Source: Bacteroidota bacterium (GTDB lineage Bacteria; Bacteroidota; Bacteroidia; Bacteroidales; Lentimicrobiaceae). From it: DNA of 64,000 nucleotides. The DNA lies in NCBI GenBank assembly GCA_009773455.1, contig WSXU01000004.1, forward strand, positions 62,001 through 126,000. Reading direction: 5' to 3'. The notes beneath the pieces are model-generated. The model had not been told where the DNA came from. It saw nothing but the letters and a program-made list of their open reading frames with translations, and ran no database searches. Made by a program: the position numbers and the translations under genes. Below are positions 1-64,000 of this stretch, piece by piece. Numbering within the stretch: position 1 is the stretch's first letter; each line of letters starts with the position of its first letter.

Positions 1-1621
1 AAATGGTTTTTGAGGTGAGTTCCCTCTCTTTGCTGATCAGATCCTCGCTGAGCCGGCCGATTTTTTCGTCACTCTGCTGCCTGATTACCCCAGCCTGATG
101 TTTTGCTTCGTTTATACGCCTGAAGACCATCCAAATCAGGGCAATACCCAGCAACAGGCTGATGCCCAGCAACATCAGAATAACATTTTTGGTGCGCAAT
201 GCCTGCTTCTGCAAAAGGCTGTTCTGAATAAGTGCTTCGTTTTCCTTTTTAAGCTCGCTTTTTGCAAAACCTGCTTCAATTTCTTCTATAGTCCGGTATT
301 TTTCAACGGTGTAAATACTGTCCTTTAATGCTGTAGCGCTTTTCAGGTAATGGTAAGCCCTGAGAGAATTCCCGTCTTTTTCATAGCATCCAGCCAGGCA
401 TAAACAGGCATCCAGCCTTCCTTTCAGCGAACCGGTTGCTTCTGCAATCAACAGAGCTTCATCCGCGTTGCTGATTGCTTCATCAACCAGATTCTGACTC
501 AGCAATGAATTTGCCAGTTCTACCAGGGCTTCGCTCTGCTCGGGCAGGGCATCGATGGCAGCATACAGATTCACCGATTTCCTGAAAAATGCCGAAGCGA
601 TGATAAAATCATTTTTTGCCTCATGCAGTTTACCAAACTGCATATTGCAGGAGGCCAGAAAAGATTTATCGCCCGATTTCTCAGCCAGTTTCAGTGCATC
701 TTCAAGATAGAGCAATGCATTTTCATAATCCTTAAGCTCGGTGTATGCCCCTGCAAGATTTTTATAACGGATGATGAGCCTGTATTCATCTTTCGATTTT
801 TCGGCAAGCTTCAGCGATTGCCTGTAATACTCCAGTGCACGGAAAGGATCCCCGTTGTCAATATACAGGTTGCCAATGTTGTTTAAACAATCCGAAATGG
901 CTGTTTCATCGTTCAGTTTCCTGAAAACTTCTACCGCTTTCTGGTATGACTCCATTGCATTTGCAAAATCGCCGGTTTTGCGATACACATTTCCCAGATT
1001 GTTGTAGCAAATGGCTTCTTCATAACTTAATCCCGAACTTCGCGCTTGTTGAAGGGCTTTGTTGTAGAATGCAGCAGCATCCTTGAAATTCCCGCACTGC
1101 TTTTGCACGATTCCCATCCCTGTATAGCACCAGAACTGGCTCAGATTATCCTTTAACTTCTCATACCCTGAAAGTGAAAGGTTGTAAAAATCCATTGCAT
1201 TTTTAAACTGACTCTGCTCCAGGTAAACTTCAGCAATGTTGAAATAACTTTCCGCTTCAAGTGCTGTATCACCCAGATCCCCGGCTTCTTTTAAAGCACG
1301 CCGGTTTAAATCAAGTGCTTTGGAATATTCAATGCGGTTATAATAAACAAGCCCGAGACCAAGCCTGGCCCTGATCAGTTTTCGCATCACAGCATCCTTA
1401 TAGGCTTTGCTTCCACCTTCCCTGAGCCGTTTTTCAGCGGCCCTGATGGCTGTGTTGTAAAGCCGGATGGCAGTATCCGCTTCAGCAGCTTCTGCTTTCA
1501 ACAGGTAGCCTGTGATGAGGGCAGAATCGGCCCTGGCCTTCTGATTTTGCGGCCATGCAACATCATAGGAAAGTACGCACAATAATAAAAGAAACGGGCG
1601 AATTACACTGAGGCGGTTCAT
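1..1621 (-). CDS. TPR-repeat signalling protein, C-terminus cut off
   Basis: The reading frame starts at 1621 and runs off the window edge, so about 540 residues are visible. The N-terminus is a signal peptide (hydrophobic FLLLLCVLS stretch, then WPQNQ). It is followed by about ten tetratricopeptide repeats with typical motifs such as NNLGNVYRKTGDFANAMESY and NNIGNLYIDNGDPFRALEYY, where N/A/Y/G positions recur every 40 residues or so. Near the visible end there is one transmembrane helix (about residues 470-490, VILMLLGISLLLGIALIWMV) and then a charged coiled-coil start. In Bacteroidota this layout normally ends in a histidine kinase or a LuxR-type DNA-binding domain; which one applies here lies outside the window. 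The role is inferred to be an inner-membrane sensor with a periplasmic TPR domain. Confidence 0.85.
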   Translation of the reverse strand, partial: MNRLSVIRPFLLLLCVLSYDVAWPQNQKARADSALITGYLLKAEAAEADTAIRLYNTAIRAAEKRLREGGSKAYKDAVMRKLIRARLGLGLVYYNRIEYSKALDLNRRALKEAGDLGDTALEAESYFNIAEVYLEQSQFKNAMDFYNLSLSGYEKLKDNLSQFWCYTGMGIVQKQCGNFKDAAAFYNKALQQARSSGLSYEEAICYNNLGNVYRKTGDFANAMESYQKAVEVFRKLNDETAISDCLNNIGNLYIDNGDPFRALEYYRQSLKLAEKSKDEYRLIIRYKNLAGAYTELKDYENALLYLEDALKLAEKSGDKSFLASCNMQFGKLHEAKNDFIIASAFFRKSVNLYAAIDALPEQSEALVELANSLLSQNLVDEAISNADEALLIAEATGSLKGRLDACLCLAGCYEKDGNSLRAYHYLKSATALKDSIYTVEKYRTIEEIEAGFAKSELKKENEALIQNSLLQKQALRTKNVILMLLGISLLLGIALIWMVFRRINEAKHQAGVIRQQSDEKIGRLSEDLISKERELTSKTI

Positions 1622-1867
1622 AGGTTTAAGAAATCCGGAATAAAGGTAAAATGTTTTTCCGGGATTCCGGCTATAGGTTCCCGGCAGATTGTCAATCAAC
1701 CGTTAATCGGTTGTTGACGACCACAATCTTCCTGGTATAGGCATCATATCCGTCTGAAATAACCGGCCATAATATCCAGGCGGATGAATAAAAAAATCCG
1801 GCGCAGCCAGGACCAAACCCGGCAAACTAGCTGTTACTGATTCTCTGTAAAAAGCAGAAAGCCAGAA

Positions 1868-2848
1868 TCAATCCTTTATGCACCTGACTGATCGCCCGTA
1901 ACGCTTATCTTCAAGGTATCTCCATGTATCCGGAGCCCCGTAATCCATATAACGGATGACAGCATCGTTGCAGTTCTCTTCGGTAGAGCACCACCAGCCG
2001 CCGCCCCAGTTGATGTAAGTGAAGTTGCCTCCATATTCGCGGTAGCCCCCGGGCAATCCCGAGAATCCGCTTTCGTTGGTGGCATCTGCATTGGGTCCCA
2101 GCCAATGCGTGATACCGGCTTCCTTCAGTTTACTGCCGGCAACTACATCGCCCCCCTGGGTGCCGGATAAAGCAGTCCACTCACCATCGGATGAAACATG
2201 CCAGCCTTCAGGAGCTAGGATCCGGTCATCATTCACGGCAAACCAGTTGTAAAGTCTACCGTAAACAGCCGCATTGGCCGCACTGTGTTCATAATTGCAG
2301 TATGCGCCGGTGGTCAGACCTTCCCAGGCAGCATTGCCGGTAACCAGCTCAACAGGATCACCGTTCCTGTAATGTGTTACATTCAGGTTTTCGACCAGCC
2401 ACACCTGGCTGCCAACGGTTACTGTGTGATACACATTACCATCAATGTCGGTCACCATTTCATCATTCCAGGTTCTGAAAGCCATCTCCTGTCCGTAACC
2501 TGTTCCGGCACTGTTGATGGCATAAGCACGCACGAAATAAGGGGTATTGGTCAGCAAATCAGTTAAGGTGCAGGTATAACTACCGGTTCCTGTACCGTTG
2601 GCAATTTTATCACCTGCAGTGGTAGGATTGTGCGCTGTGCCCCAGCAAATGCCTCTTTCAGTAACTTCAGCCCCGCCATCACCGGTAACGGTTCCGGTGA
2701 AGATCACCGATTGCTCCGTAACATAGGTAACCGGGGAGGTAGTGAGCTCTGGTACTGATTCCTTGTCTTTCGCACAGCCAATCATGGTGATCAGCAATAA
2801 GTAACCCAGGGGGATCAGGTAAATCTTAAGATCAGTTCTTTTTTTCAT
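1868..2848 (-). CDS. lipoprotein with Fibrobacter-type paralogous domain
   Basis: A start at 2848 (MKKRTDLKIY) is preferred over the upstream in-frame ATG at 2917 because it puts a lipoprotein signal at the N-terminus: a hydrophobic stretch ends in the lipobox LITMIGC, with Cys at residue 25. Residues about 32-125 look like a fibronectin-type fold (VIFTGTVTGDGGAEVTERG, then NTPYFVRAYAINSAGTGYG). The C-terminal 200 residues match the Fibrobacter succinogenes major paralogous domain: DIDGNVYHTVTVGSQVWLVENL, YNWFAVND, APEGWHVSSDGEW, FSGLPGGYRE and a final WWCSTE...RSVRCIKD. The protein is expected to be lipid-anchored at the cell surface; the molecular function of this domain is not known. It is transcribed in the same direction as the neighbouring secreted proteins but separated from them by about 200 bp. 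Confidence 0.85.
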   Translation of the reverse strand: MKKRTDLKIYLIPLGYLLLITMIGCAKDKESVPELTTSPVTYVTEQSVIFTGTVTGDGGAEVTERGICWGTAHNPTTAGDKIANGTGTGSYTCTLTDLLTNTPYFVRAYAINSAGTGYGQEMAFRTWNDEMVTDIDGNVYHTVTVGSQVWLVENLNVTHYRNGDPVELVTGNAAWEGLTTGAYCNYEHSAANAAVYGRLYNWFAVNDDRILAPEGWHVSSDGEWTALSGTQGGDVVAGSKLKEAGITHWLGPNADATNESGFSGLPGGYREYGGNFTYINWGGGWWCSTEENCNDAVIRYMDYGAPDTWRYLEDKRYGRSVRCIKD

Positions 2849-3050
2849 GGTTCCATTTTTATTGGTAATTATATAAGTATCATTCCATTGACTCCTGTTA
2901 AACCGGCATATTTTCAATTCTTTACCCTGATGATACCGGCGAAGCCGGAACGTTGCATGGATATGATTATGATACCATCATAAACCCGGCAAACAACATC
3001 ATCCCTGACATGTAACTTTCCGTTGCACAACTGCTAACATTCTGATTAAA

Positions 3051-5648
3051 TCACATAACAACACATTTCTTCGTAAGCCAGTGACTGCCCACCTGTAACC
3101 GGTAATAATACACCCCAGGGCTGAGCGGTGAACCATCAAATTCTTCAGAATATTCACCTTTTGATAAAAACCTGTTCGTGAGGGTTCTGATCTCCTGACC
3201 ATGAATATTGAATACCTTTAATGATGTAATGCCGCTCAGATCGCTTTTCCATTTTATCTGCGTCATCCCGCTGAATGGATTAGGCGCATTCTGGAAAAGC
3301 CGGATCGGTGTTTCATTTTCCGGCACAACCGGATCTTCTGCAGCAAGTATTTTATCATAGAAAGGCTTTATACCCCAGGCTTTCAGAACCCCTGAATGTT
3401 CGGGATTCTTATCCTGAATTTCTATAATCCAGTCTCCTTCCGGATCCAGACCCGTAAAAGCGCTGAATGGCTGATCAGGTTTATGTTCTCCTGAGAACGG
3501 AGGCACGCCTTCAGAAAGTGGCCGGGTAGCTTCATCTGTAAGTCTTAACCACAGGAAATCAGATCCCGTGGTTGCTACCTGATCAACCATTGTTTGAGTT
3601 ACTCCATGATGCGATAGGGTTATTCCGATGTCACTAACCCTGGAGTGGAGAACAGAATCGAGCATAATTTCAAGTCCTGTAAGCTGGTATCCGCCTTTCA
3701 CAATCCATGGGAAATCAACATGAATGGTATCAAGGGTTGTTAAATTATCCTGAATCGGAAGATTGATGCCATGATGCAGGAAAGTTCCGGGTTCATTCCA
3801 GAAACCACCATTGTCTGTCCGTTTGATTATTCCACCTCTACCGGTTACCCAGCCTGTTTTGCGGTCAAGAAACAGGATTGAAGCCAGGTCATGTCCATAA
3901 ATTCCACTGTACTGCTGAAACCAGGTGTAACCCCCATCAATTGTCCGTAATATGGTCCCGGCCTCCCCAACTGCCCATCCATTCATTGCATCAATAAAAA
4001 ATACCGAATACAGATTTGTTGAATAATCATTCCTGATCTCCTGCCAGGTCAATCCCCCATCGTTTGTCAGCATTATTATTCCGTAAACACCGGTTGTCCA
4101 GCCATGCAATTCATCAATAAAAAATACAGACCTGAAATACCAGTTATTGGTACCATGAATCAATGCCCTCTGCCATGTTTCCCCACCATTGACTGTCCAT
4201 AAAATAGTTGAATCCATCCCCACTGCCCACCCTTTTTGAGGATTAATAAAAAAAACATCTACTATCGGGTTTGTAGTAGGATTTGTCTGCAGTATCCAAT
4301 CCTGGCCACCATTGGTTGTATGGGCAATCTGGCCCCACCAGTCATTGCTGACGACCCATCCGGTATTTTCATCGAGGAAAAATACCTTGTTTACAGATTC
4401 CTGAATAGGATTTGATTGCGCGACCCAGGTTTGACCCCCATTGGTTGTGTGCAGGATTACACCCTCATCAAATTGAATTCCACTGCCTCCAACAGCCCAT
4501 CCTTCGTTCTTGTTGATAAAGTCAACACTGTTAAAAAAAGCAGCCTGTGTCCGCTGAATTTCCCAGGTAGTTCCACCATCTGTAGTGTGGAGGATAACAC
4601 CTTCTTTGGTGCCCTCATCATCCATGCTTTCACCTCCGACTACCCAGCCAGTATCTGCACTGATAAAATCGGACTCCATCATCCAGTGATTGGGCTTTTT
4701 GTTCATCACTTCAAACCCGGCATCTACCGGTTCTTCCTTTTTTATGACCTGCCCGAACCAACCCACCGCATACACGGCATCAAACAGCGCCTGAAAGCAA
4801 ACATCCTTCAACTGATAAATCGTTGGTGATTCAATATCTGTCCAGGTTGTCCCTCCATCCCGCGTTTCACTGATGTGTCCCTTATCACCCACAGCATAGG
4901 CTGGCCCACCGATTCCCCTGGTTTCAACCGATCTCATATTGATAAAAGGAGCCTGATTCTCCTGTACCCATGTCACTCCCCCATCGGATGAACGGATGAT
5001 GACCGACTGGTTGCCACAGGCACGGTAGTCGCCGTTCGGGTCAACATCAATGCTGAGCAGGTTTAGGGTTGTGGGTGTTGGGTGCGACTGCCAGGTTACT
5101 CCGTTATCTTTGGTGCTGATAATCAGTCCCTGGTTCCCACATAGCCACACTTCATTGCATTCAATCTGATCAATATCCCAGAAGTTCTGAAACGGGCAAT
5201 AGATATTTTCCCACAATTCACCTTGGTTGTAGCTCTTCAGAACGACATCATGTCCACATATCCACGGGCAATCACCTGTAATGGCTGTAACTGCATAAAG
5301 GTCCTCCTGCGTTCCGCTGTGTTGTTTTGTCCATTTTTCTCCGGCATCATCCGTATAAAATATTATCCCATGATCCCCGACAATCCAGCCGCGGGAGGCA
5401 ACTCCGGCCATGTAGATACAATTCAGGTTTTCTGAGGTCCCCAGATCAACCAGTTCCCAATTAAGCCCGGAGTCATCGGTTCGCATAAGTGTACCAAGGT
5501 CACCGACAGCCCAGCCGACAACTCCGTTCATAACAATGGAATTCAGGTCATTGCCCTGGAGGTAAGGGTTTTGCCAATGCCATCCTTCCTGTGAAAATGA
5601 TGTGTTTCCAAATAAAAACAGAAGCAAAAAAGTGATTGTTTTTTTCAT
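3051..5648 (-). CDS. YCF48-repeat protein with P-domain and T9SS sorting domain
   Basis: This is an 865-residue secreted protein. Residues 1-19 are a signal peptide (MKKTITFLLLFLFGNTSFS). Residues about 22-640 are a run of YCF48/BNR-type propeller repeats, each with a G-W-x-V/T-G turn followed by a ...TxDGGxTW strand, for example GWAVGEAGTILRTIDGGYTW. Residues about 655-770 resemble the proprotein convertase P-domain (GDWIIEIQDKNPEHSGVLKAWG). The last 80 residues are a T9SS type A sorting domain (LFQNAPNPFSGMTQIKW ... GVYYYRLQVG ... LTKKCVVM). The family logic predicts export through T9SS and attachment to, or release from, the outer surface; ligand and role are unknown. The next gene upstream encodes a second YCF48 protein, so the pair probably arose by duplication. 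Confidence 0.88.
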   Translation of the reverse strand: MKKTITFLLLFLFGNTSFSQEGWHWQNPYLQGNDLNSIVMNGVVGWAVGDLGTLMRTDDSGLNWELVDLGTSENLNCIYMAGVASRGWIVGDHGIIFYTDDAGEKWTKQHSGTQEDLYAVTAITGDCPWICGHDVVLKSYNQGELWENIYCPFQNFWDIDQIECNEVWLCGNQGLIISTKDNGVTWQSHPTPTTLNLLSIDVDPNGDYRACGNQSVIIRSSDGGVTWVQENQAPFINMRSVETRGIGGPAYAVGDKGHISETRDGGTTWTDIESPTIYQLKDVCFQALFDAVYAVGWFGQVIKKEEPVDAGFEVMNKKPNHWMMESDFISADTGWVVGGESMDDEGTKEGVILHTTDGGTTWEIQRTQAAFFNSVDFINKNEGWAVGGSGIQFDEGVILHTTNGGQTWVAQSNPIQESVNKVFFLDENTGWVVSNDWWGQIAHTTNGGQDWILQTNPTTNPIVDVFFINPQKGWAVGMDSTILWTVNGGETWQRALIHGTNNWYFRSVFFIDELHGWTTGVYGIIMLTNDGGLTWQEIRNDYSTNLYSVFFIDAMNGWAVGEAGTILRTIDGGYTWFQQYSGIYGHDLASILFLDRKTGWVTGRGGIIKRTDNGGFWNEPGTFLHHGINLPIQDNLTTLDTIHVDFPWIVKGGYQLTGLEIMLDSVLHSRVSDIGITLSHHGVTQTMVDQVATTGSDFLWLRLTDEATRPLSEGVPPFSGEHKPDQPFSAFTGLDPEGDWIIEIQDKNPEHSGVLKAWGIKPFYDKILAAEDPVVPENETPIRLFQNAPNPFSGMTQIKWKSDLSGITSLKVFNIHGQEIRTLTNRFLSKGEYSEEFDGSPLSPGVYYYRLQVGSHWLTKKCVVM

Positions 5649-5709
5649 GGCTCTGTGTTTTAAATGATTCTATGGTTCAACCCCTTCAGCTAAAACTGAA
5701 AACGTCGGA

Positions 5710-7821
5710 TTATCTGATCAAAATCATTTTTTTCGTTTCAGTCCATCCTTTCAGGTGCAGTTGATAAAAATAGATACCAGGGTATAGACCGGAAGCATCA
5801 AAGACAAACTCATGTCTACCTGCAACATAAATTTGATTCACCAGGGTCATTATTCTGATTCCGGACAAATTGATAATGTCAAGCCTTACCGGACCGGCTT
5901 CGTTGTTCTGCCAGCTGATTGTTGTTTTTTTACTGAAAGGATCCGGGTAATTCTGAAACAGTCTGATGATTTGAGGATTGGTCATGACCGGATTCTCACT
6001 GACCGATACAACCCCACCGGTGTTGGTGTGCAGAACAGCACCGCCATAACCAATGGCCGTGGCATTGTTTTCATCCTGCATGGATACGCCATACAGATTA
6101 TCAGTCAGCCCATTGGCCTGGATTGCCCAGGTAGCCCCGCCATCGGTTGTATTGAGAATAACACAGGAAATCGCCGAACCGGCCCACCGGTCGCCGGCAA
6201 TCATGCCGTTGTTGATCCCCGAAAATGACACACTCCGCAAATCCGCAGATATCCCGGCCGACTGTGCGGTCCAGGTTGAACCACCATTGATGGTTCGGAG
6301 AATGGTTCCGTTTTCACCGGTCACCGTCCCGAAATTGGGACCTGTAAACGAAACAGCGAGTAACCTGAATGTTGTGCCACTGCTTTGCGTCACCCAGGTA
6401 GTTCCACCGTTGGTGGTTCGGAGAATGATCCCGTTATCACCTACTACTGTGCCAATATTGGCATCAGAAAAAAACACACCACGCAAAGCAGCTGTCGTTC
6501 CGCTGCTCTGTGGCACCCAGTTTGCACCTCCGCTGGTGGTACGAAGAATGGTGCCGTTGTATCCGACTGCCGTTCCATTGTTGGCATCGGAAAAGGAAAC
6601 ACTTCGCAGTGCGGTTGTAGTTCCGCCTGATTGCAAAGCCCACGAAGTTCCGCCGTTTGTTGTTCTGAGGATGGTTCCGTTATAACCTACCGCTGTTCCT
6701 TTGTTATAATCTGTAAAGGAAACACTGAACAGATCATAAACGGTTCCGCTTTGCTGTTCTGTCCAGGTGGTGCCGCCGTTAATTGTTCTGAAAATTGCCC
6801 CGTTTACACCAACTGCTGTTCCATAATTCGAATCGATAAAAAAGAGCCCCATCAGCGTCTTAATAAATCCACTGTTCTGAGCTGTCCAGGTTGCCCCGCC
6901 ATCGGTTGTCCGGAGGATTGTTCCATGATCTCCGACGGCAATTCCGCTCAGGGCATCGGAAAAACTAACTCCGTTAAGTCCGGTGGTTGTGCCTGTTGAC
7001 TGAGAGTTCCAGGTTTCACCACCATCAACAGTTCTGTATATATAGCCACCCATGCCCACCGCGGTTCCATTCCATGCATCGGTAAAACAAACGTCTTCCA
7101 GCCTGGTACCTTCTCCGTTGAACTTTGTCCAGGTGAGGCCCCCGTTTTTTGTCATCAGAATTGTAAAATTTAAGCCCACAGCAGTTCCGTTGTCCTGATC
7201 GGTAAAGGATACACCCAGCAGGCTGTTGGTGGTACCGCTGCTTTGTGTTGTCCAGGTCTGGCCGCCATCAAGTGTGCGGCGAATGGTGCCGTTGTTGCCG
7301 ACAATTGTTCCGGTATTGTTATCTGTAAACGAAACATCATAAAGGTCGTTTGAAGTACTGCCTGACTGCTGTACCCAGGTTGCACCACCATTGGTAGTAT
7401 GCAGAATGGTACCGGCATTACCTGCTATGGTGCCGTTGTCAGCATCGGTAAAGGAGACTCCCGACAGATCAGCCTCGGTTCCGCTGCTCTGAACAGTCCA
7501 GCTTAAGCCTCCATCGTTGGTACGGATAATCAATCCTTCGATGCCGACAGCTGTTCCGTGGTCAGCATCTGAAAAGGAAACGCTTCTGAGTATTGCATTA
7601 ACCCCGCTGTACTGATGCTGCCAGGTTATTCCACCATCACTGGTTTTCAGGATGGTTCCGAAGGCACCTACTGCCCAGCCGGTTGTGGGTGAAACAAAAT
7701 CTACATTATAGAGTACATTGCCCTGCGGCAGCGGATTTTGCCAGAACCAACCAGATGGCTGAGCGATAACACCATTGAGAATCCAGAGATAGCAGAGAAA
7801 GATCAGGTAAAGTTTCTTCAT
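5710..7821 (-). CDS. YCF48-repeat T9SS cargo protein
   Basis: This 703-residue protein has a signal peptide (MKKLYLIFLCYLWILNGVIAQ) followed by about 13 highly regular repeats of roughly 43 residues. Each repeat has the pattern VSFTDxxNGTxVGxxGTILRTTNGGxTW, as expected for a YCF48/BNR-type beta-propeller. The last 85 residues form a T9SS type A sorting domain (LFQNYPDPFSKKTTISW ... YPGIYFYQLHLKGWTETKKMILIR). Compared with its downstream neighbour at 3051-5648, the repeats are more uniform and there is no P-domain. The start codon at 7821 places the signal peptide at the N-terminus. The 61-bp gap to the neighbour and the shared layout suggest tandem duplication followed by divergence. The function is unknown; a surface-exposed binding role is an inference. 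Confidence 0.88.
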   Translation of the reverse strand: MKKLYLIFLCYLWILNGVIAQPSGWFWQNPLPQGNVLYNVDFVSPTTGWAVGAFGTILKTSDGGITWQHQYSGVNAILRSVSFSDADHGTAVGIEGLIIRTNDGGLSWTVQSSGTEADLSGVSFTDADNGTIAGNAGTILHTTNGGATWVQQSGSTSNDLYDVSFTDNNTGTIVGNNGTIRRTLDGGQTWTTQSSGTTNSLLGVSFTDQDNGTAVGLNFTILMTKNGGLTWTKFNGEGTRLEDVCFTDAWNGTAVGMGGYIYRTVDGGETWNSQSTGTTTGLNGVSFSDALSGIAVGDHGTILRTTDGGATWTAQNSGFIKTLMGLFFIDSNYGTAVGVNGAIFRTINGGTTWTEQQSGTVYDLFSVSFTDYNKGTAVGYNGTILRTTNGGTSWALQSGGTTTALRSVSFSDANNGTAVGYNGTILRTTSGGANWVPQSSGTTAALRGVFFSDANIGTVVGDNGIILRTTNGGTTWVTQSSGTTFRLLAVSFTGPNFGTVTGENGTILRTINGGSTWTAQSAGISADLRSVSFSGINNGMIAGDRWAGSAISCVILNTTDGGATWAIQANGLTDNLYGVSMQDENNATAIGYGGAVLHTNTGGVVSVSENPVMTNPQIIRLFQNYPDPFSKKTTISWQNNEAGPVRLDIINLSGIRIMTLVNQIYVAGRHEFVFDASGLYPGIYFYQLHLKGWTETKKMILIR

Positions 7822-8142
7822 GTTCTTTTGTTTTTAACCAATCAGGTATATGGAGTATTCCGGGTCATAAGAAATATGCATTTTTTCTTAGTGTTTCTGC
7901 ATGATCTCTATGTCTTAGTGGTTTTTCTTATCGCAGTCCGCTTTTTTACCACTCAGGCACTAAGAACACTCAGGATCACTAAGGATTCTATTAATTTTTT
8001 CTCAGTGTTTCTCAGTGATCTCAGTGTCTCAGTGGTTTTTTTGTTGCGTCCGTTTTTATTACCACTCAGGCACTAAGAGCACACAGGTTCACTTAGGATT
8101 CTATTAAATTTATTCTTAGTGTTTCTCAGTGATCTTAGTGTC

Positions 8143-8181
8143 CCCGCCTGCCCACCTCCGGCGGGTAAACCGGCGGGCAGG
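8143..8181. repeat. 39-bp GC-rich palindrome inserted into hairpin unit 3
   Basis: Aligning hairpin unit 3 to the other six units shows 39 extra bases between GTGTC and TCAGTGG. The insert is GC-rich and palindromic: CCTGCCCACC at one end pairs with GGCGGGCAGG at the other with one mismatch. Apart from it, unit 3 is the same length as its neighbours (136 minus 39 gives 97). Similar GC-rich palindromes lie at 35619-35638 and perhaps near 42537, so this appears to be a member of a small dispersed repeat family that landed inside the larger repeat. Direct evidence of mobility, such as a target duplication, is not clear. Confidence 0.75.
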
Positions 8182-8245
8182 TCAGTGGTTCTTCTTATCG
8201 CAGTCCGTTTTTTTACCACTCAGGCACGAAGAGCACGCAAGGTCA

Positions 8246-8656
8246 CTAAGATCTTGGCAACCTGGAAAATTCCTCTGTCACCAGTGGAACCACTTGATCA
8301 GTAATATTTTCACAATGAAAATTTATTAACAATCCTTTTGGTTTTCCGGCAAGTTTCAGATAAGACAAAAGTTGTGCTTTGAACAATGGGATCATAAGAT
8401 CAACAGCTTTTAGCTCAATAATAATCAGATCATTCACGAGTAGATCAAGTTTGAGAATACCACCAAAATCCTTGTTTTTATATTTTACAGGAACATACAG
8501 CTGCGTTTGAACATCCAATCCTGCATCTTCCAATTCTGCAACAAGACAAGGCTGATAAACAGATTCCAATAATCCGGGGCCAAGATTCTTATGAACCTCA
8601 ATCGCACAGCCTACAACTCTATAAGCAATATCATTAATATATTTTTGGGTAACCAT
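8246..8656 (-). CDS. GxxExxY family PD-(D/E)xK nuclease-like protein
   Basis: The protein is 136 residues from the ATG at 8656; an upstream in-frame ATG at 8725 would add 23 residues that are only translated repeat sequence, so it is rejected. The family-naming motif is intact at G28-x-x-E31-x-x-Y34 (GPGLLESVY), and the PD-(D/E)xK-like core is visible as D71 followed by E81-x-K83 (LDLLVNDLIIIELKA). These are the residues expected for a metal-dependent nuclease fold, but the biochemical activity of the family is not established as far as I know. The gene lies exactly in the linker position of a hairpin array: its start is 4 bases from unit 4 and its stop codon lies inside the right arm of unit 3. 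This suggests gene and repeats are linked in function or movement (inference). Confidence 0.88.
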   Translation of the reverse strand: MVTQKYINDIAYRVVGCAIEVHKNLGPGLLESVYQPCLVAELEDAGLDVQTQLYVPVKYKNKDFGGILKLDLLVNDLIIIELKAVDLMIPLFKAQLLSYLKLAGKPKGLLINFHCENITDQVVPLVTEEFSRLPRS

Positions 8657-9068
8657 TTCTTTAGTGTTTCTCATTGATCTTAGTGTCTCAGTGCTTCTTC
8701 TTGTCGCAGTCCGTTTTTTTACCACTCAGGCACTTAGAGCACGCAAAGTCACTAAGGATTATTTTTATTTTTTTCTTAGTGTTTCTGCGTGATCTCAATG
8801 TCTCAGTGGTTTTTCTTTTCGCAGTCCGTTTTTTTACCACTCAGGCACTAAGAGCACGCAGGTTCACTAAGGATTCTATTAAATTCATTCTTAGTGTTTC
8901 TCAGTGATCTTAGTGTCTTAGTGGTTTTTCTTATCGCCGTCCGTTTTTTTACCACTCAGGCAGTAAGAGCACGCAGGGTCACTAAGGATTATTTTTATTT
9001 TTTTCTTAGTGTTTCTGCGTGATCTCGGTGTCTCAGTGGTTTTTCTTATCGCCGTCCGTTTTTAAATA

Positions 9069-10124
9069 CTATCTGCAGATGACCAGTTTCCTGGTTTCAA
9101 CCCTCCCGTTTGCCTCAATCCTGTAGAAATAAATCCCTTCAGGAATATCGGAAACATCCACCACAACTTTATGCTCTCCGGCAGACCGGACACCATTACA
9201 TATCACAGCCACTTCTCTGCCTGAAAGGTCTGTCAGCCGGATTAATACCCGGGCGCTTTGTTTCAGGGTAAACGCTACTTCCGCCCCATCGGCTGCAGGA
9301 TTGGGATATATACTACTGATCAGTGACACAACCGGTGGTTTGACAGGCGGAATGCCCAATGAACCCTGCTTGCCTGAAAGTTTCACCCCACTTGTCAGGA
9401 TCGTGGTAAGATCAAACTGTTCCTCATAAATTGACATAATATTAACTTCAATCATGTCGCGGGTATAGAAGTTATAACTCCTGGTTCTCATGGTATCCAC
9501 CCCAACAGGCGTATGTGCGATGGTCCGCTGGTCTACCCTCATCCTGAGACAGGCAAATTCTCCCGAACTGATTTTCAGGGTACCAAAGGCGTCAACGGTG
9601 ATCTCATTTTCATCAATGGTGTAAATACCAGGCATGTAGTAGGTTGAATCTTTCTGACTTATCCAGTTCGTGCCCAAAGTCATCGGCATCACAGACTGAA
9701 CTACGGGTGGATCATAAGTCCATGCAACAGATGTTTCATCCGACTCACCATGCAGCAGAATCCTGTCATTCAGCAGCTCCTTATAATTCCAGGTGTAAAG
9801 TGTATCGTCGGGTCCGAACCAGTATTTTTCATACAATACCAGGTTTGACGTTGGAAAATCGCCGATAAACGGCGCGTTGGAAGGCTGGACCGAATAGGAA
9901 ACCGCAGTATACTCAACAGGTATACCGGTCATATCCCAGACCTGGGGACTGGATGAGGGTTCACCGACAAAGACTTCGTAATCAGTCCGGTCCCAGGGGG
10001 TCGAATAGGACTCGTAGACCACACCTACAGCAAAGGCTGATTGAAAGTCGGAATGCGTGATCGTAATCTGACCTTTTGCAAATACAGACAAAAGCGTCAT
10101 CAATAAAAGTAGATTTCTTTTCAT
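9069..10124 (-). CDS. secreted protein of unknown function with T9SS sorting domain
   Basis: This 351-residue protein starts with a signal peptide (MKRNLLLLMTLLSVFAKGQ) and ends with a T9SS type A sorting domain of about 80 residues (SSIYPNPAADGAEVAFTL ... LTDLSGREVAVI ... IPEGIYFYRIEANGRVETRKLVICR). The central 230 residues are not assigned to a family; they contain a pattern seen in other Bacteroidota cargo proteins with aromatic-rich strands (VWDMTGIPVEYTAVSYSV, LYTWNYKELL) and a stretch ending in FACLRMRVDQRT. It is expected to be exported across both membranes. The stop codon lies 5 bp from the truncated last unit of the hairpin array, so transcription of this gene would read straight into the array. 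Confidence 0.8.
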   Translation of the reverse strand: MKRNLLLLMTLLSVFAKGQITITHSDFQSAFAVGVVYESYSTPWDRTDYEVFVGEPSSSPQVWDMTGIPVEYTAVSYSVQPSNAPFIGDFPTSNLVLYEKYWFGPDDTLYTWNYKELLNDRILLHGESDETSVAWTYDPPVVQSVMPMTLGTNWISQKDSTYYMPGIYTIDENEITVDAFGTLKISSGEFACLRMRVDQRTIAHTPVGVDTMRTRSYNFYTRDMIEVNIMSIYEEQFDLTTILTSGVKLSGKQGSLGIPPVKPPVVSLISSIYPNPAADGAEVAFTLKQSARVLIRLTDLSGREVAVICNGVRSAGEHKVVVDVSDIPEGIYFYRIEANGRVETRKLVICR

Positions 10125-10746
10125 GGATATTCCTCCTGAATTATGAAAATTATTAATAAAAATGAATAGAGGCAGGCTTTATGAAGCAGCTTTTCCGGAA
10201 GAGGGATATGCCCTGTATCTGCTGCTGAGGTTAAGCATTTTCGTGTTAATGAATACCGGGAAAGGTTAACATATAAGGTTAAAAGATAACATCAATAATG
10301 AAGGCGGCAGGAATCGGCAGGTCGGCCCGTACATACAATGCTGCAATTTACACTCCCGGGTCAGGAGATTTATAATAAGATGAATAAAATCTGTTTTCAG
10401 AAAGCATCCGGCTTCAGGAACCGTCCGGTTAAAATTACAAACAAAGCAAACTGCTGCGCTGCCTGAATATAGCCAACTCCTGAATCAAAGGCTTTTATAC
10501 CATCATATCAAGTTGTAAATATAAGACATAATTGCATAAAATCAAATTATTCCTTCGATGAATTCAACCAATATTCTGTCATACAAAAAACCAATAAACG
10601 GTCTGAAATACCATTGCTTAACGCAGGATGAGGTTCAGAAAAATCAATCATCGCCTGATTTTTTTGCAGGATCTTCATACCAAAAATGGGGTTACAGGAA
10701 AATTACCTTTCTTTGCTGTTGAAATCTGAACCTTAATTCATCTTAT
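10125..10746. other. intergenic region, divergent, no gene seen
   Basis: This 620-bp gap separates the minus-strand T9SS gene from the plus-strand membrane protein gene and should hold two divergent promoters. It is AT-rich, particularly at 10500-10560. I see no RNA gene, no strong hairpin and no convincing coding frame. One open frame of 52 codons from 10558 has no recognisable features. Confidence 0.5.
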
Positions 10747-11127
10747 ATGAGCCCGATACTTATAGCCGGTGTAACCATTGTCAACCTGGCACTTATTGCA
10801 TATTCCGTTGCCATTATCACTGAACAGAGGAAAAAGAGTGTAAACAGGTTTATACTAACTTTCCTGACTGCAGGTGTTTTACTGGACATTACAGCTACCA
10901 TCTGCATGATCATCGGTTCGGAGAACTCCTTCATTACTTTCCATGGCATGATCGGGTATCTGGCCCTGATAGTCATGTTTATCGACAGTATTTTTCTCTG
11001 GAAAACATGGCTTGCTGCAAAAGCAACGACACCGGTCCCTGCAAAACTTCACCTGTATTCACGGTATGCCTACATCTGGTGGGTGGTTGCCTATATCACC
11101 GGGGCTTTGATTGTTGCATTAAACTGA
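10747..11127 (+). CDS. small four-helix membrane protein, HsmA-like
   Basis: The protein is 126 residues with four hydrophobic helices at about 3-22, 33-53, 63-84 and 103-123. The conserved-looking centre is FHGMIGYLALIVMFIDSIFLW, with a second cluster LHLYSRYAYIWWVVAYITGAL. This pattern (FHG...G..A...M..H/D..., then a W..W pair in the last helix) resembles the HsmA family of small membrane proteins; that match is from memory and is moderate. It lies 93 bp upstream of the queuosine-precursor transporter gene on the same strand and may be co-transcribed. No catalytic residues are evident. If the HsmA assignment is wrong it remains an integral membrane protein of unknown function. Confidence 0.7.
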   Translation: MSPILIAGVTIVNLALIAYSVAIITEQRKKSVNRFILTFLTAGVLLDITATICMIIGSENSFITFHGMIGYLALIVMFIDSIFLWKTWLAAKATTPVPAKLHLYSRYAYIWWVVAYITGALIVALN

Positions 11128-11220
11128 GGCGATATCCGGTTTTTTGAGTGGTTTTGGTCTGAACTTTAATGCAATACGGTTGTTTTTATAGCGACCGTCT
11201 TTCATCCAACCCGATCCTGA

Positions 11221-11970
11221 ATGGTAGCCAACCTCAGACCAAACCGGAATCAGCAACTTTATCTGATCCTGTCAGCCATCTTTCTGACCAATGCGCTGGT
11301 GGCGGAATTTGCCGGAGTCAAGATTTTTTCACTCGAAAAACTACTGGGCCTCATGCCGGCGCAACTTCCCTTTTTCGGGGGGCTGAAACTGGATTTCAAC
11401 CTTAGCGTCGGTGTGGTCATCTGGCCAATAGTCTTCATTATATCAGACCTGATCAATGAATATTTCGGCCGGGCAGGGGTGCGTAGAATCAGTTTCATTA
11501 CGGCCGCAATGATAGCCTGGGCCTTTCTGATTGTGCTTGCCGGAACAGCAGTGCCACCGGCAGGTTTCTGGCTCGGACTCAACAATACCGACCCTTCAGG
11601 AAACCCATTTGACATCAACTACGCCTATACCAGCATTTTCAGGGCAGGAATGGGCATTATTGCCGGATCGCTGTCTGCATTTCTGATCAGTCAGCTGGTT
11701 GATGCCTATGCCTTCCATTACCTTAAAAACCTCACCGGGCACAAAAAACTCTGGCTCAGGGCAACCGGTTCTACCGTGATTTCACAACTGATCGACAGCT
11801 TTGTTATCCTTTTCATTGCCTTTTACCTGCTCGGCAACTGGAGTATGGAACAGGTGCTGCAGGTTGGTTTGGTTCAATATACCTATAAAGTCCTGCTGGC
11901 GATTTTTCTCACACCACTTATCTACCTTGCCCATTGGCTCATCGATAAATTCCTGGCAAGAAATAAATAA
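11221..11970 (+). CDS. yhhQ: queuosine precursor transporter, YhhQ family
   Basis: This is a 249-residue polytopic membrane protein with about six helices. It matches the YhhQ/Vut_1 family through IFLTNALVAEFAGVKIFSL near the start, VGVVIWPIVFIISDLINEYFG (the conserved P..F...D...E.YG region), the QLVDAYAFHYLKNLTGHKKLW loop and the later TVISQLIDSFVILFIAFYLLG segment. Characterised members import queuosine precursors (preQ0/preQ1 or the base) used for tRNA wobble modification. No queuosine biosynthesis gene is adjacent here, which fits a salvage role. The start at 11221 gives a short polar N-terminus before the first helix. It shares its direction with the small membrane protein gene upstream. 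Confidence 0.85.
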   Translation: MVANLRPNRNQQLYLILSAIFLTNALVAEFAGVKIFSLEKLLGLMPAQLPFFGGLKLDFNLSVGVVIWPIVFIISDLINEYFGRAGVRRISFITAAMIAWAFLIVLAGTAVPPAGFWLGLNNTDPSGNPFDINYAYTSIFRAGMGIIAGSLSAFLISQLVDAYAFHYLKNLTGHKKLWLRATGSTVISQLIDSFVILFIAFYLLGNWSMEQVLQVGLVQYTYKVLLAIFLTPLIYLAHWLIDKFLARNK

Positions 11971-12230
11971 AGGGTTATCATTTCTCTCCTTCATAATGCA
12001 GTGAAACAATATGTTGTGACCCTGCTTTAATCAAATTACAGTATTAAAAAACACTGTTTTCAGAGCACTTGCTCAGAGAATCACTGAAACTTTTCCCCAG
12101 ACTTATCTTCTGATAAAATTCTTATTCATTATCAATCCTTTACAAAATATTTAGAACGTTTATAAATTGACCGGCGCCCCCTTCTGCGTTACCTAACTTT
12201 TCTACTTTTATCGCTCAAAATTTACCAACC

Positions 12231-12773
12231 ATGCGCGTTGCAAGAATACAGAAGCAAAAGACTGCTTCAACCAACGAAGTTCCTGATATGGAACTGCTTA
12301 CCCCATTAATCAACAAATACAAGGGACGTAAGGGTAACCTCATCCCCCTGCTCCAGGGAGCACAACACCTGTACGGTTTTATTCCAAGGGAAGCTTTTAT
12401 AAGGATTTCGGAAGAGGCCGGCCTCAGACTAAGCGAAATGTATGGTGTTGCTACCTTCTACTCCCAGTTCAGGCTGAACCCGGTCGGGAAAAACATCATT
12501 AAGGTTTGCCACGGTACCGCTTGCCACGTTCAGAATGCCAATGCCATCACCGACGCCATCCAGGATTCGCTGAACATCAAAGATACCGAGACCACCGAAG
12601 ACGGCCTGTTTACCCTCGAATCGGTGGCTTGTCTCGGCTGTTGTTCACTGGCCCCGGTTATGATGATCGGTGAAGATACCTACGGCAAACTGACAGGCAA
12701 GGAAGCCGTGAAGATCATCAAGGAGATCCGCATCAGGGAAAGCCAGACCGCTGAAGTTACAGCCAATAAGTAA
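12231..12773 (+). CDS. NuoE-like [2Fe-2S] subunit of a soluble electron-bifurcating complex
   Basis: The protein is 180 residues, the usual length for NuoE/HydC/HndA subunits with a thioredoxin-like [2Fe-2S] domain. Four cluster ligands are visible: C93 and C98 (KVCHGTACH), C134 and C138 (ACLGCCSLAP). The preceding helical part, with LLQGAQHLYGFIPREA and SEMYGVATFYSQF, is characteristic of the family. It is the first gene of a tight operon, with 23 bp to the NuoF-like gene, and its product should pass electrons to or from that flavoprotein. The 260 bp upstream contain AT-rich sequence with TTG near 12167 and possible -7 boxes around 12200. It is distinguished from respiratory complex I by the absence of membrane subunit genes nearby. 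Confidence 0.93.
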   Translation: MRVARIQKQKTASTNEVPDMELLTPLINKYKGRKGNLIPLLQGAQHLYGFIPREAFIRISEEAGLRLSEMYGVATFYSQFRLNPVGKNIIKVCHGTACHVQNANAITDAIQDSLNIKDTETTEDGLFTLESVACLGCCSLAPVMMIGEDTYGKLTGKEAVKIIKEIRIRESQTAEVTANK

Positions 12774-12796
12774 GGAATAAGTCATACCGGAAAACC

Positions 12797-14575
12797 ATGA
12801 GCATAACACAGGTCATCGTCGGGTTGGGCAGTTGCGGCATTGCAGCCGGTGCCGGAAAAACCTACGAAAAAATAAAAGCACTGAAAGAAGCCGAGAATCT
12901 TGGCTTTGAACTGAAAAAAACCAGTTGCGTCGGCATGTGCTACCGCGAGCCGCTGGTCGAAATCATTGACGAAACAGGCACATACCTTTATGGTGAAATT
13001 GATGAAATCCGCGCTGTGGAGATCATCGATAAGCACATCGGCCAACAAAGCCCGGTGAAGGAATATGTGGTCAGTTCCGACCTTTTCAAGACACCTGAGA
13101 ATGAATTTCTCGACGATCAGGTAAAAATTGTGCTCCGCAACTGCGGCCGCATGGACCCTGAAAGCATCGAAGAATATGAAGCACGTGAAGGTTATGCTGC
13201 GATCCGGAAAATCACCGGTGAAAAAATCAGCAACACAGAAGTAATTCAGAAAATCCTCGATTCCGGCATTCGTGGACGAGGAGGCGGTGGATTCCCGACA
13301 GGGCTAAAATGGAAGTTTGCATCCAACAATGCTGCCGACGAAAAATTCATCATTTGCAATGCCGATGAAGGTGATCCCGGTGCCTTTATGGACCGTTCGG
13401 TGCTGGAAGGCGACCCGCATTCCGTGATTGAGGGAATGATCATCGGAGCTTACGCCATCGGGGCAACCGAAGGGGTGATCTATTGCCGCGCAGAGTACCC
13501 TTTGGCCATCAAGCGGCTGAACATAGCCCTGGATCAGGCCCGGACAAAAGGATACCTGGGTGAAAATATACTGGGTGTTGAAGGATTTAATTTTGATGTG
13601 CACATTAAGGAAGGTGCCGGTGCATTTGTCTGCGGCGAAGAAACGGCCCTGATCGCCTCCATCGAAGGGGAACGCGGCATGCCCCGCAAAAGGCCACCAT
13701 TCCCAGCTGCTTCCGGTCTCTGGCGTAAACCCACCAACATCAACAATGTTGAGACCTACGCCAATATTCCCTGGATCATCATCAACGGGCCGGAAGCCTA
13801 TGCAAAATACGGCACAGAGAAAAGCAAGGGAACCAAGGTATTTGCCCTTGCCGGGAAAATAAAGCGTTCAGGCTTAGTTGAAGTTCCGATGGGTATTACC
13901 ATCCGCGATGTGATCTTTAAACTGGGTGGCGGCATACAGCACGATAAAAAATTCAAGGCGGTCCAGATGGGGGGTCCATCGGGCGGATGCATCCCTGAGT
14001 ACCTTGCTGATACCATTGTGGATTACGATTCGGTGAACGCCACGGGAGCCATTATGGGTTCAGGCGGGATGGTCATCATGGATGAAACCACCTGTATGAT
14101 CGATGTGGCCAAATTCTTCCTCGACTTCACCCAGAAAGAAAGCTGCGGCAAGTGTACCTTCTGCAGGATCGGAACCAAGAGGATGCTTGAAGTCCTGATC
14201 CGCATCACCGAAGGCGAAGGCAGGGACGGCGACATTGAACTGCTCGAAGAACTGGCCTACCAGATCAAGGACACTTCGCTCTGCGGCCTTGGACAAACGG
14301 CACCAAACCCGGTACTGACTACCATCCGCTATTTCCGCGACGAGTATGAAGCCCACATCTATCATAAGAAATGTCCGGCCAAAGTCTGTAAAAAGCTGCT
14401 CACCTATGAGGTTGATGAGAAAAAGTGCACCGGATGTACCGTTTGCGCCAGAAACTGCCCGACCAAAGCCATAGACGGCGACCGGAAACAATTGCATTTT
14501 ATCCGCCAGGAGGATTGTATCCGCTGCGGTGAGTGCTATTCAAGGTGTAAATTCGACGCCATCAACCTTTACTGA
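12797..14575 (+). CDS. NuoF-like NADH/FMN flavoprotein with extra ferredoxin domains
   Basis: The 592-residue protein has the layout of the B subunit of electron-bifurcating hydrogenases and transhydrogenases (HydB/HndC type). An N-terminal thioredoxin-like [2Fe-2S] domain has C13, C44 and C48 (one usual Cys is replaced in GSCGIAAGAG). The FMN/NADH core contains GIRGRGGGGFPTG at 157-169 and KEGAGAFVCGEETAL. The NuoF 4Fe-4S ligands are C450, C453, C456 and C496 (CGKCTFCRIGT). At the C-terminus there is a KKCPAKVC motif (C526, C531) and two 4Fe-4S ferredoxin clusters (C544/547/550/554 and C574/577/580/584). Plain complex I NuoF lacks these terminal ferredoxin domains, so this favours a soluble bifurcating enzyme using NAD(H) and ferredoxin. 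It sits 23 bp after the NuoE-like gene and 31 bp before the large subunit. Confidence 0.93.
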   Translation: MSITQVIVGLGSCGIAAGAGKTYEKIKALKEAENLGFELKKTSCVGMCYREPLVEIIDETGTYLYGEIDEIRAVEIIDKHIGQQSPVKEYVVSSDLFKTPENEFLDDQVKIVLRNCGRMDPESIEEYEAREGYAAIRKITGEKISNTEVIQKILDSGIRGRGGGGFPTGLKWKFASNNAADEKFIICNADEGDPGAFMDRSVLEGDPHSVIEGMIIGAYAIGATEGVIYCRAEYPLAIKRLNIALDQARTKGYLGENILGVEGFNFDVHIKEGAGAFVCGEETALIASIEGERGMPRKRPPFPAASGLWRKPTNINNVETYANIPWIIINGPEAYAKYGTEKSKGTKVFALAGKIKRSGLVEVPMGITIRDVIFKLGGGIQHDKKFKAVQMGGPSGGCIPEYLADTIVDYDSVNATGAIMGSGGMVIMDETTCMIDVAKFFLDFTQKESCGKCTFCRIGTKRMLEVLIRITEGEGRDGDIELLEELAYQIKDTSLCGLGQTAPNPVLTTIRYFRDEYEAHIYHKKCPAKVCKKLLTYEVDEKKCTGCTVCARNCPTKAIDGDRKQLHFIRQEDCIRCGECYSRCKFDAINLY

Positions 14576-14606
14576 TCTTTCCCAAATTCTGAAACAACTG
14601 ATTACA

Positions 14607-17600
14607 ATGAGCCATACGCTGAACATCATAATAAACGACCGGATTGTACAGGGAACCGAAGGTGAAACCATTCTCGCCGTTGCACGACGTGAAGGACTGG
14701 AAATTCCGACACTTTGCGATGACCCCCGCCTTGAACCCTATACCTCTTGCTATGTATGCGTGGTTGAAATAGAAGGCATGCGCGGAATGCAGCCATCGTG
14801 CAGCACACGCATCGCTGAAGGAATGAAGATAAAGACGCACAGTGAAAAGGTACTGAAAGCACGTAAAACTGCGCTTGACCTGATGCTGAGCAACCATTAC
14901 GCCGACTGCCTGGGTCCCTGCAAACAAACCTGTCCGGCCGGCGTTGATGTTCAGGGATACATCTCCCTGATTGAGAAAGGGATGTTCAGTGAAGCGATCG
15001 CTGTAATCAAGGAGACCAACCCTTTACCGGCCATTTGCGGTCGTGTATGTGTGAGGCCCTGCGAGGTAGCCTGCCGCCGCAACCTGCTCGATGAGGGCGC
15101 TGCCGTTGGCATCGACTATCTGAAGCGGTTTGCTGCCGACTATGACCTGAACTCACCTGAAAAATACCGTCCGGTCTTAAAACCTGAAACCGGTAAAAAG
15201 GTAGCTGTGATCGGAGCTGGTCCTGGTGGACTTTCAGCCGCTTTTTTTCTGAGAAAAGAAGGACATGCGGTCGACATTTTCGAAGCCAGTCCCGCTGCCG
15301 GCGGATGGCTCAGGTATGGCATCCCGGAATACCGGCTGCCCAACGACCTGCTGCAGCGTGAAGTTGACAATATTACAGAAATGGGTGCGAACATCCATTA
15401 CAACCAGCGACTTGGTGATACTTTCAGCTACAGTGAGATCAAAGAAAAATACAATGCCACCATTCTTGCCATTGGTTCACAGCGTGGAACCTCTATTGGT
15501 TGTGAAGGCGATGATGCCGAAGGCGTATATGCCGGAACGGATTTCCTGAAATCGCTCGAGATGAATGCCGCAAAACCTGACTTCAGGGGCAAAACCGTGG
15601 CTGTAATCGGTGGTGGCAATACAGCCATGGACTGCTGCAGGACATCACGCAGGCTGGGCGCCGAAAAGGTGTATGTCATATACCGGCGCACCGAAAAAGA
15701 GATGCCGGCCAACCCGATCGAGATCCATGAATCAAAACTCGAAGGGGTAGAATATTTGTTCCTGACCCTCCCGCTTAAAGTGCAAAAAGACGAAAACGGC
15801 CGCATCAAATCCATGATCTGCATGCGAATGGAACTTGGTGAGCCCGATGCCTCGGGACGCCGGCGTCCGGTGCCCGTCGAAGGCAGCGAATTTATACTAC
15901 CCATAGATCTGGCACTGGCTGCGATCGGACAAAAAACGGATGTTCATTTTCTGAATGACATCAATTCCAATTCAACCGAAGGACAACTGGTTGTTAATAA
16001 ATGGGGCGATCTGGATGCGGATAAAAATACATTGCAAACCGGTATTCCTTCAATGTTTGCTGCCGGTGATGGTGTTACCGGTCCTGCAACGCTTATCCAG
16101 GCCGTTGCCCAGGCCCGGGTGGCTGCCTTAAGCTGCCATCAGTATCTGACAGGACAGGCCATTCAGCCGGCACCCAAAGAGTTTATAAGCAAACGCGAAA
16201 ACTTCAGGGAGCAGACCTTTGATGACTTTTCAGAAAAATTTGACCGTCAGCACAGGGAGGAAATGCCAGTACTGGAGCCTGACAACCGTTTCAATTTCAA
16301 TGAGGTTGAACTGGGATATGAAACTGAAGAAGTTGCCGTAAAAGAAGCAGCCCGTTGCCTTGAATGCGGATGCACCGCCTATTTTGAATGTGACCTGAAG
16401 AAATACTCAACCGAATACGGAGCTGAACAGAAACATTATGAAGGTGAACACCGGGAATATGATGTGGATTTCAGGCATCCGTATATCGAGATCGACAACA
16501 ACAAGTGTATTCTCTGTGCCCGCTGTGTCAGAATCTGCCGCGAAGTTACCGGCGCCAATGCACTTGGCCTTGTCAACCGTGGATTTGATACCTATGTTGC
16601 GCCTAGCATGGGAGATTCACTGGCAGATTCAAAATGCGAATCCTGTGGATTGTGTATTTCAACCTGCCCGACAGGGGCCATTTCAGAAAACAAACTATTC
16701 AAACCGGGTCCTGTAGCAACCGAAAGTTACAATACCATCTGCAACTATTGCTCGGTAGGTTGTACCCTTGAAGTACACCATCGCAAGGGATTTGTAATGG
16801 AAATAAAAGGAGCTGAAGGGCTGATCAACGACGATGGAAATATCTGCAGGTACGGAAGGTTCGGTTATCAGTACCTGAATGATAAAAACCGTATCACACG
16901 GCCGATGCTGAAGAAAAACGGGAAGTTTGAACCAGTGGCCTGGGAAGAGGCTTTCGCTCTCATCGAAAAGAACCTGAAGAACGGCAACCCCGACGAAAAA
17001 GCTTTCTTTGCGGGAGCAAGACTTACCAACGAAGAGCAGTACCTTGTGCAGAAACTTGCCAGGGCCGGGGCAAAAACCAACAACATCGGCAGTTTCCACT
17101 ACCTGGGCAGGGGAACCAATTATACGAAACTTTCCCGCGCCAATGTACCTTTCGCTGAATTATCAGAAACACGGAGGGTCTACCTGATCGGTTCGGAAAT
17201 CAGCCGTGACAATGCTGTTGCAGGGTTTCATGTCTGGAACAATCACCTGCGCAATGGCCTGGTAACCGATGTGGTGACCACTGAAGAGCAGAGTTCATCT
17301 GCCCATAAGGCTGATCACATCCTGAAGATAAAATCCTATTACCATTTTGTGAAGGCGGTCAATTACTACCTGGTTTCACAGGGGTTGGAGAATGGCCTCT
17401 ATATCCGCGACCTGATCGATAATTTCGACGAATACCGTGAGCAATTGCTGAAGGAATCATGGGATGAACTGGTAAAAGCATCCGGCGTAGACCGGGCCGA
17501 AACCATTATCCGTTTCGCGGTTGATTATAACAACGAGATGCATGCGGTGGTTATCTTCTCCGAAAAGGAATTGTCGGGACGCACCTGCGCCGAAATCTTC

Positions 17601-18305
17601 AACATGGCCTGCATTACCGGCAAACATGGTAAAACAGGTAGCGGATTGATCCTGTTGAAGGAAAAGAACAATACCCACGGATTGCACGACATGGGTGTGA
17701 TGCCCAACCTGGGACCGGGAGCCACCGACTGGAACGACCCGTTTAACCGCAGCACCTTTGCTTTCCATTGGGGAGTTGATACCTTACCTGACGGACAGGG
17801 ATGTACCCTGAACGGAATGCGCACCAACCGGTTCAAACAGCTCTATATTTTCGGCGAAGACCCGGCAGGATGTGCTGTCAATAAAGAGGAAACCATAAGC
17901 ATGCTTTCAGGAAGGGAGTTTATCGTTGTGCAGGATCACTTTATGACCGAAACGGCTGAAATGGCCGATCTGATTCTGCCGGCCACCTATGCCTTTGAAT
18001 CGGGCGGAACCTTTACCAATTCGCAAAGGGTGATTCAGAAAGTTGACCGGAGCATGAAATCACCGGTTGATTTCGATTCCTGGAAACAAACGGATTTACT
18101 GCTGTCGCGACTGGGTTTTGCCCCTGCCGAATCGGTTGATGATGTGACACTCGAAGTGGCTTCCATGTTGCCGAAATACTGCACCAGCAGCAAACTGAAA
18201 TTCCGGCTGACCGAAGAAGACAACTTCAATCCGATGTTCCGCCATGGATGCGATTACCTGGGCAAACGGTTTGATACGGAATTTGAGGAGATGTTTGTGA
18301 ATTAA
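14607..18305 (+). CDS. NuoG/GltD fusion with degenerate formate-dehydrogenase-like domain
   Basis: A start at 14607 (MSHTLNIIIN) is preferred over 14529, which overlaps the previous gene. The 1232 residues comprise, in order: a [2Fe-2S] ferredoxin (C37, C48, C51, C65); a GltD/NfnB-like N-terminal cluster domain (C101, C105, C109, C148, C152, C156 region); an FAD/NAD(P)H oxidoreductase (GAGPGG 203-208, GGGNTA 335-340); a Cys-rich link (CLECGC 584-589); two 4Fe-4S clusters (C634-644, C677-687); and a molybdopterin-oxidoreductase domain with a 4Fe-4S site (C712, C715, C719, C747). That last domain lacks key parts: the usual Lys after the fourth Cys is Tyr749 (CRYGRFG), no Cys/Sec is seen where the metal ligand is expected (NNIGSFHYLGRG), and the terminal dinucleotide-binding domain is absent. 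It may act structurally, as in NuoG. A ferredoxin/NAD/NADP transhydrogenase role is inferred. Confidence 0.88.
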   Translation: MSHTLNIIINDRIVQGTEGETILAVARREGLEIPTLCDDPRLEPYTSCYVCVVEIEGMRGMQPSCSTRIAEGMKIKTHSEKVLKARKTALDLMLSNHYADCLGPCKQTCPAGVDVQGYISLIEKGMFSEAIAVIKETNPLPAICGRVCVRPCEVACRRNLLDEGAAVGIDYLKRFAADYDLNSPEKYRPVLKPETGKKVAVIGAGPGGLSAAFFLRKEGHAVDIFEASPAAGGWLRYGIPEYRLPNDLLQREVDNITEMGANIHYNQRLGDTFSYSEIKEKYNATILAIGSQRGTSIGCEGDDAEGVYAGTDFLKSLEMNAAKPDFRGKTVAVIGGGNTAMDCCRTSRRLGAEKVYVIYRRTEKEMPANPIEIHESKLEGVEYLFLTLPLKVQKDENGRIKSMICMRMELGEPDASGRRRPVPVEGSEFILPIDLALAAIGQKTDVHFLNDINSNSTEGQLVVNKWGDLDADKNTLQTGIPSMFAAGDGVTGPATLIQAVAQARVAALSCHQYLTGQAIQPAPKEFISKRENFREQTFDDFSEKFDRQHREEMPVLEPDNRFNFNEVELGYETEEVAVKEAARCLECGCTAYFECDLKKYSTEYGAEQKHYEGEHREYDVDFRHPYIEIDNNKCILCARCVRICREVTGANALGLVNRGFDTYVAPSMGDSLADSKCESCGLCISTCPTGAISENKLFKPGPVATESYNTICNYCSVGCTLEVHHRKGFVMEIKGAEGLINDDGNICRYGRFGYQYLNDKNRITRPMLKKNGKFEPVAWEEAFALIEKNLKNGNPDEKAFFAGARLTNEEQYLVQKLARAGAKTNNIGSFHYLGRGTNYTKLSRANVPFAELSETRRVYLIGSEISRDNAVAGFHVWNNHLRNGLVTDVVTTEEQSSSAHKADHILKIKSYYHFVKAVNYYLVSQGLENGLYIRDLIDNFDEYREQLLKESWDELVKASGVDRAETIIRFAVDYNNEMHAVVIFSEKELSGRTCAEIFNMACITGKHGKTGSGLILLKEKNNTHGLHDMGVMPNLGPGATDWNDPFNRSTFAFHWGVDTLPDGQGCTLNGMRTNRFKQLYIFGEDPAGCAVNKEETISMLSGREFIVVQDHFMTETAEMADLILPATYAFESGGTFTNSQRVIQKVDRSMKSPVDFDSWKQTDLLLSRLGFAPAESVDDVTLEVASMLPKYCTSSKLKFRLTEEDNFNPMFRHGCDYLGKRFDTEFEEMFVN

Positions 18306-18378
18306 TGGTAAAACGCCCGATCAATACCAAATCTTTTTTCAGAAAATAGAGGAAGTTTGATATTTGCAACTTACGGTT

Positions 18379-18981
18379 TCAGGGAATCACAATGTTTCCT
18401 GAAACCGAAGTATTGTCGCTGAAAGCCAGTAGCAGCAGATAGACTCCAGATGAAATCTGCGCATTGGGAAGACTCAGGTGTTTGCCATCGATACCGGCTT
18501 CCATGATTCTTTTTCCATCACTGCTGTAAATGACGGCTGTACCTTTTCTACCCGGAATATTATTGAAATAAATATCTGTTTGTCCCGCCTGGTTCGAAAA
18601 CACGAGGAAGCCATTGTTTCCTGTTTTAAGGAACTCAACCGGAATACCCGTTGTAAAGCCATAATTCCCGAGCTCGAGACGGTAATAATTTACCGTATTG
18701 ACCCCCGGAATACTATCGGTAAATGTATAGGTGATGGGTGAATCAGGATTACCACAAAATCCGGGTATCCTGCCTATTTCAGTATACATAAGACCATCTG
18801 TTGAACGTTCAACCCTTGTACCTTCGCAGAGAGTACCACTTCGGAAAGTCCACCGCAGTACAAGGTAATTGCCATCCTGGTAACCCGAAAAATCCTGAAG
18901 GAGGGTATGAGGCTGAGCCACCAGGTGAAAGCCTGTGAAAAGAAACATGACAATAAGCAGAAGTAGTTTTACGGGTTTCAT
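18379..18981 (-). CDS. secreted protein with T9SS sorting domain
   Basis: A start at 18981 (MKPVKLLLLIVMFLFTGFHLVAQ) gives a proper signal peptide; the longer frame from 19071 would place 30 non-signal residues ahead of it. The mature protein of about 178 residues has a fibronectin-like N-terminal part (VLRWTFRSGTLCEGTRVERS, then VNYYRLELGNYG) and a C-terminal T9SS type A-like sorting domain (GFLVFSNQAGQTDIYFNN ... VIYSSDGKRIMEAGID ... SSGVYLLLLAFSD ... IVIP). This layout, an S-T-D-G ...YYRLE domain joined to a sorting domain, is common in Bacteroidota surface proteins. The function is unknown. It is convergent with the redox operon, 73 bp away. Confidence 0.78.
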   Translation of the reverse strand: MKPVKLLLLIVMFLFTGFHLVAQPHTLLQDFSGYQDGNYLVLRWTFRSGTLCEGTRVERSTDGLMYTEIGRIPGFCGNPDSPITYTFTDSIPGVNTVNYYRLELGNYGFTTGIPVEFLKTGNNGFLVFSNQAGQTDIYFNNIPGRKGTAVIYSSDGKRIMEAGIDGKHLSLPNAQISSGVYLLLLAFSDNTSVSGNIVIP

Positions 18982-19141
18982 CAGTGGAGTATGATTGTGT
19001 ATTACCTCAGTAACGAAGAATAAACAATCTGATTGCCCTGAAGTTTCATAAAATGAGGCAATACTGCACACAAAAAACGTTAATTCTTTGTTAAATTCAC
19101 CAACAGGAGACCGGAACCAGAATACCCGGCAATCTGACTTC

Positions 19142-20161
19142 TTATTTCAGTTTTTTCAAAACTTCAAGCGTCAGTTCCAGCATGTGGTCTGAAAAGTCAA
19201 GGTGGGTTACAAACCGGATGGATTGCCTGTCGGTGGCAAAGGCCAGGATTCCTTTTCCGGCAAGTGTTTGCACCATTTCAGCAGCAGTCAGGGGCTGTTT
19301 CACCTGAAAAATCAGAATGTTGGTTTCAACCGGCAGAACTTTCTCCACCCATGGAAGCTGAAGCAGTGTTTCGCCAATCAGTTTTGCCCTTTTGTGGTCA
19401 TCCTTCAACCGGTCGATATGATTTTCGAGTGCATACAATCCGGCTGCAGCCAGGTAACCGGCCTGACGCATTCCTCCGCCGAAGGATTTCCTTACCCGCC
19501 TGGCTTTCCTGATGAATTCAGAATTGCCCAGTAACACTGAGCCAACCGGTGCTCCCAATCCTTTCGAAAGGCATACCGAAACACTGTCGAACATGGAGCC
19601 ACAATCAGCAGGCGATTGTCCTGTGACGGCGAGGGCGTTGAAAATCCGGGCACCGTCAAGATGGTATTTCAGGTCATTGTTGCGGCAGATCTGGCCAATG
19701 TCAGCTAATACCTGGTTATCATAAACGGCCCCTCCCCCCTTGTTCATGGTATTCTCAACCTCAACCAGGGCTGTTCGGGGCCGGTGAACATCTTCCGGGT
19801 TGATATGGTCAAACACATCTCCTGCCCGGATCATGCCCCTGTCGCCATCGAGCAGGCAGACAGAAAGACCTGAATTACTCATCAATCCACCACCCTCATA
19901 ATAGTAAAGATGCGACAGTTTATGCAGGATCACTTCTTCACCCGGTTGTGCATGAACCCTGGCCGCGATCTGGTTGGTCATGGTGCCCGACGGGCAGAAA
20001 AGACCGGCTTCCTTACCAAAAATCACGGCCGTTTTGTTTTCAAGAGTCGTTATTGTGGGATCTTCACCAAATACATCATCACCAACTGTGGCCGAAAACA
20101 TTGCTTTCAGCATTTCCGGTGTCGGCCGGGTTACAGTATCACTTCTGAGATCTATGATCAT
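19142..20161 (-). CDS. ltaE: low-specificity L-threonine aldolase
   Basis: The protein is 339 residues from the ATG at 20161 ([17 protein letters not shown]), the canonical start of this family; the ATG at 20179 adds six unlikely residues. The fold-type I PLP enzyme cleaves L-threonine or L-allo-threonine to glycine and acetaldehyde in the cytosol. Family features seen are DLRSDTVT at the N-terminus, [10 protein letters not shown], the [12 protein letters not shown] phosphate-binding region, [11 protein letters not shown] (PLP-ring Asp) and the lysine of [16 protein letters not shown] near residue 199. Length and motif order are complete, with no sign of damage. It is a single gene with its own upstream region; no glycine-cleavage or serine genes adjoin it. 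Confidence 0.93.
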
Positions 20162-20179
20162 TACTGTCAGATTTGTCAC

Positions 20180-20538
20180 AAAGTTAAGAAAAGTGAAGGA
20201 TCGGGTTCATAGTTTTTAGCCCCTCAGGCGCCATTCTTTGAATTGGGGAGATCATGCGATCAGGATTGTTCCAATATTCAAGATCCGAATTTGAAACGAG
20301 ATTTGCGCCTGCAAGATTTACCCCCTCTGCCCCCCTTTGCTTTCGACTCGCTCAGGCACCGGGGGAGAACCTGCAAATAAATGCTTTTCAGAAAACACCA
20401 GATCTCATTTTGAAACGAAATCTGTTCCCGGCCTCCCCTGTTCAAACTTCAAAATCAATAATCAATTGATTTGTATTATTTTTGATCCTGCAGTATCCAT
20501 AATATTGCTTTGAAATCAAGTTTATGATTTTTCCGGCT
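20180..20538. other. intergenic region with a short direct repeat and a dispersed-repeat-like phrase
   Basis: This 360-bp stretch between the threonine aldolase and the C10 peptidase contains no convincing gene. TTTGAAACGAGATTTG at 20290-20305 and TTTGAAACGAAATCTG at 20409-20424 form a direct repeat 119 bp apart. Between them is a C-rich then G-rich segment with GACTCGCTCAGG near 20347, a phrase that resembles short dispersed repeats of environmental genomes (from memory). No tRNA or clear terminator is visible. Confidence 0.5.
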
Positions 20539-22647
20539 ATGAAAAAGAACTTACTCCTGATACTGACCCTCTTTGGTTTCAGCCTTAGTCAGGGTCAAAC
20601 CGTTAACCATGAAGAAGCAATTGCCATCGGCAAAAACTTCTTTATAGAAAGAAGCATGATGCACCATCCGCACCGGAATATCAATGTTCAGGTCAGGAAT
20701 GTCCATGATATCTATGCCGGAGGAAAGCCGGTGATGTACGCCGTAAACCTTATCCCGGATGGTTATGTCCTGGTTTCAGCATCCGGTTTTACCTTCCCTG
20801 TTCTGGGTTATAGTCTTACCGGTGAATATAAAGGATTGAATGAGCCCGAAAATTACAGGGCATGGGTCCGCTACTACGGAAGGCAGGTTGAATATGCAGA
20901 CCTTTCAGGTGAAGTTTCACCACAAATTGTCACTGCAAGAAACAGGTGGTCGGGTGCATTCATCATTGACGATAAACCCAAAGGCAGCCGGGTGGTTGAA
21001 CCACTTTTGAGGACAACGTGGGATCAGGGAAACTATTACAATGCCATGTGTCCGGTTGATGCAGGCGGACCGGGAGGACACTGCTGGGCAGGCTGTGTGG
21101 CCACTGCTGTGGGACAACTTATGTTCTACCACAGATGGCCAAACCAGGGAACAGGCGAATACAGTTATACTCATCCTGTTTATGGTGTTCAGTATGCCAA
21201 TTTCGGTGAAACCATGTACAACTGGAATGGCATGGAAACCTCACTGAATGGACCGAATAATCACATCGCCCTGCTGCTTAACCATCTAGGTATCTCGTTT
21301 GATATGGATTACGGACCCAACGGTTCGGGTATGTGGAATCACAGCGCCGCCAACTCTATGCGTAGTTTCTTTAAATACGGTCCGCAAACTCAATACATAT
21401 TCCGTGATACCACCACCATGAACTGGGATAGCATCCTGGTTACCAACCTGGATGCAAAAAAACCCCTGTACTATGCAGGATGGGAAGGTGTAGGATCACA
21501 AAACGGACATGCGTTTGTCTGTGATGGCTACGCTCCGGATAATTTCTACCACTTCAACTGGGGCTGGAGCAGTTCGTATGATGGCTACTTCCTGTTATCG
21601 GCACTCACCCCGGGGGGTAACAATTTCAATTTCGCCCAGGAGGTGATCAAGGACATTTACCCCGATACTCTGACCTATAACTACCCTGAATATTGTACAG
21701 GACCGGATACGCTCAACACCATCGCCGGAACCTTCAGCGACGGTAGTAATATGGTTAATTACACTGACAATTCTGATTGTTACTGGCTGATTCAGCCCAA
21801 TGAACCGGACTTCGATTCCATTGTCTCCATCAACCTTGATTTCCCTTTGGTTGACCTTGCAGGCAATGACCGCATCAGGATTTACCAGGGTACAGATACC
21901 ACTTCTGTTTTGATTGCAGAAATCACCGGTACCAACTCCCCGTCCACCATCAATATCCCGGCCGCTTCATTTCTTGTGAGATTTACCAGTGATGAAACAG
22001 ATAATGCCGGTGGTTTCCTGGGTTCCTACAAGAGTGTATTGCCTGTATATTGCTATGGTACAACAACTTTCACCGATTCAGCAGGGGTGTTTGATGATGG
22101 AAGCGGTGATAAAAAATACAACAACAGTGCCATCTGCAAATGGAAAATAATACCTGAAAACCTGGTACCACTTACGCTGACCTTCGAATCGTTCAATACG
22201 GAATCAGCCAACGATGTTCTCCGGGTTTATGATCTGGCCTCCCAGCAACTGATTGCGACCTATTCCGGTGATTCTGTCCCGGGACCACTATCCATCCCCG
22301 GCGGCAAGGCTTACCTTGTTTTTATGACCAACAAGCAGGTTACAGCCCCCGGATGGACCATCCGTTGGGCCCCTGAAGGTACGACCGGAGTCAGCACTGC
22401 ATCTGACACAGAACCTGTTATTTTCCCCAATCCGGTTACTGACCAGCTTTGGATCAGGCAAGGCAAACAATCCGAAAAAAAGCAGGAGATCAGGATTTAC
22501 AACACCAGCGGGTCACTGTTGAAAAAGGAGGTTATACAAACCGGTCATCAGTCTGTGATCAACACCGGAAGCCTGAAGGCCGGAATTTATTTTCTCACCA
22601 TTTCCGGTGAAAGCGGAATCCATACATTCCGGTTTGCAAAATTGTAA
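20539..22647 (+). CDS. C10 family (streptopain-like) peptidase with CUB-like and T9SS domains
   Basis: A start at 20539 (MKKNLLLILTLFGFSLSQG) gives a clean signal peptide. Residues about 22-150 form the propeptide/inhibitor region typical of streptopain relatives. The catalytic domain contains the nucleophile in AGCVATAVGQLMFYHRW (Cys at about residue 186) and the catalytic His in GSQNGHAFVCDGY (about residue 323), followed by FNWGWSSSYDGYFLL. Two CUB-like beta-sandwich domains follow (from about 385 and 504), each starting with a cysteine and containing DRIRIYQG or DVLRVYD. A T9SS type A sorting domain (FPNPVTDQLWI ... GIYFLTIS) covers the last 75 residues. It is a secreted cysteine protease, probably anchored at the surface. 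Bacteroidota homologues include virulence and nutrient-scavenging proteases; the substrate here cannot be told. Confidence 0.9.
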   Translation: MKKNLLLILTLFGFSLSQGQTVNHEEAIAIGKNFFIERSMMHHPHRNINVQVRNVHDIYAGGKPVMYAVNLIPDGYVLVSASGFTFPVLGYSLTGEYKGLNEPENYRAWVRYYGRQVEYADLSGEVSPQIVTARNRWSGAFIIDDKPKGSRVVEPLLRTTWDQGNYYNAMCPVDAGGPGGHCWAGCVATAVGQLMFYHRWPNQGTGEYSYTHPVYGVQYANFGETMYNWNGMETSLNGPNNHIALLLNHLGISFDMDYGPNGSGMWNHSAANSMRSFFKYGPQTQYIFRDTTTMNWDSILVTNLDAKKPLYYAGWEGVGSQNGHAFVCDGYAPDNFYHFNWGWSSSYDGYFLLSALTPGGNNFNFAQEVIKDIYPDTLTYNYPEYCTGPDTLNTIAGTFSDGSNMVNYTDNSDCYWLIQPNEPDFDSIVSINLDFPLVDLAGNDRIRIYQGTDTTSVLIAEITGTNSPSTINIPAASFLVRFTSDETDNAGGFLGSYKSVLPVYCYGTTTFTDSAGVFDDGSGDKKYNNSAICKWKIIPENLVPLTLTFESFNTESANDVLRVYDLASQQLIATYSGDSVPGPLSIPGGKAYLVFMTNKQVTAPGWTIRWAPEGTTGVSTASDTEPVIFPNPVTDQLWIRQGKQSEKKQEIRIYNTSGSLLKKEVIQTGHQSVINTGSLKAGIYFLTISGESGIHTFRFAKL

Positions 22648-22675
22648 GGCAGTTGGCAGAGGCTTAATTAAAACA

Positions 22676-23113
22676 TTAATGTGATTTGCCATTCGTGTTT
22701 TGCCCTGGCATTTCAAAAAGATGCAGTCCTGAACCATGCTCCAGGCATTCCATGATCCGCTTTTTGAATTTCCAGCAGGTCATCTGCCGGGTCTCTAGCC
22801 TGCGCGAAAGCTCATAGCTCGAAATTTTCGGCGAACCACATACCATATAAGCGATTTCAAAAGCATCGGTAATCGGTATCCTGCAATGATTGAAAATGGT
22901 ATTCGCGGTGGCAGACTCATCTGATTTGCAACGTGTACACCTTCTTGAATAAGGTGTTTTTCCCTTGCAGTAATTGGTATTGCCACACTTTCGGCAAATG
23001 TAACCTTCCTTCCATTTCTCCTCTGCTATCACCTGAAGGCACATGGTTGGGTCGGCAAACCTCAGCCTGAATTCCTTTTGGTCTAATTCCTTAAATAAAA
23101 AAGAAAGATTCAT
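22676..23113 (-). CDS. stand-alone IS1595-type zinc-ribbon protein without transposase domain
   Basis: The 145-residue protein matches the N-terminal part of IS1595 transposases. A zinc ribbon is formed by CRKCGN (about residues 40-43) and CTRCKS (about 59-62), followed by ATANTIFNHCRIPITDAFEIAYMV and a helix-turn-helix-like SSYELSRRLETRQMTCWKFKKRIM. In full IS1595 transposases a DDE catalytic domain of about 200 residues would follow; here the frame stops and the next gene begins convergently, so the DDE part is absent. The gene shows no frameshift and has a good promoter box upstream. It could be a degenerate insertion-sequence remnant or a domesticated DNA-binding protein; the intact frame slightly favours the second (inference). 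It is divergent from the thioredoxin pair. Confidence 0.82.
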   Translation of the reverse strand: MNLSFLFKELDQKEFRLRFADPTMCLQVIAEEKWKEGYICRKCGNTNYCKGKTPYSRRCTRCKSDESATANTIFNHCRIPITDAFEIAYMVCGSPKISSYELSRRLETRQMTCWKFKKRIMECLEHGSGLHLFEMPGQNTNGKSH

Positions 23114-23179
23114 TATATATTCTATTGATTTTCAATGTTTAATATTCTGGCAGGGTGTTTGATAAGAATAGCTGCGATG

Positions 23180-23187
23180 CAAAAATA
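23180..23187 (-). promoter_or_regulatory. -7 box for the zinc-ribbon gene
   Basis: On the minus strand this reads TATTTTTG, a perfect match to the Bacteroidota -7 consensus TAnnTTTG, 67 bp before the start codon at 23113. Upstream sequence is nearly all A/T, so the -33 element cannot be placed. It forms a divergent pair with the box at 23230. Confidence 0.45.
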
Positions 23188-23229
23188 AAAAAAAATAGTG
23201 ATATTTATGCGATTTAAAAGAATTACTTT

Positions 23230-23237
23230 TATCTTTG
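23230..23237 (+). promoter_or_regulatory. -7 box for the thioredoxin pair
   Basis: TATCTTTG matches the Bacteroidota consensus TAnnTTTG exactly, and TTTATG lies about 20 bp upstream where a -33 TTTG-like element is expected. The start codon of the lipoprotein thioredoxin is 37 bp downstream at 23274. The initiation region overlaps an alternative upstream ATG, which supports the choice of the later start. Confidence 0.55.
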
Positions 23238-23273
23238 CAGCAGATTAATCATGAACCTAACCTCAAAAATGAT

Positions 23274-23798
23274 ATGAACAAACGATTTTTCACCATTCTG
23301 CTCGTTGCCAGTGTCGGTCTTTTCAGCTGCGGATCCTCCGATGGCAAAAATGATCAGGGAAACGACAGTCAGTCGCAGACCACCGCTTCTGCTTCGGCAG
23401 CTGATGAGCCGGGCAAGGTAATACAGATGAATAAAGCCATGTTTATTGAGAAGGTATTCAATTACGAAGAAAATCCCAATGACTGGAAATACAGGGGTAC
23501 CAAGCCCTGCATCATCGATTTTTATGCCGACTGGTGTGGCCCCTGCAAAAAAGTTGCTCCGATAATGTCGGAACTGGCTGCCCAATACAAGGATCAGATT
23601 GTTATCTACAAGGTAAACACCGATCAGGAGCGCGAACTTGCTCAGATATTCAATATCCGCAGCATTCCTTCCATACTTTACTGTCCGGCCGAAGGAAAGC
23701 CCCAGATGACCATGGGTGCATTGCCAAAGGCTGAATTTGAAAAGATGATCAAGGAATTGTTGCTTGCCCCGGTGGCAGAATCAACACCTCAAAAATAA
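23274..23798 (+). CDS. thioredoxin-fold lipoprotein
   Basis: A start at 23274 (MNKRFFTILLVASVGLFSC) gives a lipoprotein signal with lipobox VGLFSC; an upstream ATG at 23235 lies at the putative transcription start and is rejected. After a low-complexity Gly/Ser/Asn/Gln/Asp linker, a thioredoxin domain contains the active site WCGPCKK within CIIDFYADWCGPCKKVAPIM and the cis-proline motif IRSIPS. It should act as a membrane-anchored periplasmic disulfide reductase or isomerase-type protein. A close cytosolic paralogue follows 34 bp downstream; both share an additional Cys before the active site (PCIIDFYADWC) and the N-terminal KVF(N/D)(Y/F)E segment, so they are recent duplicates targeted to different compartments. 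Confidence 0.93.
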   Translation: MNKRFFTILLVASVGLFSCGSSDGKNDQGNDSQSQTTASASAADEPGKVIQMNKAMFIEKVFNYEENPNDWKYRGTKPCIIDFYADWCGPCKKVAPIMSELAAQYKDQIVIYKVNTDQERELAQIFNIRSIPSILYCPAEGKPQMTMGALPKAEFEKMIKELLLAPVAESTPQK

Positions 23799-23832
23799 TT
23801 CACTGATTTTAAACTAAACAGAATAAATCATA

Positions 23833-24195
23833 ATGGAACACCTCACTTTAGAAACTTTCAAAGAAAAAGTATTTGATTTTGAAAAAAATCAGGAATGGAA
23901 ATTCGAAGGCAAATTGCCCTGCATCATCGACTTTTATGCTGACTGGTGTGGCCCCTGTAAAATGGTAGCTCCTATCCTGGATGAATTGTCGACAGAATAC
24001 AATGGCAAGATCAACATATACAAGGTAGATACGGAAGCGGAACAGGAACTTTCACAGGTTTTCGGCATCCGCAGTATCCCCAGTATGTTGTTTTGCCCAT
24101 CGGACGGACAACCGCGTATGGCACAGGGAGCACTCCCGAAGAGTGCCCTGATTCAGGCCATCGACGATGTTTTACTGAACCCGAAAGCCAATTAA
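23833..24195 (+). CDS. trxA: thioredoxin
   Basis: The 120-residue protein is a single thioredoxin domain without signal peptide, with active site WCGPCK in CIIDFYADWCGPCKMVAPIL and cis-proline in IRSIPSMLF. It would reduce disulfides in the cytosol with electrons from thioredoxin reductase. The N-terminus (LETFKEKVFDFEKNQEWKFEGKLP) is slightly longer than in E. coli TrxA and is shared with the upstream lipoprotein paralogue, including a third cysteine before the active site. The two genes are probably one transcript, ending at the strong terminator at 24223. It may be a specialised partner of the anchored form instead of the housekeeping thioredoxin. Confidence 0.93.
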   Translation: MEHLTLETFKEKVFDFEKNQEWKFEGKLPCIIDFYADWCGPCKMVAPILDELSTEYNGKINIYKVDTEAEQELSQVFGIRSIPSMLFCPSDGQPRMAQGALPKSALIQAIDDVLLNPKAN

Positions 24196-24222
24196 ATTAC
24201 TTTGTTGATTTAATTTTTCCTG

Positions 24223-24256
24223 ACCAGCCCGGAAATTCCGGGCTGGTTTTTATTTA
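24223..24256 (+). terminator. rho-independent terminator after trxA
   Basis: An 11-bp perfect stem (ACCAGCCCGGA with TCCGGGCTGGT) has a 3-nt loop and is followed by a run of T (TTTTTATTT). It lies 27 bp after the trxA stop codon. Confidence 0.9.
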
Positions 24257-24331
24257 TAAATTTGCAGGGAGAAACATTTGACAGTTTTTTTTCAGAAAAA
24301 AATTACAATAAGTCCTGAAGTCTGCCAGCCT

Positions 24332-24991
24332 ATGCCAAGCCAGATACCTGCCTTACTTCTTCCCCTGGCCTGCCTGCCTGACATTGAATTTTTCTGTCTG
24401 CTCTGCCATGCCCCGAAGGTCGTTTTTGAAATTCATGAAACCTATCCAAAACAAACCTGCCGGAACAGATATCGTATTGCTTCAGCCAATGGTCCGCTGA
24501 CACTATCCATCCCGGTGATTAAACCCATGGGGAACCATACTACGACCAATGCTGTCAGGATCGATTTTTCTGAAAACCGGCTCAGGAATCACTGGCGCGC
24601 CATTGAATCGGCCTACAACAAATCGCCGTTTTTCCTATACTACCGCGATGATTTCGAAAAAATATTCCTGAATCCGCAGGAGTTGTTGATTGATTTTAAC
24701 CAACGTATTCTGAACCTCTGTCTCAAAGCATTAAAACTGAAACCTGAGTTCAGCCTTTCAGATTCATTCCGGAAAAATCCTGCAGACATGGCTGACTTAC
24801 GGAACAGCATCATGCCAAAACATCCCGAAAATCATGCATCAGGAATCCTGAAGTTTGAACCTTACACACAGGTATTCTCAGACCGGCAGGAATTTATCCC
24901 AAACCTGAGCATCATTGATTTGCTATTCAACCTCGGGCCTGAAGCGGGTGATTACCTTAAGAGACATGTGCCGGAAATGAACCCGGCGTAA
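24332..24991 (+). CDS. WbqC family protein
   Basis: A start at 24332 (MPSQIPALLLPLACLPDIEFF) is chosen because family members begin close to the conserved PL.YLP.I.F segment; the frame opens earlier at 24278 inside the preceding terminator region. The 219-residue protein contains YPKQTCRNRYRIASANGPLTLSIPV, HTTTNAVRIDFSENRLRNHWRAIESAYNKSPFFLYYRDDF and a late LSIIDLLFNLG, all typical of WbqC-like proteins. The family is found in glycan and O-antigen loci and in isolated positions in Bacteroidota; its reaction is not established. It is convergent with the HD-domain protein gene, leaving only 12 bp between stop codons. Confidence 0.85.
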   Translation: MPSQIPALLLPLACLPDIEFFCLLCHAPKVVFEIHETYPKQTCRNRYRIASANGPLTLSIPVIKPMGNHTTTNAVRIDFSENRLRNHWRAIESAYNKSPFFLYYRDDFEKIFLNPQELLIDFNQRILNLCLKALKLKPEFSLSDSFRKNPADMADLRNSIMPKHPENHASGILKFEPYTQVFSDRQEFIPNLSIIDLLFNLGPEAGDYLKRHVPEMNPA

Positions 24992-25003
24992 AGGAAACCG
25001 GGA

Positions 25004-27079
25004 TCACAATGTCGGATATTCAATCCTGACATGATAGATACTCATGAGTTTCTTTTTCAGGATTTTCTTGATACGGGTGATGTCTTTCAACGTAAGGTCG
25101 GAATTTACAAACTGGTTTGTTTCAATCTGACTTTCAATAATCCTGTCGACCAGTTGAGCGATTGAAGCAGCCGTAGGCATTTTCATGCTTCGTGAAGCAG
25201 CCTCCACCGAATCGGCCATCATCAGTACGGAAGTTTCTTTCGAAAAGGGCACCGGCCCCGGGTAACGATAAGGTTTTTCGCTGATTTCCTCTTCCGGATT
25301 ATCAATCCGCTGTTTGTTGTAAAAGTATTCAGCCATCCGGGTTCCGTGGTGGGTCCTTATAAAATCAACCAGCATTTCCGGCAACTTGTGTTTTTTCGCC
25401 TTTTCGACCCCTTTAATCACATGGCTGACAATGATACTGGCGCTTTCCTCATACCCGAGTTCATCGTGAGGGTTGATTCCCGATGTCTGGTTTTCGATAA
25501 AATACATCGGCATATCCATCTTGCCGATGTCGTGGTAAAGCGCACCTGCCCTGACCAGTAAAGTATTACCGCCGATCTCATAGATCGCGGCTTCAGCGAT
25601 ATTGGCCACCTGCATCGAATGCTGGAAAGTGCCGGGGGCATGCAGCGACAGCTGCCTGAGCAGCGGGGTATTGGTATCCGAAAGCTCCATCAGGGTTACA
25701 TCGGTAACCAGTCCGAAGATTTTTTCAAAAACGAAGATGATGGGATAGGAAAAAAGGGTAAACAAAGCGCTTCCGCCGAACAGCAGGAACCTTGACTGAT
25801 CGAGTTCAGCCAGGCTTCCTTCCTGGATTAGCAGCATCCCGATGTAAATAGCGGAATAGGTCACAAAAACTGCAAGGGCAGCAATAAAAAACTGAGACCG
25901 GCGGCGCAGCTCAGCCACACTGATGATGGCGATAATACCGGCTATAAGCTGCTGAAAAATAAACTCAAAACCATTGGGCACCATAAAACCGGTCAGGATC
26001 AGGGTAACGATGTGGACAAACAAAGCGAGCCTGGTATCAAAGAACACCCTGATTACAATGGGGACGATACAGAATGGCAGCAAAACCAGAAGATCAGGTT
26101 TGGATGCTATGGTAAGGCTGGCCGTAGCCACCATAAGGTAGATTATAATAAGAATAATCAGCAGTTTTTTATTCTCAGCGAAAATATCCCGTCTGAAAGA
26201 GATCATAAACAGGATGAAAGCTATCATCGTCAGCGCAATAAGCAAAGACTGTCCGAGTAGGATGTTGTTATACCGGAAGGTACTGCCCAACCGTTCCTGG
26301 TAGTCGGCCCTGAGCGATTCAAGTATCTGGAACTTCTCCGAATTCACAAGTTCGCCCTTCTGAATAATTTTCTCTCCGGCCTGGATCATTCCCCTTGAGC
26401 CGGGAATCTCGCTCACCAGGGCTTCTCTTGCTCTGTTTGTATTTTCCGGATCGTAGACAATGTTCTGCTTAAGGGCATTCAGCAGAAGGCCCCTGAGCAT
26501 CTCTTCATGCCCGGTTCCGGCTTCATTGAGTCTGCTGGTAACATATGCTTCGGCAGTCCCGATGGTGTAGAGTTCCGACAAGGGAACCCTGGAAGCGGCA
26601 TTTCCGTCAACAATAAAGATCTCATACCCCTGGGGTTTATTCTCAATTTCATTGATAACGCTGATCACACCATGCGAAAACAGGGTGTCGAGCACACTCA
26701 GAATGACTTCAAGGTCGGCCTGCCTTACAGGATCATTGGTTGCCTGTCGTCCATAGCGCGACTCCCAGGCCTTTCCGAAAGAATTGATCAGATAATTCAT
26801 CTGTGCATCTGCTACACTATGCATCCTTCGGAAGTAGGGTCTGGCATCTTTCAGGGCTGCGTCCTGTTCAGCCTTCAGTTCTGCCTCGGGCTTAAGGATT
26901 GCAAAATCAGACGGTGAGATCAGGTCGTCGTGCTGCCAGGGTTTTCCCTTCTGGTATTCATACCTGAATTTACCTTCACGGGGAAAGATCATAATCAGTA
27001 ACCAGATGATCAGTGAGAAAAGAAAAACCTTCCCCAGAATATCATGATGGTCGCGCAACCAGTGAAGAGACCTGTTCAT
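25004..27079 (-). CDS. pgpH: 7TM-HD phosphodiesterase, PgpH type
   Basis: The 691-residue protein shows the full PgpH layout: an N-terminal membrane helix (VFLFSLIIWLLIMIF), an extracytoplasmic 7TMR-HDED domain of about 230 residues, seven membrane helices (about residues 275-450), and a cytosolic HD domain with the metal motif GALYHDIGKMDMP near residue 510 and RTHHGT near 573. Characterised PgpH enzymes hydrolyse cyclic di-AMP to pApA, so a role in second-messenger turnover and envelope or osmotic homeostasis is likely. The HD residues are all present. The start at 27079 gives a short basic cytosolic tail before the first helix. It is divergent from the NlpC/P60 gene, with a 264-bp shared upstream region that includes CATCTTTG on the minus strand near 27104. 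Confidence 0.9.
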   Translation of the reverse strand: MNRSLHWLRDHHDILGKVFLFSLIIWLLIMIFPREGKFRYEYQKGKPWQHDDLISPSDFAILKPEAELKAEQDAALKDARPYFRRMHSVADAQMNYLINSFGKAWESRYGRQATNDPVRQADLEVILSVLDTLFSHGVISVINEIENKPQGYEIFIVDGNAASRVPLSELYTIGTAEAYVTSRLNEAGTGHEEMLRGLLLNALKQNIVYDPENTNRAREALVSEIPGSRGMIQAGEKIIQKGELVNSEKFQILESLRADYQERLGSTFRYNNILLGQSLLIALTMIAFILFMISFRRDIFAENKKLLIILIIIYLMVATASLTIASKPDLLVLLPFCIVPIVIRVFFDTRLALFVHIVTLILTGFMVPNGFEFIFQQLIAGIIAIISVAELRRRSQFFIAALAVFVTYSAIYIGMLLIQEGSLAELDQSRFLLFGGSALFTLFSYPIIFVFEKIFGLVTDVTLMELSDTNTPLLRQLSLHAPGTFQHSMQVANIAEAAIYEIGGNTLLVRAGALYHDIGKMDMPMYFIENQTSGINPHDELGYEESASIIVSHVIKGVEKAKKHKLPEMLVDFIRTHHGTRMAEYFYNKQRIDNPEEEISEKPYRYPGPVPFSKETSVLMMADSVEAASRSMKMPTAASIAQLVDRIIESQIETNQFVNSDLTLKDITRIKKILKKKLMSIYHVRIEYPTL

Positions 27080-27343
27080 AGTAACAATTCAAAAAAATAT
27101 TAACAAAGATGCACAGCACGAATATACAAAAAGATTGATCCTGAATCTAACCATACTGAATAAACACAAGAAATACAGGCTTCTGCGGAAAGGGTTTGCC
27201 AACAGGCAGCAATCAGCCGGCCGACCCGAAGGACAAGGGACCGGAAGTAAGTTTTCAACAATAACACGGCTACTGTTAATTACTTCTTTGGGCAACCCGC
27301 GAATATTTCAATATATTTGTCCAAACAACAGCAATTACTATAA

Positions 27344-28126
27344 ATGACAGGTGCAATCTGTTACCTTTCTCTTGTTGCGGTGAGGGCTGAACCATCCGGG
27401 AAAGCCGAGATGGTGAATCAGTTGCTGTTTGGTGACCTCGCTGAAATTATTGATAATTATGATCATTGGCTGAAGATCAGGACCCTTACCGACGGTTATG
27501 AAGGATGGTGTGATCAGAAACAGCTGTTCCTCCTTTCGGATGAAACCCTGGAAGTGCTGAAAGGCAGCAGTATCCGGGTTGTGTCCGATACCACAGGTGT
27601 GTTGCTGACTCAGGGACGACCGGGAATCAACCTGGTGATGGGAAGCAGTCTCTATATGCTTCCGAATGGTCTGATTGCCGGTCCGAATGGCGATTATCAT
27701 CTGACAGAAGGTGAGTTCTGCATGCCGGAATTACTCAATCCTGAAGAAATTGCTGAAACGGCTTCTCTTTATCTGAATGCACCTTACCTGTGGGGTGGCC
27801 GCTCTCCTTTCGGGATCGACTGCTCGGGTCTGGTGCAGGTAGTATTCAAAATCAAGGGGATCAGCCTGAAACGTGATGCCGCCCAACAGGCTAACCAGGG
27901 AAATCTCATCAACCTCATCGAAGAATCACGGGCCGGTGATGTAGCCTTTTTCGATAATGAAGAGGGGAAAATCATCCACACCGGCATCATCACCGGAAAA
28001 GGGAGTATTATTCATGCTTCCGGAGAAGTCAGGATAGATCCGCTGGATCATCACGGAATTTTCAATAAAAAAGACGGGAAGTATTCCCATAAACTCAGGG
28101 TTATACGGCGCTTTGGCGAAAATTGA
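27344..28126 (+). CDS. NlpC/P60 (C40) cell-wall hydrolase with N-terminal SH3 region
   Basis: The 260-residue protein has an SH3b-like N-terminal half (MVNQLLFGDLAEIIDNYDHWLKIRT, DGYEGWCDQKQL) and a C-terminal NlpC/P60 domain. The catalytic Cys is in GGRSPFGIDCSGLVQ (about residue 159), the His in HTGIITGKGSIIHASGEVR (about residue 210 onward), with YLWGG just ahead. Such enzymes cut the gamma-D-Glu to diamino-acid bond in peptidoglycan peptides. No clear signal peptide is visible at the start at 27344; a short hydrophobic run (MTGAICYLSLVAV) is part of the SH3 fold, so the enzyme may be cytosolic and involved in peptide recycling, or exported by another route. It is a single-gene unit. Confidence 0.88.
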   Translation: MTGAICYLSLVAVRAEPSGKAEMVNQLLFGDLAEIIDNYDHWLKIRTLTDGYEGWCDQKQLFLLSDETLEVLKGSSIRVVSDTTGVLLTQGRPGINLVMGSSLYMLPNGLIAGPNGDYHLTEGEFCMPELLNPEEIAETASLYLNAPYLWGGRSPFGIDCSGLVQVVFKIKGISLKRDAAQQANQGNLINLIEESRAGDVAFFDNEEGKIIHTGIITGKGSIIHASGEVRIDPLDHHGIFNKKDGKYSHKLRVIRRFGEN

Positions 28127-28212
28127 CTGTCGTGGCATAAAACACACGGAACAGGTATTTCAGAATTAATGTTTTCTTAACATCGGGAACTTAATGCAAA
28201 TGGCCTTTGAAC

Positions 28213-28220
28213 TAATTTTG
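28213..28220 (+). promoter_or_regulatory. -7 box for the Oar-like receptor gene
   Basis: TAATTTTG matches the Bacteroidota -7 consensus TAnnTTTG and lies 112 bp before the start codon at 28333. A -33 element is not clear (TTAATG at 28191 is the closest). If used, the transcript has a leader of about 105 nt, in which I see no recognisable riboswitch. Confidence 0.4.
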
Positions 28221-28332
28221 CAGCGTGAAATCCAAACCCGCCTTTTACCGGAATCACTTAGATTTTCTTTCGACAATATTATGATTACCAAATATTTACA
28301 TTTAATAAAATAGCTAACCAAAACAACAAACC

Positions 28333-31300
28333 ATGAGAAAAACAGACAATTTGATTGGCAGATTACGCAGGTACTTCCTGTTGATGGCTGCTTTTATGCT
28401 GAGTGTAACCATTGCTGTGGGGCAGGTTACCACCTCAGGGATGAATGGAAAGATCACTGGTTCGAACGGGGAAAGTTTGCCGGGGGCCACAATAATCGCA
28501 GTTCACACCCCTTCAGGTTCTCAATATGGAACAACCACTGACATTGAAGGAAACTATCGTATTCCGAATATGAATGTGGGAGGTCCATATAAAGTTACCA
28601 TCTCCTATGTTGGTTATGAAAGCTACGTAAACAATGAAGTTTACCTTAATCTTGGCCAGACCTACAGGTTAAGCAGTAAGCTCGGTGAGAAAGCCGCAAC
28701 CATTTCCGGCGTTGAGGTTGTAGGTGCCCGCTATGACATCTTTGATGGTAACCGTACCGGGTCTGAAACCAACGTCAGCCTTCAATCCATTGAGCGCATG
28801 CCTTCTATCGGGCGCAATTTCTCTGATTACACCAGGCTAACCCCCCAGGCCAGGGTGACCCAGGGTGGCGGAATTGAAATCGCTGGTACCAATAACAGAT
28901 ACAATTCAATCTTTATCGATGGTGCCGTAAACAATGACGTATTCGGTCTTACCGATCAGGGAACCAATGGCGGACAAACCGGAATCTCCCCCTTCTCAAT
29001 GGATATCATTGAGCAGGTCTCCATCCAGGTTGCTCCCTATGATATAAAACTTGGCGGTTTTGCCGGAGCCGGTATCAATGCAGTGACCCGTCGCGGAAAC
29101 AACGAATTCCAGGGTTCTGCCTATTATATTACCCGAAATGAAGGTATGGCAGGAAAAACACCAACAGATAAAACCGACACAGAACGTAAAAAACTGAATC
29201 CATTCAGTTCTGATACCTATGGTTTCAGGTTGGGTGGACCCATCGTGAAAGACAAACTGTTCTTCTTTGTGAATGCTGAAATTCAGAAAGATGAAACTCC
29301 ACAGCCATTCGATTTCTCTACCTACGCTGGTGATGCTACGACCGAAGATCTTGCCCTGATCACCAGTAAACTGAGTGAGTTTGGCTATGATCCCGGAGGA
29401 TATACCGATGTTAACCGGACACTTGACGGTACCAAGTTCTTTGCACGCCTTGACTGGAACATAAATAAGGTTAATAAACTGATGATTCGTCACCAGTATA
29501 CCAAAGCAGAGCAGAACAGCCCGTCAAACAGCAGCACCACGGCCATCAGATTCGGGAATTCGGGAATTTACTTCCCATCAACAACCAATTCCACCGCCAT
29601 CGAGTTGAAAAGCAACATAAGCAACAAGATGAGCAACAGCCTGATTATGGGTTTCACCTTTGTTCGTGATGACCGCGACCCCATGGGAACAAATTTCCCT
29701 TATGTCAGGATCAAAGATGGTACATCCAATATCTATTTTGGGTCTGAGGAGTTTTCAACCGGTAATCAGCTGAATCAGAATATTATTACACTGACGGATA
29801 ATTTTGAGATCTACAAGGGTAAACATACCCTGACTTTTGGAACCCACAACGAATTCTATAAGATGTACAACCTGTTTATCCGCCAGAATTTCGGATCATA
29901 TCAGTTTAACAGCATCAGCGATTTCGTCAATGACCTTCCTGCATATCAGTATGATCGTACCTTCTCTGCCGTGGATAATGTTACCGGCGACGGTTCAAAA
30001 GCTGCTGCAGAATTCAATGCGTTGCAGATCGGACTCTATGCCCAGGACGAAATCCAGGTTAGTGAGAAACTGAAGGTAACCGCCGGTCTGCGTGTGGATA
30101 TGCCCATGTTCCTTGACAAACCTTCCCTGAATAACGATTTCAATGATAATGTGATCCCGATTCTTGAAGAAGCCGGTTGGGATCTTGAAGGTGCCAAAAC
30201 CGGACAGACTCCTGATCCGGCAATTATGGTGAACCCCCGCATTGGATTCAATTATGATGTGAAAGGTGACCAGAGTTTCCAGGTTCGTGGAGGTGCAGGA
30301 TTGTTTACCAGCCGTATACCTTATGTATGGCCGGGAGCCTCATTCCAGAACAATGCAGTGATCACGGGTGGGATGCGGGTTACCGCTGCCGGCTCTCCTG
30401 AACTGGTCTTTAATCCTGTATGGAACAATCAGCCAAGTGTGCCACCTATTCAACCCTCAGGTCAGGTGGATATCTTTGCCAAGAAATTCAGATTCCCGAA
30501 AGTTTTCCGTGCCAGTGTAGCCTTTGACAAGAAGCTCCCCTGGGGAATGGTCGGTACATTTGATGTCACCTATACCAAAACCCTTAACAATGTTCTGTAT
30601 TATAACCTTGCATACCATAAGACCGGTGAACTGACCGGAACCGGTGACAACAGGCCAATATGGTCGAAAATTGCACTGGGCACCGATCCCAACACTGAGG
30701 CAAACCGTAAATATACCGATATCATTCTCGGAACCAATACCAACAAGGGTTATTCATACAATATTACAGCACAGCTGCAGAAAAATTTCAGCAATGGTCT
30801 GGCCGGTAGCCTGGCTTATACGCTTGGTCATGCAAAATCAATGAACGATGGTGTTTCTTCACAAAACTCTTCACAATGGCGTGTTGCCAATGTTCGTGGA
30901 AAGAATGACCTTGACTTTGCTGTTTCTGATTTTGATATGGGTTCACGTATTGTCGGTTTCATATCTTATAAAAAAGAATACCTGAAACATACTGCCACCA
31001 CCGTTTCTCTTTTCTACACCGGACAATCGGGAGCCCGTTTCTCCTATGGATATGCTGACGGTTCATCCAAATACCTGGGCGAGGACAATCAGAGCCTCGA
31101 GTTGTTGTATGTTCCCGCAAATCAGGAAGACATCAATCTTGTTGACATTACTGTTGGTGAAAATACACTTACAGCTGATCAGCAATGGGAAGACCTGAAC
31201 GCATTTATTGAAGCCGACGATTATTTGAAAGGCCGCCGTGGTGATTACGTCGAAAGGAACCATTCACGTGTTCCGTTTATGAATATTTTCGACTTCCGCA

Positions 31301-31593
31301 TCGCACAGGACTTCTTTGTAAAGGTTGGTGATAAACGCAATACCCTGCAGGTAGCATTCGACATTTTCAATGTAGGAAACCTGATCAACAAGGATTGGGG
31401 ACGCATCTATTACTCCTCCGGTGCCTACTACAACAATTTCCCGTTGGTCAAAATGGAAGGATTTGAAGACGATAATACTACACCAAAATTCTCATTCAAG
31501 AAACCTTCAGGCGACACCTGGGCCATTGACGATTCCGGCATCCTGAGCTCAAGATGGCAGGGTCAGATCAGCATACGTTACATTTTCAACTGA
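28333..31593 (+). CDS. Oar-like TonB-dependent outer-membrane receptor
   Basis: The 1086-residue protein has a signal peptide (LLMAAFMLSVTIAVGQ), then a carboxypeptidase-regulatory-like domain (about residues 33-115: NGKITGSNGESLPGATIIAVHTPSG ... GNYRIPNMNVGGPYKVTISYVGY), a TonB plug (SLQSIERMPSIGRNFSDYTRLTP ... NSIFIDGAVNNDVFGL) and a beta-barrel of about 800 residues ending in RWQGQISIRYIFN, with a terminal aromatic as expected for BAM-assembled barrels. It resembles the Oar family more than SusC, and there is no SusD-like partner nearby. Substrate is unknown; in Myxococcus and Bacteroidota relatives Oar proteins have been linked to adhesion, peptide uptake or secretion. It is a single transcript ending at the strong terminator at 31613. 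Confidence 0.93.
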   Translation: MRKTDNLIGRLRRYFLLMAAFMLSVTIAVGQVTTSGMNGKITGSNGESLPGATIIAVHTPSGSQYGTTTDIEGNYRIPNMNVGGPYKVTISYVGYESYVNNEVYLNLGQTYRLSSKLGEKAATISGVEVVGARYDIFDGNRTGSETNVSLQSIERMPSIGRNFSDYTRLTPQARVTQGGGIEIAGTNNRYNSIFIDGAVNNDVFGLTDQGTNGGQTGISPFSMDIIEQVSIQVAPYDIKLGGFAGAGINAVTRRGNNEFQGSAYYITRNEGMAGKTPTDKTDTERKKLNPFSSDTYGFRLGGPIVKDKLFFFVNAEIQKDETPQPFDFSTYAGDATTEDLALITSKLSEFGYDPGGYTDVNRTLDGTKFFARLDWNINKVNKLMIRHQYTKAEQNSPSNSSTTAIRFGNSGIYFPSTTNSTAIELKSNISNKMSNSLIMGFTFVRDDRDPMGTNFPYVRIKDGTSNIYFGSEEFSTGNQLNQNIITLTDNFEIYKGKHTLTFGTHNEFYKMYNLFIRQNFGSYQFNSISDFVNDLPAYQYDRTFSAVDNVTGDGSKAAAEFNALQIGLYAQDEIQVSEKLKVTAGLRVDMPMFLDKPSLNNDFNDNVIPILEEAGWDLEGAKTGQTPDPAIMVNPRIGFNYDVKGDQSFQVRGGAGLFTSRIPYVWPGASFQNNAVITGGMRVTAAGSPELVFNPVWNNQPSVPPIQPSGQVDIFAKKFRFPKVFRASVAFDKKLPWGMVGTFDVTYTKTLNNVLYYNLAYHKTGELTGTGDNRPIWSKIALGTDPNTEANRKYTDIILGTNTNKGYSYNITAQLQKNFSNGLAGSLAYTLGHAKSMNDGVSSQNSSQWRVANVRGKNDLDFAVSDFDMGSRIVGFISYKKEYLKHTATTVSLFYTGQSGARFSYGYADGSSKYLGEDNQSLELLYVPANQEDINLVDITVGENTLTADQQWEDLNAFIEADDYLKGRRGDYVERNHSRVPFMNIFDFRIAQDFFVKVGDKRNTLQVAFDIFNVGNLINKDWGRIYYSSGAYYNNFPLVKMEGFEDDNTTPKFSFKKPSGDTWAIDDSGILSSRWQGQISIRYIFN

Positions 31594-31612
31594 TAATAAT
31601 CAGGATGATTTA

Positions 31613-31644
31613 AAAGAGTCCCGGTTACCGGGACTCTTTTTTTT
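31613..31644 (+). terminator. rho-independent terminator after the receptor gene
   Basis: A perfect stem (AAAAGAGTCCCGG with CCGGGACTCTTTT around a short TTA loop) runs into a nine-base T run. It lies 20 bp after the stop codon. Confidence 0.92.
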
Positions 31645-31648
31645 CACC

Positions 31649-31656
31649 TAACTTTG
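31649..31656 (+). promoter_or_regulatory. -7 box for the phosphodiesterase/PhoD operon
   Basis: TAACTTTG matches the Bacteroidota consensus and lies 17 bp before the start codon at 31673, directly after the preceding terminator. No convincing -33 element is visible because that position is in the terminator T-run. This would give a nearly leaderless transcript. Confidence 0.35.
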
Positions 31657-31672
31657 AATATCAATCAAGATT

Positions 31673-32908
31673 ATGAAAACAACCCGGTTTCTGTTAACAA
31701 TTTCCGCCATTGCACTGTTGTGCCTGACCGGGTTACTGAATTCTTCTGTTGCACAGAACAATCAGCCCCAAACCACCGTTATCCTCTCCCTCGACGGATT
31801 CCGTTGGGATTATCCGACAAAAACCAGCACACCGAATCTTGACAGGATAGCCCGGGAAGGTGTAAAAGCCGAATCACTGATTCCTTCCTTTCCTTCAAAA
31901 ACATTCCCGAACCATTATACCATAGCAACAGGGCTGGTACCTGACCATCACGGCCTGGTCAACAACGCCTTCTATGATGCTGAATCAGACAAATCATATT
32001 CAATGAATAACTATGCGCCCAGGTTCAATCCCGACTTCTATGGCGGAGAACCGATCTGGATAACCGCACAAAACCAGGGCGTGGTCACCGCTTCATTTTT
32101 CTGGGTGGGAACCGATGTTGCCATCCGGGGCAGGCATCCCGATTACTGGAAATCGTATGATGAAAGTATTCCCTTTATTCAGCGGATAGATACCATTATC
32201 CATTGGCTGAGCCTCCCTGTCAGCATCCGGCCAAGGCTGATTATGGCCTATTACCATGAGCCCGATGGGGTTGGTCACGATTACGGTCCCGATGATATCC
32301 GCACACTGGATACCGTTCATCTGCTCGACAGCATTACCGGGATACTTTACAATCGCATCCGCATGCTGGCTGATGGCCAAAACGTTAATTTTATCGTAGT
32401 TTCCGATCATGGCATGGGACAAATATCTTCCGACAGAAATAATGTGCTCAAAGACCTTATACCGGTTGAATGGCCTGTCAGAATTGAAGGTGGTAATCCC
32501 AACTTTAACCTTTATGCCAAAGGCCACTGGATTGATTCAACCTATAATATTTTAAAAAAAATAAATGGCATCAAAGTCTGGAAACCGGGTGAAGTGCCTG
32601 AATACCTGCAATACGGGACCAATACCAGGGCTGGTAACCTCATCGTTGTTGCCGATTCTGCCTGGAGTTTAACCGCAAAAACACCAGAAAAAAGTTTTTC
32701 AGGCGGCACCCATGGCTATGATATCCGCAACAGGGATATGCATACAATCTTTTATGCCGCCGGACCGGCTTTTAAAGAAAACTTCGTACAACCTTCCTTT
32801 CAGAATATTCATATCTATCCCCTGCTGGCTCACCTGCTTGGCATTGTTCCGGCCAAAACCGACGGGGATCTGCTCAGTGTATCCGGAATGTTAAAACCAC
32901 AGCCATGA
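31673..32908 (+). CDS. nucleotide pyrophosphatase/phosphodiesterase (alkaline phosphatase superfamily)
   Basis: The 411-residue protein begins with a signal peptide (LLTISAIALLCLTGLLNSSVAQ). The first metal Asp is in VILSLDGFRWDY, the predicted Thr nucleophile in SFPSKTFPNHYTIATGLVPDHHG, and later metal ligands in YYHEPDGVGHDYGPDD and VVSDHGMG, with a final HGYDIRNRDMHTIFYAAGPAF. This set is that of the ENPP/NPP branch, which hydrolyses nucleotide pyrophosphate or phosphodiester bonds in the periplasm. The gene overlaps the next one by four bases (ATGA), so the two are translationally coupled. The pair suggests periplasmic phosphate scavenging from nucleotides or phospholipid-like diesters (inference). 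Confidence 0.9.
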   Translation: MKTTRFLLTISAIALLCLTGLLNSSVAQNNQPQTTVILSLDGFRWDYPTKTSTPNLDRIAREGVKAESLIPSFPSKTFPNHYTIATGLVPDHHGLVNNAFYDAESDKSYSMNNYAPRFNPDFYGGEPIWITAQNQGVVTASFFWVGTDVAIRGRHPDYWKSYDESIPFIQRIDTIIHWLSLPVSIRPRLIMAYYHEPDGVGHDYGPDDIRTLDTVHLLDSITGILYNRIRMLADGQNVNFIVVSDHGMGQISSDRNNVLKDLIPVEWPVRIEGGNPNFNLYAKGHWIDSTYNILKKINGIKVWKPGEVPEYLQYGTNTRAGNLIVVADSAWSLTAKTPEKSFSGGTHGYDIRNRDMHTIFYAAGPAFKENFVQPSFQNIHIYPLLAHLLGIVPAKTDGDLLSVSGMLKPQP

Positions 32909-34233
32909 AAAGAAAATCCCTCATCATTCCAGTTATTATATTCATGTCATGGACAACCTATGCACAGCCGGAACCGATGCTTCAGTCGGGTCCTATGCCG
33001 GGTTATGCCGATATGCGTGAAGCCGTGATCTGGATTCAGACAACAGCAGCAGCCGAAGTGTTTGCCACGTATGCCGACCGGGAGCATCCGGAGTTGATTT
33101 TGCAAACCGGTAAAGTAAACACAGTGAAGGAACAGGCCTTTACAGCCAGGTTGATTGCAGATCAGGTGGAACCCGGAAAAACCTATGACTACAGGATTTA
33201 CATCGGTAACAAGCCTGTTGACCTTGCCTATCCGACTGTTTTTAAAACACCACCCCTTTGGAAATACAGGACCAATCCCCCTGATTTTACCATACTTACA
33301 GGCAGTTGCGCTTACATCAACCAACCCGAATACGACCGGCCCGGAAAGCCCTACGGCGGTGATTACAGGATATTTAAACATATGGCATCGCAGAATGCCG
33401 ACCTGATGATCTGGCTGGGCGACAATGTTTACCTGCGGGAGCCCGACTGGAATTCAGTGACAGGATTCCAAAAAAGATATACCCATACACGGTCGTTGCC
33501 CGAATTGCAGCCTTTCCTGGCTTCCACCCACCATTATGCCATCTGGGACGACCACGATTACGGTCCGGATAATTGCAATAAGTCATTTTTCAATAAAAAC
33601 ACTGCACTGGAAACATTCAGGCTCTTCTGGGCAAATCCCACCTTCGGCACTGCTGATATGCAAGGCATCACGACATCATTTCAATGGGGTGATGCCGATT
33701 TTTTCCTGATCGACAACCGCTGGTACCGCGACCCTGATGAATTAAAAAAGGATGGCAAATCGATCATTGGAGAGAAACAACTCGAATGGTTAACAGATAA
33801 CCTGGTGTCGTCCCGGGCGACTTTTAAATTTATAGCCATCGGTGGACAATTCCTTTCTGATGCTGCAACCGCAGAGATGCATTCGGCTAACGGATTCAAC
33901 AATGAACGTGAAAAGCTAATACGGTTTATTCAGGACCAGAAAATCAAAAATGTGATATTTCTGACCGGCGATGTCCATTTCTCCGAATTATCGGTACTTA
34001 AACCAGAGGGTAAACCAGCCATCTATGACCTGACTTTTTCTACTTTGAGTGCCGGGCCCAACCCAGCCGGGGAATCATGGAAAAACACCCTAAGGATTCC
34101 CGGCACCGTGATGCCTGACAGGAATTATGGCAAAATCAGCGTCAGCGGGCCGGAAAAAGCAAGGAAACTGACCATCGGTTGCTTTGATTCTGATAACCAC
34201 AAAAGGTGGGAGAAGGTCATTGAGCAGGAATGA
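32905..34233 (+). CDS. PhoD-like alkaline phosphatase family protein
   Basis: The 442-residue protein has a signal peptide (SLIIPVIIFMSWTTYAQ), an N-terminal fibronectin-like domain (about 25-120, KTYDYRIYIGNKPVDL) and a metallophosphatase domain. Visible metal-site motifs are ILTGSCAY, DLMIWLGDNVYLREPDW, YAIWDDHDYGPDN, IDNRWYRD and VIFLTGDVHFSELSV. PhoD enzymes are calcium/iron phosphodiesterases or phosphomonoesterases. The start codon overlaps the stop of the upstream phosphodiesterase gene by four bases, so the products probably act on the same class of substrates in the periplasm. No Pho-type regulatory gene is close by. A twin-arginine motif, typical of classic PhoD, is not seen. Confidence 0.9.
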   Translation: MKRKSLIIPVIIFMSWTTYAQPEPMLQSGPMPGYADMREAVIWIQTTAAAEVFATYADREHPELILQTGKVNTVKEQAFTARLIADQVEPGKTYDYRIYIGNKPVDLAYPTVFKTPPLWKYRTNPPDFTILTGSCAYINQPEYDRPGKPYGGDYRIFKHMASQNADLMIWLGDNVYLREPDWNSVTGFQKRYTHTRSLPELQPFLASTHHYAIWDDHDYGPDNCNKSFFNKNTALETFRLFWANPTFGTADMQGITTSFQWGDADFFLIDNRWYRDPDELKKDGKSIIGEKQLEWLTDNLVSSRATFKFIAIGGQFLSDAATAEMHSANGFNNEREKLIRFIQDQKIKNVIFLTGDVHFSELSVLKPEGKPAIYDLTFSTLSAGPNPAGESWKNTLRIPGTVMPDRNYGKISVSGPEKARKLTIGCFDSDNHKRWEKVIEQE

Positions 34234-34421
34234 TCTGCAATTCTTTTATATTTTGATTATCAGTTATTTGTGAAAGATCTGCAGATTCTGTATTGTAAGA
34301 ATTGTTCCAAATAGTAAACATTTGATAAAGGTGTCGGTTACTTAATGGTATCAGGCTGATCAACCAGTGCCGGAACAAAACGGCTTCTGTAAAAAAAGTT
34401 TCATTAAATCAGAGAAAGATC

Positions 34422-35270
34422 ATGAACCGTACTTTTATCACTATTCTATTGTTGTTCGCTGCCGTTCAACTGTCGGCGCAGGATATGCAGGCAGATGTGC
34501 CGGTAATCATGCCGCAACCTCCAGCAGGAAGGCTTGAGGTTACCTACATTGCAAATTCGGGATTTTTGCTTTCATCAGGCCCGACCCGCGTATTGATTGA
34601 TGCCTTGTATTTCGATGGTGATATCTGGGAATCTCCTTCAAAGAAGATTCAGAAAGCCATTATTTCCGGAGATATTCCATTTAAGAACATCACGCATATG
34701 CTGGCATCGCATTACCATGCCGACCACTTTGATGCCGCTCTGACCTCACGGTTCCTGGTCAACAACCCCGGAGCCATGCTCATCACAACTGCCCAGACCG
34801 ATTCTTTACTCCAGAAAGTATACAGGCAGGATCCGGAACTAAAAAGGCCGAAACAGACCAGGATTATTCAAACACCTATGTTCGGAACTGAAACTTATGA
34901 GTCGGGCGACCTGAAGGTGAAATGCCTGATGCAGCGTCATATGGGTAAGGATGATTTCAAGGTACTGAATATGGGGTTCCTTGTCGGAATGGGCGGTAAA
35001 AAAATTCTCCACATTGGAGATGCCGGCTGGACAGAAGAAAATTTTGCAGGTTTCAATCTGCCCGCCGAAAACATCGACATCGCCTTCATCCATTACTGGT
35101 TCCTGCTCGATTGCGAAGGCCGACAGATCATTGAAAACTACATCAAACCCAAAAAGATTGTGGTTACCCATATTCCTTACGATGATCTGAGACGCAACTA
35201 TAAGAGAATCAAGGAGTATTATCCTGACGTGGAAGTTTTCCTGAACCATCTGGAAAAGAAGATATACTAG
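34422..35270 (+). CDS. exported MBL-fold metallohydrolase
   Basis: The 282-residue protein has a signal peptide (FITILLLFAAVQLSAQ) and a metallo-beta-lactamase fold. The metal motif is SHYHADHFD, with a further ligand in QRHMGKDDFK and Asp in LHIGDAGW. The final VVTHIPYDDL supplies a late His. The N-terminal LEVTYIANSGFLLSS resembles the UlaG/YtnP-like branch that begins with a strand carrying an ...IGNAGFLI... pattern. Substrate cannot be told. It lies 188 bp after the PhoD-like gene on the same strand and is followed by a candidate terminator, so it may be its own unit. A periplasmic hydrolase of phosphoesters, lactones or similar is possible. Confidence 0.87.
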   Translation: MNRTFITILLLFAAVQLSAQDMQADVPVIMPQPPAGRLEVTYIANSGFLLSSGPTRVLIDALYFDGDIWESPSKKIQKAIISGDIPFKNITHMLASHYHADHFDAALTSRFLVNNPGAMLITTAQTDSLLQKVYRQDPELKRPKQTRIIQTPMFGTETYESGDLKVKCLMQRHMGKDDFKVLNMGFLVGMGGKKILHIGDAGWTEENFAGFNLPAENIDIAFIHYWFLLDCEGRQIIENYIKPKKIVVTHIPYDDLRRNYKRIKEYYPDVEVFLNHLEKKIY

Positions 35271-35294
35271 GCTACTGTAAATCCGAAAAGATAG

Positions 35295-35335
35295 AATCAG
35301 CTAATCAGCAAAACTGCTGGTCAGCTGATTTTTAT
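35295..35335 (+). terminator. likely terminator after the MBL-fold gene
   Basis: AATCAGCTAATCAGC pairs with GCTGGTCAGCTGATT (two mismatches) around a short A-rich loop, followed by TTTTTAT. It lies 25 bp after the stop codon. Confidence 0.7.
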
Positions 35336-35618
35336 ATCCATTCATCAATTCTTCTGTGATTCTCCGTTTTTTACACAGGAATTTTCCATTTTTACTTGTT
35401 TATATGTAATCTTTAAGGTATTTGACCGTCTAATCATTAAGCACTTTATGAATTTAAGCTTAAATCATGCCTGGCTTAAGACATTTAACAGCCTTATGTT
35501 CATGAGTATTTACGGAATGCACCCACTTACCAGGACCTGCCTGCTTTGAACATGATTCAGACAGCCCCTAGATGTAACGGGTACACCCCATTGGTTTTAA
35601 TTATCTATATACTTTTTA

Positions 35619-35638
35619 CCTGCCTGCGGCAGGCAGGC
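35619..35638. repeat. GC-rich palindrome, possible dispersed repeat
   Basis: The core CCTGCCTGCGGCAGGCAGG is a near-perfect inverted repeat set in T-rich sequence (TTTTTA on one side, CTTTTTAC on the other). It resembles the insert found in hairpin unit 3 at 8143. It could also act as a terminator on either strand because of the flanking T and A runs. Confidence 0.6.
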
Positions 35639-35707
35639 TTTTTACTTTTTCTCCCTACTCCTTACTCCTTACCCAACCCTTAACCTTCAAACCCAAATCA
35701 ATCAAAT

Positions 35708-37753
35708 ATGAAAACCATTAAAATGTTACTCATTACCCTGCTCCTTCCCCTGGCCGGTTTCCAGGTCATGGCACAGCCAAACCCCAGTCAGTTACCTCCC
35801 CTTGTAGATCGGGAACTCTTTTTCGACAATCCTGAAATAGCAGGAAGTCAGCTTTCGCCCGACGGTCGCTTTATCTCTTTCACAAAACCATACAAAGGTG
35901 TGATGAATGTATGGGTTAAGAAGTTTGATGAACCTTTCGATGCTGCACGTCCGGTAACTGCCGATCTTGCCCGCCCGGTGCGTTCCTATTTCTGGTCAAG
36001 GGACGGTAAATACATCCTTTATGTTCAGGACAAGGGCGGCGATGAGAATTTCAATATTTATGCAGTAAATCCTGCCGATAAGGTTCCGGCTGGTGCCGAA
36101 ACTCCTGAAAACAGGGATCTCACCAACCTCAAAGGGGTCAGGGTTATGATTTATGCTGTTCCCAAATCAGATCCGGATGCCATCTACATTGGTCTGAACG
36201 ATCGTGATCCGGCCTGGCATGATCTTTATAAAATGAAACTATCGACCGGTGAACGCACGCTCATCAGGCAAAACTCAGCAGATGACCGCATCACCGGCTG
36301 GGTATTTGACTGGGATGACAATCTCCGTCTGGCCAGCCGCTCCAACATGGACGGTAGCAATGAACTGCTCAGGGTCGACGACAAGGTTTTCACTCCTATA
36401 TATTCTACCACTGTTTTTGAGCAGGCCTACCCTGTTGCATTTCAGAAAGACAATAAAAAAATATACATGGTCACCAACAAGGGTGACAACCGTGACCTTT
36501 CCGAACTCGTACTGTTTGACCCGGTTACACTCAAAGAAGAATTCCTGGAATCAGATCCCATGAAGCGTGTTGATTTCGGTGATGTCGCCATTTCTGATGT
36601 AACCCATGAGATCATCCTGACTTCCTATGAGGATGATAAGGAACGAATCTACTTTAAGGACAAATCATATGAAGCAGACTATGCACTGATCAGGAAAGAG
36701 TTGCCCGGTGTTGAGTTTTATTTCAGCAGGCCCACAGCCGATGAGCGTTTCTGGATTGTAGGTGCTTACAGTGATGTTGATCCCGGCACCACGTATCTGT
36801 ATGATCGCCAGACCAAAAAACTTACCTTCCAGTATCGCCCACGTCCGAATATTCCCATGCAGGATATGGCGCCCATGCAGGCCATCCGTTACAAATCGTC
36901 CGACGGACTTGAAATTCCGGCTTACCTTACCCTGCCGAAAGGGTTAACCCCAAAAAACCTGCCTCTTATCGTAATGCCACATGGTGGCCCCTGGGCCCGC
37001 GATAGTTGGGGATTCAATTCCTATGCACAGTTCCTTTCAAACCGTGGGTATGCAGTGCTGGCACCAAATTTCAGGTCTTCGACCGGCTATGGCAAAAAAT
37101 TCATCAATGCCGGGAACAATGAATGGGGACAGAAAATGCAGGACGACATCACCTGGGGAGTTAAATACCTGGTCAGCCAGGGAATTGTGGATGCAAAGAA
37201 AGTAGGCATAATGGGTGGCTCTTATGGTGGCTATGCCACCCTGGCCGGTCTGGCTTTTACCCCGGAAGTATATGCCTGTGGTGTTTCCATTGTTGGACCC
37301 TCAAACCTGATTACCCTGCTGAACTCCATTCCACCTTACTGGGAATCCATCCGCAAAGTCTTCACAATGCGTATGGGCGATCCCGAAACTCCTGAAGGTC
37401 TGGCCCAGCTCGAAAGGCAATCACCGCTTAACTCTTCCGATAAGATCAAAGCCCCGTTGCTGGTGGTTCAGGGAGCCAACGACCCCAGGGTAAACAAACA
37501 CGAATCTGATCAGATCGTAGTCGCTCTTCGCGATCGTGGTTTTGCTGTGGAATATATTGTAGCCCCTGACGAAGGTCATGGTTTTGCCCGCCCGGTGAAC
37601 AATATGGCCATGCTTGCTGCCGCAGAGAAGTTTCTGGCCAAACACCTTGGCGGCCGTTACCAGGAAAGTATGAAACCGGAGGTCTCCACCAGGCTTGGTG
37701 AAATCACCGTTGATCCGAAAACGGTAACTTTGAAGGCTCCGGAGCAGAAGTAA
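35708..37753 (+). CDS. S9 family serine peptidase (prolyl oligopeptidase family)
   Basis: The 681-residue protein has a signal peptide (MLLITLLLPLAGFQVMAQ), an N-terminal beta-propeller (about 30-400, with blades such as SPDGRFISFTKPYKGVMNVWV and WSRDGKYILYVQDKGGDENFN) and a C-terminal alpha/beta-hydrolase domain. The catalytic triad is visible: Ser in GIMGGSYGGYATLAG, Asp in VVQGANDPRV and His in DEGHGFARP. The HGGPWARDSW segment provides the oxyanion region. This is the dipeptidyl/acylaminoacyl-peptidase type, here predicted periplasmic, degrading peptides after uptake. The gene stands alone and is followed by a long perfect hairpin at 37768. Nothing suggests truncation. Confidence 0.93.
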   Translation: MKTIKMLLITLLLPLAGFQVMAQPNPSQLPPLVDRELFFDNPEIAGSQLSPDGRFISFTKPYKGVMNVWVKKFDEPFDAARPVTADLARPVRSYFWSRDGKYILYVQDKGGDENFNIYAVNPADKVPAGAETPENRDLTNLKGVRVMIYAVPKSDPDAIYIGLNDRDPAWHDLYKMKLSTGERTLIRQNSADDRITGWVFDWDDNLRLASRSNMDGSNELLRVDDKVFTPIYSTTVFEQAYPVAFQKDNKKIYMVTNKGDNRDLSELVLFDPVTLKEEFLESDPMKRVDFGDVAISDVTHEIILTSYEDDKERIYFKDKSYEADYALIRKELPGVEFYFSRPTADERFWIVGAYSDVDPGTTYLYDRQTKKLTFQYRPRPNIPMQDMAPMQAIRYKSSDGLEIPAYLTLPKGLTPKNLPLIVMPHGGPWARDSWGFNSYAQFLSNRGYAVLAPNFRSSTGYGKKFINAGNNEWGQKMQDDITWGVKYLVSQGIVDAKKVGIMGGSYGGYATLAGLAFTPEVYACGVSIVGPSNLITLLNSIPPYWESIRKVFTMRMGDPETPEGLAQLERQSPLNSSDKIKAPLLVVQGANDPRVNKHESDQIVVALRDRGFAVEYIVAPDEGHGFARPVNNMAMLAAAEKFLAKHLGGRYQESMKPEVSTRLGEITVDPKTVTLKAPEQK

Positions 37754-37767
37754 AATCTGCATAGGAA

Positions 37768-37807
37768 AACAATGCAGGGACACGACCTATCGTGTCCCTG
37801 CATTGTT
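37768..37807. repeat. perfect 18-bp inverted repeat
   Basis: Two 18-nt arms (beginning AACAATGCAGGGACACGA) pair perfectly around the 4-nt loop CCTA, 14 bp after the peptidase stop codon. There is no T-run on the plus strand afterwards, so a standard rho-independent terminator is doubtful. It may be a REP-like dispersed element or a transcript-end stabiliser. Confidence 0.8.
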
Positions 37808-38008
37808 ATATGAATGACAACATATTTCATGTCTCTGTGGCCTGATCATCATAATCTCAGCAAATCAGATTGCCGGTAAATATTTTTTTATTTTGATGCC
37901 GTTTTTATTTCACAGGCACAGCAAACAATAGTAAAATTGGATTACATTTATTGAATAAATTAATAGAACTCGAAAATCAGACAACTACCGGAAAAAATCG
38001 AAGCAGTT

Positions 38009-38263
38009 ATGTCCCAGCAATCTCACAACGAACCGGTTGAAGTATATTCAGGCACCGCATGGCATGCCGGATTATTAAAAAGTATGCTTGAAGATACCGG
38101 CATTCCGGCTTTTCTTATTGATGAGATCATCGGGACACTGAATCCGTGGTGGACCGCCCCGGGTGGTGCAGGATCGGTAAAGGTAGTGGTTGACCCTTCG
38201 GACCTTCAGAAGGCAATGCAGATTGTAACTGAGTTTGAGGAAAATCTGAAAAAAGAAAGTTAG
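38009..38263 (+). CDS. DUF2007 domain protein
   Basis: The 84-residue soluble protein resembles DUF2007 (putative signal-transducing, PII-like fold): VEVYSGTAWHAGLLKSMLEDTGIPAFLIDE, then a Gly/Pro-rich loop and VKVVVDPSDLQKAMQIVTEFE. The pattern of a first strand plus helix binding a position written E/A-x-x-x-x-x-L, followed by V.V...D...A..I, is the family hallmark. In other genomes such domains are found alone or at the ends of membrane proteins, with no established ligand. It is a single small gene, preceded by about 200 bp of AT-rich sequence. Confidence 0.85.
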   Translation: MSQQSHNEPVEVYSGTAWHAGLLKSMLEDTGIPAFLIDEIIGTLNPWWTAPGGAGSVKVVVDPSDLQKAMQIVTEFEENLKKES

Positions 38264-38516
38264 TCACCGCGGATCAGAATAGATCTGATAATATTTCCAT
38301 TTACTTTCATACTTGTGTTTAAAATTCCGTCTATTCACAGCGGACAGAATCCCCTTTGTAATTCCAGGACCGGACAGGATTTCCTGGTTATCCATGACAG
38401 CGGGACAGATGATGAACTTCAATACCCCTGTAGATTTTTTCAAAACAATATATATAGATACGTGTTTATTTACTGATGCACAACGCCTTATTGCTCACAA
38501 AATAACTCCGGACATT

Positions 38517-39698
38517 ATGAAAAACAACATATTTCTTAAATGCATCCTGTTCACCTTATTAGTTTCCTTTTCAAGTCAGGAGGCTATTGCCACAAAACAT
38601 ATTGTAAACACGCAAAATTTCATTTTTAATCCGGCGAATCTTACCGGTGTTTTTGTTGGTGACACCATCCGGTGGGTCTGGATAAACGGAATCCATACCA
38701 CAACTTCGACGACCATCCCCCTTGGTGCAGCAACATGGAACAGCCCGATCAGCAGTTCTGTAACTTTTTTTGAATACCGTGTTACAGTTTCCGGAACATA
38801 CAATTACCGTTGTACACCTCATGTCGGAATTGGGATGATTGGTTCATTTACGGCAGCAAATCCACCTTCACTCTCCGTCACTCCATCCAACCAGAATGTC
38901 GGCCCTGAGGCCGGGAATACCTCTTTTGCTGTAACTACGACTGCAAACTGGACTGCGGTCAGCAACCAGCCATGGTGTACTGTAACCTCTTCAGGATCAG
39001 GCAACGGTACTATTACGGCTGTTTTTGACCAGAATAACCAGCCTTTCTTCCGATTCGCAAATATCACTGTGAGTGCGCCCGGAGCATCCCCGGTATTGGT
39101 GACGGTTACCCAGGCACAATCAACAAACAAAACGCTGAATCTCACCTTGTTTCTTGAGGGGTTATTCAACGGCACTGGCATGAATCATGCCCAGAATGCT
39201 TCAGGGAATCAGTTCGCGGGAAACACTGCTGATCAGGTAACCGTTGAACTGCGTAATGCTACTCCCCCGTACTCACTTGCTGGTGGTCCATTTCTGGCAA
39301 ATGCCGGCAATACCGGTGCGACTTCACTGATCTTTACAGGATTACCTGACAACAACTATTACATAGTCGTTAAACACCGGAACAGTATTGAAACATGGAG
39401 TAATAGTCCGGTCCTGTTCATCAGTCCGCTGATTAACTATGATTTCACCAGTTCTGCTTCACAGGCATTCGGTGGAAATCTGAAACCCGTGTCGGGTAAA
39501 TATGTGATCTTCGGCGGAGACGTCAATCAGGATGGCCAGGTGGATTCTGGTGATATGACCCCGGTTGACAATGATGCAGGCAATTTTACTTCAGGATATA
39601 TTGCAAGTGATGCAAATGGCGACGGGACGATTGATACTGCAGATGTCACCATTCTGGATAATAATTCAGCAGAATTTGTCGGGGCTGTTACACCATGA
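38517..39698 (+). CDS. exported cupredoxin - BACON - dockerin-like protein
   Basis: A start at 38517 (MKNNIFLKCILFTLLVSFSSQEAIA) gives a signal peptide; the open frame from 38313 would add 68 unlikely residues. Residues about 25-120 are a plastocyanin/azurin-like domain with likely copper ligands: His in NGIHTTT and C-T-P-H-V-G-I-G-M in YNYRCTPHVGIGMIG. Residues about 122-205 form a BACON-like domain (SVTPSNQNVGPEAGNTSFAV, then WCTVTSSGSGNGTITAVF). A central module (LNLTLFLEGLFNGTGMN ... DNNYYIVVKHRNSIETWS) precedes two dockerin-like calcium-binding loops (GDVNQDGQVDSGDMTPVDND and SDANGDGTIDTADVTILDNN). No T9SS type A domain follows; the terminal repeats may serve another attachment. The role is inferred: a surface or periplasmic copper protein. 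Confidence 0.87.
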   Translation: MKNNIFLKCILFTLLVSFSSQEAIATKHIVNTQNFIFNPANLTGVFVGDTIRWVWINGIHTTTSTTIPLGAATWNSPISSSVTFFEYRVTVSGTYNYRCTPHVGIGMIGSFTAANPPSLSVTPSNQNVGPEAGNTSFAVTTTANWTAVSNQPWCTVTSSGSGNGTITAVFDQNNQPFFRFANITVSAPGASPVLVTVTQAQSTNKTLNLTLFLEGLFNGTGMNHAQNASGNQFAGNTADQVTVELRNATPPYSLAGGPFLANAGNTGATSLIFTGLPDNNYYIVVKHRNSIETWSNSPVLFISPLINYDFTSSASQAFGGNLKPVSGKYVIFGGDVNQDGQVDSGDMTPVDNDAGNFTSGYIASDANGDGTIDTADVTILDNNSAEFVGAVTP

Positions 39699-39850
39699 TT
39701 GTTTTATTGTTACAAAAATACCCTGAACAGAAAGAACATTGCTTACCTTTCGTGGCAAAGACTTAAAGCCCACGCCGCCTAAAGCATAGCATATTGCCTT
39801 TCCAAAACAAATTATCCAAACTCATGTTATTATAATCAAAGACCAATCGT

Positions 39851-41077
39851 ATGAAAAAGCAAATACTCTCCCTATTCGTTTTAATATTGATCAGCTCCGG
39901 CATCCGGGCCCAGATCAACCTGATCGGAGCAAGTGCTTCGCAGAATCCTGATGTGATCAACATTGTCAAATGGCAGGCACTTGACACCGCCTCTATCACA
40001 AACTATCCTACTCCTTTGGAAGCCTATGTTTTCGGATCATCGGTGTTTGATTCATGGAACAGCAACTATTACATAACAGGCATCAGCGCTGATACCAGCG
40101 GCCTGCTTACATTCAATACGGAAACAAATACCAATACCATCGGTGCTTACCGAACATTTTCGAGCATAACGGAAATCGACATGAGTACCGGCAAAATCTA
40201 CAACCTGACCGCTGACTCAATCGGATATTTCAGTGTAAATGAATATGATATCAAAACAGGGGAAGATAGTTTGCTGGGTGTGATTTATGAACCCGGTATA
40301 ATAGGTATCATTGCCGATGCAACCGGGTTTGACTCCAACAATGGCATTCTTTACTATGCAGGTTACGATAATTCGCCCAACCATTGCCTTTATGCGATTC
40401 CCGTCAGGAACAGCGATTTTTCCTATACCAAAACCTCACTTCTGGCCGAAGGACCAGGTAACAATTTCACCGGTCTTAACTACGACAACATCAACAATAC
40501 GCTTTATGCGCTGAATGCCCGCTTTGATTCTACCTGGAATTATAGCGGCAGCTATGTGGTAGAAATTGATAAATTAACCGGGAATGTAATTACCCGGGGC
40601 TCCCTGGCTGAATTCCCCTATTTTGTGGCAGGTTCTTCATCTTTTGACCAGAATTCAGGAAGCATGCTACTTGTAGGCATCGACACCAGCAATGTGTTGA
40701 AAATGATTGTTTTTGACACGTACAGCAACACTTACCAGTCCGGGTTTGTCCCGGGCAATGTTTCGGAAATCGTTTGTGACAATTCGGCTTTTGCAAGAAG
40801 CGCCTACACAACAACTTCCATAAAGGACACGGAAACTTCACGGATGATGCTATATCCCAATCCGGCCGGAGGAACGGTTACGCTACAGGGCCTTTATTCA
40901 TCGGGAAGTGAAACACAGGTAAATATTTTCAGCCTCAGCGGACAACTTGTTTTACAGCAGAGCAGTCTATCCGGGCCGACCATGGTACTGGATATCAGCC
41001 ATCTGAAAACCGGAACTTATTTACTGAGAGTGGTCAGCCACGAAGGGGTTGAAACCCGTAAACTTCTGGTGAAATAA
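39851..41077 (+). CDS. secreted protein of unknown function with T9SS sorting domain
   Basis: The 408-residue protein has a signal peptide (QILSLFVLILISSGIRAQ), a central region of about 300 residues with irregular propeller-like repeats (YYITGISADTSGLLTFNTE, GKIYNLTADSIGYFSVNEYD, NTLYALNARFDSTWNYSG) and a T9SS type A sorting domain at the end (MMLYPNPAGGTVTLQGL ... NIFSLSGQLVLQQSS ... KTGTYLLRVVSHEGVETRKLLVK). The repeats resemble low-conservation beta-propellers that summarise values over D/N-rich strands. The function is unknown. It is on the plus strand and separated by 150 bp from the cupredoxin gene. Confidence 0.83.
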   Translation: MKKQILSLFVLILISSGIRAQINLIGASASQNPDVINIVKWQALDTASITNYPTPLEAYVFGSSVFDSWNSNYYITGISADTSGLLTFNTETNTNTIGAYRTFSSITEIDMSTGKIYNLTADSIGYFSVNEYDIKTGEDSLLGVIYEPGIIGIIADATGFDSNNGILYYAGYDNSPNHCLYAIPVRNSDFSYTKTSLLAEGPGNNFTGLNYDNINNTLYALNARFDSTWNYSGSYVVEIDKLTGNVITRGSLAEFPYFVAGSSSFDQNSGSMLLVGIDTSNVLKMIVFDTYSNTYQSGFVPGNVSEIVCDNSAFARSAYTTTSIKDTETSRMMLYPNPAGGTVTLQGLYSSGSETQVNIFSLSGQLVLQQSSLSGPTMVLDISHLKTGTYLLRVVSHEGVETRKLLVK

Positions 41078-41180
41078 ACCTGCTCATCTTCATTATAAAA
41101 ACAGACCAGGAACTATGTCCCAAGCAGTGCGCTACTCATTCTCATACCCTGACAGAAACCCATCGTCAAACTGAATAATT

Positions 41181-41582
41181 ATGCAGCCAGGAACCGTTGA
41201 AAATCCATGGAAGCTGAAGACCCCTTCACTTTCGTCTGAATTCACCATGCATAAAATAAATAAAGACGGTAAAGATATACTCGTTTGCACTGTCGGCAAG
41301 ACCATTTTGCATTACGATTATTGTTGTATCAATGATCTTCATTCGATGCTGAAAAAACACGGCGACTGGATGGAACTGGGCAGTGCCGATGAGCAGAAAC
41401 CGGCTAAAGATGGGACTGTTGAAGCATGGGGGCGTTCGGCAAGCAATCCCGTTGGCGGCTGGTATGGTTTGAAAAAAGGGCTTCGCGGACGGTTTGGCAT
41501 GTACATCCCCCCGCTGATGGAAACCCTGGGATTGGCGGAAGTGACACATGAAGCCAAAGGCAATAAAATGAAAGCAAAATAA
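41181..41582 (+). CDS. small conserved cytosolic protein (DUF6855-like)
   Basis: The 133-residue protein has no signal peptide. Conserved-looking segments are PWKLKTPSLSSEFTMHK, ILVCTVGKTILHYDYCCINDLHSMLKKHGDWMELGSADE and EAWGRSASNPVGGWYGLKKGLRGRFGMYIPPLMETLGLAEV. I recall such sequences under DUF6855, but that is not certain. The function is unknown. The TfoX-like gene follows after 11 bp, so the two are probably co-transcribed and translated together. Confidence 0.75.
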   Translation: MQPGTVENPWKLKTPSLSSEFTMHKINKDGKDILVCTVGKTILHYDYCCINDLHSMLKKHGDWMELGSADEQKPAKDGTVEAWGRSASNPVGGWYGLKKGLRGRFGMYIPPLMETLGLAEVTHEAKGNKMKAK

Positions 41583-41593
41583 GACTCCGGAAA

Positions 41594-41947
41594 ATGGCAT
41601 ACAATGAACATCTGGCCGACAGGACCAGGGAAATTATTGCTCTGACCCAGGACAATGTAGAAGAAAAGAAAATGTTCGGTGGTCTTTGTTTTATGGTGAA
41701 CGATAAAATGTGCCTTGGTGTAATGGATGACAGGCTGATGGTTCGTCTTGATCCGGCAAAGTTTGAAGAGGTGGTTGAACTCGATGGGTGCCGACCCATG
41801 GATTTTACAGGAAAATTGATGAAAGGCTACGTCTATGTTGAAAGCGAAGCCCTGGATTCAGATAAGAAAATGAAATTCTGGGTTGATCTGGCGCTTGAAT
41901 TTAACAGGATTGCGAAGCCTTCGGTTAAAAAGAAAAAACAAAAGTAG
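41594..41947 (+). CDS. TfoX/Sxy N-terminal domain protein
   Basis: The 117-residue protein matches the TfoX N-terminal family: NVEEKKMFGGLCFMVNDKMCLGVMDDRLMVRLDPAKF, GCRPMDFTGKLMKGYVYVES and a basic tail (KKKKQK). In gamma-proteobacteria TfoX/Sxy promotes competence gene expression; stand-alone N-domain proteins in Bacteroidota have no such proven role and are usually small cytosolic proteins of unknown function. It follows the DUF6855-like gene by 11 bp, which supports a functional link. Confidence 0.88.
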   Translation: MAYNEHLADRTREIIALTQDNVEEKKMFGGLCFMVNDKMCLGVMDDRLMVRLDPAKFEEVVELDGCRPMDFTGKLMKGYVYVESEALDSDKKMKFWVDLALEFNRIAKPSVKKKKQK

Positions 41948-42128
41948 TACCTTCAGGGTTGATTTTCGCACCAGCTATCGATGCTCCGGTTGATCAGACC
42001 TTTCTCCTGAAAATCTTACCACAAAATCTGAAATTAGCAGCTGAAATCTTAGCTTTGCGATCTTTCAACGTACTGAGAATACGCTTGAAATAGGTAAAAC
42101 CATTTGCCATCCTAAGGAAAACAGCCCC

Positions 42129-42533
42129 ATGAATCCGGAATATATGATCATCCTTTATATCGCTGATCAGCAGCTGAGTCGTGACTTCTATAGTAAGGTC
42201 CTGAAGATTAGACCCACTCTCGATGTACCCGGAATGACTGAATTCATTCTTTCGCCCGGGCTGAAACTTGGTCTTATGCCGGAAGACGGCATAGCCCGGA
42301 TACTGGGGGATAAAACCCCGCACCCTTCATCCGGACATGGAATTCCCCGCTGTGAACTGTATCTTTTGAACGAAAAGCACACTGAAATGTTTCAGTCAGC
42401 GCTGGATTCAGGTGCCATTGAGGTAAGTCCGGTACTGGAAAGAGACTGGGGTCACAGTGTTGGTTATGTTTCCGATCCCGACGGGCACATCATTGCATTC
42501 GCGAAAGAAATACCTGTGACACCTAAAAAGTAA
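42129..42533 (+). CDS. VOC (glyoxalase/bleomycin resistance) family protein
   Basis: The 134-residue protein has the paired beta-alpha-beta-beta-beta modules of the VOC fold: YMIILYIADQQLSRDFYSKVLKI, TEFILSPGLKLGLMP, then ELYLLNEKHTEMFQSALDSGAIEVSP and the closing WGHSVGYVSDPDGHIIAFAKE. The second-module SDPDGHIIAFAK motif is canonical. Metal ligands cannot be assigned with confidence. Substrate is unknown; many relatives bind small hydrophobic molecules or electrophiles. It lies about 180 bp after the TfoX-like gene. Confidence 0.86.
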   Translation: MNPEYMIILYIADQQLSRDFYSKVLKIRPTLDVPGMTEFILSPGLKLGLMPEDGIARILGDKTPHPSSGHGIPRCELYLLNEKHTEMFQSALDSGAIEVSPVLERDWGHSVGYVSDPDGHIIAFAKEIPVTPKK

Positions 42534-42877
42534 AACCCGCGGCAGGTGGGGTAAATAGTGAAAATTCGGTTAATTTATATTGGAATCGGCCATTATTTGA
42601 TTATTTTTTTATCTTCGTACACTTAAGGCCAGACAGTATTCCTTTTTATTCAGTATCAGTTTATACTTTGCTTTAATTCTCTTTATACACAAATGGCGAG
42701 CAATTCCTCTTTAATTTTCAATCCGGAAAACAATTTCCATGGATAACAATTCAGGAAACCTGGCTCTGGACAGAATAAAAATACAGTTATGGTGGGTAAA
42801 AAATGAAATGGTTTCCTATGACTCAACATCCACAATATCATATATTTTAGAATTATAAATTCAATTCTTCAGGTAAT
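42534..42877. other. intergenic region with a weak palindrome and a 39-codon frame
   Basis: Directly after the VOC stop there is a GC-rich segment (CCCGCGGCAGG) that resembles the GC-rich palindromes at 8143 and 35619. The remaining 300 bp are AT-rich. An open frame of 39 codons (42739-42858) just ahead of the next gene has no clear ribosome site. No RNA gene is visible. Confidence 0.45.
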
Positions 42878-44911
42878 ATGAGAAATCTTTTAATTCTGAT
42901 CACTTTGCTGATTTCAACAGGCATCTCTGCAGATAACATCGACACGTTGCGGGTTCAGTCAAAAATCACAAATGTCACCGTATTCTTCAGTGGCGCACAA
43001 ATTACCCGTCAGGCTGACCTGAAACTCAAAAAGGGGAAATACCTGATCATTGCCGAAAACCTGCCACAGGAAATTAACCCGCGGAGTATCCAGGTAAACG
43101 GGATTGAAGGTTGCAAAACTCTTTCGGTAAAACATCAACCGGAGCCACAGAAAGTAAATATTAAAGGAAAAGATGAATCAGCCATCGAAGCCGGCATTAA
43201 AGTCCTGGAACTAAAAATCAAAGAGTTGAAAAACAGGATGAATGTCTTCGATATGGAAGAGAAAATTATACTGGATAACAGTAAACTCCAAAAAAATGAA
43301 GCAGGCTCTTCAGTAACAGAAATAAGGGAAGCAGCCGATTTCTACAGGCTCAGGCTGAATGAAATCAGACAGGGAAAATTAAGTCTTGACCTGGAACTTG
43401 AAAAAGCCAATATAGCAATCCAGGAATCCTACCTGCAATTAAACAAACTGATCAGTGAAAAACGCAAATCCTATACTCAGATCCTGATTGCTATTGATAG
43501 CGAAAAGGAAACAAATGCTTCATTGATATTTACGTATAACATTTCTTCGGCAGGCTGGGAACCTCTCTATGATTTCAGGGTTGACAATATCACCCAACCA
43601 CTTGTAATTGACTATAATGCCAAAGTTTTTCAATCATCGGGCGAAGACTGGAAGAATGTAAAAATAACGCTCTCCACCTCAAATCCTTCCCTAAGTGGTG
43701 AAGTTCCCGGACTGGATACCTGGTACCTTGGCAGGAAGTACACTGTGCCGACATACAATACAGACAAGAGTGGAGTATGCACACTCAGGGGGAAGGTAAT
43801 TGACCGGAATACGAAAGAGCCGATTCCGTTTGTGAATGTAATAGTCGAAAAATCGGGTCAGCAAACGGGGGGAACAACATCAGATTTCGACGGAAATTAC
43901 ACTATCAAACCCATGCAGCCAGGTTCGTACGAGATGAAAGCAAGTTTTGTCGGATATAAACCAGTCCTCATTACCGGCCTGGTTATGAAAGCCGGACAGA
44001 TAACGTTTCAAAACATCGAAATGGAAGCTACAATGGTAGAGATTGAATCTTTCGAAGTTGTTGATTATAAAGTACCTCTGATTGATAAAGACAAAACATC
44101 TGTTGGTGCAACGATTTCCAGTGAAGAAATACGCAGAATGCCAAACCGTTCGGCAAATGCAACAGCTACGCAGGTTGGTGGAGTTTACAATGCATCCGAT
44201 ATGGATAATAGAAATATATATCGCAATTCCGGCCTGCAAAAAGAACAAAATAAAACCGGCACACTCACAACCAATTACCTTGCGAATTCATTGAAGGAAA
44301 CCGTTACCAACCTGGAATACCTGATTGACCTCCCATACTCAATTCCGTCCGACGGCGAAGATTACAGCATAAAAATCAAGGATGTGAGTCTGCCTGTCAA
44401 CTATGTTTACCATGCCATACCGAAGCTCGAAAAGGATGTTTTTTTGACAGCTGAAATCCGCGACTGGGCTCAATTAAATCTATTATCGGGGAAATCAAGC
44501 ATATACTATCAAAGTACTTTTACCGGAGAATCGGCCATTGATACTGATCATTCAGGAGACACCCTCTCAATTTCACTGGGTCGTGATAACAATATTCTGG
44601 TAAACAGGGAAGGGAATAAAGCCCTGTTCGACAAACGGGTCATGGGAAACTATATAAAGGAAGTTATCGGATGGGATATAACTATCAAAAACAACAAAAA
44701 CACCACCATAAAAATCACAGTTGAAGATCAGTTCCCGATCTCGGAACGAAAATCAATTGAAGTTGAGAGGCTTGGTGCCGAGGGTGCCAAAGTGAACGGT
44801 GATACCGGTAGAATTACATGGGAAATTGAACTTCAGCCAAACGAAAAAAAGGTACTTACATACAGTTATTCGGTTAAATATCCGAAATTTGAGAACCTGC
44901 TGCTAGAATAG
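42878..44911 (+). CDS. MuiA-like DUF4139 protein with inserted receptor-type module
   Basis: The 677-residue protein has a signal peptide (NLLILITLLISTGISA), a DUF4140-like N-terminal domain (SKITNVTVFFSGAQITRQADLKLKKGKYLI), a long coiled coil (about 90-200) and a DUF4139 domain whose first part (LIFTYNISSAGWEPLYDFRVDN) and last part (LKETVTNLEYLIDLPYSI ... LTYSYSVKYPKF) are about 190 residues apart. Between them sits a carboxypeptidase-regulatory-like domain (residues about 300-385, LRGKVIDRNTKEPIPFVNVIV ... GSYEMKASFVGY) and a segment resembling the start of a TonB plug (about 405-455, ATISSEEIRRMPNRSANATATQVGG). E. coli MuiA relatives are linked to mucoid-colony phenotypes. The function of the fusion is unknown; it is presumably periplasmic or surface-exposed. 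Confidence 0.86.
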   Translation: MRNLLILITLLISTGISADNIDTLRVQSKITNVTVFFSGAQITRQADLKLKKGKYLIIAENLPQEINPRSIQVNGIEGCKTLSVKHQPEPQKVNIKGKDESAIEAGIKVLELKIKELKNRMNVFDMEEKIILDNSKLQKNEAGSSVTEIREAADFYRLRLNEIRQGKLSLDLELEKANIAIQESYLQLNKLISEKRKSYTQILIAIDSEKETNASLIFTYNISSAGWEPLYDFRVDNITQPLVIDYNAKVFQSSGEDWKNVKITLSTSNPSLSGEVPGLDTWYLGRKYTVPTYNTDKSGVCTLRGKVIDRNTKEPIPFVNVIVEKSGQQTGGTTSDFDGNYTIKPMQPGSYEMKASFVGYKPVLITGLVMKAGQITFQNIEMEATMVEIESFEVVDYKVPLIDKDKTSVGATISSEEIRRMPNRSANATATQVGGVYNASDMDNRNIYRNSGLQKEQNKTGTLTTNYLANSLKETVTNLEYLIDLPYSIPSDGEDYSIKIKDVSLPVNYVYHAIPKLEKDVFLTAEIRDWAQLNLLSGKSSIYYQSTFTGESAIDTDHSGDTLSISLGRDNNILVNREGNKALFDKRVMGNYIKEVIGWDITIKNNKNTTIKITVEDQFPISERKSIEVERLGAEGAKVNGDTGRITWEIELQPNEKKVLTYSYSVKYPKFENLLLE

Positions 44912-45030
44912 ATCCGGTAAAATTCATTTCTACATTTGTTATGTGATTTTGAACCTGAAACTTCGGGCTTTTAATTTGCTCTATTCAGAAAGATCAAAAT
45001 CAGCGTATCTTTCAGTCAAAGTGTTAACCA

Positions 45031-45480
45031 ATGAAAATTCCGCTCATTTTGCTCATTGGCATCATCCCGGCCCTGCTTTTCTCGTGTCACGATGAAAAAA
45101 CCGATGTCCCCATCAAAAAAGCCATCTATACCAATATTGACAGGGAGCATTACCATGAAACCGACAGTTTGTTTTTCGGCCTGAAGAATTTGCTTGATTC
45201 ACCGGCCTATTTTTACGTGTGTAGCGGGTATCCGAAACCAATCCCGGAAATTGAAAAACTTGAAAAGAATATCTGGCTTATCGAAAGGTCACCCCTGTGT
45301 AACGATTTTTCAAGCTATTGCTGCGGTGAGTTTATAAAGACCGGAACCATCGGCGATGCCATTACGCTTGAAGGCCTGGAAGCAGGAACATACAGACTAA
45401 AATTTACTTTTTCAATCTATAATTCAGAAAACCAGCCTGTTAATTACGAGTCGAGATCTGAAAATTTTTATATTGACTAA
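45031..45480 (+). CDS. small lipoprotein of unknown function
   Basis: The 149-residue protein has a lipoprotein signal with lipobox LLFSC (MKIPLILLIGIIPALLFSCHDEKTDV). The mature part carries three further cysteines (CSGYP, CNDFSSYCCGEF) and a strand-rich C-terminus (GTYRLKFTFSIYN ... ENFYID), suggesting an immunoglobulin-like fold. No family is recognised. It may be an immunity-type or substrate-binding lipoprotein; nothing adjacent supports a specific role. It lies 126 bp ahead of another exported protein. Confidence 0.75.
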   Translation: MKIPLILLIGIIPALLFSCHDEKTDVPIKKAIYTNIDREHYHETDSLFFGLKNLLDSPAYFYVCSGYPKPIPEIEKLEKNIWLIERSPLCNDFSSYCCGEFIKTGTIGDAITLEGLEAGTYRLKFTFSIYNSENQPVNYESRSENFYID

Positions 45481-45606
45481 GTTCTGATAAGCTGATTACA
45501 AACCTGAATGCCACTTTCAGGAGATGGTATATGTGTTTATTACTATTTCAGGCGTAATATTTGTTACCGGAATACATTAAATCACCCTCCTGTAAATTTT
45601 TCCCGG

Positions 45607-46449
45607 ATGAAAGCAACATTCTTTTTCCTGTTAATTCTGCCGTTCTGCATTTCTGTATCACATGCACAAAAATCAGCCGGAAAAAAACACATTGTAACGG
45701 TAATTGATATGAAGAACGGCCTGCCTGTAAAAGGTGCTGAGGTTACCCTGACATCCATAACTGAAGCACGTGATGTTTACACGGAAGTCAAGCTAACCGA
45801 TAATTCCGGAAAGTGTGGTTTCAACATTCATTTCCTCCCCAACACCGAATACGGAGTTTTTGCCGCTAAAAAAGGGTACGTAGGCTACCTGGCCATGAAC
45901 CCGGTTAAAATTTCCAGGTATGACGCAGCAATAACCCATGATTCACCCGAAGAAATCAAGCTATACCTGACCTCCGATTCAATGCACCAGGTTGAATTCT
46001 ACCGGAAAACGGAAGTACGCTATGAAATTCCTGACCTGATAACTCTGTTAAAGTCCGGCAATTTCCATGGTGGTATCCCATTGCTGTATTGGAATGATAT
46101 TCCGCAACTGCTGGTTGTTGGCAATGACAAGACCATGATCAGCAGATACCCGTCAAACCCGCTTTCCTCATCGGCCTCCGAGGCTCCGTTGGGTATGGTG
46201 GCTTTATGGTTGATCGAATCGGTCAGAATTGCCGAAGGTAACCGGTTGATTCTCCCCTGGCAAAGGTTTCCTTCGCTGAACCCGGTGATCAGGAATATGA
46301 ATGACAATGATATCAGTGCTGACATACCCGGAACCATGCAAAAAGTATTTGTAGCCTACAGTAAATGGTGGGAAAGTGTTAAAAAAACGGATTCATCGCA
46401 TGGCTGCAGGGTCAATCCATTGGAAGGAACAGGAATGTGTTGGCAATGA
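45607..46449 (+). CDS. exported protein with carboxypeptidase-regulatory-like domain, DUF4943-like
   Basis: A start at 45607 (MKATFFFLLILPFCISVSHAQ) is used because it begins a signal peptide; the longer frame from 45508 is not plausible. Residues about 30-130 look like a regulatory immunoglobulin-type domain (VTVIDMKNGLPVKGAEVTLTS). The C-terminal half has IPDLITLLKSGNFHGGIPLLYWNDIPQLLVVGND, SRYPSNPLSSSAS, GMVALWLIESVRIAEG and RFPSLNPVI, which I associate with DUF4943-type proteins (moderate recall). No enzyme motif is visible. It is probably periplasmic. It follows the lipoprotein gene in the same direction. Confidence 0.75.
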   Translation: MKATFFFLLILPFCISVSHAQKSAGKKHIVTVIDMKNGLPVKGAEVTLTSITEARDVYTEVKLTDNSGKCGFNIHFLPNTEYGVFAAKKGYVGYLAMNPVKISRYDAAITHDSPEEIKLYLTSDSMHQVEFYRKTEVRYEIPDLITLLKSGNFHGGIPLLYWNDIPQLLVVGNDKTMISRYPSNPLSSSASEAPLGMVALWLIESVRIAEGNRLILPWQRFPSLNPVIRNMNDNDISADIPGTMQKVFVAYSKWWESVKKTDSSHGCRVNPLEGTGMCWQ

Positions 46450-46901
46450 ATTTCGGGCAGGCATCAAATCCCATGTTGAATCATCATGCGAAGAAACGTA
46501 ACAGGTCAGGATTTCAGCCTTCAGACCATATCATCCCATACGTTTTTTCCGGATTATTATCCGGCCGATCCAGGCGTTATTCGTGAACTCAAAAGTCCAG
46601 AAAGGCATAATAATCAGCCCGAAGAAGTTGCAGCAGCAGTAAATTCAGCATAGCATAAATCCGTTCTGCAAAAACCGGAAGTCTGAAATTTTAACGATTA
46701 CGACTGCAATTAAAAAACAGAAAAAGCTAATAAAAACAGAAATTCATTTCCGAAAATGTTTATATATCTATATCTTTGTATATATAATCAGATATTTTAG
46801 TATTTAAATAGAATACTTTAGCCCGATTGGTAGTAGTTTGTGCAGTAGGAGGCGGAAGTCCGAAACGATGATCCGAACTGGTCTCATAAATAATCAAATT
46901 T
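46450..46901. other. intergenic region with a candidate promoter and a 55-codon frame
   Basis: The 450-bp gap contains an AT-rich part with a good -7 box at 46771 and a 120-nt leader ahead of the next gene. A 55-codon open frame (46486-46653) has no recognisable features. A GA-rich segment (GTAGGAGGCGGAAGTCC) lies near 46847; it is not a known riboswitch as far as I can see. Confidence 0.45.
46771..46778 (+). promoter_or_regulatory. -7 box ahead of the SpoIIAA-like gene
   Basis: TATCTTTG matches the Bacteroidota consensus in a very AT-rich stretch; TTTCC about 20 bp upstream is a weak -33 candidate. The start codon is at 46902, giving a leader of about 120 nt. Confidence 0.4.
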
Positions 46902-47270
46902 ATGGCTATAGCTTTTAATTATATCGTTGAAAATGATCTGTTCAGGGTAAAAGCTTCGGGCAAAGATGAAAACCTTGAGGAAGTGAATGCTTATGGAATG
47001 GTCATTATTAAAGCAGCGCTTGATCATGGATCAGTAAGGGTATTGTGTGATGAATCATGTCTGGAATACAGCCTTGGCACCATTGACACATTTGAATCAG
47101 CCCGCTTTATTTCCCAACATGCCCCTAAAATTGCGAAAATAGCAATCTTATGCAGGGCAGAGGACTTCGATACTGCAATCTTCTGGGAAACGGTTGCAGT
47201 GAACAGGGGCCTGCAGGTAAGGGTATTCAACAGGGCTGATAAGGCAGAGGAATGGTTAAACATCTCCTGA
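46902..47270 (+). CDS. STAS/SpoIIAA-like protein
   Basis: The 122-residue protein resembles the SpoIIAA-like (STAS/SEC14-type) family: FNYIVENDLFRVKASGKDENLEEVNAYGMVII, then VLCDESCLEYSLGTIDTFESARFISQHAPKIAKIAILCRAEDFDTAIFWETVAVNRGLQVRVFNRADKAEEWL. The ending, with R-V-F-x-x-x-x-x-A-x-x-W-L, is typical. These proteins are small cytosolic folds thought to bind partners or lipids; no kinase gene is adjacent, so an anti-sigma role is not supported. It may have a long leader from the promoter box at 46771. Confidence 0.82.
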   Translation: MAIAFNYIVENDLFRVKASGKDENLEEVNAYGMVIIKAALDHGSVRVLCDESCLEYSLGTIDTFESARFISQHAPKIAKIAILCRAEDFDTAIFWETVAVNRGLQVRVFNRADKAEEWLNIS

Positions 47271-47373
47271 AATGGTTGACAGTTATCCCTGACATACGTT
47301 CAGGTTACGGTGCTATCCGTATAACACCTGCCCGTAAGGAAGTCAGTTTTTCATCACACCACATCGATCTGAT

Positions 47374-47760
47374 ATGCATCCAGTTGATGAATTTATCCTG
47401 AACTATCAAGGAAAACAGCGTGAAATCATGTTGTATATCAGTCATCTCCTGCTTGACCAACCAGGGGTATATGGAAAAATCACCTATAAAATTCCGTTTT
47501 TCTATCGCAAAAGCTGGCTGTGTTACCTGAATCCGACCAGGGACGGAGGGATAGAATTTGCCTTCATCCGTGGCCATGAGCTTTCAAACGATTCAGGGTT
47601 GCTTATCTCCCGTGGCCGGAAACAGGTGATGGGGATAACATTCTACGACGTAAGGGAAATCCCTTACGATTCCATTGCTGAAATCATTCATGAGGCTATA
47701 TTGCTTGATGAGCAGGCCACAAAAAATCCGAAGTCAGCATCAGACCGGTCCGCTTCATGA
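47374..47760 (+). CDS. DUF1801 (YdhG-like) family protein
   Basis: The 128-residue protein matches the DUF1801 family: the beginning VDEFILNYQGKQREIMLYISHLLLD, the GKITYKIPFFYRKSWLCYLNP segment, and GIEFAFIRGHELSN then KQVMGITFYDVREIPYDSIAEIIHEAILLDE. Family members are small cytosolic proteins, some annotated as iron-chaperone-like (frataxin-like fold), without strong evidence. It is placed 100 bp after the SpoIIAA-like gene on the same strand. The tail after residue 115 is variable. Confidence 0.85.
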   Translation: MHPVDEFILNYQGKQREIMLYISHLLLDQPGVYGKITYKIPFFYRKSWLCYLNPTRDGGIEFAFIRGHELSNDSGLLISRGRKQVMGITFYDVREIPYDSIAEIIHEAILLDEQATKNPKSASDRSAS

Positions 47761-47777
47761 AAGCTGACCCGGATGTA

Positions 47778-47808
47778 TTGATAATCAGACATTTTTTTAG
47801 TAACTTTA
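47778..47808 (+). promoter_or_regulatory. promoter for the MORN-repeat gene
   Basis: TTG at 47778-47780 and TAACTTTA at 47801-47808 are separated by 20 bp, close to the Bacteroidota arrangement (-33 TTTG, -7 TAnnTTTG). The start codon follows 21 bp later at 47830. Confidence 0.5.
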
Positions 47809-47829
47809 CTGGAATCAATACCCGAAACC

Positions 47830-48510
47830 ATGAAAACATCTCTCATTGTCCTTTTTCCGGTTATGTTGCTTCTAGCACCGTGGCATAGCCATGGGCAGGA
47901 AAACTGCCGTGTTCTGAAAACCGGCATATCCGGATCATATACCGGTGATTGCAAAAAGGGGCTTGCACATGGACAAGGCATCGCTGCCGGAACCGATAGC
48001 TACGAGGGTCAGTTTCGCAAAGGGCTTCCGGATGGAACAGGTACCTATAACTGGTCAACCGGAGAGGTTTATACCGGGCAATGGAAAGAAGGAAAAAGAA
48101 ACGGGATTGGGAAGTTTATTTATACTGTGGATGAGAAAGACACAATTCTTGATGGGCAATGGATAAATGACAAATTTGCAGGCCCGGTCGTTCCCAAACC
48201 GTTGATAAAAGCCAAAGAAGGCATTGACAGGTACACCTTCAGGAAGAACGGAACATCCAAAAACAGGGTAATGATCAATATCTACCAGAATGGCGCACGT
48301 AATGGTGGTATCAGTGATCTTATGATCTCATCCTCCAGCGGCTACGAAAGCACACTTGGTCCGGCCACCGGATTTGAGGAAATCACCTTCCCGGTGAACA
48401 TTAAAGTGATGTATACAACACCCAACAAACTGAACACGACCCTGGTCTACGTGAAGTTCGAATTTGAAATATCCGAACCCGGAGACTGGACTGTCGACCT
48501 GCATAACTGA
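47830..48510 (+). CDS. exported MORN-repeat protein
   Basis: The 226-residue protein has a signal peptide (SLIVLFPVMLLLAPWHSHGQ) followed by about four MORN repeats (YTGDCKKGLAHGQGIAAG, YEGQFRKGLPDGTGTYNW, YTGQWKEGKRNGIGKFIY, LDGQWINDKFAGPV). The remaining 95 residues are a strand-rich domain without recognised family (RVMINIYQNGARNGGISDLMI ... KFEFEISEPGDWTVDLHN). MORN proteins in bacteria often bind membranes or peptidoglycan-related partners. An own promoter is visible upstream. Function is unknown. Confidence 0.86.
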   Translation: MKTSLIVLFPVMLLLAPWHSHGQENCRVLKTGISGSYTGDCKKGLAHGQGIAAGTDSYEGQFRKGLPDGTGTYNWSTGEVYTGQWKEGKRNGIGKFIYTVDEKDTILDGQWINDKFAGPVVPKPLIKAKEGIDRYTFRKNGTSKNRVMINIYQNGARNGGISDLMISSSSGYESTLGPATGFEEITFPVNIKVMYTTPNKLNTTLVYVKFEFEISEPGDWTVDLHN

Positions 48511-48819
48511 CCTGCAGTCATAAGTCAATTGCTGATCGAAAACCGAATGTTAAAATCCGGTGTGGATATTTCGGGATAACGGCATGAAATCAGGCAAAGA
48601 AGCGATAACCGAACCACTTCCGTTTTCATCAATTCCGGTTTATTCCTAAAGACGGCAAATTCATAAGGTATCTGATATACAGATAACTTCAAACCAGTAG
48701 AATACCCTGTATCATTTCACGGAGCATCTGCCCGTGCTTTCCAACAACAGGAAGCCAGCTTTGTTTTTTATGTACCTTAGCAGGTTACATAAAAGCATTC
48801 GCCGGATTAAACAATAAAC
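48511..48819. other. intergenic region, nothing recognised
   Basis: This 309-bp stretch between the MORN gene and the LpxR-like gene shows no credible gene, hairpin or repeat. TTTG at 48760 and TACCTTAG at 48773 are promoter-like but only 9 bp apart. Confidence 0.45.
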
Positions 48820-50385
48820 ATGGGCAGGCAGATTACTTTTTTGCTGTTTCTTATACTACCGCTGGTTTTCTCCTGTCAGCGGCATGATCCCGCAATGCCT
48901 GAAACGCCCGGGCCTGTTACCAATCCCAACAAAGAGGTCAAAATTTTCACGACACCGGTAATCGCCTTTATATATCCGGATGTTCACCAGACCGATAGCC
49001 TGAAAAAAGCCCTGGGAACCGACCGGTATTTTGCATTTTCTGACATGAAAGGCGCTGAATTTTCGAAGCAGCGGAGCATTGCGGAAAAATACAGGCTTGC
49101 CACATGGTCAGGAATTGCTTCAGTGTACAGATTTGTAACTGTGGACGGAACCACTGTTGAAATCGACCTGCGCCATTCGCAATCGCCCTGGAAACTGATT
49201 ATCTTCAACGGCATTGACGCCCCGGTTCTGGCCAATCCGGAGGATGCAGGGAATATTCTGATCAGCACATTTAACCTTCGGCCTGAGTATAAAGGGAAAC
49301 GTATCCGCCAGTCATTACCTGCAACGATACCCGTTGAAACTGCCTTGGTGCAACCCGGAAATCCGGTCAATTCTTTTGAATCGATTCCCGGGCTGAAAGA
49401 AACGACCCTCAGGCTGGTTATCTTCCCCGGTCAGGCACCCCCTCCATTGCGTAATGAAACCGCCGGTTTCCGCATTGTTAACAGTTATATAAGTCCCAAC
49501 CGCCGTTTCTGGCTCGAATTTGACAACGATATGTTTTCAAACACCGACAGGTATTACACCAATGGGGTGGTTTTGGGATATTCTTCTCCAGGTCTCACCA
49601 CCTGGCGATTGAACCGCTTCATGATTAACCGCAACAAAAACAGTGTGGTTCATTCTGCCATCAGCCTGCATCATGGCATGTTTACACCACTCAATACCAA
49701 AGAGCCGCCTCCCCTGGAAAACGACCGCCCTTATGCCTCGACCCTTTACCTAAGGTACAGCCGGTTTTCAGAAGATGCTGAAGCAGGCATATTGCTTTCG
49801 AGTGCTATTGAAGCCGGTATTATCGGTGATGCAGCCCTGGGACAACTGCTTCAGAAAAGTGTACATGCGGGTATTCCATCAAACGATGAACCACAGGGAT
49901 GGGAAACCCAGATTAAAAATGATCTTGTGCTGAACTATACCATCGATATCAGGAAACAACTGGCTAAAACAGGGAACGCGGAATTATATACAGAGGGGTC
50001 GGCCACAGCCGGCACCCTTCATACCAGGGCTGTCATGGGGATTCATGCAGTTGCAGGCCGTTTTATTCCGGGCCTGACTCCGGTTCCTGAGAATTTCAGC
50101 AATTTGACACAAAAAGGCAACAAGTGGCAATACGGGATACGCGGCGGGATTGAAATGCGTATGGTCGGTTATGATGCTTCTCTGCAGGGCGGGCTTCTGA
50201 ACAGGAATAATGTTTTTGCATTGAAACCCGAAGAAATTGAACGGCTTGTGGCTGCCCTGAATGTCGGGCTGTTTGCCGGCTATAAAAATTTCGGACTGAG
50301 TATATCACAATATTACCTCAGCCCCGAATTCAAATCAGGAAAACAACATTTCTGGGGCCGGATAGGATTGAATTACGGGTGGTAA
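48820..50385 (+). CDS. LpxR-family lipid A deacylase-like protein with N-terminal extension
   Basis: The 521-residue protein starts with a lipoprotein signal (LLFLILPLVFSC). Residues about 30-215 are an extra domain of unknown family (KIFTTPVIAFIYPDVHQTDSL ... VYRFVTVDGTTVEIDLRHSQSPWKLIIFNG). From about 225 onward it resembles LpxR (outer-membrane beta-barrel, formerly DUF2219): RFWLEFDNDMFSNTDRYYTNGVVLGYSS carries the Asn-Asp pair and a following Thr of the LpxR active site, then LENDRPYASTLYLRYSRF and the closing ISQYYLSPEFKSGKQHFWGRIGLNYGW. Characterised LpxR removes the 3'-acyloxyacyl group of lipid A. The fused N-terminal domain is unusual compared with the roughly 300-residue enzyme. 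Activity here is inferred. Confidence 0.82.
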   Translation: MGRQITFLLFLILPLVFSCQRHDPAMPETPGPVTNPNKEVKIFTTPVIAFIYPDVHQTDSLKKALGTDRYFAFSDMKGAEFSKQRSIAEKYRLATWSGIASVYRFVTVDGTTVEIDLRHSQSPWKLIIFNGIDAPVLANPEDAGNILISTFNLRPEYKGKRIRQSLPATIPVETALVQPGNPVNSFESIPGLKETTLRLVIFPGQAPPPLRNETAGFRIVNSYISPNRRFWLEFDNDMFSNTDRYYTNGVVLGYSSPGLTTWRLNRFMINRNKNSVVHSAISLHHGMFTPLNTKEPPPLENDRPYASTLYLRYSRFSEDAEAGILLSSAIEAGIIGDAALGQLLQKSVHAGIPSNDEPQGWETQIKNDLVLNYTIDIRKQLAKTGNAELYTEGSATAGTLHTRAVMGIHAVAGRFIPGLTPVPENFSNLTQKGNKWQYGIRGGIEMRMVGYDASLQGGLLNRNNVFALKPEEIERLVAALNVGLFAGYKNFGLSISQYYLSPEFKSGKQHFWGRIGLNYGW

Positions 50386-50433
50386 CGGAAGACCTGATTC
50401 CTGTTTTTCCGTGTTAGCATTAATTTATATACA

Positions 50434-51573
50434 ATGAATATGATCATCGACTATATAAGGTACCTTCTACTTGCTGCAACTGTAATGGTTTCAACCATTA
50501 CCAATGAAACGCATCCGGTTGCCCAGATCAATGCTCCGGATTCAACATCGGTTACACTTTTGTTTGCCGGTGACATCATGCAGCATGGCCCCCAGATTGA
50601 AGCGGCCTGGAGTGAAGCAGATTCGGCTTACAATTATCAACCGTGTTTCAGTTACATAAAACCAATTGTTTCGGCCTACGACATCGCCATCGCCAACCTT
50701 GAAGTTACCCTGGCCGGGAAACCCTACACCGGATATCCGCAGTTCAGTGCCCCCGATGCCCTGGCCGTAGCCATCAGAAATGCAGGCTTCGATGTGCTGG
50801 CCACGGCCAACAACCATTGCTGCGACCGTGGCAAAGCAGGACTGATCCGCACCACCCGGGTACTTGACAGTCTCAGTTTATTGAGGACCGGCACCTACCG
50901 CGACAGCGCCGACATGAAAGATCACCATCCGATGATCCTGAAAAAGAACGATATCACAATAGCATTACTGAATTATACATACGGCACCAATGGTTTACCG
51001 GTGCATGAACCAACGATTGTCAGCCAGATCGACAGCAGCAGAATTTTCAGCGACCTGAAATCGGCCCGGAAACCGGGTATTGATTTTGTCATTGTCTTCT
51101 TTCACTGGGGCAATGAATATCAGTCGCAACCTGCCGCTGAACAGGAAATACTGGCCCGCAGGTGCCGTGAAAACGGTGCCGACGCAGTGATCGGATCGCA
51201 CCCGCATGTCATTCAGCCGATGGAGTATATTGCTCCAGATGAAAGAAATCCCATCGGACACCTGCTGGTATATTCCCTTGGCAATTATGTTTCAAACCAG
51301 CGCGACCGGTATAAAGACGGCGGCGCCATGATTGGTTTTACCCTGACAAAAACCTGGAACAGAAAAACGGTAAGCAATCCGCAATACCATCTCACCTGGG
51401 TATATACACCTTATGAAGAGGGCAAAAAGCAATATTATATTCTGCCGGTCAGGCAGTTTGAGCAAGGATCGACACTTGATTCAGCATCACATGAAAAACT
51501 CAGACAATTTGCAGCAGACTCGAGGCAGCTGCTGAATACCGGAAAACTGGCAGTGCCCGAGTCATTGAAATAA
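50434..51573 (+). CDS. CapA family metallophosphatase-like protein
   Basis: The 379-residue protein has an N-terminal hydrophobic segment (YIRYLLLAATVMVSTI) that can act as signal or anchor. The CapA/PgsA domain has LLFAGDIMQHGPQ, AYDIAIANLEVTLAGKPYTG, AGFDVLATANNHCCDRGKAGL and later FFHWGNEYQ and GSHPHVIQPMEY, with GHLLVYSLGNYVSNQ. These are the metal-binding loops of the calcineurin-like fold. In Bacillus, CapA/PgsA takes part in poly-gamma-glutamate synthesis or export; stand-alone homologues in Bacteroidota have no defined substrate. No capB/capC partners are close by. It follows the LpxR-like gene by 48 bp and may be co-transcribed. Confidence 0.9.
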   Translation: MNMIIDYIRYLLLAATVMVSTITNETHPVAQINAPDSTSVTLLFAGDIMQHGPQIEAAWSEADSAYNYQPCFSYIKPIVSAYDIAIANLEVTLAGKPYTGYPQFSAPDALAVAIRNAGFDVLATANNHCCDRGKAGLIRTTRVLDSLSLLRTGTYRDSADMKDHHPMILKKNDITIALLNYTYGTNGLPVHEPTIVSQIDSSRIFSDLKSARKPGIDFVIVFFHWGNEYQSQPAAEQEILARRCRENGADAVIGSHPHVIQPMEYIAPDERNPIGHLLVYSLGNYVSNQRDRYKDGGAMIGFTLTKTWNRKTVSNPQYHLTWVYTPYEEGKKQYYILPVRQFEQGSTLDSASHEKLRQFAADSRQLLNTGKLAVPESLK

Positions 51574-51711
51574 GCCACATCAGGACCGCAACCTGACTGT
51601 GTAATGCAATTTATCCGGCAATTAAGGTAGACGAAAGCTGGTTCCCAAATATTTAAGAATATGGAATTCAGCCAATACCTAATGATGGGTATTACAATTC
51701 CGGCACATTAC

Positions 51712-54549
51712 TCACTTTCCGGCTGCCTTATCCCGGGCATCCTGTACAATTTTATCTGATTCCTGACGAGCCTTAACCATCAGGTTATCGCCCTGTTTCT
51801 GCGCTTCAGCAACCAGTTTGTCGGCTTTTTCATTGCCTTCCTTTTTCACTTTCTCAGCAGCCTTTTTCGCCCCTAGTTCGGCAATGGGTCCATTCTTCTT
51901 CCCTTCCGCGATCAGCTGATCAGCCCTTTTTACGGATTCAGCTTTAACTTTTGATGCCGATTCATTGGCCAGCTTCATGATGTCATCGGCCTGCTTCTGT
52001 GCATCGGCCAGTATTTTCTGCGCCCTAGCATTGGCTTCTTCGATGTATTTTCCAGCTTCTTCACGGACTTTGGCTACAGCCTCCTCTTTTTTCTGCTGTA
52101 TCTTTTCAGTTATCTGCTGTTTCATTTCCTTTACCGCATCCGAAGCCATGTTTTTCAGGCTGGTGGTTATCTTCGGGTTGGAAACAGTGCCACCGATCAT
52201 TACGGCCACCGGAATCACATCTCCGGCGCTGAAATTCGCCCCTTTCTTATTTGCTTCACCGATAAGGTTATTCAGCACATTGTTGGCCGCCCCGCCAAAT
52301 TCCGAACGCGGTATCGAGAGCTGCATCACATATTCCATGGTTTCATCAAAGGAGTTCCACCCGGAAATGCTGGCTTTGGTTTTACCCATTGCCGTTTCGA
52401 ACGGTTTCACAAACACCTTTCCATCAACCAGCTCAAAGGACAGATTTATTTTCTCAATGGCCCATTGCTTTAGCTTATCAATTTTCAGGGCATCGGCCAC
52501 TTTGGCGAAGGTATTCACATTGGTAAAGGTGAGTGCCGGCGAGCTCAGTTTGCCTCCTCCGTTAATGGAGGAATAAACCGGCATCATGGTTCCGTCGAGA
52601 GAGGTTTTCATGCTTAACTGTGTGCTTATCTTTCCCGATGCCACTCCTGCGATGGGTGCCAGTTTCTCCATGGTATTGAAGGTATTGAAAGCTTTCTTCA
52701 CATCCACATCCCTGATGTCGAGCCTGAAATCAACCACCGGCTTACCGGCCTCAGCCGTTGAATAGCTTCCGTTTACACCGATGGAGCCATCCAGGGTATT
52801 CATGTTCAGATTTTCAAGCAATAGCTGCTGATCTTTCACCCTGAGCATTCCCTTCACATTTTTTAAATCCATATTGTCATAAATCACCTGCCCGAAAGTA
52901 GCATTCATCACGAATTCAATCCCTGCCGGTATCTCAACAATGCCCATGGTTGCCGTATCAGTGGCACCGGTGGTGCCTGCCGGCTCAGTCATAAAATCGT
53001 TCACATTGAAATATGCCGAATTCAGTTGCATGGTGCCTTTAAGGTCGCCTTTATCAAACAACCAGGCCACCATATTCTCCAGTTTTCCGCTGGCCGACAA
53101 GTCATTCCTGCCGATTTTCGCGTTCAACACCGGCATTTCTGCCACTGCAGGTGAAAGGTTTAATCTTGCTTCGCTCACTGAAAGTTTCTCGGGGAATGCG
53201 GCTGTTTTATAGACTAACCCTGTGGCGACCAGCTTTCCCTCTGCCTTAAACTGATCTAATTGCCGGGCTTCGATGGCCGAAAGTTTTCCTTTGGCAAGAA
53301 TATCTGCATCAAGCAATCCTGAAAGTTCATCCCCCTTTTCGAGCGGATAAAATTTACCAACATCGTCAAGGTTCAGTTTGCCAATGATCTTCATATCAAT
53401 ATACGGATCACTCACAGGTGTGCTGGCATAAAGGCGGATATCGACCGGGTTGCCGGCCATTTCAAGGTGCAGTTTCCTGATGTCAATAATTGTTGCATCA
53501 GGGTCACCGGTTGAATTGGTGATGCCTGCCTGCATCGAGATGTTTTCAACGGGTTCGGGAAGATCAGGATACCTGAACATCGCATCGGCAATACTGATAT
53601 CAAGCCCGAAACCAGGCATGGTATTGTCACTGTAAAGCCCTTTCACAAATCCCTTCAGCGACAGGCTTCCTTTGGTCCGAACGCTGGCGAAATCCCTGGC
53701 ATAAACGGCCGGAATCAACGAAAGAAAGCTGCGGAAATCATTCTTAACGGCTTCAAAGGTGATGTCCATGTCGTACCCCGCTTCAGGCATGGCGAAGTAT
53801 CCGGCAGCAAGGAGGTCAAGTTCGTTGAGCTTCAGCGAGGCATCAGGGAAAGTAAATTTCCACGTGTTCAGATCTGCCCCTATTTTCGATGTAAGACTTG
53901 CATTAGCCTTGCTCAGGTAGCGCACGCCTTCATAATCAACGGTAAGTTCACCGATGGTTGTTTCCGTGACCAGTTCCGTGAGGTCGGCCGTGAGGTCACC
54001 GCTGAGTTCGTGGTTCACCTGCGTGGCAAGAACCAGGGTATTGAGGCTGGCATCCTCATAGATGATGGTGCCATCTTTGATTCTGAAGCTGTGCATGGCA
54101 ATCCTGAATGGCGTGGAGCTCTCCTCTTCCTTTGTGGTGGTTGTATCAGCAGAGGGCTTCATGATGTCCCAGTTGGCCCTTCCATCCTGAAGCACCCTGA
54201 ATTTAAACCGGGGATCGTCCAGTTTTACCGACCTTACCTCATATTGAGACCCACCAAGAACACTCATCAGGTCAATTGTCAGTCTCAACTCAGGAACCAT
54301 CGCCAGGGTATCTTCAGCGAACTCTCCTGAGCCGATAACCGACAGATCGGTTAGCCCCAGCGAGAAGTCGGGGAAACTCCTGAACAGCGACAGGCTTACC
54401 CCTTTGAAATCGAGGGTTGCATTCAGCGATTTATTGGCTTCCGATTTGACTGCTTCGGCTATTTTCCCTTTAAAAACAAATGGGAGCAGGATGATTGCCA
54501 ATAGGATTACCAGGAGAATAATCCCTGAGATTTTTAACGCTTTTTTCAT
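51712..54549 (-). CDS. AsmA family protein with C-terminal coiled-coil tail
   Basis: A start at 54549 (MKKALKISGIILLVILLAIILLPFVF) is preferred to 54582, as it begins directly at the membrane helix. The 945-residue protein has the AsmA/TamB-like layout: one N-terminal transmembrane helix and a long periplasmic region (LDFKGVSLSLFRSFPDFSLGLTDLSVIG ... FKAEGKLVATGLVYKT) with an AsmA-type C-terminal domain (GVASGKISTQLSMKTSLDGTMMPVYSSINGGGKLSSPALTF). The last 140 residues are a lysine/alanine/glutamate-rich coiled coil (KKEEAVAKVREEAGKYIEEA ... DAQKQADDIMKLANESASKV), not part of the usual family. AsmA-like proteins are thought to move phospholipids to the outer membrane. The tail may span or tether within the periplasm (inference). 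Confidence 0.88.
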   Translation of the reverse strand: MKKALKISGIILLVILLAIILLPFVFKGKIAEAVKSEANKSLNATLDFKGVSLSLFRSFPDFSLGLTDLSVIGSGEFAEDTLAMVPELRLTIDLMSVLGGSQYEVRSVKLDDPRFKFRVLQDGRANWDIMKPSADTTTTKEEESSTPFRIAMHSFRIKDGTIIYEDASLNTLVLATQVNHELSGDLTADLTELVTETTIGELTVDYEGVRYLSKANASLTSKIGADLNTWKFTFPDASLKLNELDLLAAGYFAMPEAGYDMDITFEAVKNDFRSFLSLIPAVYARDFASVRTKGSLSLKGFVKGLYSDNTMPGFGLDISIADAMFRYPDLPEPVENISMQAGITNSTGDPDATIIDIRKLHLEMAGNPVDIRLYASTPVSDPYIDMKIIGKLNLDDVGKFYPLEKGDELSGLLDADILAKGKLSAIEARQLDQFKAEGKLVATGLVYKTAAFPEKLSVSEARLNLSPAVAEMPVLNAKIGRNDLSASGKLENMVAWLFDKGDLKGTMQLNSAYFNVNDFMTEPAGTTGATDTATMGIVEIPAGIEFVMNATFGQVIYDNMDLKNVKGMLRVKDQQLLLENLNMNTLDGSIGVNGSYSTAEAGKPVVDFRLDIRDVDVKKAFNTFNTMEKLAPIAGVASGKISTQLSMKTSLDGTMMPVYSSINGGGKLSSPALTFTNVNTFAKVADALKIDKLKQWAIEKINLSFELVDGKVFVKPFETAMGKTKASISGWNSFDETMEYVMQLSIPRSEFGGAANNVLNNLIGEANKKGANFSAGDVIPVAVMIGGTVSNPKITTSLKNMASDAVKEMKQQITEKIQQKKEEAVAKVREEAGKYIEEANARAQKILADAQKQADDIMKLANESASKVKAESVKRADQLIAEGKKNGPIAELGAKKAAEKVKKEGNEKADKLVAEAQKQGDNLMVKARQESDKIVQDARDKAAGK

Positions 54550-54881
54550 ATACTGTCGGGTATTTGATTCACAGGAGCCCAACCGGAAACAATAATTAAC
54601 AATTTGCTGCCAGCCGGAAATAAGGTTTGCTTTAATAACATTGCGATCTGTAAAATGTTGTCCTTGTTAAGGGCTGAATTCATCACATTTTCATACAAAC
54701 AACAGAGAAATGTAACCGTTAGCTGTCTATGTATTTCAGGAATGAGGGCATGACGATAATCTCCGGAATCATAAAACCTGAAAAGAACGGATAAAACTCC
54801 GGTATGAAATGCTGGCAGTGAGACTTCCTTCAGGCTGCGCAGCCATGTTAAAATTAAAAAAAGATACAACCCGCAGAAAAA

Positions 54882-54908
54882 AAAAGCGCCGGATATTCCG
54901 GCGCTTTT
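54882..54908 (-). terminator. rho-independent terminator after the DUF349 gene
   Basis: On the minus strand AAAAGCGCCGGA pairs with TCCGGCGCTTTT around a 3-nt loop and runs into a long T tract (nine bases of A on the plus strand, 54877-54885). It lies 4 bp after the stop codon of the DUF349 gene. Confidence 0.92.
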
Positions 54909-54911
54909 CAT

Positions 54912-57251
54912 TTATTGGTTGGCTTCGCGAAGCATCTTCAGTTTTGCTTCGAGCATCTGAAGCTCTTCTTTGGCCTTGTCGATCTTTTTCTCAAATTCCT
55001 GTTTCAACAGGTTGGCCGTTTTTGAATTGGCGAAGAAACCGATGTTGTTTTCCCAGGTTTTGATTTCATCCTGCAGTTGCTGTATCTTACCCAGAACAAA
55101 ACTGCGTTCTTTGCTGATAACCCTGCCGGCATCGGGCGAATCCTTCGCCATGCGTTCCACGCGGTTACGGTAGTTGTTGGCACCCATCGACATGGATTCC
55201 ATTTTCAGTTTTTCAAAATGCTTGTTGATCAGCAGCCTGAAATCGGCCTGAAGTTTTTCCTTTTCCTTGATGGGGACATGACCGATTTCCATCCACTGGC
55301 GCTGAAAATCCTTCAGGGTTTCAACGGCCTGGTTGCGGTCATCACCAACTTCAAATTCCTTTACTTTTTCAATCAGGTCAAGCTTGAGCTTCATATTCTC
55401 ATCCTCATGGCTTGATACATTCTTGAAATATTCAGTCTTGGTTGAGAAAAACTCATCGCAGGCCGCCCTGAAACGTTTCCAGATACGGTCGCTTTGTTTC
55501 CTAGGCACCGGTCCTATCTTTTTCCATTCGTTCTGAAGGTTGATCAGTTCACGGCTGGTATTTTTCCAGTCGGTGCTGTTTCGTAACGATTCAGCCTGGA
55601 CACACAGATCGAGCTTCAGGTTGAAATTATGCATCTGCTGCTCTTTCAGCTTGTTGAAATACTCTTTCTTCGTGTTGAAGAATCCATCAAGCGAAGTCTT
55701 GAAACGCGCCCATATTTCGTTGTTCTGCTTTTTGGGTGCCGGACCAATGGTTTTCCAGATTTTCAGCAATTCTGTAATCTGGGCTGTGGTATCCTGCCAT
55801 GCCTTGATCGAATCACTTTCACCGGCCATCAGTTGTTCGGCTTTTTCACAAAGGATCACCTTGGCAGCATAATTCTGCTCGAGGCTGTCCTGCATTTCAT
55901 TGTAGTACTCACGGCGACGCTCATTGATCTTTTCAGTCGCGCTGCGGAAACGTTCCCAGAGCTCATCCTTTTTATCCTGGGGAACCGGTCCGACTTCCTT
56001 CCACTCTTCATGGTACTGCTGGAGCTGTTTGAACGATTTGATGATGGAGGTTTCGAGCAGCAGTTCTTCCGCTTTTTCGCACAAATGAACCTTCACCTCA
56101 AGATTTTTCTTGAGGTCGAGATCCTTCAGCTCCTTGTTAATTTTAACTTTATCGAAGAATTTCTCAACCAGGAAATGGTAATTTTGCCACAGGGTATTGA
56201 TTTCCCCTTTGGGAACCATCCCGATGGTTTTCCAGCGTTCCTGCAGGGTCTTGAATTCATCGTAGGTCTTCTTAAGCGTTTCCTCGGAATTGATAAGAAC
56301 TTTAAGTTCCTCCAGAATACGGGTTTTGGCCTCCAGGTTTTTTACCTTGACCTTTTCCTGCTCCTCGTTGTATTTTGCTTTATTCTGTTTGTATATGTTA
56401 AAGGCTGCTTTAAACCTTTCTTCAATGGCATCGTCCTGAACAGGCTGTACTTCTGCAGGTGTTTCTGCATCGGCATCAACGTTCACTTCGGCTAGTTTCT
56501 GGTAAAGCTCCTGTTTGAATTCCTTGTTTAGTTTGAGGAAAGCAAGACGCACAAGTCCAACAGCAGATTTGATGGCATTCACATTCGGATCTTTCACAAG
56601 ATCCTCAAGTTTTTCAACCAGCTGATCGCGGTTGAGGCCTTCAAACAATGGGTTTGCTTCTTCCAGATGTTCCTCTATTTCATCTGTCTCATCCTCATCG
56701 GCCGATTCTTCTGCAACAAGCAGTGTTTCTTCAACCACAGGCACTGCCATTTCTTCAACCACTGTTTCCACTGCCACTGGTTCCATTTCAGCAACCGGCT
56801 CAGGTTCGGCCACAGGGCTCAATTTTAAAGCTTCTTCAGCAACAACAGCTGCTTCCGGCTCTTCAGCAACAACGGCAGCTTCAGGCTCTTCAGCAACAAC
56901 GGCAGCTTCAGGCTCTTCAGCAACGGCAACTTTAGCAACCGGTTCGGTTTCCTCAACGGCAGGAACTTCAGTTTCAGCTGCGATCTCTTCAGATTCTGCC
57001 TCAACAGGCACCTGTTCAACCTCTACAGTGGTAACCTCTGCGGGAAGTTCTTCCTCAACTGTGGCTGGCACTTCTGCTTCTAAAGCAGGTACCTCAGCAG
57101 GTGTTCCGGCATCCATTGCTTCTGCAGCAACTTCAGCCTGATTTTCAATAGTTTCAACATTTTCAACCGTTTCTTCAACGGGAAGGGAGTTCTCATCCTG
57201 ATTGAGATTTTCATTCTCAGGATTTTGATTGGACTGATCTTTCGTTTTCAT
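54912..57251 (-). CDS. five-copy DUF349 protein with acidic repeat N-terminus
   Basis: A start at 57251 (MKTKDQSNQNPENENLNQ) is preferred over 57293. The 779-residue protein is soluble. Its first 210 residues are very acidic and Ala/Val/Pro-rich, including three copies of the 9-residue unit VAEEPEAAV. The rest has five helical DUF349 repeats, each with a W-K/M-x-I/V-G-x-V/A-P turn (RWKTIGMVP, EWKEVGPVP, IWKTIGPAP, EWKKIGPVP, QWMEIGHVP) and a downstream FR/FK...FF helix. A coiled coil closes the protein (LLKQEFEKKIDKAKEELQMLEAKLKML). This architecture is conserved across Bacteroidota and present in single copy; its function is not established. It ends at a strong terminator. Confidence 0.9.
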   Translation of the reverse strand: MKTKDQSNQNPENENLNQDENSLPVEETVENVETIENQAEVAAEAMDAGTPAEVPALEAEVPATVEEELPAEVTTVEVEQVPVEAESEEIAAETEVPAVEETEPVAKVAVAEEPEAAVVAEEPEAAVVAEEPEAAVVAEEALKLSPVAEPEPVAEMEPVAVETVVEEMAVPVVEETLLVAEESADEDETDEIEEHLEEANPLFEGLNRDQLVEKLEDLVKDPNVNAIKSAVGLVRLAFLKLNKEFKQELYQKLAEVNVDADAETPAEVQPVQDDAIEERFKAAFNIYKQNKAKYNEEQEKVKVKNLEAKTRILEELKVLINSEETLKKTYDEFKTLQERWKTIGMVPKGEINTLWQNYHFLVEKFFDKVKINKELKDLDLKKNLEVKVHLCEKAEELLLETSIIKSFKQLQQYHEEWKEVGPVPQDKKDELWERFRSATEKINERRREYYNEMQDSLEQNYAAKVILCEKAEQLMAGESDSIKAWQDTTAQITELLKIWKTIGPAPKKQNNEIWARFKTSLDGFFNTKKEYFNKLKEQQMHNFNLKLDLCVQAESLRNSTDWKNTSRELINLQNEWKKIGPVPRKQSDRIWKRFRAACDEFFSTKTEYFKNVSSHEDENMKLKLDLIEKVKEFEVGDDRNQAVETLKDFQRQWMEIGHVPIKEKEKLQADFRLLINKHFEKLKMESMSMGANNYRNRVERMAKDSPDAGRVISKERSFVLGKIQQLQDEIKTWENNIGFFANSKTANLLKQEFEKKIDKAKEELQMLEAKLKMLREANQ
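56842..56922. repeat. three tandem 27-bp repeats in the DUF349 gene
   Basis: Three 27-bp units (56842, 56869, 56896) encode three copies of VAEEPEAAV on the minus strand. The second and third are identical and the first has a few substitutions, so copy number can vary in frame by slippage or recombination. Confidence 0.88.
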
Positions 57252-57442
57252 CAGGAATTCAAATGAATGATTAATAATAGGTTGAGTAAGCATTCCTCAC
57301 ACATCCGGATCTTAATCCACTGCCGGTTTTTCAATTATTAAAATAGATTTTCCGGGAAAGGCTTTCGGGCCGGTAATTTATGGAGGCAGGATTTAAACTG
57401 TTTATATTTCAGTTGTTTGGGTTCTCAATTATTTCAGGGTTG

Positions 57443-57450
57443 CAAAGGTA
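57443..57450 (-). promoter_or_regulatory. -7 box for the DUF349 gene
   Basis: On the minus strand this reads TACCTTTG, a perfect Bacteroidota -7 match, 192 bp before the start codon at 57251. TTG about 14 bp further upstream is too close to be an ideal -33 element. The leader would be about 185 nt long. Confidence 0.4.
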
Positions 57451-57523
57451 ATAATATTTTTCTGCAACTACACATACTTGAGGCATTTCCATAAGAATAA
57501 ATGACGGCTGTCAATCGCGGCAA

Positions 57524-59851
57524 TCAGAGCGGCCTTTTGTTAAATATAAGGTAGCCGAATTTCAGAAAGAAAGACCAGGGATCATTCTCACCGTTAAAAT
57601 AATTCACACTGATACTGATGGGGCCGACCGGACTGAAATAGACCAGCGCACTCGAAGCCACAGGCCACACCCTGATCTGCGAAGCATTTCTGGCCAGCCT
57701 TGTTACCGGCGTTTGTTCAATGCCCCGCGTGGGCATAAAGAGGTAAGCCTCCATACGCCAGTCGATGCTTTTCCTGATTGAATAAATATTCCGTGATCCA
57801 AGGGCAAGGTATTTATTGGCCCTGAATTGCGGCATAAACCTGACGCGGCTTTCAGGCAAAGGCTGAAAAGCACTTGAGGAAAGGATGGTAGAAGAATAAT
57901 TGCTGAAATATTTTTGAGATGAAAAAAAGGCTTCCCCATATATGCCAAAGCGAAACCGTCCGTATTTTTTAAAATAATTCTCATACACAAGCCGGCTCTG
58001 TATCCAGGAGTGGTTGCTCGATGTATCGGTATCAACGGGTGAAGTACTTCCGGGAAAATAGTTTTCACGACCCAATACCACACAGGTTTTCAGAAATAAC
58101 CGGGCACCGCTGCTGGCATATTCCTTGCGGTTCAGGTTATTGAATTCCATCACGATTCCTGGTGAATAAAACTGAAAAACCGTTTTATCGAGGGTATCGG
58201 ATTTCGAAAAAATATTGGTCTGGTAGTAATCGTCGCGATTGGCCCCCGCCTGAAAATCGATGGTAAGCATTCCGTCATTCGTTACCGGAAAACCAGCCGA
58301 TAACGTCAGGAAATTATCCCGCTCAATCAGGAAATAAGGGTCCTCATCCTCAAAGAAATAGGTATTTGTCTTGAAATAGTTGAATTTGTTGAACACAAAT
58401 TGCGCTTTGAGTGAGAAGGGATGCCTGTAGGGAAAATCGATCCTGCTTTCAATCATGCCGGAATTATAGAACCTGCCGAAGTAGGCGTTTGCCTGAAACC
58501 GCGTGGCGTTTTTATTCCAGTTGTTGTATTGTAACTGCAGAAACAATTCATTCACAGCACTTGATGTTACTGCACCTCCTACCGAAGCCAGCACCTGAAT
58601 CTGGCTTTTAACATCCAGCATCAGATCATAAAACCCTGTTGCTTCGTTGAAATACAATCGCGGATAAATCTGCTCTATCTTGCCTTCCGAAAGCAATTTA
58701 AAGTATTCAGGCTCAATCATTCCCAGGCTGAGGTTAGCAACTTCACCTCCCTTGCCTGCTTTTGCGGCACTGAATGCATTTTTTCTCAGAATACGGTTCA
58801 CGTATTCAAACTGGCCGCTTTTCAAACCGGTAACATGAAAATTGCCGATCAGCAAAGGGGGCTTCCGGTTATTGAAAAACGCACGCTTTGCCTCCATTTT
58901 CTTCAAGGATACTGTGTCAACGACAAAGGACCGTATTTCAGCAATTTTCCTCCTGGTAGCTACATAACCACTGTCGATAAATTCCCTGGTATTGCTGAAG
59001 TCGATTACATTGACTTTCTTGAGATTTGGTTTGATCAGAACACCATTCTCACAGATGACAGAGTACTGACTTTTCAGCATCAGCATGTTCTGAATCTGGG
59101 AGATGATGTTGTCAGCCTCAGGCTCAGCATAATTCGCCGAAGCCTGACTCCCGATGATGATATCGGGAAAGAAATCCTCAAGCATGATATCGGAAGGGAA
59201 ATTATTGTACATCCCCCCGTCGAACAAAAGCTTACCGTCAATCCGGATCGGTTTGAAATAGAACGGGAAAGTCATGGAGGCCCGGATCGAACTTCCCAGA
59301 TCGCCATCGCGGAGAACCACCGGCTCAGTCCGGGCAATATCGGAAGCCATGCACCTGAAAGGAACCATCAGGCTGTCGAAATTGTAGCCTGCAGCAGCGC
59401 TGGCTCCGGCAAATATCTTCATAAAGGCGAAATCCATCAAAACAGGGGAGATGATGTTTGACGGCAGGCTTGCAGAAACAACAGAATCAACCCTGAACCT
59501 GAAATCAGCCCAGGAAGCATCGGGTTCAGGTTTTTTGAAAAAGTAGGTATACTTTTCATCCACTTTGCCCGACAACCAGTAATCAAATTCGGGAGAGGTA
59601 ACCATGGCTTCAATCTCATCGGGTGAATACCCTGAGGCATACAATCCCCCGATAATCGCACCCATCGAAGTTCCTGTGATATAGTCGATTGGAATCCCTT
59701 CCTCTTCAAGCGCCCTGATCACCCCGATATGCGTAACCCCCTTGGATCCTCCCCCGCTCAATACCAATCCCACTTTCTGACCATTTGCAGGTATGAAAAG
59801 AAAAAGGGCTGCAATAAGGATCAGGAAAAACTGTAACCGCTTTGTTTTCAT
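57524..59851 (-). CDS. patatin-like phospholipase with BamA-like C-terminal domain
   Basis: The 775-residue protein has a signal peptide (QFFLILIAALFLFIPANG) and a patatin domain: oxyanion loop SGGGSKG (about 32-38), nucleophile elbow GTSMGA (about 59-64) and catalytic Asp in LLFDGGMYNNFP. The middle (about 340-420) resembles a POTRA domain (FHVTGLKSGQFEYVNRIL) and the C-terminal 350 residues are a BamA/Omp85-type barrel (QLQYNNWNKNATRFQANAYFGR ... RFQANA ... GPISISVNYFNGENDPWSFFLKFGYLIF). This matches the type Vd-like/PlpD arrangement, in which the lipase part may be exported by its own barrel. It would hydrolyse phospholipids at the surface. A minus-strand promoter (TATCTTTA) lies near 59889. 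Confidence 0.9.
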   Translation of the reverse strand: MKTKRLQFFLILIAALFLFIPANGQKVGLVLSGGGSKGVTHIGVIRALEEEGIPIDYITGTSMGAIIGGLYASGYSPDEIEAMVTSPEFDYWLSGKVDEKYTYFFKKPEPDASWADFRFRVDSVVSASLPSNIISPVLMDFAFMKIFAGASAAAGYNFDSLMVPFRCMASDIARTEPVVLRDGDLGSSIRASMTFPFYFKPIRIDGKLLFDGGMYNNFPSDIMLEDFFPDIIIGSQASANYAEPEADNIISQIQNMLMLKSQYSVICENGVLIKPNLKKVNVIDFSNTREFIDSGYVATRRKIAEIRSFVVDTVSLKKMEAKRAFFNNRKPPLLIGNFHVTGLKSGQFEYVNRILRKNAFSAAKAGKGGEVANLSLGMIEPEYFKLLSEGKIEQIYPRLYFNEATGFYDLMLDVKSQIQVLASVGGAVTSSAVNELFLQLQYNNWNKNATRFQANAYFGRFYNSGMIESRIDFPYRHPFSLKAQFVFNKFNYFKTNTYFFEDEDPYFLIERDNFLTLSAGFPVTNDGMLTIDFQAGANRDDYYQTNIFSKSDTLDKTVFQFYSPGIVMEFNNLNRKEYASSGARLFLKTCVVLGRENYFPGSTSPVDTDTSSNHSWIQSRLVYENYFKKYGRFRFGIYGEAFFSSQKYFSNYSSTILSSSAFQPLPESRVRFMPQFRANKYLALGSRNIYSIRKSIDWRMEAYLFMPTRGIEQTPVTRLARNASQIRVWPVASSALVYFSPVGPISISVNYFNGENDPWSFFLKFGYLIFNKRPL

Positions 59852-59904
59852 TTATCTGAATCAATGGAAATACAATATTTCCGGATATGTAAAGATAAAC
59901 AAAG

Positions 59905-59934
59905 CAGCGATGCGATTTTTCAACCGCATCGCTG
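59905..59934 (-). terminator. likely terminator after the methionine gamma-lyase gene
   Basis: CAGCGATGCG pairs perfectly with CGCATCGCTG around a 10-nt loop, 25 bp past the stop codon of the upstream minus-strand gene; on the minus strand it runs into CTTTGTTT. A candidate promoter for the next gene overlaps it. Confidence 0.65.
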
Positions 59935-59959
59935 TTTTACGTTAAATTTATGAAATACT

Positions 59960-61144
59960 TTATACCAGTAAAAGTGCCTGTTCAAGGTCACCAATCAGAT
60001 CATCAACATCCTCGATGCCAACAGAATATCTTACCAGGCCATCGGTGATCCCGGCTTTGAGCTTTGCTTCGGCAGATACTTTGGAGTGGGTCATCGAAGC
60101 CGGATGCTGAATAAGGGTTTCAACACCACCCAGGGAAACGGCCAGAATAGCGACTTTGACATTGTCCATCAGAACTTTTCCGGCTATCAGACCACCCTTC
60201 AACTCAAAGCTGATCATCGAACCAAAGCCATCCATCTGCTTTTGAGCGAGGGCATGCTGAGGATGCGAAGGTAATCCCGGATACATCACCCATTCCACTT
60301 TTGGGTGATTCTCCAGGTAAGCGGCGATTTTCATGGCATTTGCCTGAGAACGCTCAATGCGGATGCCCAGGGTCCGGATGCCACGGATCACCATATATGC
60401 CTGATGCGGATCCATATTACACCCCAGGGTAACCATCATGGATTTCAGTTTACTTCCAAGCGCCTTGTCCCTGGTTACAATCATACCGGCTACAATGTCT
60501 GCATGACCGTTCAGGAATTTTGTCATGGAATGAAAAACGACGTCAGCACCCATTTCGAGCGGACGCTGAAGATAAGGGCTGCAGAAGGTATTATCAACTA
60601 CCATCAGCATACCGTGGTCGTGGGCCAGTTTTGCACAGGCTTCCAGATCGGTAATATCCATGGTTGGATTGGCGGGAGTTTCGATATATAACACCCTGGA
60701 ATTTGGTCTGATGGCTGCCTTAATCTCTTCAATACTGGCAGTATTGACATAGGTTGATTCAACTCCAAACCTCGACCAGTGTTGCTCCATAACCACCCTC
60801 GACGGACCATAAACAGCAGCCGAGCTGACCATATGGTCACCTTTTGACAACAGTGCCATATAAATGGTATTGACTGCCGCCATACCCGAGGAGGTGGCAA
60901 TGCCCTGCGCGCCCGACTCCAGATCTGCAACCAGGGTCTCAAGCGCGTTTATGGTCGGATTTCCGATGCGCGTATAAATATATCCGTCGTCTTCACCGGA
61001 GAAACACTTTGCACCATGGTCGGCACTGTCGAAAATAAAGGTTGATGTCTGATAAATGGGCACTGTTGCGCTACCAAGCGGATTTTCAAATTCGCCTCCG
61101 TGAATCATGCGCGAATTGATTCCCAGCTTTTTACTTTGTTTCAT
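59960..61144 (-). CDS. Cys/Met-metabolism PLP lyase, methionine gamma-lyase-like
   Basis: The 394-residue cytosolic protein is a fold-type I PLP enzyme of the Cys/Met family. Visible motifs: VPIYQTSTFIFDSADHGAKCFSG near the start, YTRIGNPTINALE, TSSGMAAVNTIYMALL, ETPANPTMDITD, VDNTFCSPYLQRPLEMGAD and the PLP lysine in SMTKFLNGHADIV (about residue 207). The ACCFxGE and RIGNPT segments favour methionine gamma-lyase, which turns methionine into methanethiol, 2-oxobutyrate and ammonia. The Cys that follows YG in the classic enzyme (YGCT) is Pro here (VYGPSRVV), so cystathionine lyase or synthase activity is also possible. It lies 44 bp after a VOC gene and probably shares a transcript with it and the DUF134 regulator. 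Confidence 0.88.
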   Translation of the reverse strand: MKQSKKLGINSRMIHGGEFENPLGSATVPIYQTSTFIFDSADHGAKCFSGEDDGYIYTRIGNPTINALETLVADLESGAQGIATSSGMAAVNTIYMALLSKGDHMVSSAAVYGPSRVVMEQHWSRFGVESTYVNTASIEEIKAAIRPNSRVLYIETPANPTMDITDLEACAKLAHDHGMLMVVDNTFCSPYLQRPLEMGADVVFHSMTKFLNGHADIVAGMIVTRDKALGSKLKSMMVTLGCNMDPHQAYMVIRGIRTLGIRIERSQANAMKIAAYLENHPKVEWVMYPGLPSHPQHALAQKQMDGFGSMISFELKGGLIAGKVLMDNVKVAILAVSLGGVETLIQHPASMTHSKVSAEAKLKAGITDGLVRYSVGIEDVDDLIGDLEQALLLV

Positions 61145-61188
61145 TACTTTTCGGTTTATTATTTGAATTAAATCTTCTGTTGCAATAA

Positions 61189-61569
61189 TTACTCAGCCTG
61201 TTTGATTTCAAACCGGTTACCGCTCCTGTCGCTGATAAAGGCAAGTTTTGATGATGGCCTGTTGACCCTGACCACAGGGTAACCTGCTGTTTCAGCGCGC
61301 TGGCTTATCCCATCAACATCGCTTTCATTCAGGCAGATGTGGCTGATTTGAGATGCGCTCTTATTTCCCGTAAAATAAAGTTCTATTCTGAATCCGTTCC
61401 TTTCAACCACTGCGACATTGATTGGCTCATTGATGCCGAAAATAAGGTCAGCTGTTCCATGATCGATCTCGAACCGGTAATTTTCGGTAAATCCAAGAAC
61501 TTTTTCATAAAAGTCATGAACCTCAGAAGAGGAGACAAGCGGGAGTGCAATATGATTCAGCAGTTCCAT
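61189..61569 (-). CDS. VOC family protein
   Basis: The 126-residue protein has a VOC (glyoxalase-like) fold: LLNHIALPLVSSSEVHDFYEKVLGFTENYRF, GFRIELYFTG, then ISHICLNESDVDGISQRAETAGYPVVRV and the closing KLAFISDRSGNRFEIKQ. Possible metal ligands are His6 and the final Glu, but the set is not certain. Its neighbours are the DUF134 regulator 18 bp upstream and the Met/Cys PLP lyase 44 bp downstream, suggesting a role with thiol or carbonyl products of that enzyme (inference). Confidence 0.86.
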   Translation of the reverse strand: MELLNHIALPLVSSSEVHDFYEKVLGFTENYRFEIDHGTADLIFGINEPINVAVVERNGFRIELYFTGNKSASQISHICLNESDVDGISQRAETAGYPVVRVNRPSSKLAFISDRSGNRFEIKQAE

Positions 61570-61587
61570 TCTGTTATTTTCCCGGCG

Positions 61588-62181
61588 TTATGAATGATCC
61601 GGTCTTATCGGATGATGTTCCCTTATCATTCCTGAACCGCACGAAGTACAAACCAGGCTCCGGCAAGGTATTCCTGCCTGATGAGAAACCCGCAGGCTGC
61701 AACGGGGACAGACACAATAGCCGGTCTGGTGAACAGCCGGGCGAGGCAACAGATCGCTGTTTCCGACAGGCATCCGTCTACTGACATCCACAATATTTTC
61801 ACTCCGGCATACCGGGCACTGGCTTATTTTTTCCTGGTTTTCCGGCATACAAAAGGCAGTATTACAGCCCTTGCACCTGAACCATTGCTCATCGAAAGAC
61901 ACATTTCCACCCTCGATCACAACCGACAATCCCTCAACCAGCGCCCTGGCAAGCTTTTGCCTGGCCTGATCATAAATACGCGAGAAAGTCGGGCGGGATA
62001 CCCCCATGCGGTCTGCCGCTTCCTGCTGCGAAATACCTTCATAATCCGACAACCTGAGCGATTCATATTCTTCAAAAAGAATCGTAATACTTCCGTTAGG
62101 ACCCGAGGCGATCCCGAAAGGGGCAAACCCGGTAGCTACCGGAGGCCTGTGGATTCGTCTGCTTCGTTTTGGTCGTGGCAT
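61588..62181 (-). CDS. DUF134 HTH regulator with C-terminal zinc-binding region
   Basis: The 197-residue protein begins with the DUF134 hallmark (MPRPKRSRRI, PVATGFAPFGI) and a sigma-70 region-4-like helix-turn-helix (EYESLRLSDYEGISQQEAADRMGVSRPTFSRIYDQARQKLARALVEG). It continues with a Cys-rich part: CKGCNTAFC, CPVCRSENI, then CVCPRCSLRV and CRSLVCTSCGSGM, which could bind zinc or an iron-sulfur centre. Typical DUF134 proteins are about 100-130 residues, so the extended Cys-rich C-terminus is notable. A good promoter with an inverted repeat lies directly upstream. The gene is followed after 18 bp by a VOC gene and then a PLP lyase, so it probably regulates that operon. Confidence 0.88.
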   Translation of the reverse strand: MPRPKRSRRIHRPPVATGFAPFGIASGPNGSITILFEEYESLRLSDYEGISQQEAADRMGVSRPTFSRIYDQARQKLARALVEGLSVVIEGGNVSFDEQWFRCKGCNTAFCMPENQEKISQCPVCRSENIVDVSRRMPVGNSDLLPRPAVHQTGYCVCPRCSLRVSHQAGIPCRSLVCTSCGSGMIREHHPIRPDHS

Positions 62182-62204
62182 AAACTGTCGGGTAATTTCA
62201 GCGC

Positions 62205-62234
62205 AAAGTTATGAACATTTGTTCAAATTCAAAA
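62205..62234 (-). promoter_or_regulatory. promoter and candidate operator of the DUF134 operon
   Basis: On the minus strand TTTG (62234-62231) is followed by an 18-bp spacer and TAACTTTG (62212-62205), a textbook Bacteroidota promoter 24 bp before the start codon. Inside the spacer, GAACATTTGTTC (62214-62225) is an inverted repeat with 5-bp arms. A regulator bound there would block the promoter; autoregulation by the DUF134 protein is inferred. Confidence 0.65.
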
Positions 62235-62240
62235 TTACCC

Positions 62241-62843
62241 TTATTTATTCTTTTTCAGACCAAATGAAAAGCTATCGAAGATGGTACGCGCCCGGTTTTT
62301 CTTGAATATCCCTTCATTGATGGCTTTCACCTCCTCAATGGTATAAAATGCATTGGGATTGAAACGGTTGATGATAGAAACCACATGTTCAACATCCTTA
62401 CGCTGGATAATGGTAAAAACAATGTTCACCTTACCTTTGGCACCTTCGGCTTCAACCGAGGTAACCCCGTAGTTGTTTTCGCGCAGGTAGGTGATCAGTT
62501 CGGTGGTATCTCTCCGGGGAATGATCCTGATGAGTACGTTGCCGATGGAAAGCTTTTCTTCAACCACCATACCGATATAGTTCCCCATGGCAAATCCTCC
62601 GCCATAGGCAATATAGCAGAAGACATTGTCGAGGTGTTTCATGATCTGGCTAACAGCAATCAGCCAGATGATAACTTCGAAAAAGCCCAGGAAGGGAGCC
62701 AGTTTTTTTTGCCCTTTCGAGAGGAAGATCAGCCTGAGGGTGCCGATGGTCTGATCACTGATCCTGGCAAGGAAAATAAGCAGCGGAAGCACAACCCAGG
62801 TAAAAACCGGGCTATCCTGCACAAAAAAGGAAGATACATCCAT
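62241..62843 (-). CDS. UPF0316/DUF2179 family membrane protein
   Basis: The 200-residue protein has about three membrane helices in its first half (FTWVVLPLLIFLARISDQTIGTLRLIFLSKG, LAPFLGFFEVIIWLIAVSQIM, IAYGGGFAMGNYIGMVVEEKL) and a soluble DUF2179 domain in the second (VLIRIIPRRDTTELITYLRENNYGVTSVEAEGAKGKVNIVFTIIQRKDVEHVVSIINRFNPNAFYTIEEV). The order matches UPF0316 proteins, in which the C-terminal domain is also found in YitT-type proteins and may bind a nucleotide. The function is unknown. The stop codon lies 7 bp beyond the promoter of the DUF134 operon. Confidence 0.88.
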   Translation of the reverse strand: MDVSSFFVQDSPVFTWVVLPLLIFLARISDQTIGTLRLIFLSKGQKKLAPFLGFFEVIIWLIAVSQIMKHLDNVFCYIAYGGGFAMGNYIGMVVEEKLSIGNVLIRIIPRRDTTELITYLRENNYGVTSVEAEGAKGKVNIVFTIIQRKDVEHVVSIINRFNPNAFYTIEEVKAINEGIFKKNRARTIFDSFSFGLKKNK

Positions 62844-63007
62844 ATGATCACATAAATTAATGACTGTAAAAGTACCAATAATCAGCTTTATAGCCTGACT
62901 GATTTAAAAAGCGCTTCAACGACCTGGCCTGAATTTTCTGTAATGAGAATGAAACGGACGATTCCACCTGAAATAAAAGCCGATGTTCTCTTGTTCCGGT
63001 TATTTTG

Positions 63008-63015
63008 TATATTTG
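63008..63015 (+). promoter_or_regulatory. -7 box for the small membrane protein gene
   Basis: TATATTTG matches the Bacteroidota consensus exactly, 41 bp before the start at 63056. TTG at 62991 lies 14 bp upstream of the box, closer than ideal for a -33 element. Confidence 0.45.
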
Positions 63016-63055
63016 AATAAGTGCCTGCTTTGAAATTCAATCAAACAATTATTCT

Positions 63056-63334
63056 ATGGAAACACCTGAAAACAATCCGACCCCGGTCATTACCGTAGGC
63101 GACTGGATGATTACCCTTCTCATCAGGGCAATTCCCCTGGTAAATATAGTTATGCTCTTTGTGTGGGCATTCGGAAGCGGTAACAATCCCAACAAATCCA
63201 ACTGGGCAAAGGCAGTGCTGATCTGGCTGGCCATTGGTTCTGTCCTCGCCATCATCATTTTTGTTATTTTCGGGGCTGCCTTCATGGGGCTCCTTGAATC
63301 GGGTCCTGATTTTATCGACAGTCCGAGATACTAG
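63056..63334 (+). CDS. small two-helix membrane protein
   Basis: The 92-residue protein has two hydrophobic helices (about 16-40 and 50-78: WMITLLIRAIPLVNIVMLFVWAFG and AVLIWLAIGSVLAIIIFVIFGAAF) joined by a short polar loop GSGNNPNKSNWAK. This arrangement, with NPNKSNWAKA in the loop, is a recurrent family of small membrane proteins in Bacteroidota and Firmicutes, without a known function. It is preceded by its own -7 box and lies 65 bp upstream of an aminopeptidase-like gene on the same strand. Confidence 0.75.
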   Translation: METPENNPTPVITVGDWMITLLIRAIPLVNIVMLFVWAFGSGNNPNKSNWAKAVLIWLAIGSVLAIIIFVIFGAAFMGLLESGPDFIDSPRY

Positions 63335-63399
63335 TATTTCAGGTAAATTCTCAGAATATTCCTTTCCGGATAAGTATTTCCGGAGTGACTTTATATGCC

Positions 63400-64000
63400 A
63401 TGTCAAAATCTAATAGTTCGCTGCTGAAAATCAGCCATTCACGAAAACAATTGTCATTGCTGATCCTATTACTGATCTATGGCCCCGTTCTGATGGCCCA
63501 GCAGAAAATCGTTTCACAGTACGAGGATCCCGGCTCAGCCTATGAAAACAGGGTCATTGACCTGCTTCACCTGGAAGCGTCAGTTGAGCCGGATACCATC
63601 ACCGGTGGAGTTGCCGGCCTGGCTGTTTATACCTTTAATCCGCTGAGGCCGTATACCGACACCATAACCATGTATGCACCAGGCATTCATCCTGAATATG
63701 TAAAAATCAACAACAAAAATGCCCGGTTTACTTTATCGGGTCAAACCCTGATTATAACCGGGTTTCCTGCCTCAATATCCGCAAACAATAACCTGCTGGA
63801 GATAAAATACAAATCTTCCGGCCCCTATGAGCCTTACTTTGTCGGATGGGATGATCCTACCCGCAGAATGCGCAGGCAGATATGGGCACACCGGCCATCC
63901 GGCTGGATTCCTTTTATAAACGACCGGCTAACGGTTGATCTCACCATTACCTTCAGCAGCAAATACCTCGTTTATTCCAACGGGGAAAGAATCTCTGTTA
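63400..64000 (+). CDS. M1 family aminopeptidase, N-terminal part (cut by window)
   Basis: The frame opens at 63400 and is still open at the window end (200 residues visible). A signal peptide (SLLILLLIYGPVLMAQ) is followed by the N-terminal beta-domain of M1 metallopeptidases: EDPGSAYENRVIDLLHLEASVEPDTITGGVAGLAVYTFNP, RFTLSGQTLIITG, NNLLEIKYKSSGPYEPYFVGWDDPTRRMRRQIWAHRPSGWIPFIND and RLTVDLTITFSSKYLVYSNG. The RRQIWAH...P segment corresponds to the region that precedes the zinc domain in aminopeptidase N. The HExxH site would lie downstream and cannot be seen. It is predicted to be a periplasmic or secreted aminopeptidase. Confidence 0.8.
   Translation, partial: MSKSNSSLLKISHSRKQLSLLILLLIYGPVLMAQQKIVSQYEDPGSAYENRVIDLLHLEASVEPDTITGGVAGLAVYTFNPLRPYTDTITMYAPGIHPEYVKINNKNARFTLSGQTLIITGFPASISANNNLLEIKYKSSGPYEPYFVGWDDPTRRMRRQIWAHRPSGWIPFINDRLTVDLTITFSSKYLVYSNGERISV

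Follow-up and report, generated by a model that had tools for sequence, protein, structure and literature searches.

The window analysed here, a stretch of 64,000 nucleotides from a Bacteroidota bacterium of the Lentimicrobiaceae (contig WSXU01000004.1), carries between two protein-coding genes an array of ~90-nt hairpins that occupies positions 7888–9063 and repeats with a periodicity of 114–115 nt (TRF scores 389 and 618). Upstream in the direction of transcription lies a host gene of 351 aa (9069–10124, minus strand), whose stop codon is ~6 nt from the edge of the array, and downstream a host gene of 703 aa (5710–7821, minus strand), which includes a coding 123-nt tandem repeat at 6380–6690. 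The array is interrupted once, by a single gene of 136 aa of the GxxExxY family (8246–8656, minus strand), co-directional with the downstream host gene and predicted to encode a PD-(D/E)xK nuclease-like protein. An earlier note on this DNA had described the interruption as exactly one gene, and this proved accurate: the TAG stop codon falls inside the neighbouring arm, and the ATG lies ~3 nt from the other arm. The array and its spacing are likewise as that note had them, but its seven units are, in its own phase, six full units and one half unit, since a count by eye gives the CTTAG...GTGGT arm seven times and the ACCAC...CTAAG arm six times; one unit further carries a second palindrome of ~39 nt. 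Stand-alone copies in the same genome (L011, L012, L014, L015, L021) read ACCAC...short loop...GTGGT and thereby fix the phase, so that in the window the gene sits in the loop of one true unit (8215–8695) and not between units as first proposed.

Read from the upstream host gene, the array thus consists of gene-less hairpins at 8951–9040 (ACCAC...GTGGT, with a linker to 9063), 8836–8925 and 8721–8810, the gene-bearing hairpin, gene-less hairpins at 8061–8189 and 7948–8036, and a lone right arm (7888–7922, direct-repeat family D1) that closes it. The arms of the gene-bearing hairpin lie at 8659–8695 on the start-codon side, assigned from the sequence and the phase of the stand-alone copies, and at 8215–8250 (direct-repeat family D2), where the arm supplies the gene's stop codon. 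The hairpin character that the earlier note ascribed to the units is borne out by folding, with z-scores relative to shuffled sequences of -4.3 to -9.4 as RNA and -3.4 to -8.5 as DNA. The four plain gene-less units gave RNA and DNA values of -9.4 and -7.0 (folded 8952–9040), -7.1 and -8.5 (8836–8925), -8.8 and -6.5 (folded 8722–8810), and -8.3 and -3.4 (folded 7948–8035), the gene-less unit with an insert reached -4.3 as RNA (folded 8062–8189), and the whole gene-bearing RNA of the window folded no better than shuffles (z = -1.48). The insert in one arm of that unit (~8143–8181) is a second, G+C-rich palindrome of the CCTGCCCGCCGG type, and pieces resembling it were seen by eye near other hairpins of the same genome, including L009 and L029. 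At gathering scores, Rfam yielded no match in the window, nor across the five sources searched.

The window protein is a clear member of its family, scoring 130.3 bits against TIGR04256 (E 4.1e-38, cut-off 35) and 126.7 bits against PF13366 (E 7.8e-37, cut-off 22), and these were its only matches in NCBIfam and Pfam at E-values up to 0.1, with no transposase model among them. The PD-(D/E)xK residues reported as intact in the earlier note are indeed conserved across 94 relatives, with E31 invariant and D71, E81, and K83 each kept in at least 90%. An AlphaFold2 model (pLDDT 95.7) has a PD-(D/E)xK fold, for which the nearest solved structure is 4ic1 (SSO0001, which we take to be Cas4; Z 9.2 over 99 residues, rmsd 3.3, Foldseek E 8e-3); the same entry was the single, weak match in a sequence search of solved structures (E 0.95). 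Holliday-junction resolvases appear among many structural matches at Z ~6, and a Z below 8 may mean only a common arrangement. A shared fold by itself shows no function. The modelled fold and active-site layout resemble those of Cas4/RecB-like PD-(D/E)xK proteins, 4ic1 being the best match, although by sequence the matches of the window protein in NCBIfam and Pfam are confined to GxxExxY/PDDEXK_3. The protein is a probable DNA-cutting enzyme, a Cas4-like PD-(D/E)xK nuclease. Searches with tblastn returned no match to it among 50,697 phage records and matches in 8 of 72,556 plasmid records.

Elsewhere in this genome (4.81 Mb in 159 contigs, with four GxxExxY genes), a two-unit repeat query produced 25 similarity rows, some of which represent the two strands of one place; five correspond to the window array and 20 lie outside it, none of the latter at the other three GxxExxY genes. 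The arm motif has 36 matches in the genome, the window array included. Clear palindromes surround the window copy and a second copy (L003), which by eye is frameshifted. A third (L001), judged by eye, has a matching arm upstream and another ~450 nt downstream. The fourth (L004; G000:C131:27586-27930) has no visible arms and also lacks the E-x-K motif, and is possibly a domesticated copy. Three of the stand-alone loci (L012, L014, L015) carry other short-word repeat strings, of AACTGTT and GTTCAAT types, beside their hairpins.

A scan of named genomes identified at least 80 GxxExxY loci in Bacteroidota, Planctomycetota, Geobacter, Holophagaceae, Leptospiraceae, and others. For a quantitative comparison we assembled 114 loci, i.e., 80 best matches, the 30 best-scoring Bacteroidota loci, and the four of the window's own genome, with no random draw; eight had short flanks and were left out, leaving 106. 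Arms were scored by aligning the 300 nt upstream of each gene to the reverse complement of the 300 nt downstream, with a threshold of 16. An inverted repeat scoring at least 16 was found at 74 of these 106 best-match loci compared to 5 of 182 control ORFs from the same loci, mismatched flank pairs reached this score in 3.8% of 3000 cases, and 32 of the 106 loci fell below it. Because some loci represent the same insertion in related species, we recounted with one locus per protein cluster, which left the proportion at 45 of 64. The strict arm motif on both sides, with the ACC end pointing outward, was present at 25 of the 106 best-match loci and at none of 189 controls. Arms are strings of an imperfect 8–10 nt word, mostly CACnnAG, with variants such as CATTAAG, CACATAG, CGCAAAG, and CACAGAT, and the two arms of one locus agree with each other.

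The presence of the hairpin also goes with the presence of the gene. Across 247 Bacteroidota genomes, the arm motif was detected in 55 and a GxxExxY gene in 122, the gene being present in 52 of the 55 motif genomes compared to 70 of the 192 motif-less ones (Fisher p = 8e-16). Part of this co-occurrence is built in, since the gene's own arms can match the motif and such matches were kept. The association held when stratified by family (p = 3.5e-5) and when family f18 was removed (p = 1.7e-5); in the stratified test, f18 has a total of 54, and five single-genome motif-positive families were left out. The earlier note had reasoned that the link would be accidental if the repeat were widespread in genomes without the gene or if such genes usually lacked hairpins; the pattern is the opposite on both counts. 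All three motif genomes without the gene belong to f18, a family in which GxxExxY genes are mostly missing, and one of the three (L133) has a hairpin of TCCACnnAG words beside an ORF that looks, by eye, like a four-helix-bundle protein.

Arms and protein also vary together. Among the 83 best-match loci whose arms are clear, the arms are more alike where the proteins are more alike, with a Mantel rho of 0.28 (largest value in 500 permutations, 0.124). Paralogs within one genome have arms no more alike than arbitrary pairs (similarity 0.21 for 28 pairs from four genomes vs. 0.23 for all pairs), whereas the nearest protein in another genome is accompanied by more similar arms (0.33, 16 cases), and one genome (G236) holds several distinct arm words among its own GxxExxY copies. 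Genome-wide homogenisation of arms was considered and rejected on these grounds, as the arms of paralogs are unlike and go with the protein and not with the genome. Single genomes (G055, G236) hold several GxxExxY copies that are truncated or contain stop codons, which points to fast turnover.

Sites with and without the cassette could be compared directly in two genera. In genus g51, the cassette lies between the same two genes in four genomes (G054, G163, G100, G026), a decayed remnant with arms is found in a fifth (G038), and it is absent from three of the eight genomes (G175, G065, G069), in which the stop and start codons nearly touch and the hairpin is absent too. Two loci of this genus (L174, L181) look like mosaics: from the 3' part of the nuclease gene into the downstream flank they diverge from same-site orthologs, as if a divergent copy had replaced this segment. 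The second site, between hemA and hemC, was searched in 249 genomes of genus g7, which a flank in G330 matching a Flavobacterium locus (L044) at 100% suggests to be Flavobacterium; 245 genomes had a match and 45 loci were read. Forty-one of these entered a flank tree: five empty sites, 26 gene-less hairpins with TATAAG-type arms, four gene-less hairpins with ATTAAG-type arms, and six gene-bearing copies with ATTAAG-type arms (L251, L252, and L255 were left out for a short right flank and L250 because its site was not found; a separate check covered which of L217, L251, L252, and L255 carry the gene). Overall, ATTAAG-type arms accompany 9 of 9 gene-bearing copies, while 26 of the 30 gene-less copies carry TATAAG, and the five empty sites read have no hairpin. 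Left flanks of gene-less and gene-bearing relatives are up to 97% identical. Some gene copies at this site lie between two whole hairpins, so that the gene-in-loop phase seen in the window is not universal.

On the hemA-hemC flank tree, the gene-bearing state requires six changes for six rows, of which well-supported branches force two, 17 of the 38 inner branches being weakly supported; turnover thus looks fast, and this rapid replacement could stem from recombination between species rather than from transposition. The flanks of the empty sites are only 72–82% identical, which leaves a target-site duplication unreadable. The protein is under selection at this site, with dN/dS of 0.01–0.03 across the six pairs formed by four equal-length sequences (L196, L224, L236, L243). 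In 16 aligned gene-less TATAAG hairpins, 4 of 26 stem pairs are kept by double changes, a number reached in 0 of 500 shuffles, with 0–1 in slid controls. These 16 were picked from the 26 TATAAG loci, five multi-hairpin loci and five with short or damaged stems (L220, L229, L235, L242, L256) having been left out, and copying from one arm to the other could produce such double changes without any selection.

Among the best-match genes, 69 of 90 point the same way as both neighbours and 3 of 90 oppose both (39 and 2 of 54, respectively, after clustering). Ordinary neighbour pairs in the same loci are co-directional in 119 of 158 cases, so an operon gene would be expected to lie in sense just as often, whereas in an inserted element such placement amounts to a strong bias in orientation. 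From the upstream stop codon to the start of the left arm the median distance is 5 nt, and it is within 30 nt in 46 of 57 loci, a proximity that could reflect selection against damage, because gaps within operons are short.

The same layout recurs around an unrelated gene family. Genes for S23-like four-helix-bundle proteins (TIGR02436), of which the window's own genome has ten and which occur in 114 of 148 genomes, often lie in palindromes of 7–8 nt words, mostly with a different word per gene. In a sample of 40 loci (L110–L119 and L257–L286, 30 of them the best-scoring, with no random draw), 21 reached an arm score of at least 16, compared to 1.2% of mismatched pairs, and 28 of 36 genes ran in the direction of both neighbours. 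The idea of a hairpin found only with GxxExxY genes was therefore rejected: four-helix-bundle genes occupy similar palindromes, mostly of other words, so the layout is not specific to the nuclease and does not need it.

In our assessment, hairpin arms with a gene in their loop very probably constitute a mobile cassette with gene-less, MITE-like relatives. The arms would be the terminal inverted repeats of this cassette, made of a few imperfect 8–10 nt words, and the Cas4-like nuclease would most likely recognise its own arm words, either as a cruciform or as a single-stranded hairpin. It may then cut at the arms or at the target, with repair copying the cassette to new sites, and the gene-less hairpins would be non-autonomous relatives moved in trans. 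The cassette lies beside stop codons inside operons and in sense, so that its gene would be transcribed with the host operon, and the folded arms would probably let the transcript be trimmed or tolerated. Whether the nuclease acts on its own hairpin to move the cassette we put at even odds, and we lean somewhat towards the whole combination, i.e., a cassette, a nuclease recognising or cutting its arms, copying, and gene-less relatives moved in trans, as the best explanation; the recounts by protein cluster left the odds for the cassette and for the action of the nuclease unchanged. The earlier note had suggested that the array might be the substrate or the vehicle of the protein; the hairpin now appears to form the ends of a cassette and to be more than an array of substrates.

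Several other explanations would account for parts of these data. The unrelated four-helix-bundle genes found in the same type of palindrome, and mostly in sense, fit an RNA-level parasite comparable to the intervening sequences (IVS) of 23S rRNA, in which the transcript would fold and be cleaved, e.g., by RNase III, freeing the insert, while the protein would not be the mobiliser and spread would rely on general recombination or an unknown enzyme; excerpts of a published account of an IVS whose RNase III-cut stem holds an S23 ORF in its loop (PMC4990558) are consistent with it. However, a passive cargo should lack the conserved active site (at least 90%, n = 94) and the dN/dS of ~0.02 (one site) seen here, nor would its arms be expected to track the protein, and we regard this explanation as unlikely. 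We consider it more improbable still that the hairpins are older and spread by other means, with the nuclease gene copying itself into existing loops by cutting, in the manner of homing. Such a process would place the window gene at the position of a gene-less unit's loop, as observed, and would leave gene-less and gene-bearing hairpins at a shared hemA-hemC site, as in relatives with left flanks up to 97% identical, yet the empty site of genus g51 has no hairpin at all, and at hemA-hemC the ATTAAG arms of every gene-bearing copy recur in only 4 of 30 gene-less ones. Since arm words differ between gene-bearing and most gene-less copies, the gene has not simply landed in the resident hairpin that is more common, and a simple drop-in at existing hairpins is not favoured, given both these differing words and the hairpin-free empty sites.

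Alternatively, nothing here may be mobile, the gene being a resident host gene for a useful nuclease and the hairpins transcript-stabilising or attenuating operon elements. The very low dN/dS, the persistence at one site across related species, and the paired changes that keep the stem would all be expected of such a gene; its patchy presence, with six changes for six gene-bearing rows (two forced by well-supported branches), the multiple copies per genome with unlike arms, the broken copies, and the scatter over many phyla would not, and we give this possibility little weight, close to that of homing. Finally, it might have been suspected from the single case in the window, and from the copy without arms among the four in the same genome (L004), that repeat array and gene are unrelated and adjoin by chance, but this is refuted by the counts at best-match loci (74 of 106 vs. 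5 of 182 controls) and by the co-occurrence of motif and gene across 247 genomes, and we attach practically no probability to it.

The preferred reading, a mobile cassette bounded by hairpin arms, can be set against known systems. In REP/RAYT systems, as described in excerpts of PMC2817692 and PMC3733652, palindromic repeats flank a gene, many repeats are gene-less, repeat and protein co-vary, and repeat abundance is tied to the gene. The analogy with REP hairpins drawn in the earlier note holds for layout, co-variation, and co-occurrence: here too, as in a REPtron, a nuclease-type gene lies between inverted palindromic repeats of which the genome has gene-less copies as well, the repeat varies with the protein, and the occurrence of the repeat goes with the gene. 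It does not extend to the enzyme, a predicted PD-(D/E)xK fold instead of an HUH tyrosine enzyme, nor to the repeat, whose arms consist of 8–10 nt words and have no GTAG head (those of the window begin with ACCAC and end with GTGGT), and the insertion in sense at operon stop codons is a further difference. With both enzyme and repeat head distinct, the cassette would work like REP/RAYT without being a member. The 23S rRNA IVS, for which the excerpts of PMC4990558 describe an S23 ORF in the loop of an RNase III-cut stem, are similar in that terminal inverted repeats pair into a stem whose loop contains a small ORF, transcribed with the host RNA, and the S23-like genes of the window's own genome show this layout between protein genes. 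Unlike the IVS, the present element lies outside 23S rRNA, between the protein genes at 5710–7821 and 9069–10124, and its cargo is an unrelated nuclease; RNase III cutting is described for IVS and is hypothetical here.

Short gene-less intergenic palindromes with terminal inverted repeats at many sites, such as Correia, ERIC, and Chunjie, are a third point of comparison, and the gene-less hairpins of the window's own genome share these features. MITEs are described as non-autonomous, relying on a transposase supplied by a parental element (excerpts of PMC9769881), and excerpts of PMC10969869 report a Chunjie copy in a Geobacter operon and Correia transcripts cut by RNase III. The cassette differs from these, with Chunjie compared by description only, in that a gene-bearing form exists whose gene matches no transposase model. 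The open literature searched says almost nothing on GxxExxY genes, the name appearing in two papers, in PMC8934634 only in passing, and the element may be described in subscription papers. Text searches of the open literature for six arm 16-mers and for PDDEXK_3 returned none, and titles and abstracts in the open literature on IVS four-helix-bundle proteins, on Bacteroidetes palindromic repeats, and on palindromic or mobile elements (for the last, the best 10 of 89) do not describe it.

Here and in many other bacteria, the gene and its hairpin thus have the look of a mobile element that has received little study, carries a repeat of its own, and has inserted between operon genes. Tentatively, and at less than even odds, GxxExxY and four-helix-bundle genes might be two cargoes of one large, undescribed mobile class, with small ORFs in hairpin loops, arm words read by the encoded protein, insertion in sense at operon stop codons, and no known transposase or recombinase, of which the 23S IVS would be members that landed in rRNA. 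Linking the nuclease to a cognate hairpin provides the GxxExxY family with a testable substrate, would explain a widespread repeat family, and allows REP-like repeats and the intervening sequences of rRNA to be viewed in one framework, and if the nuclease does move the hairpin, it would represent a transposition route built on a Cas4-like enzyme.
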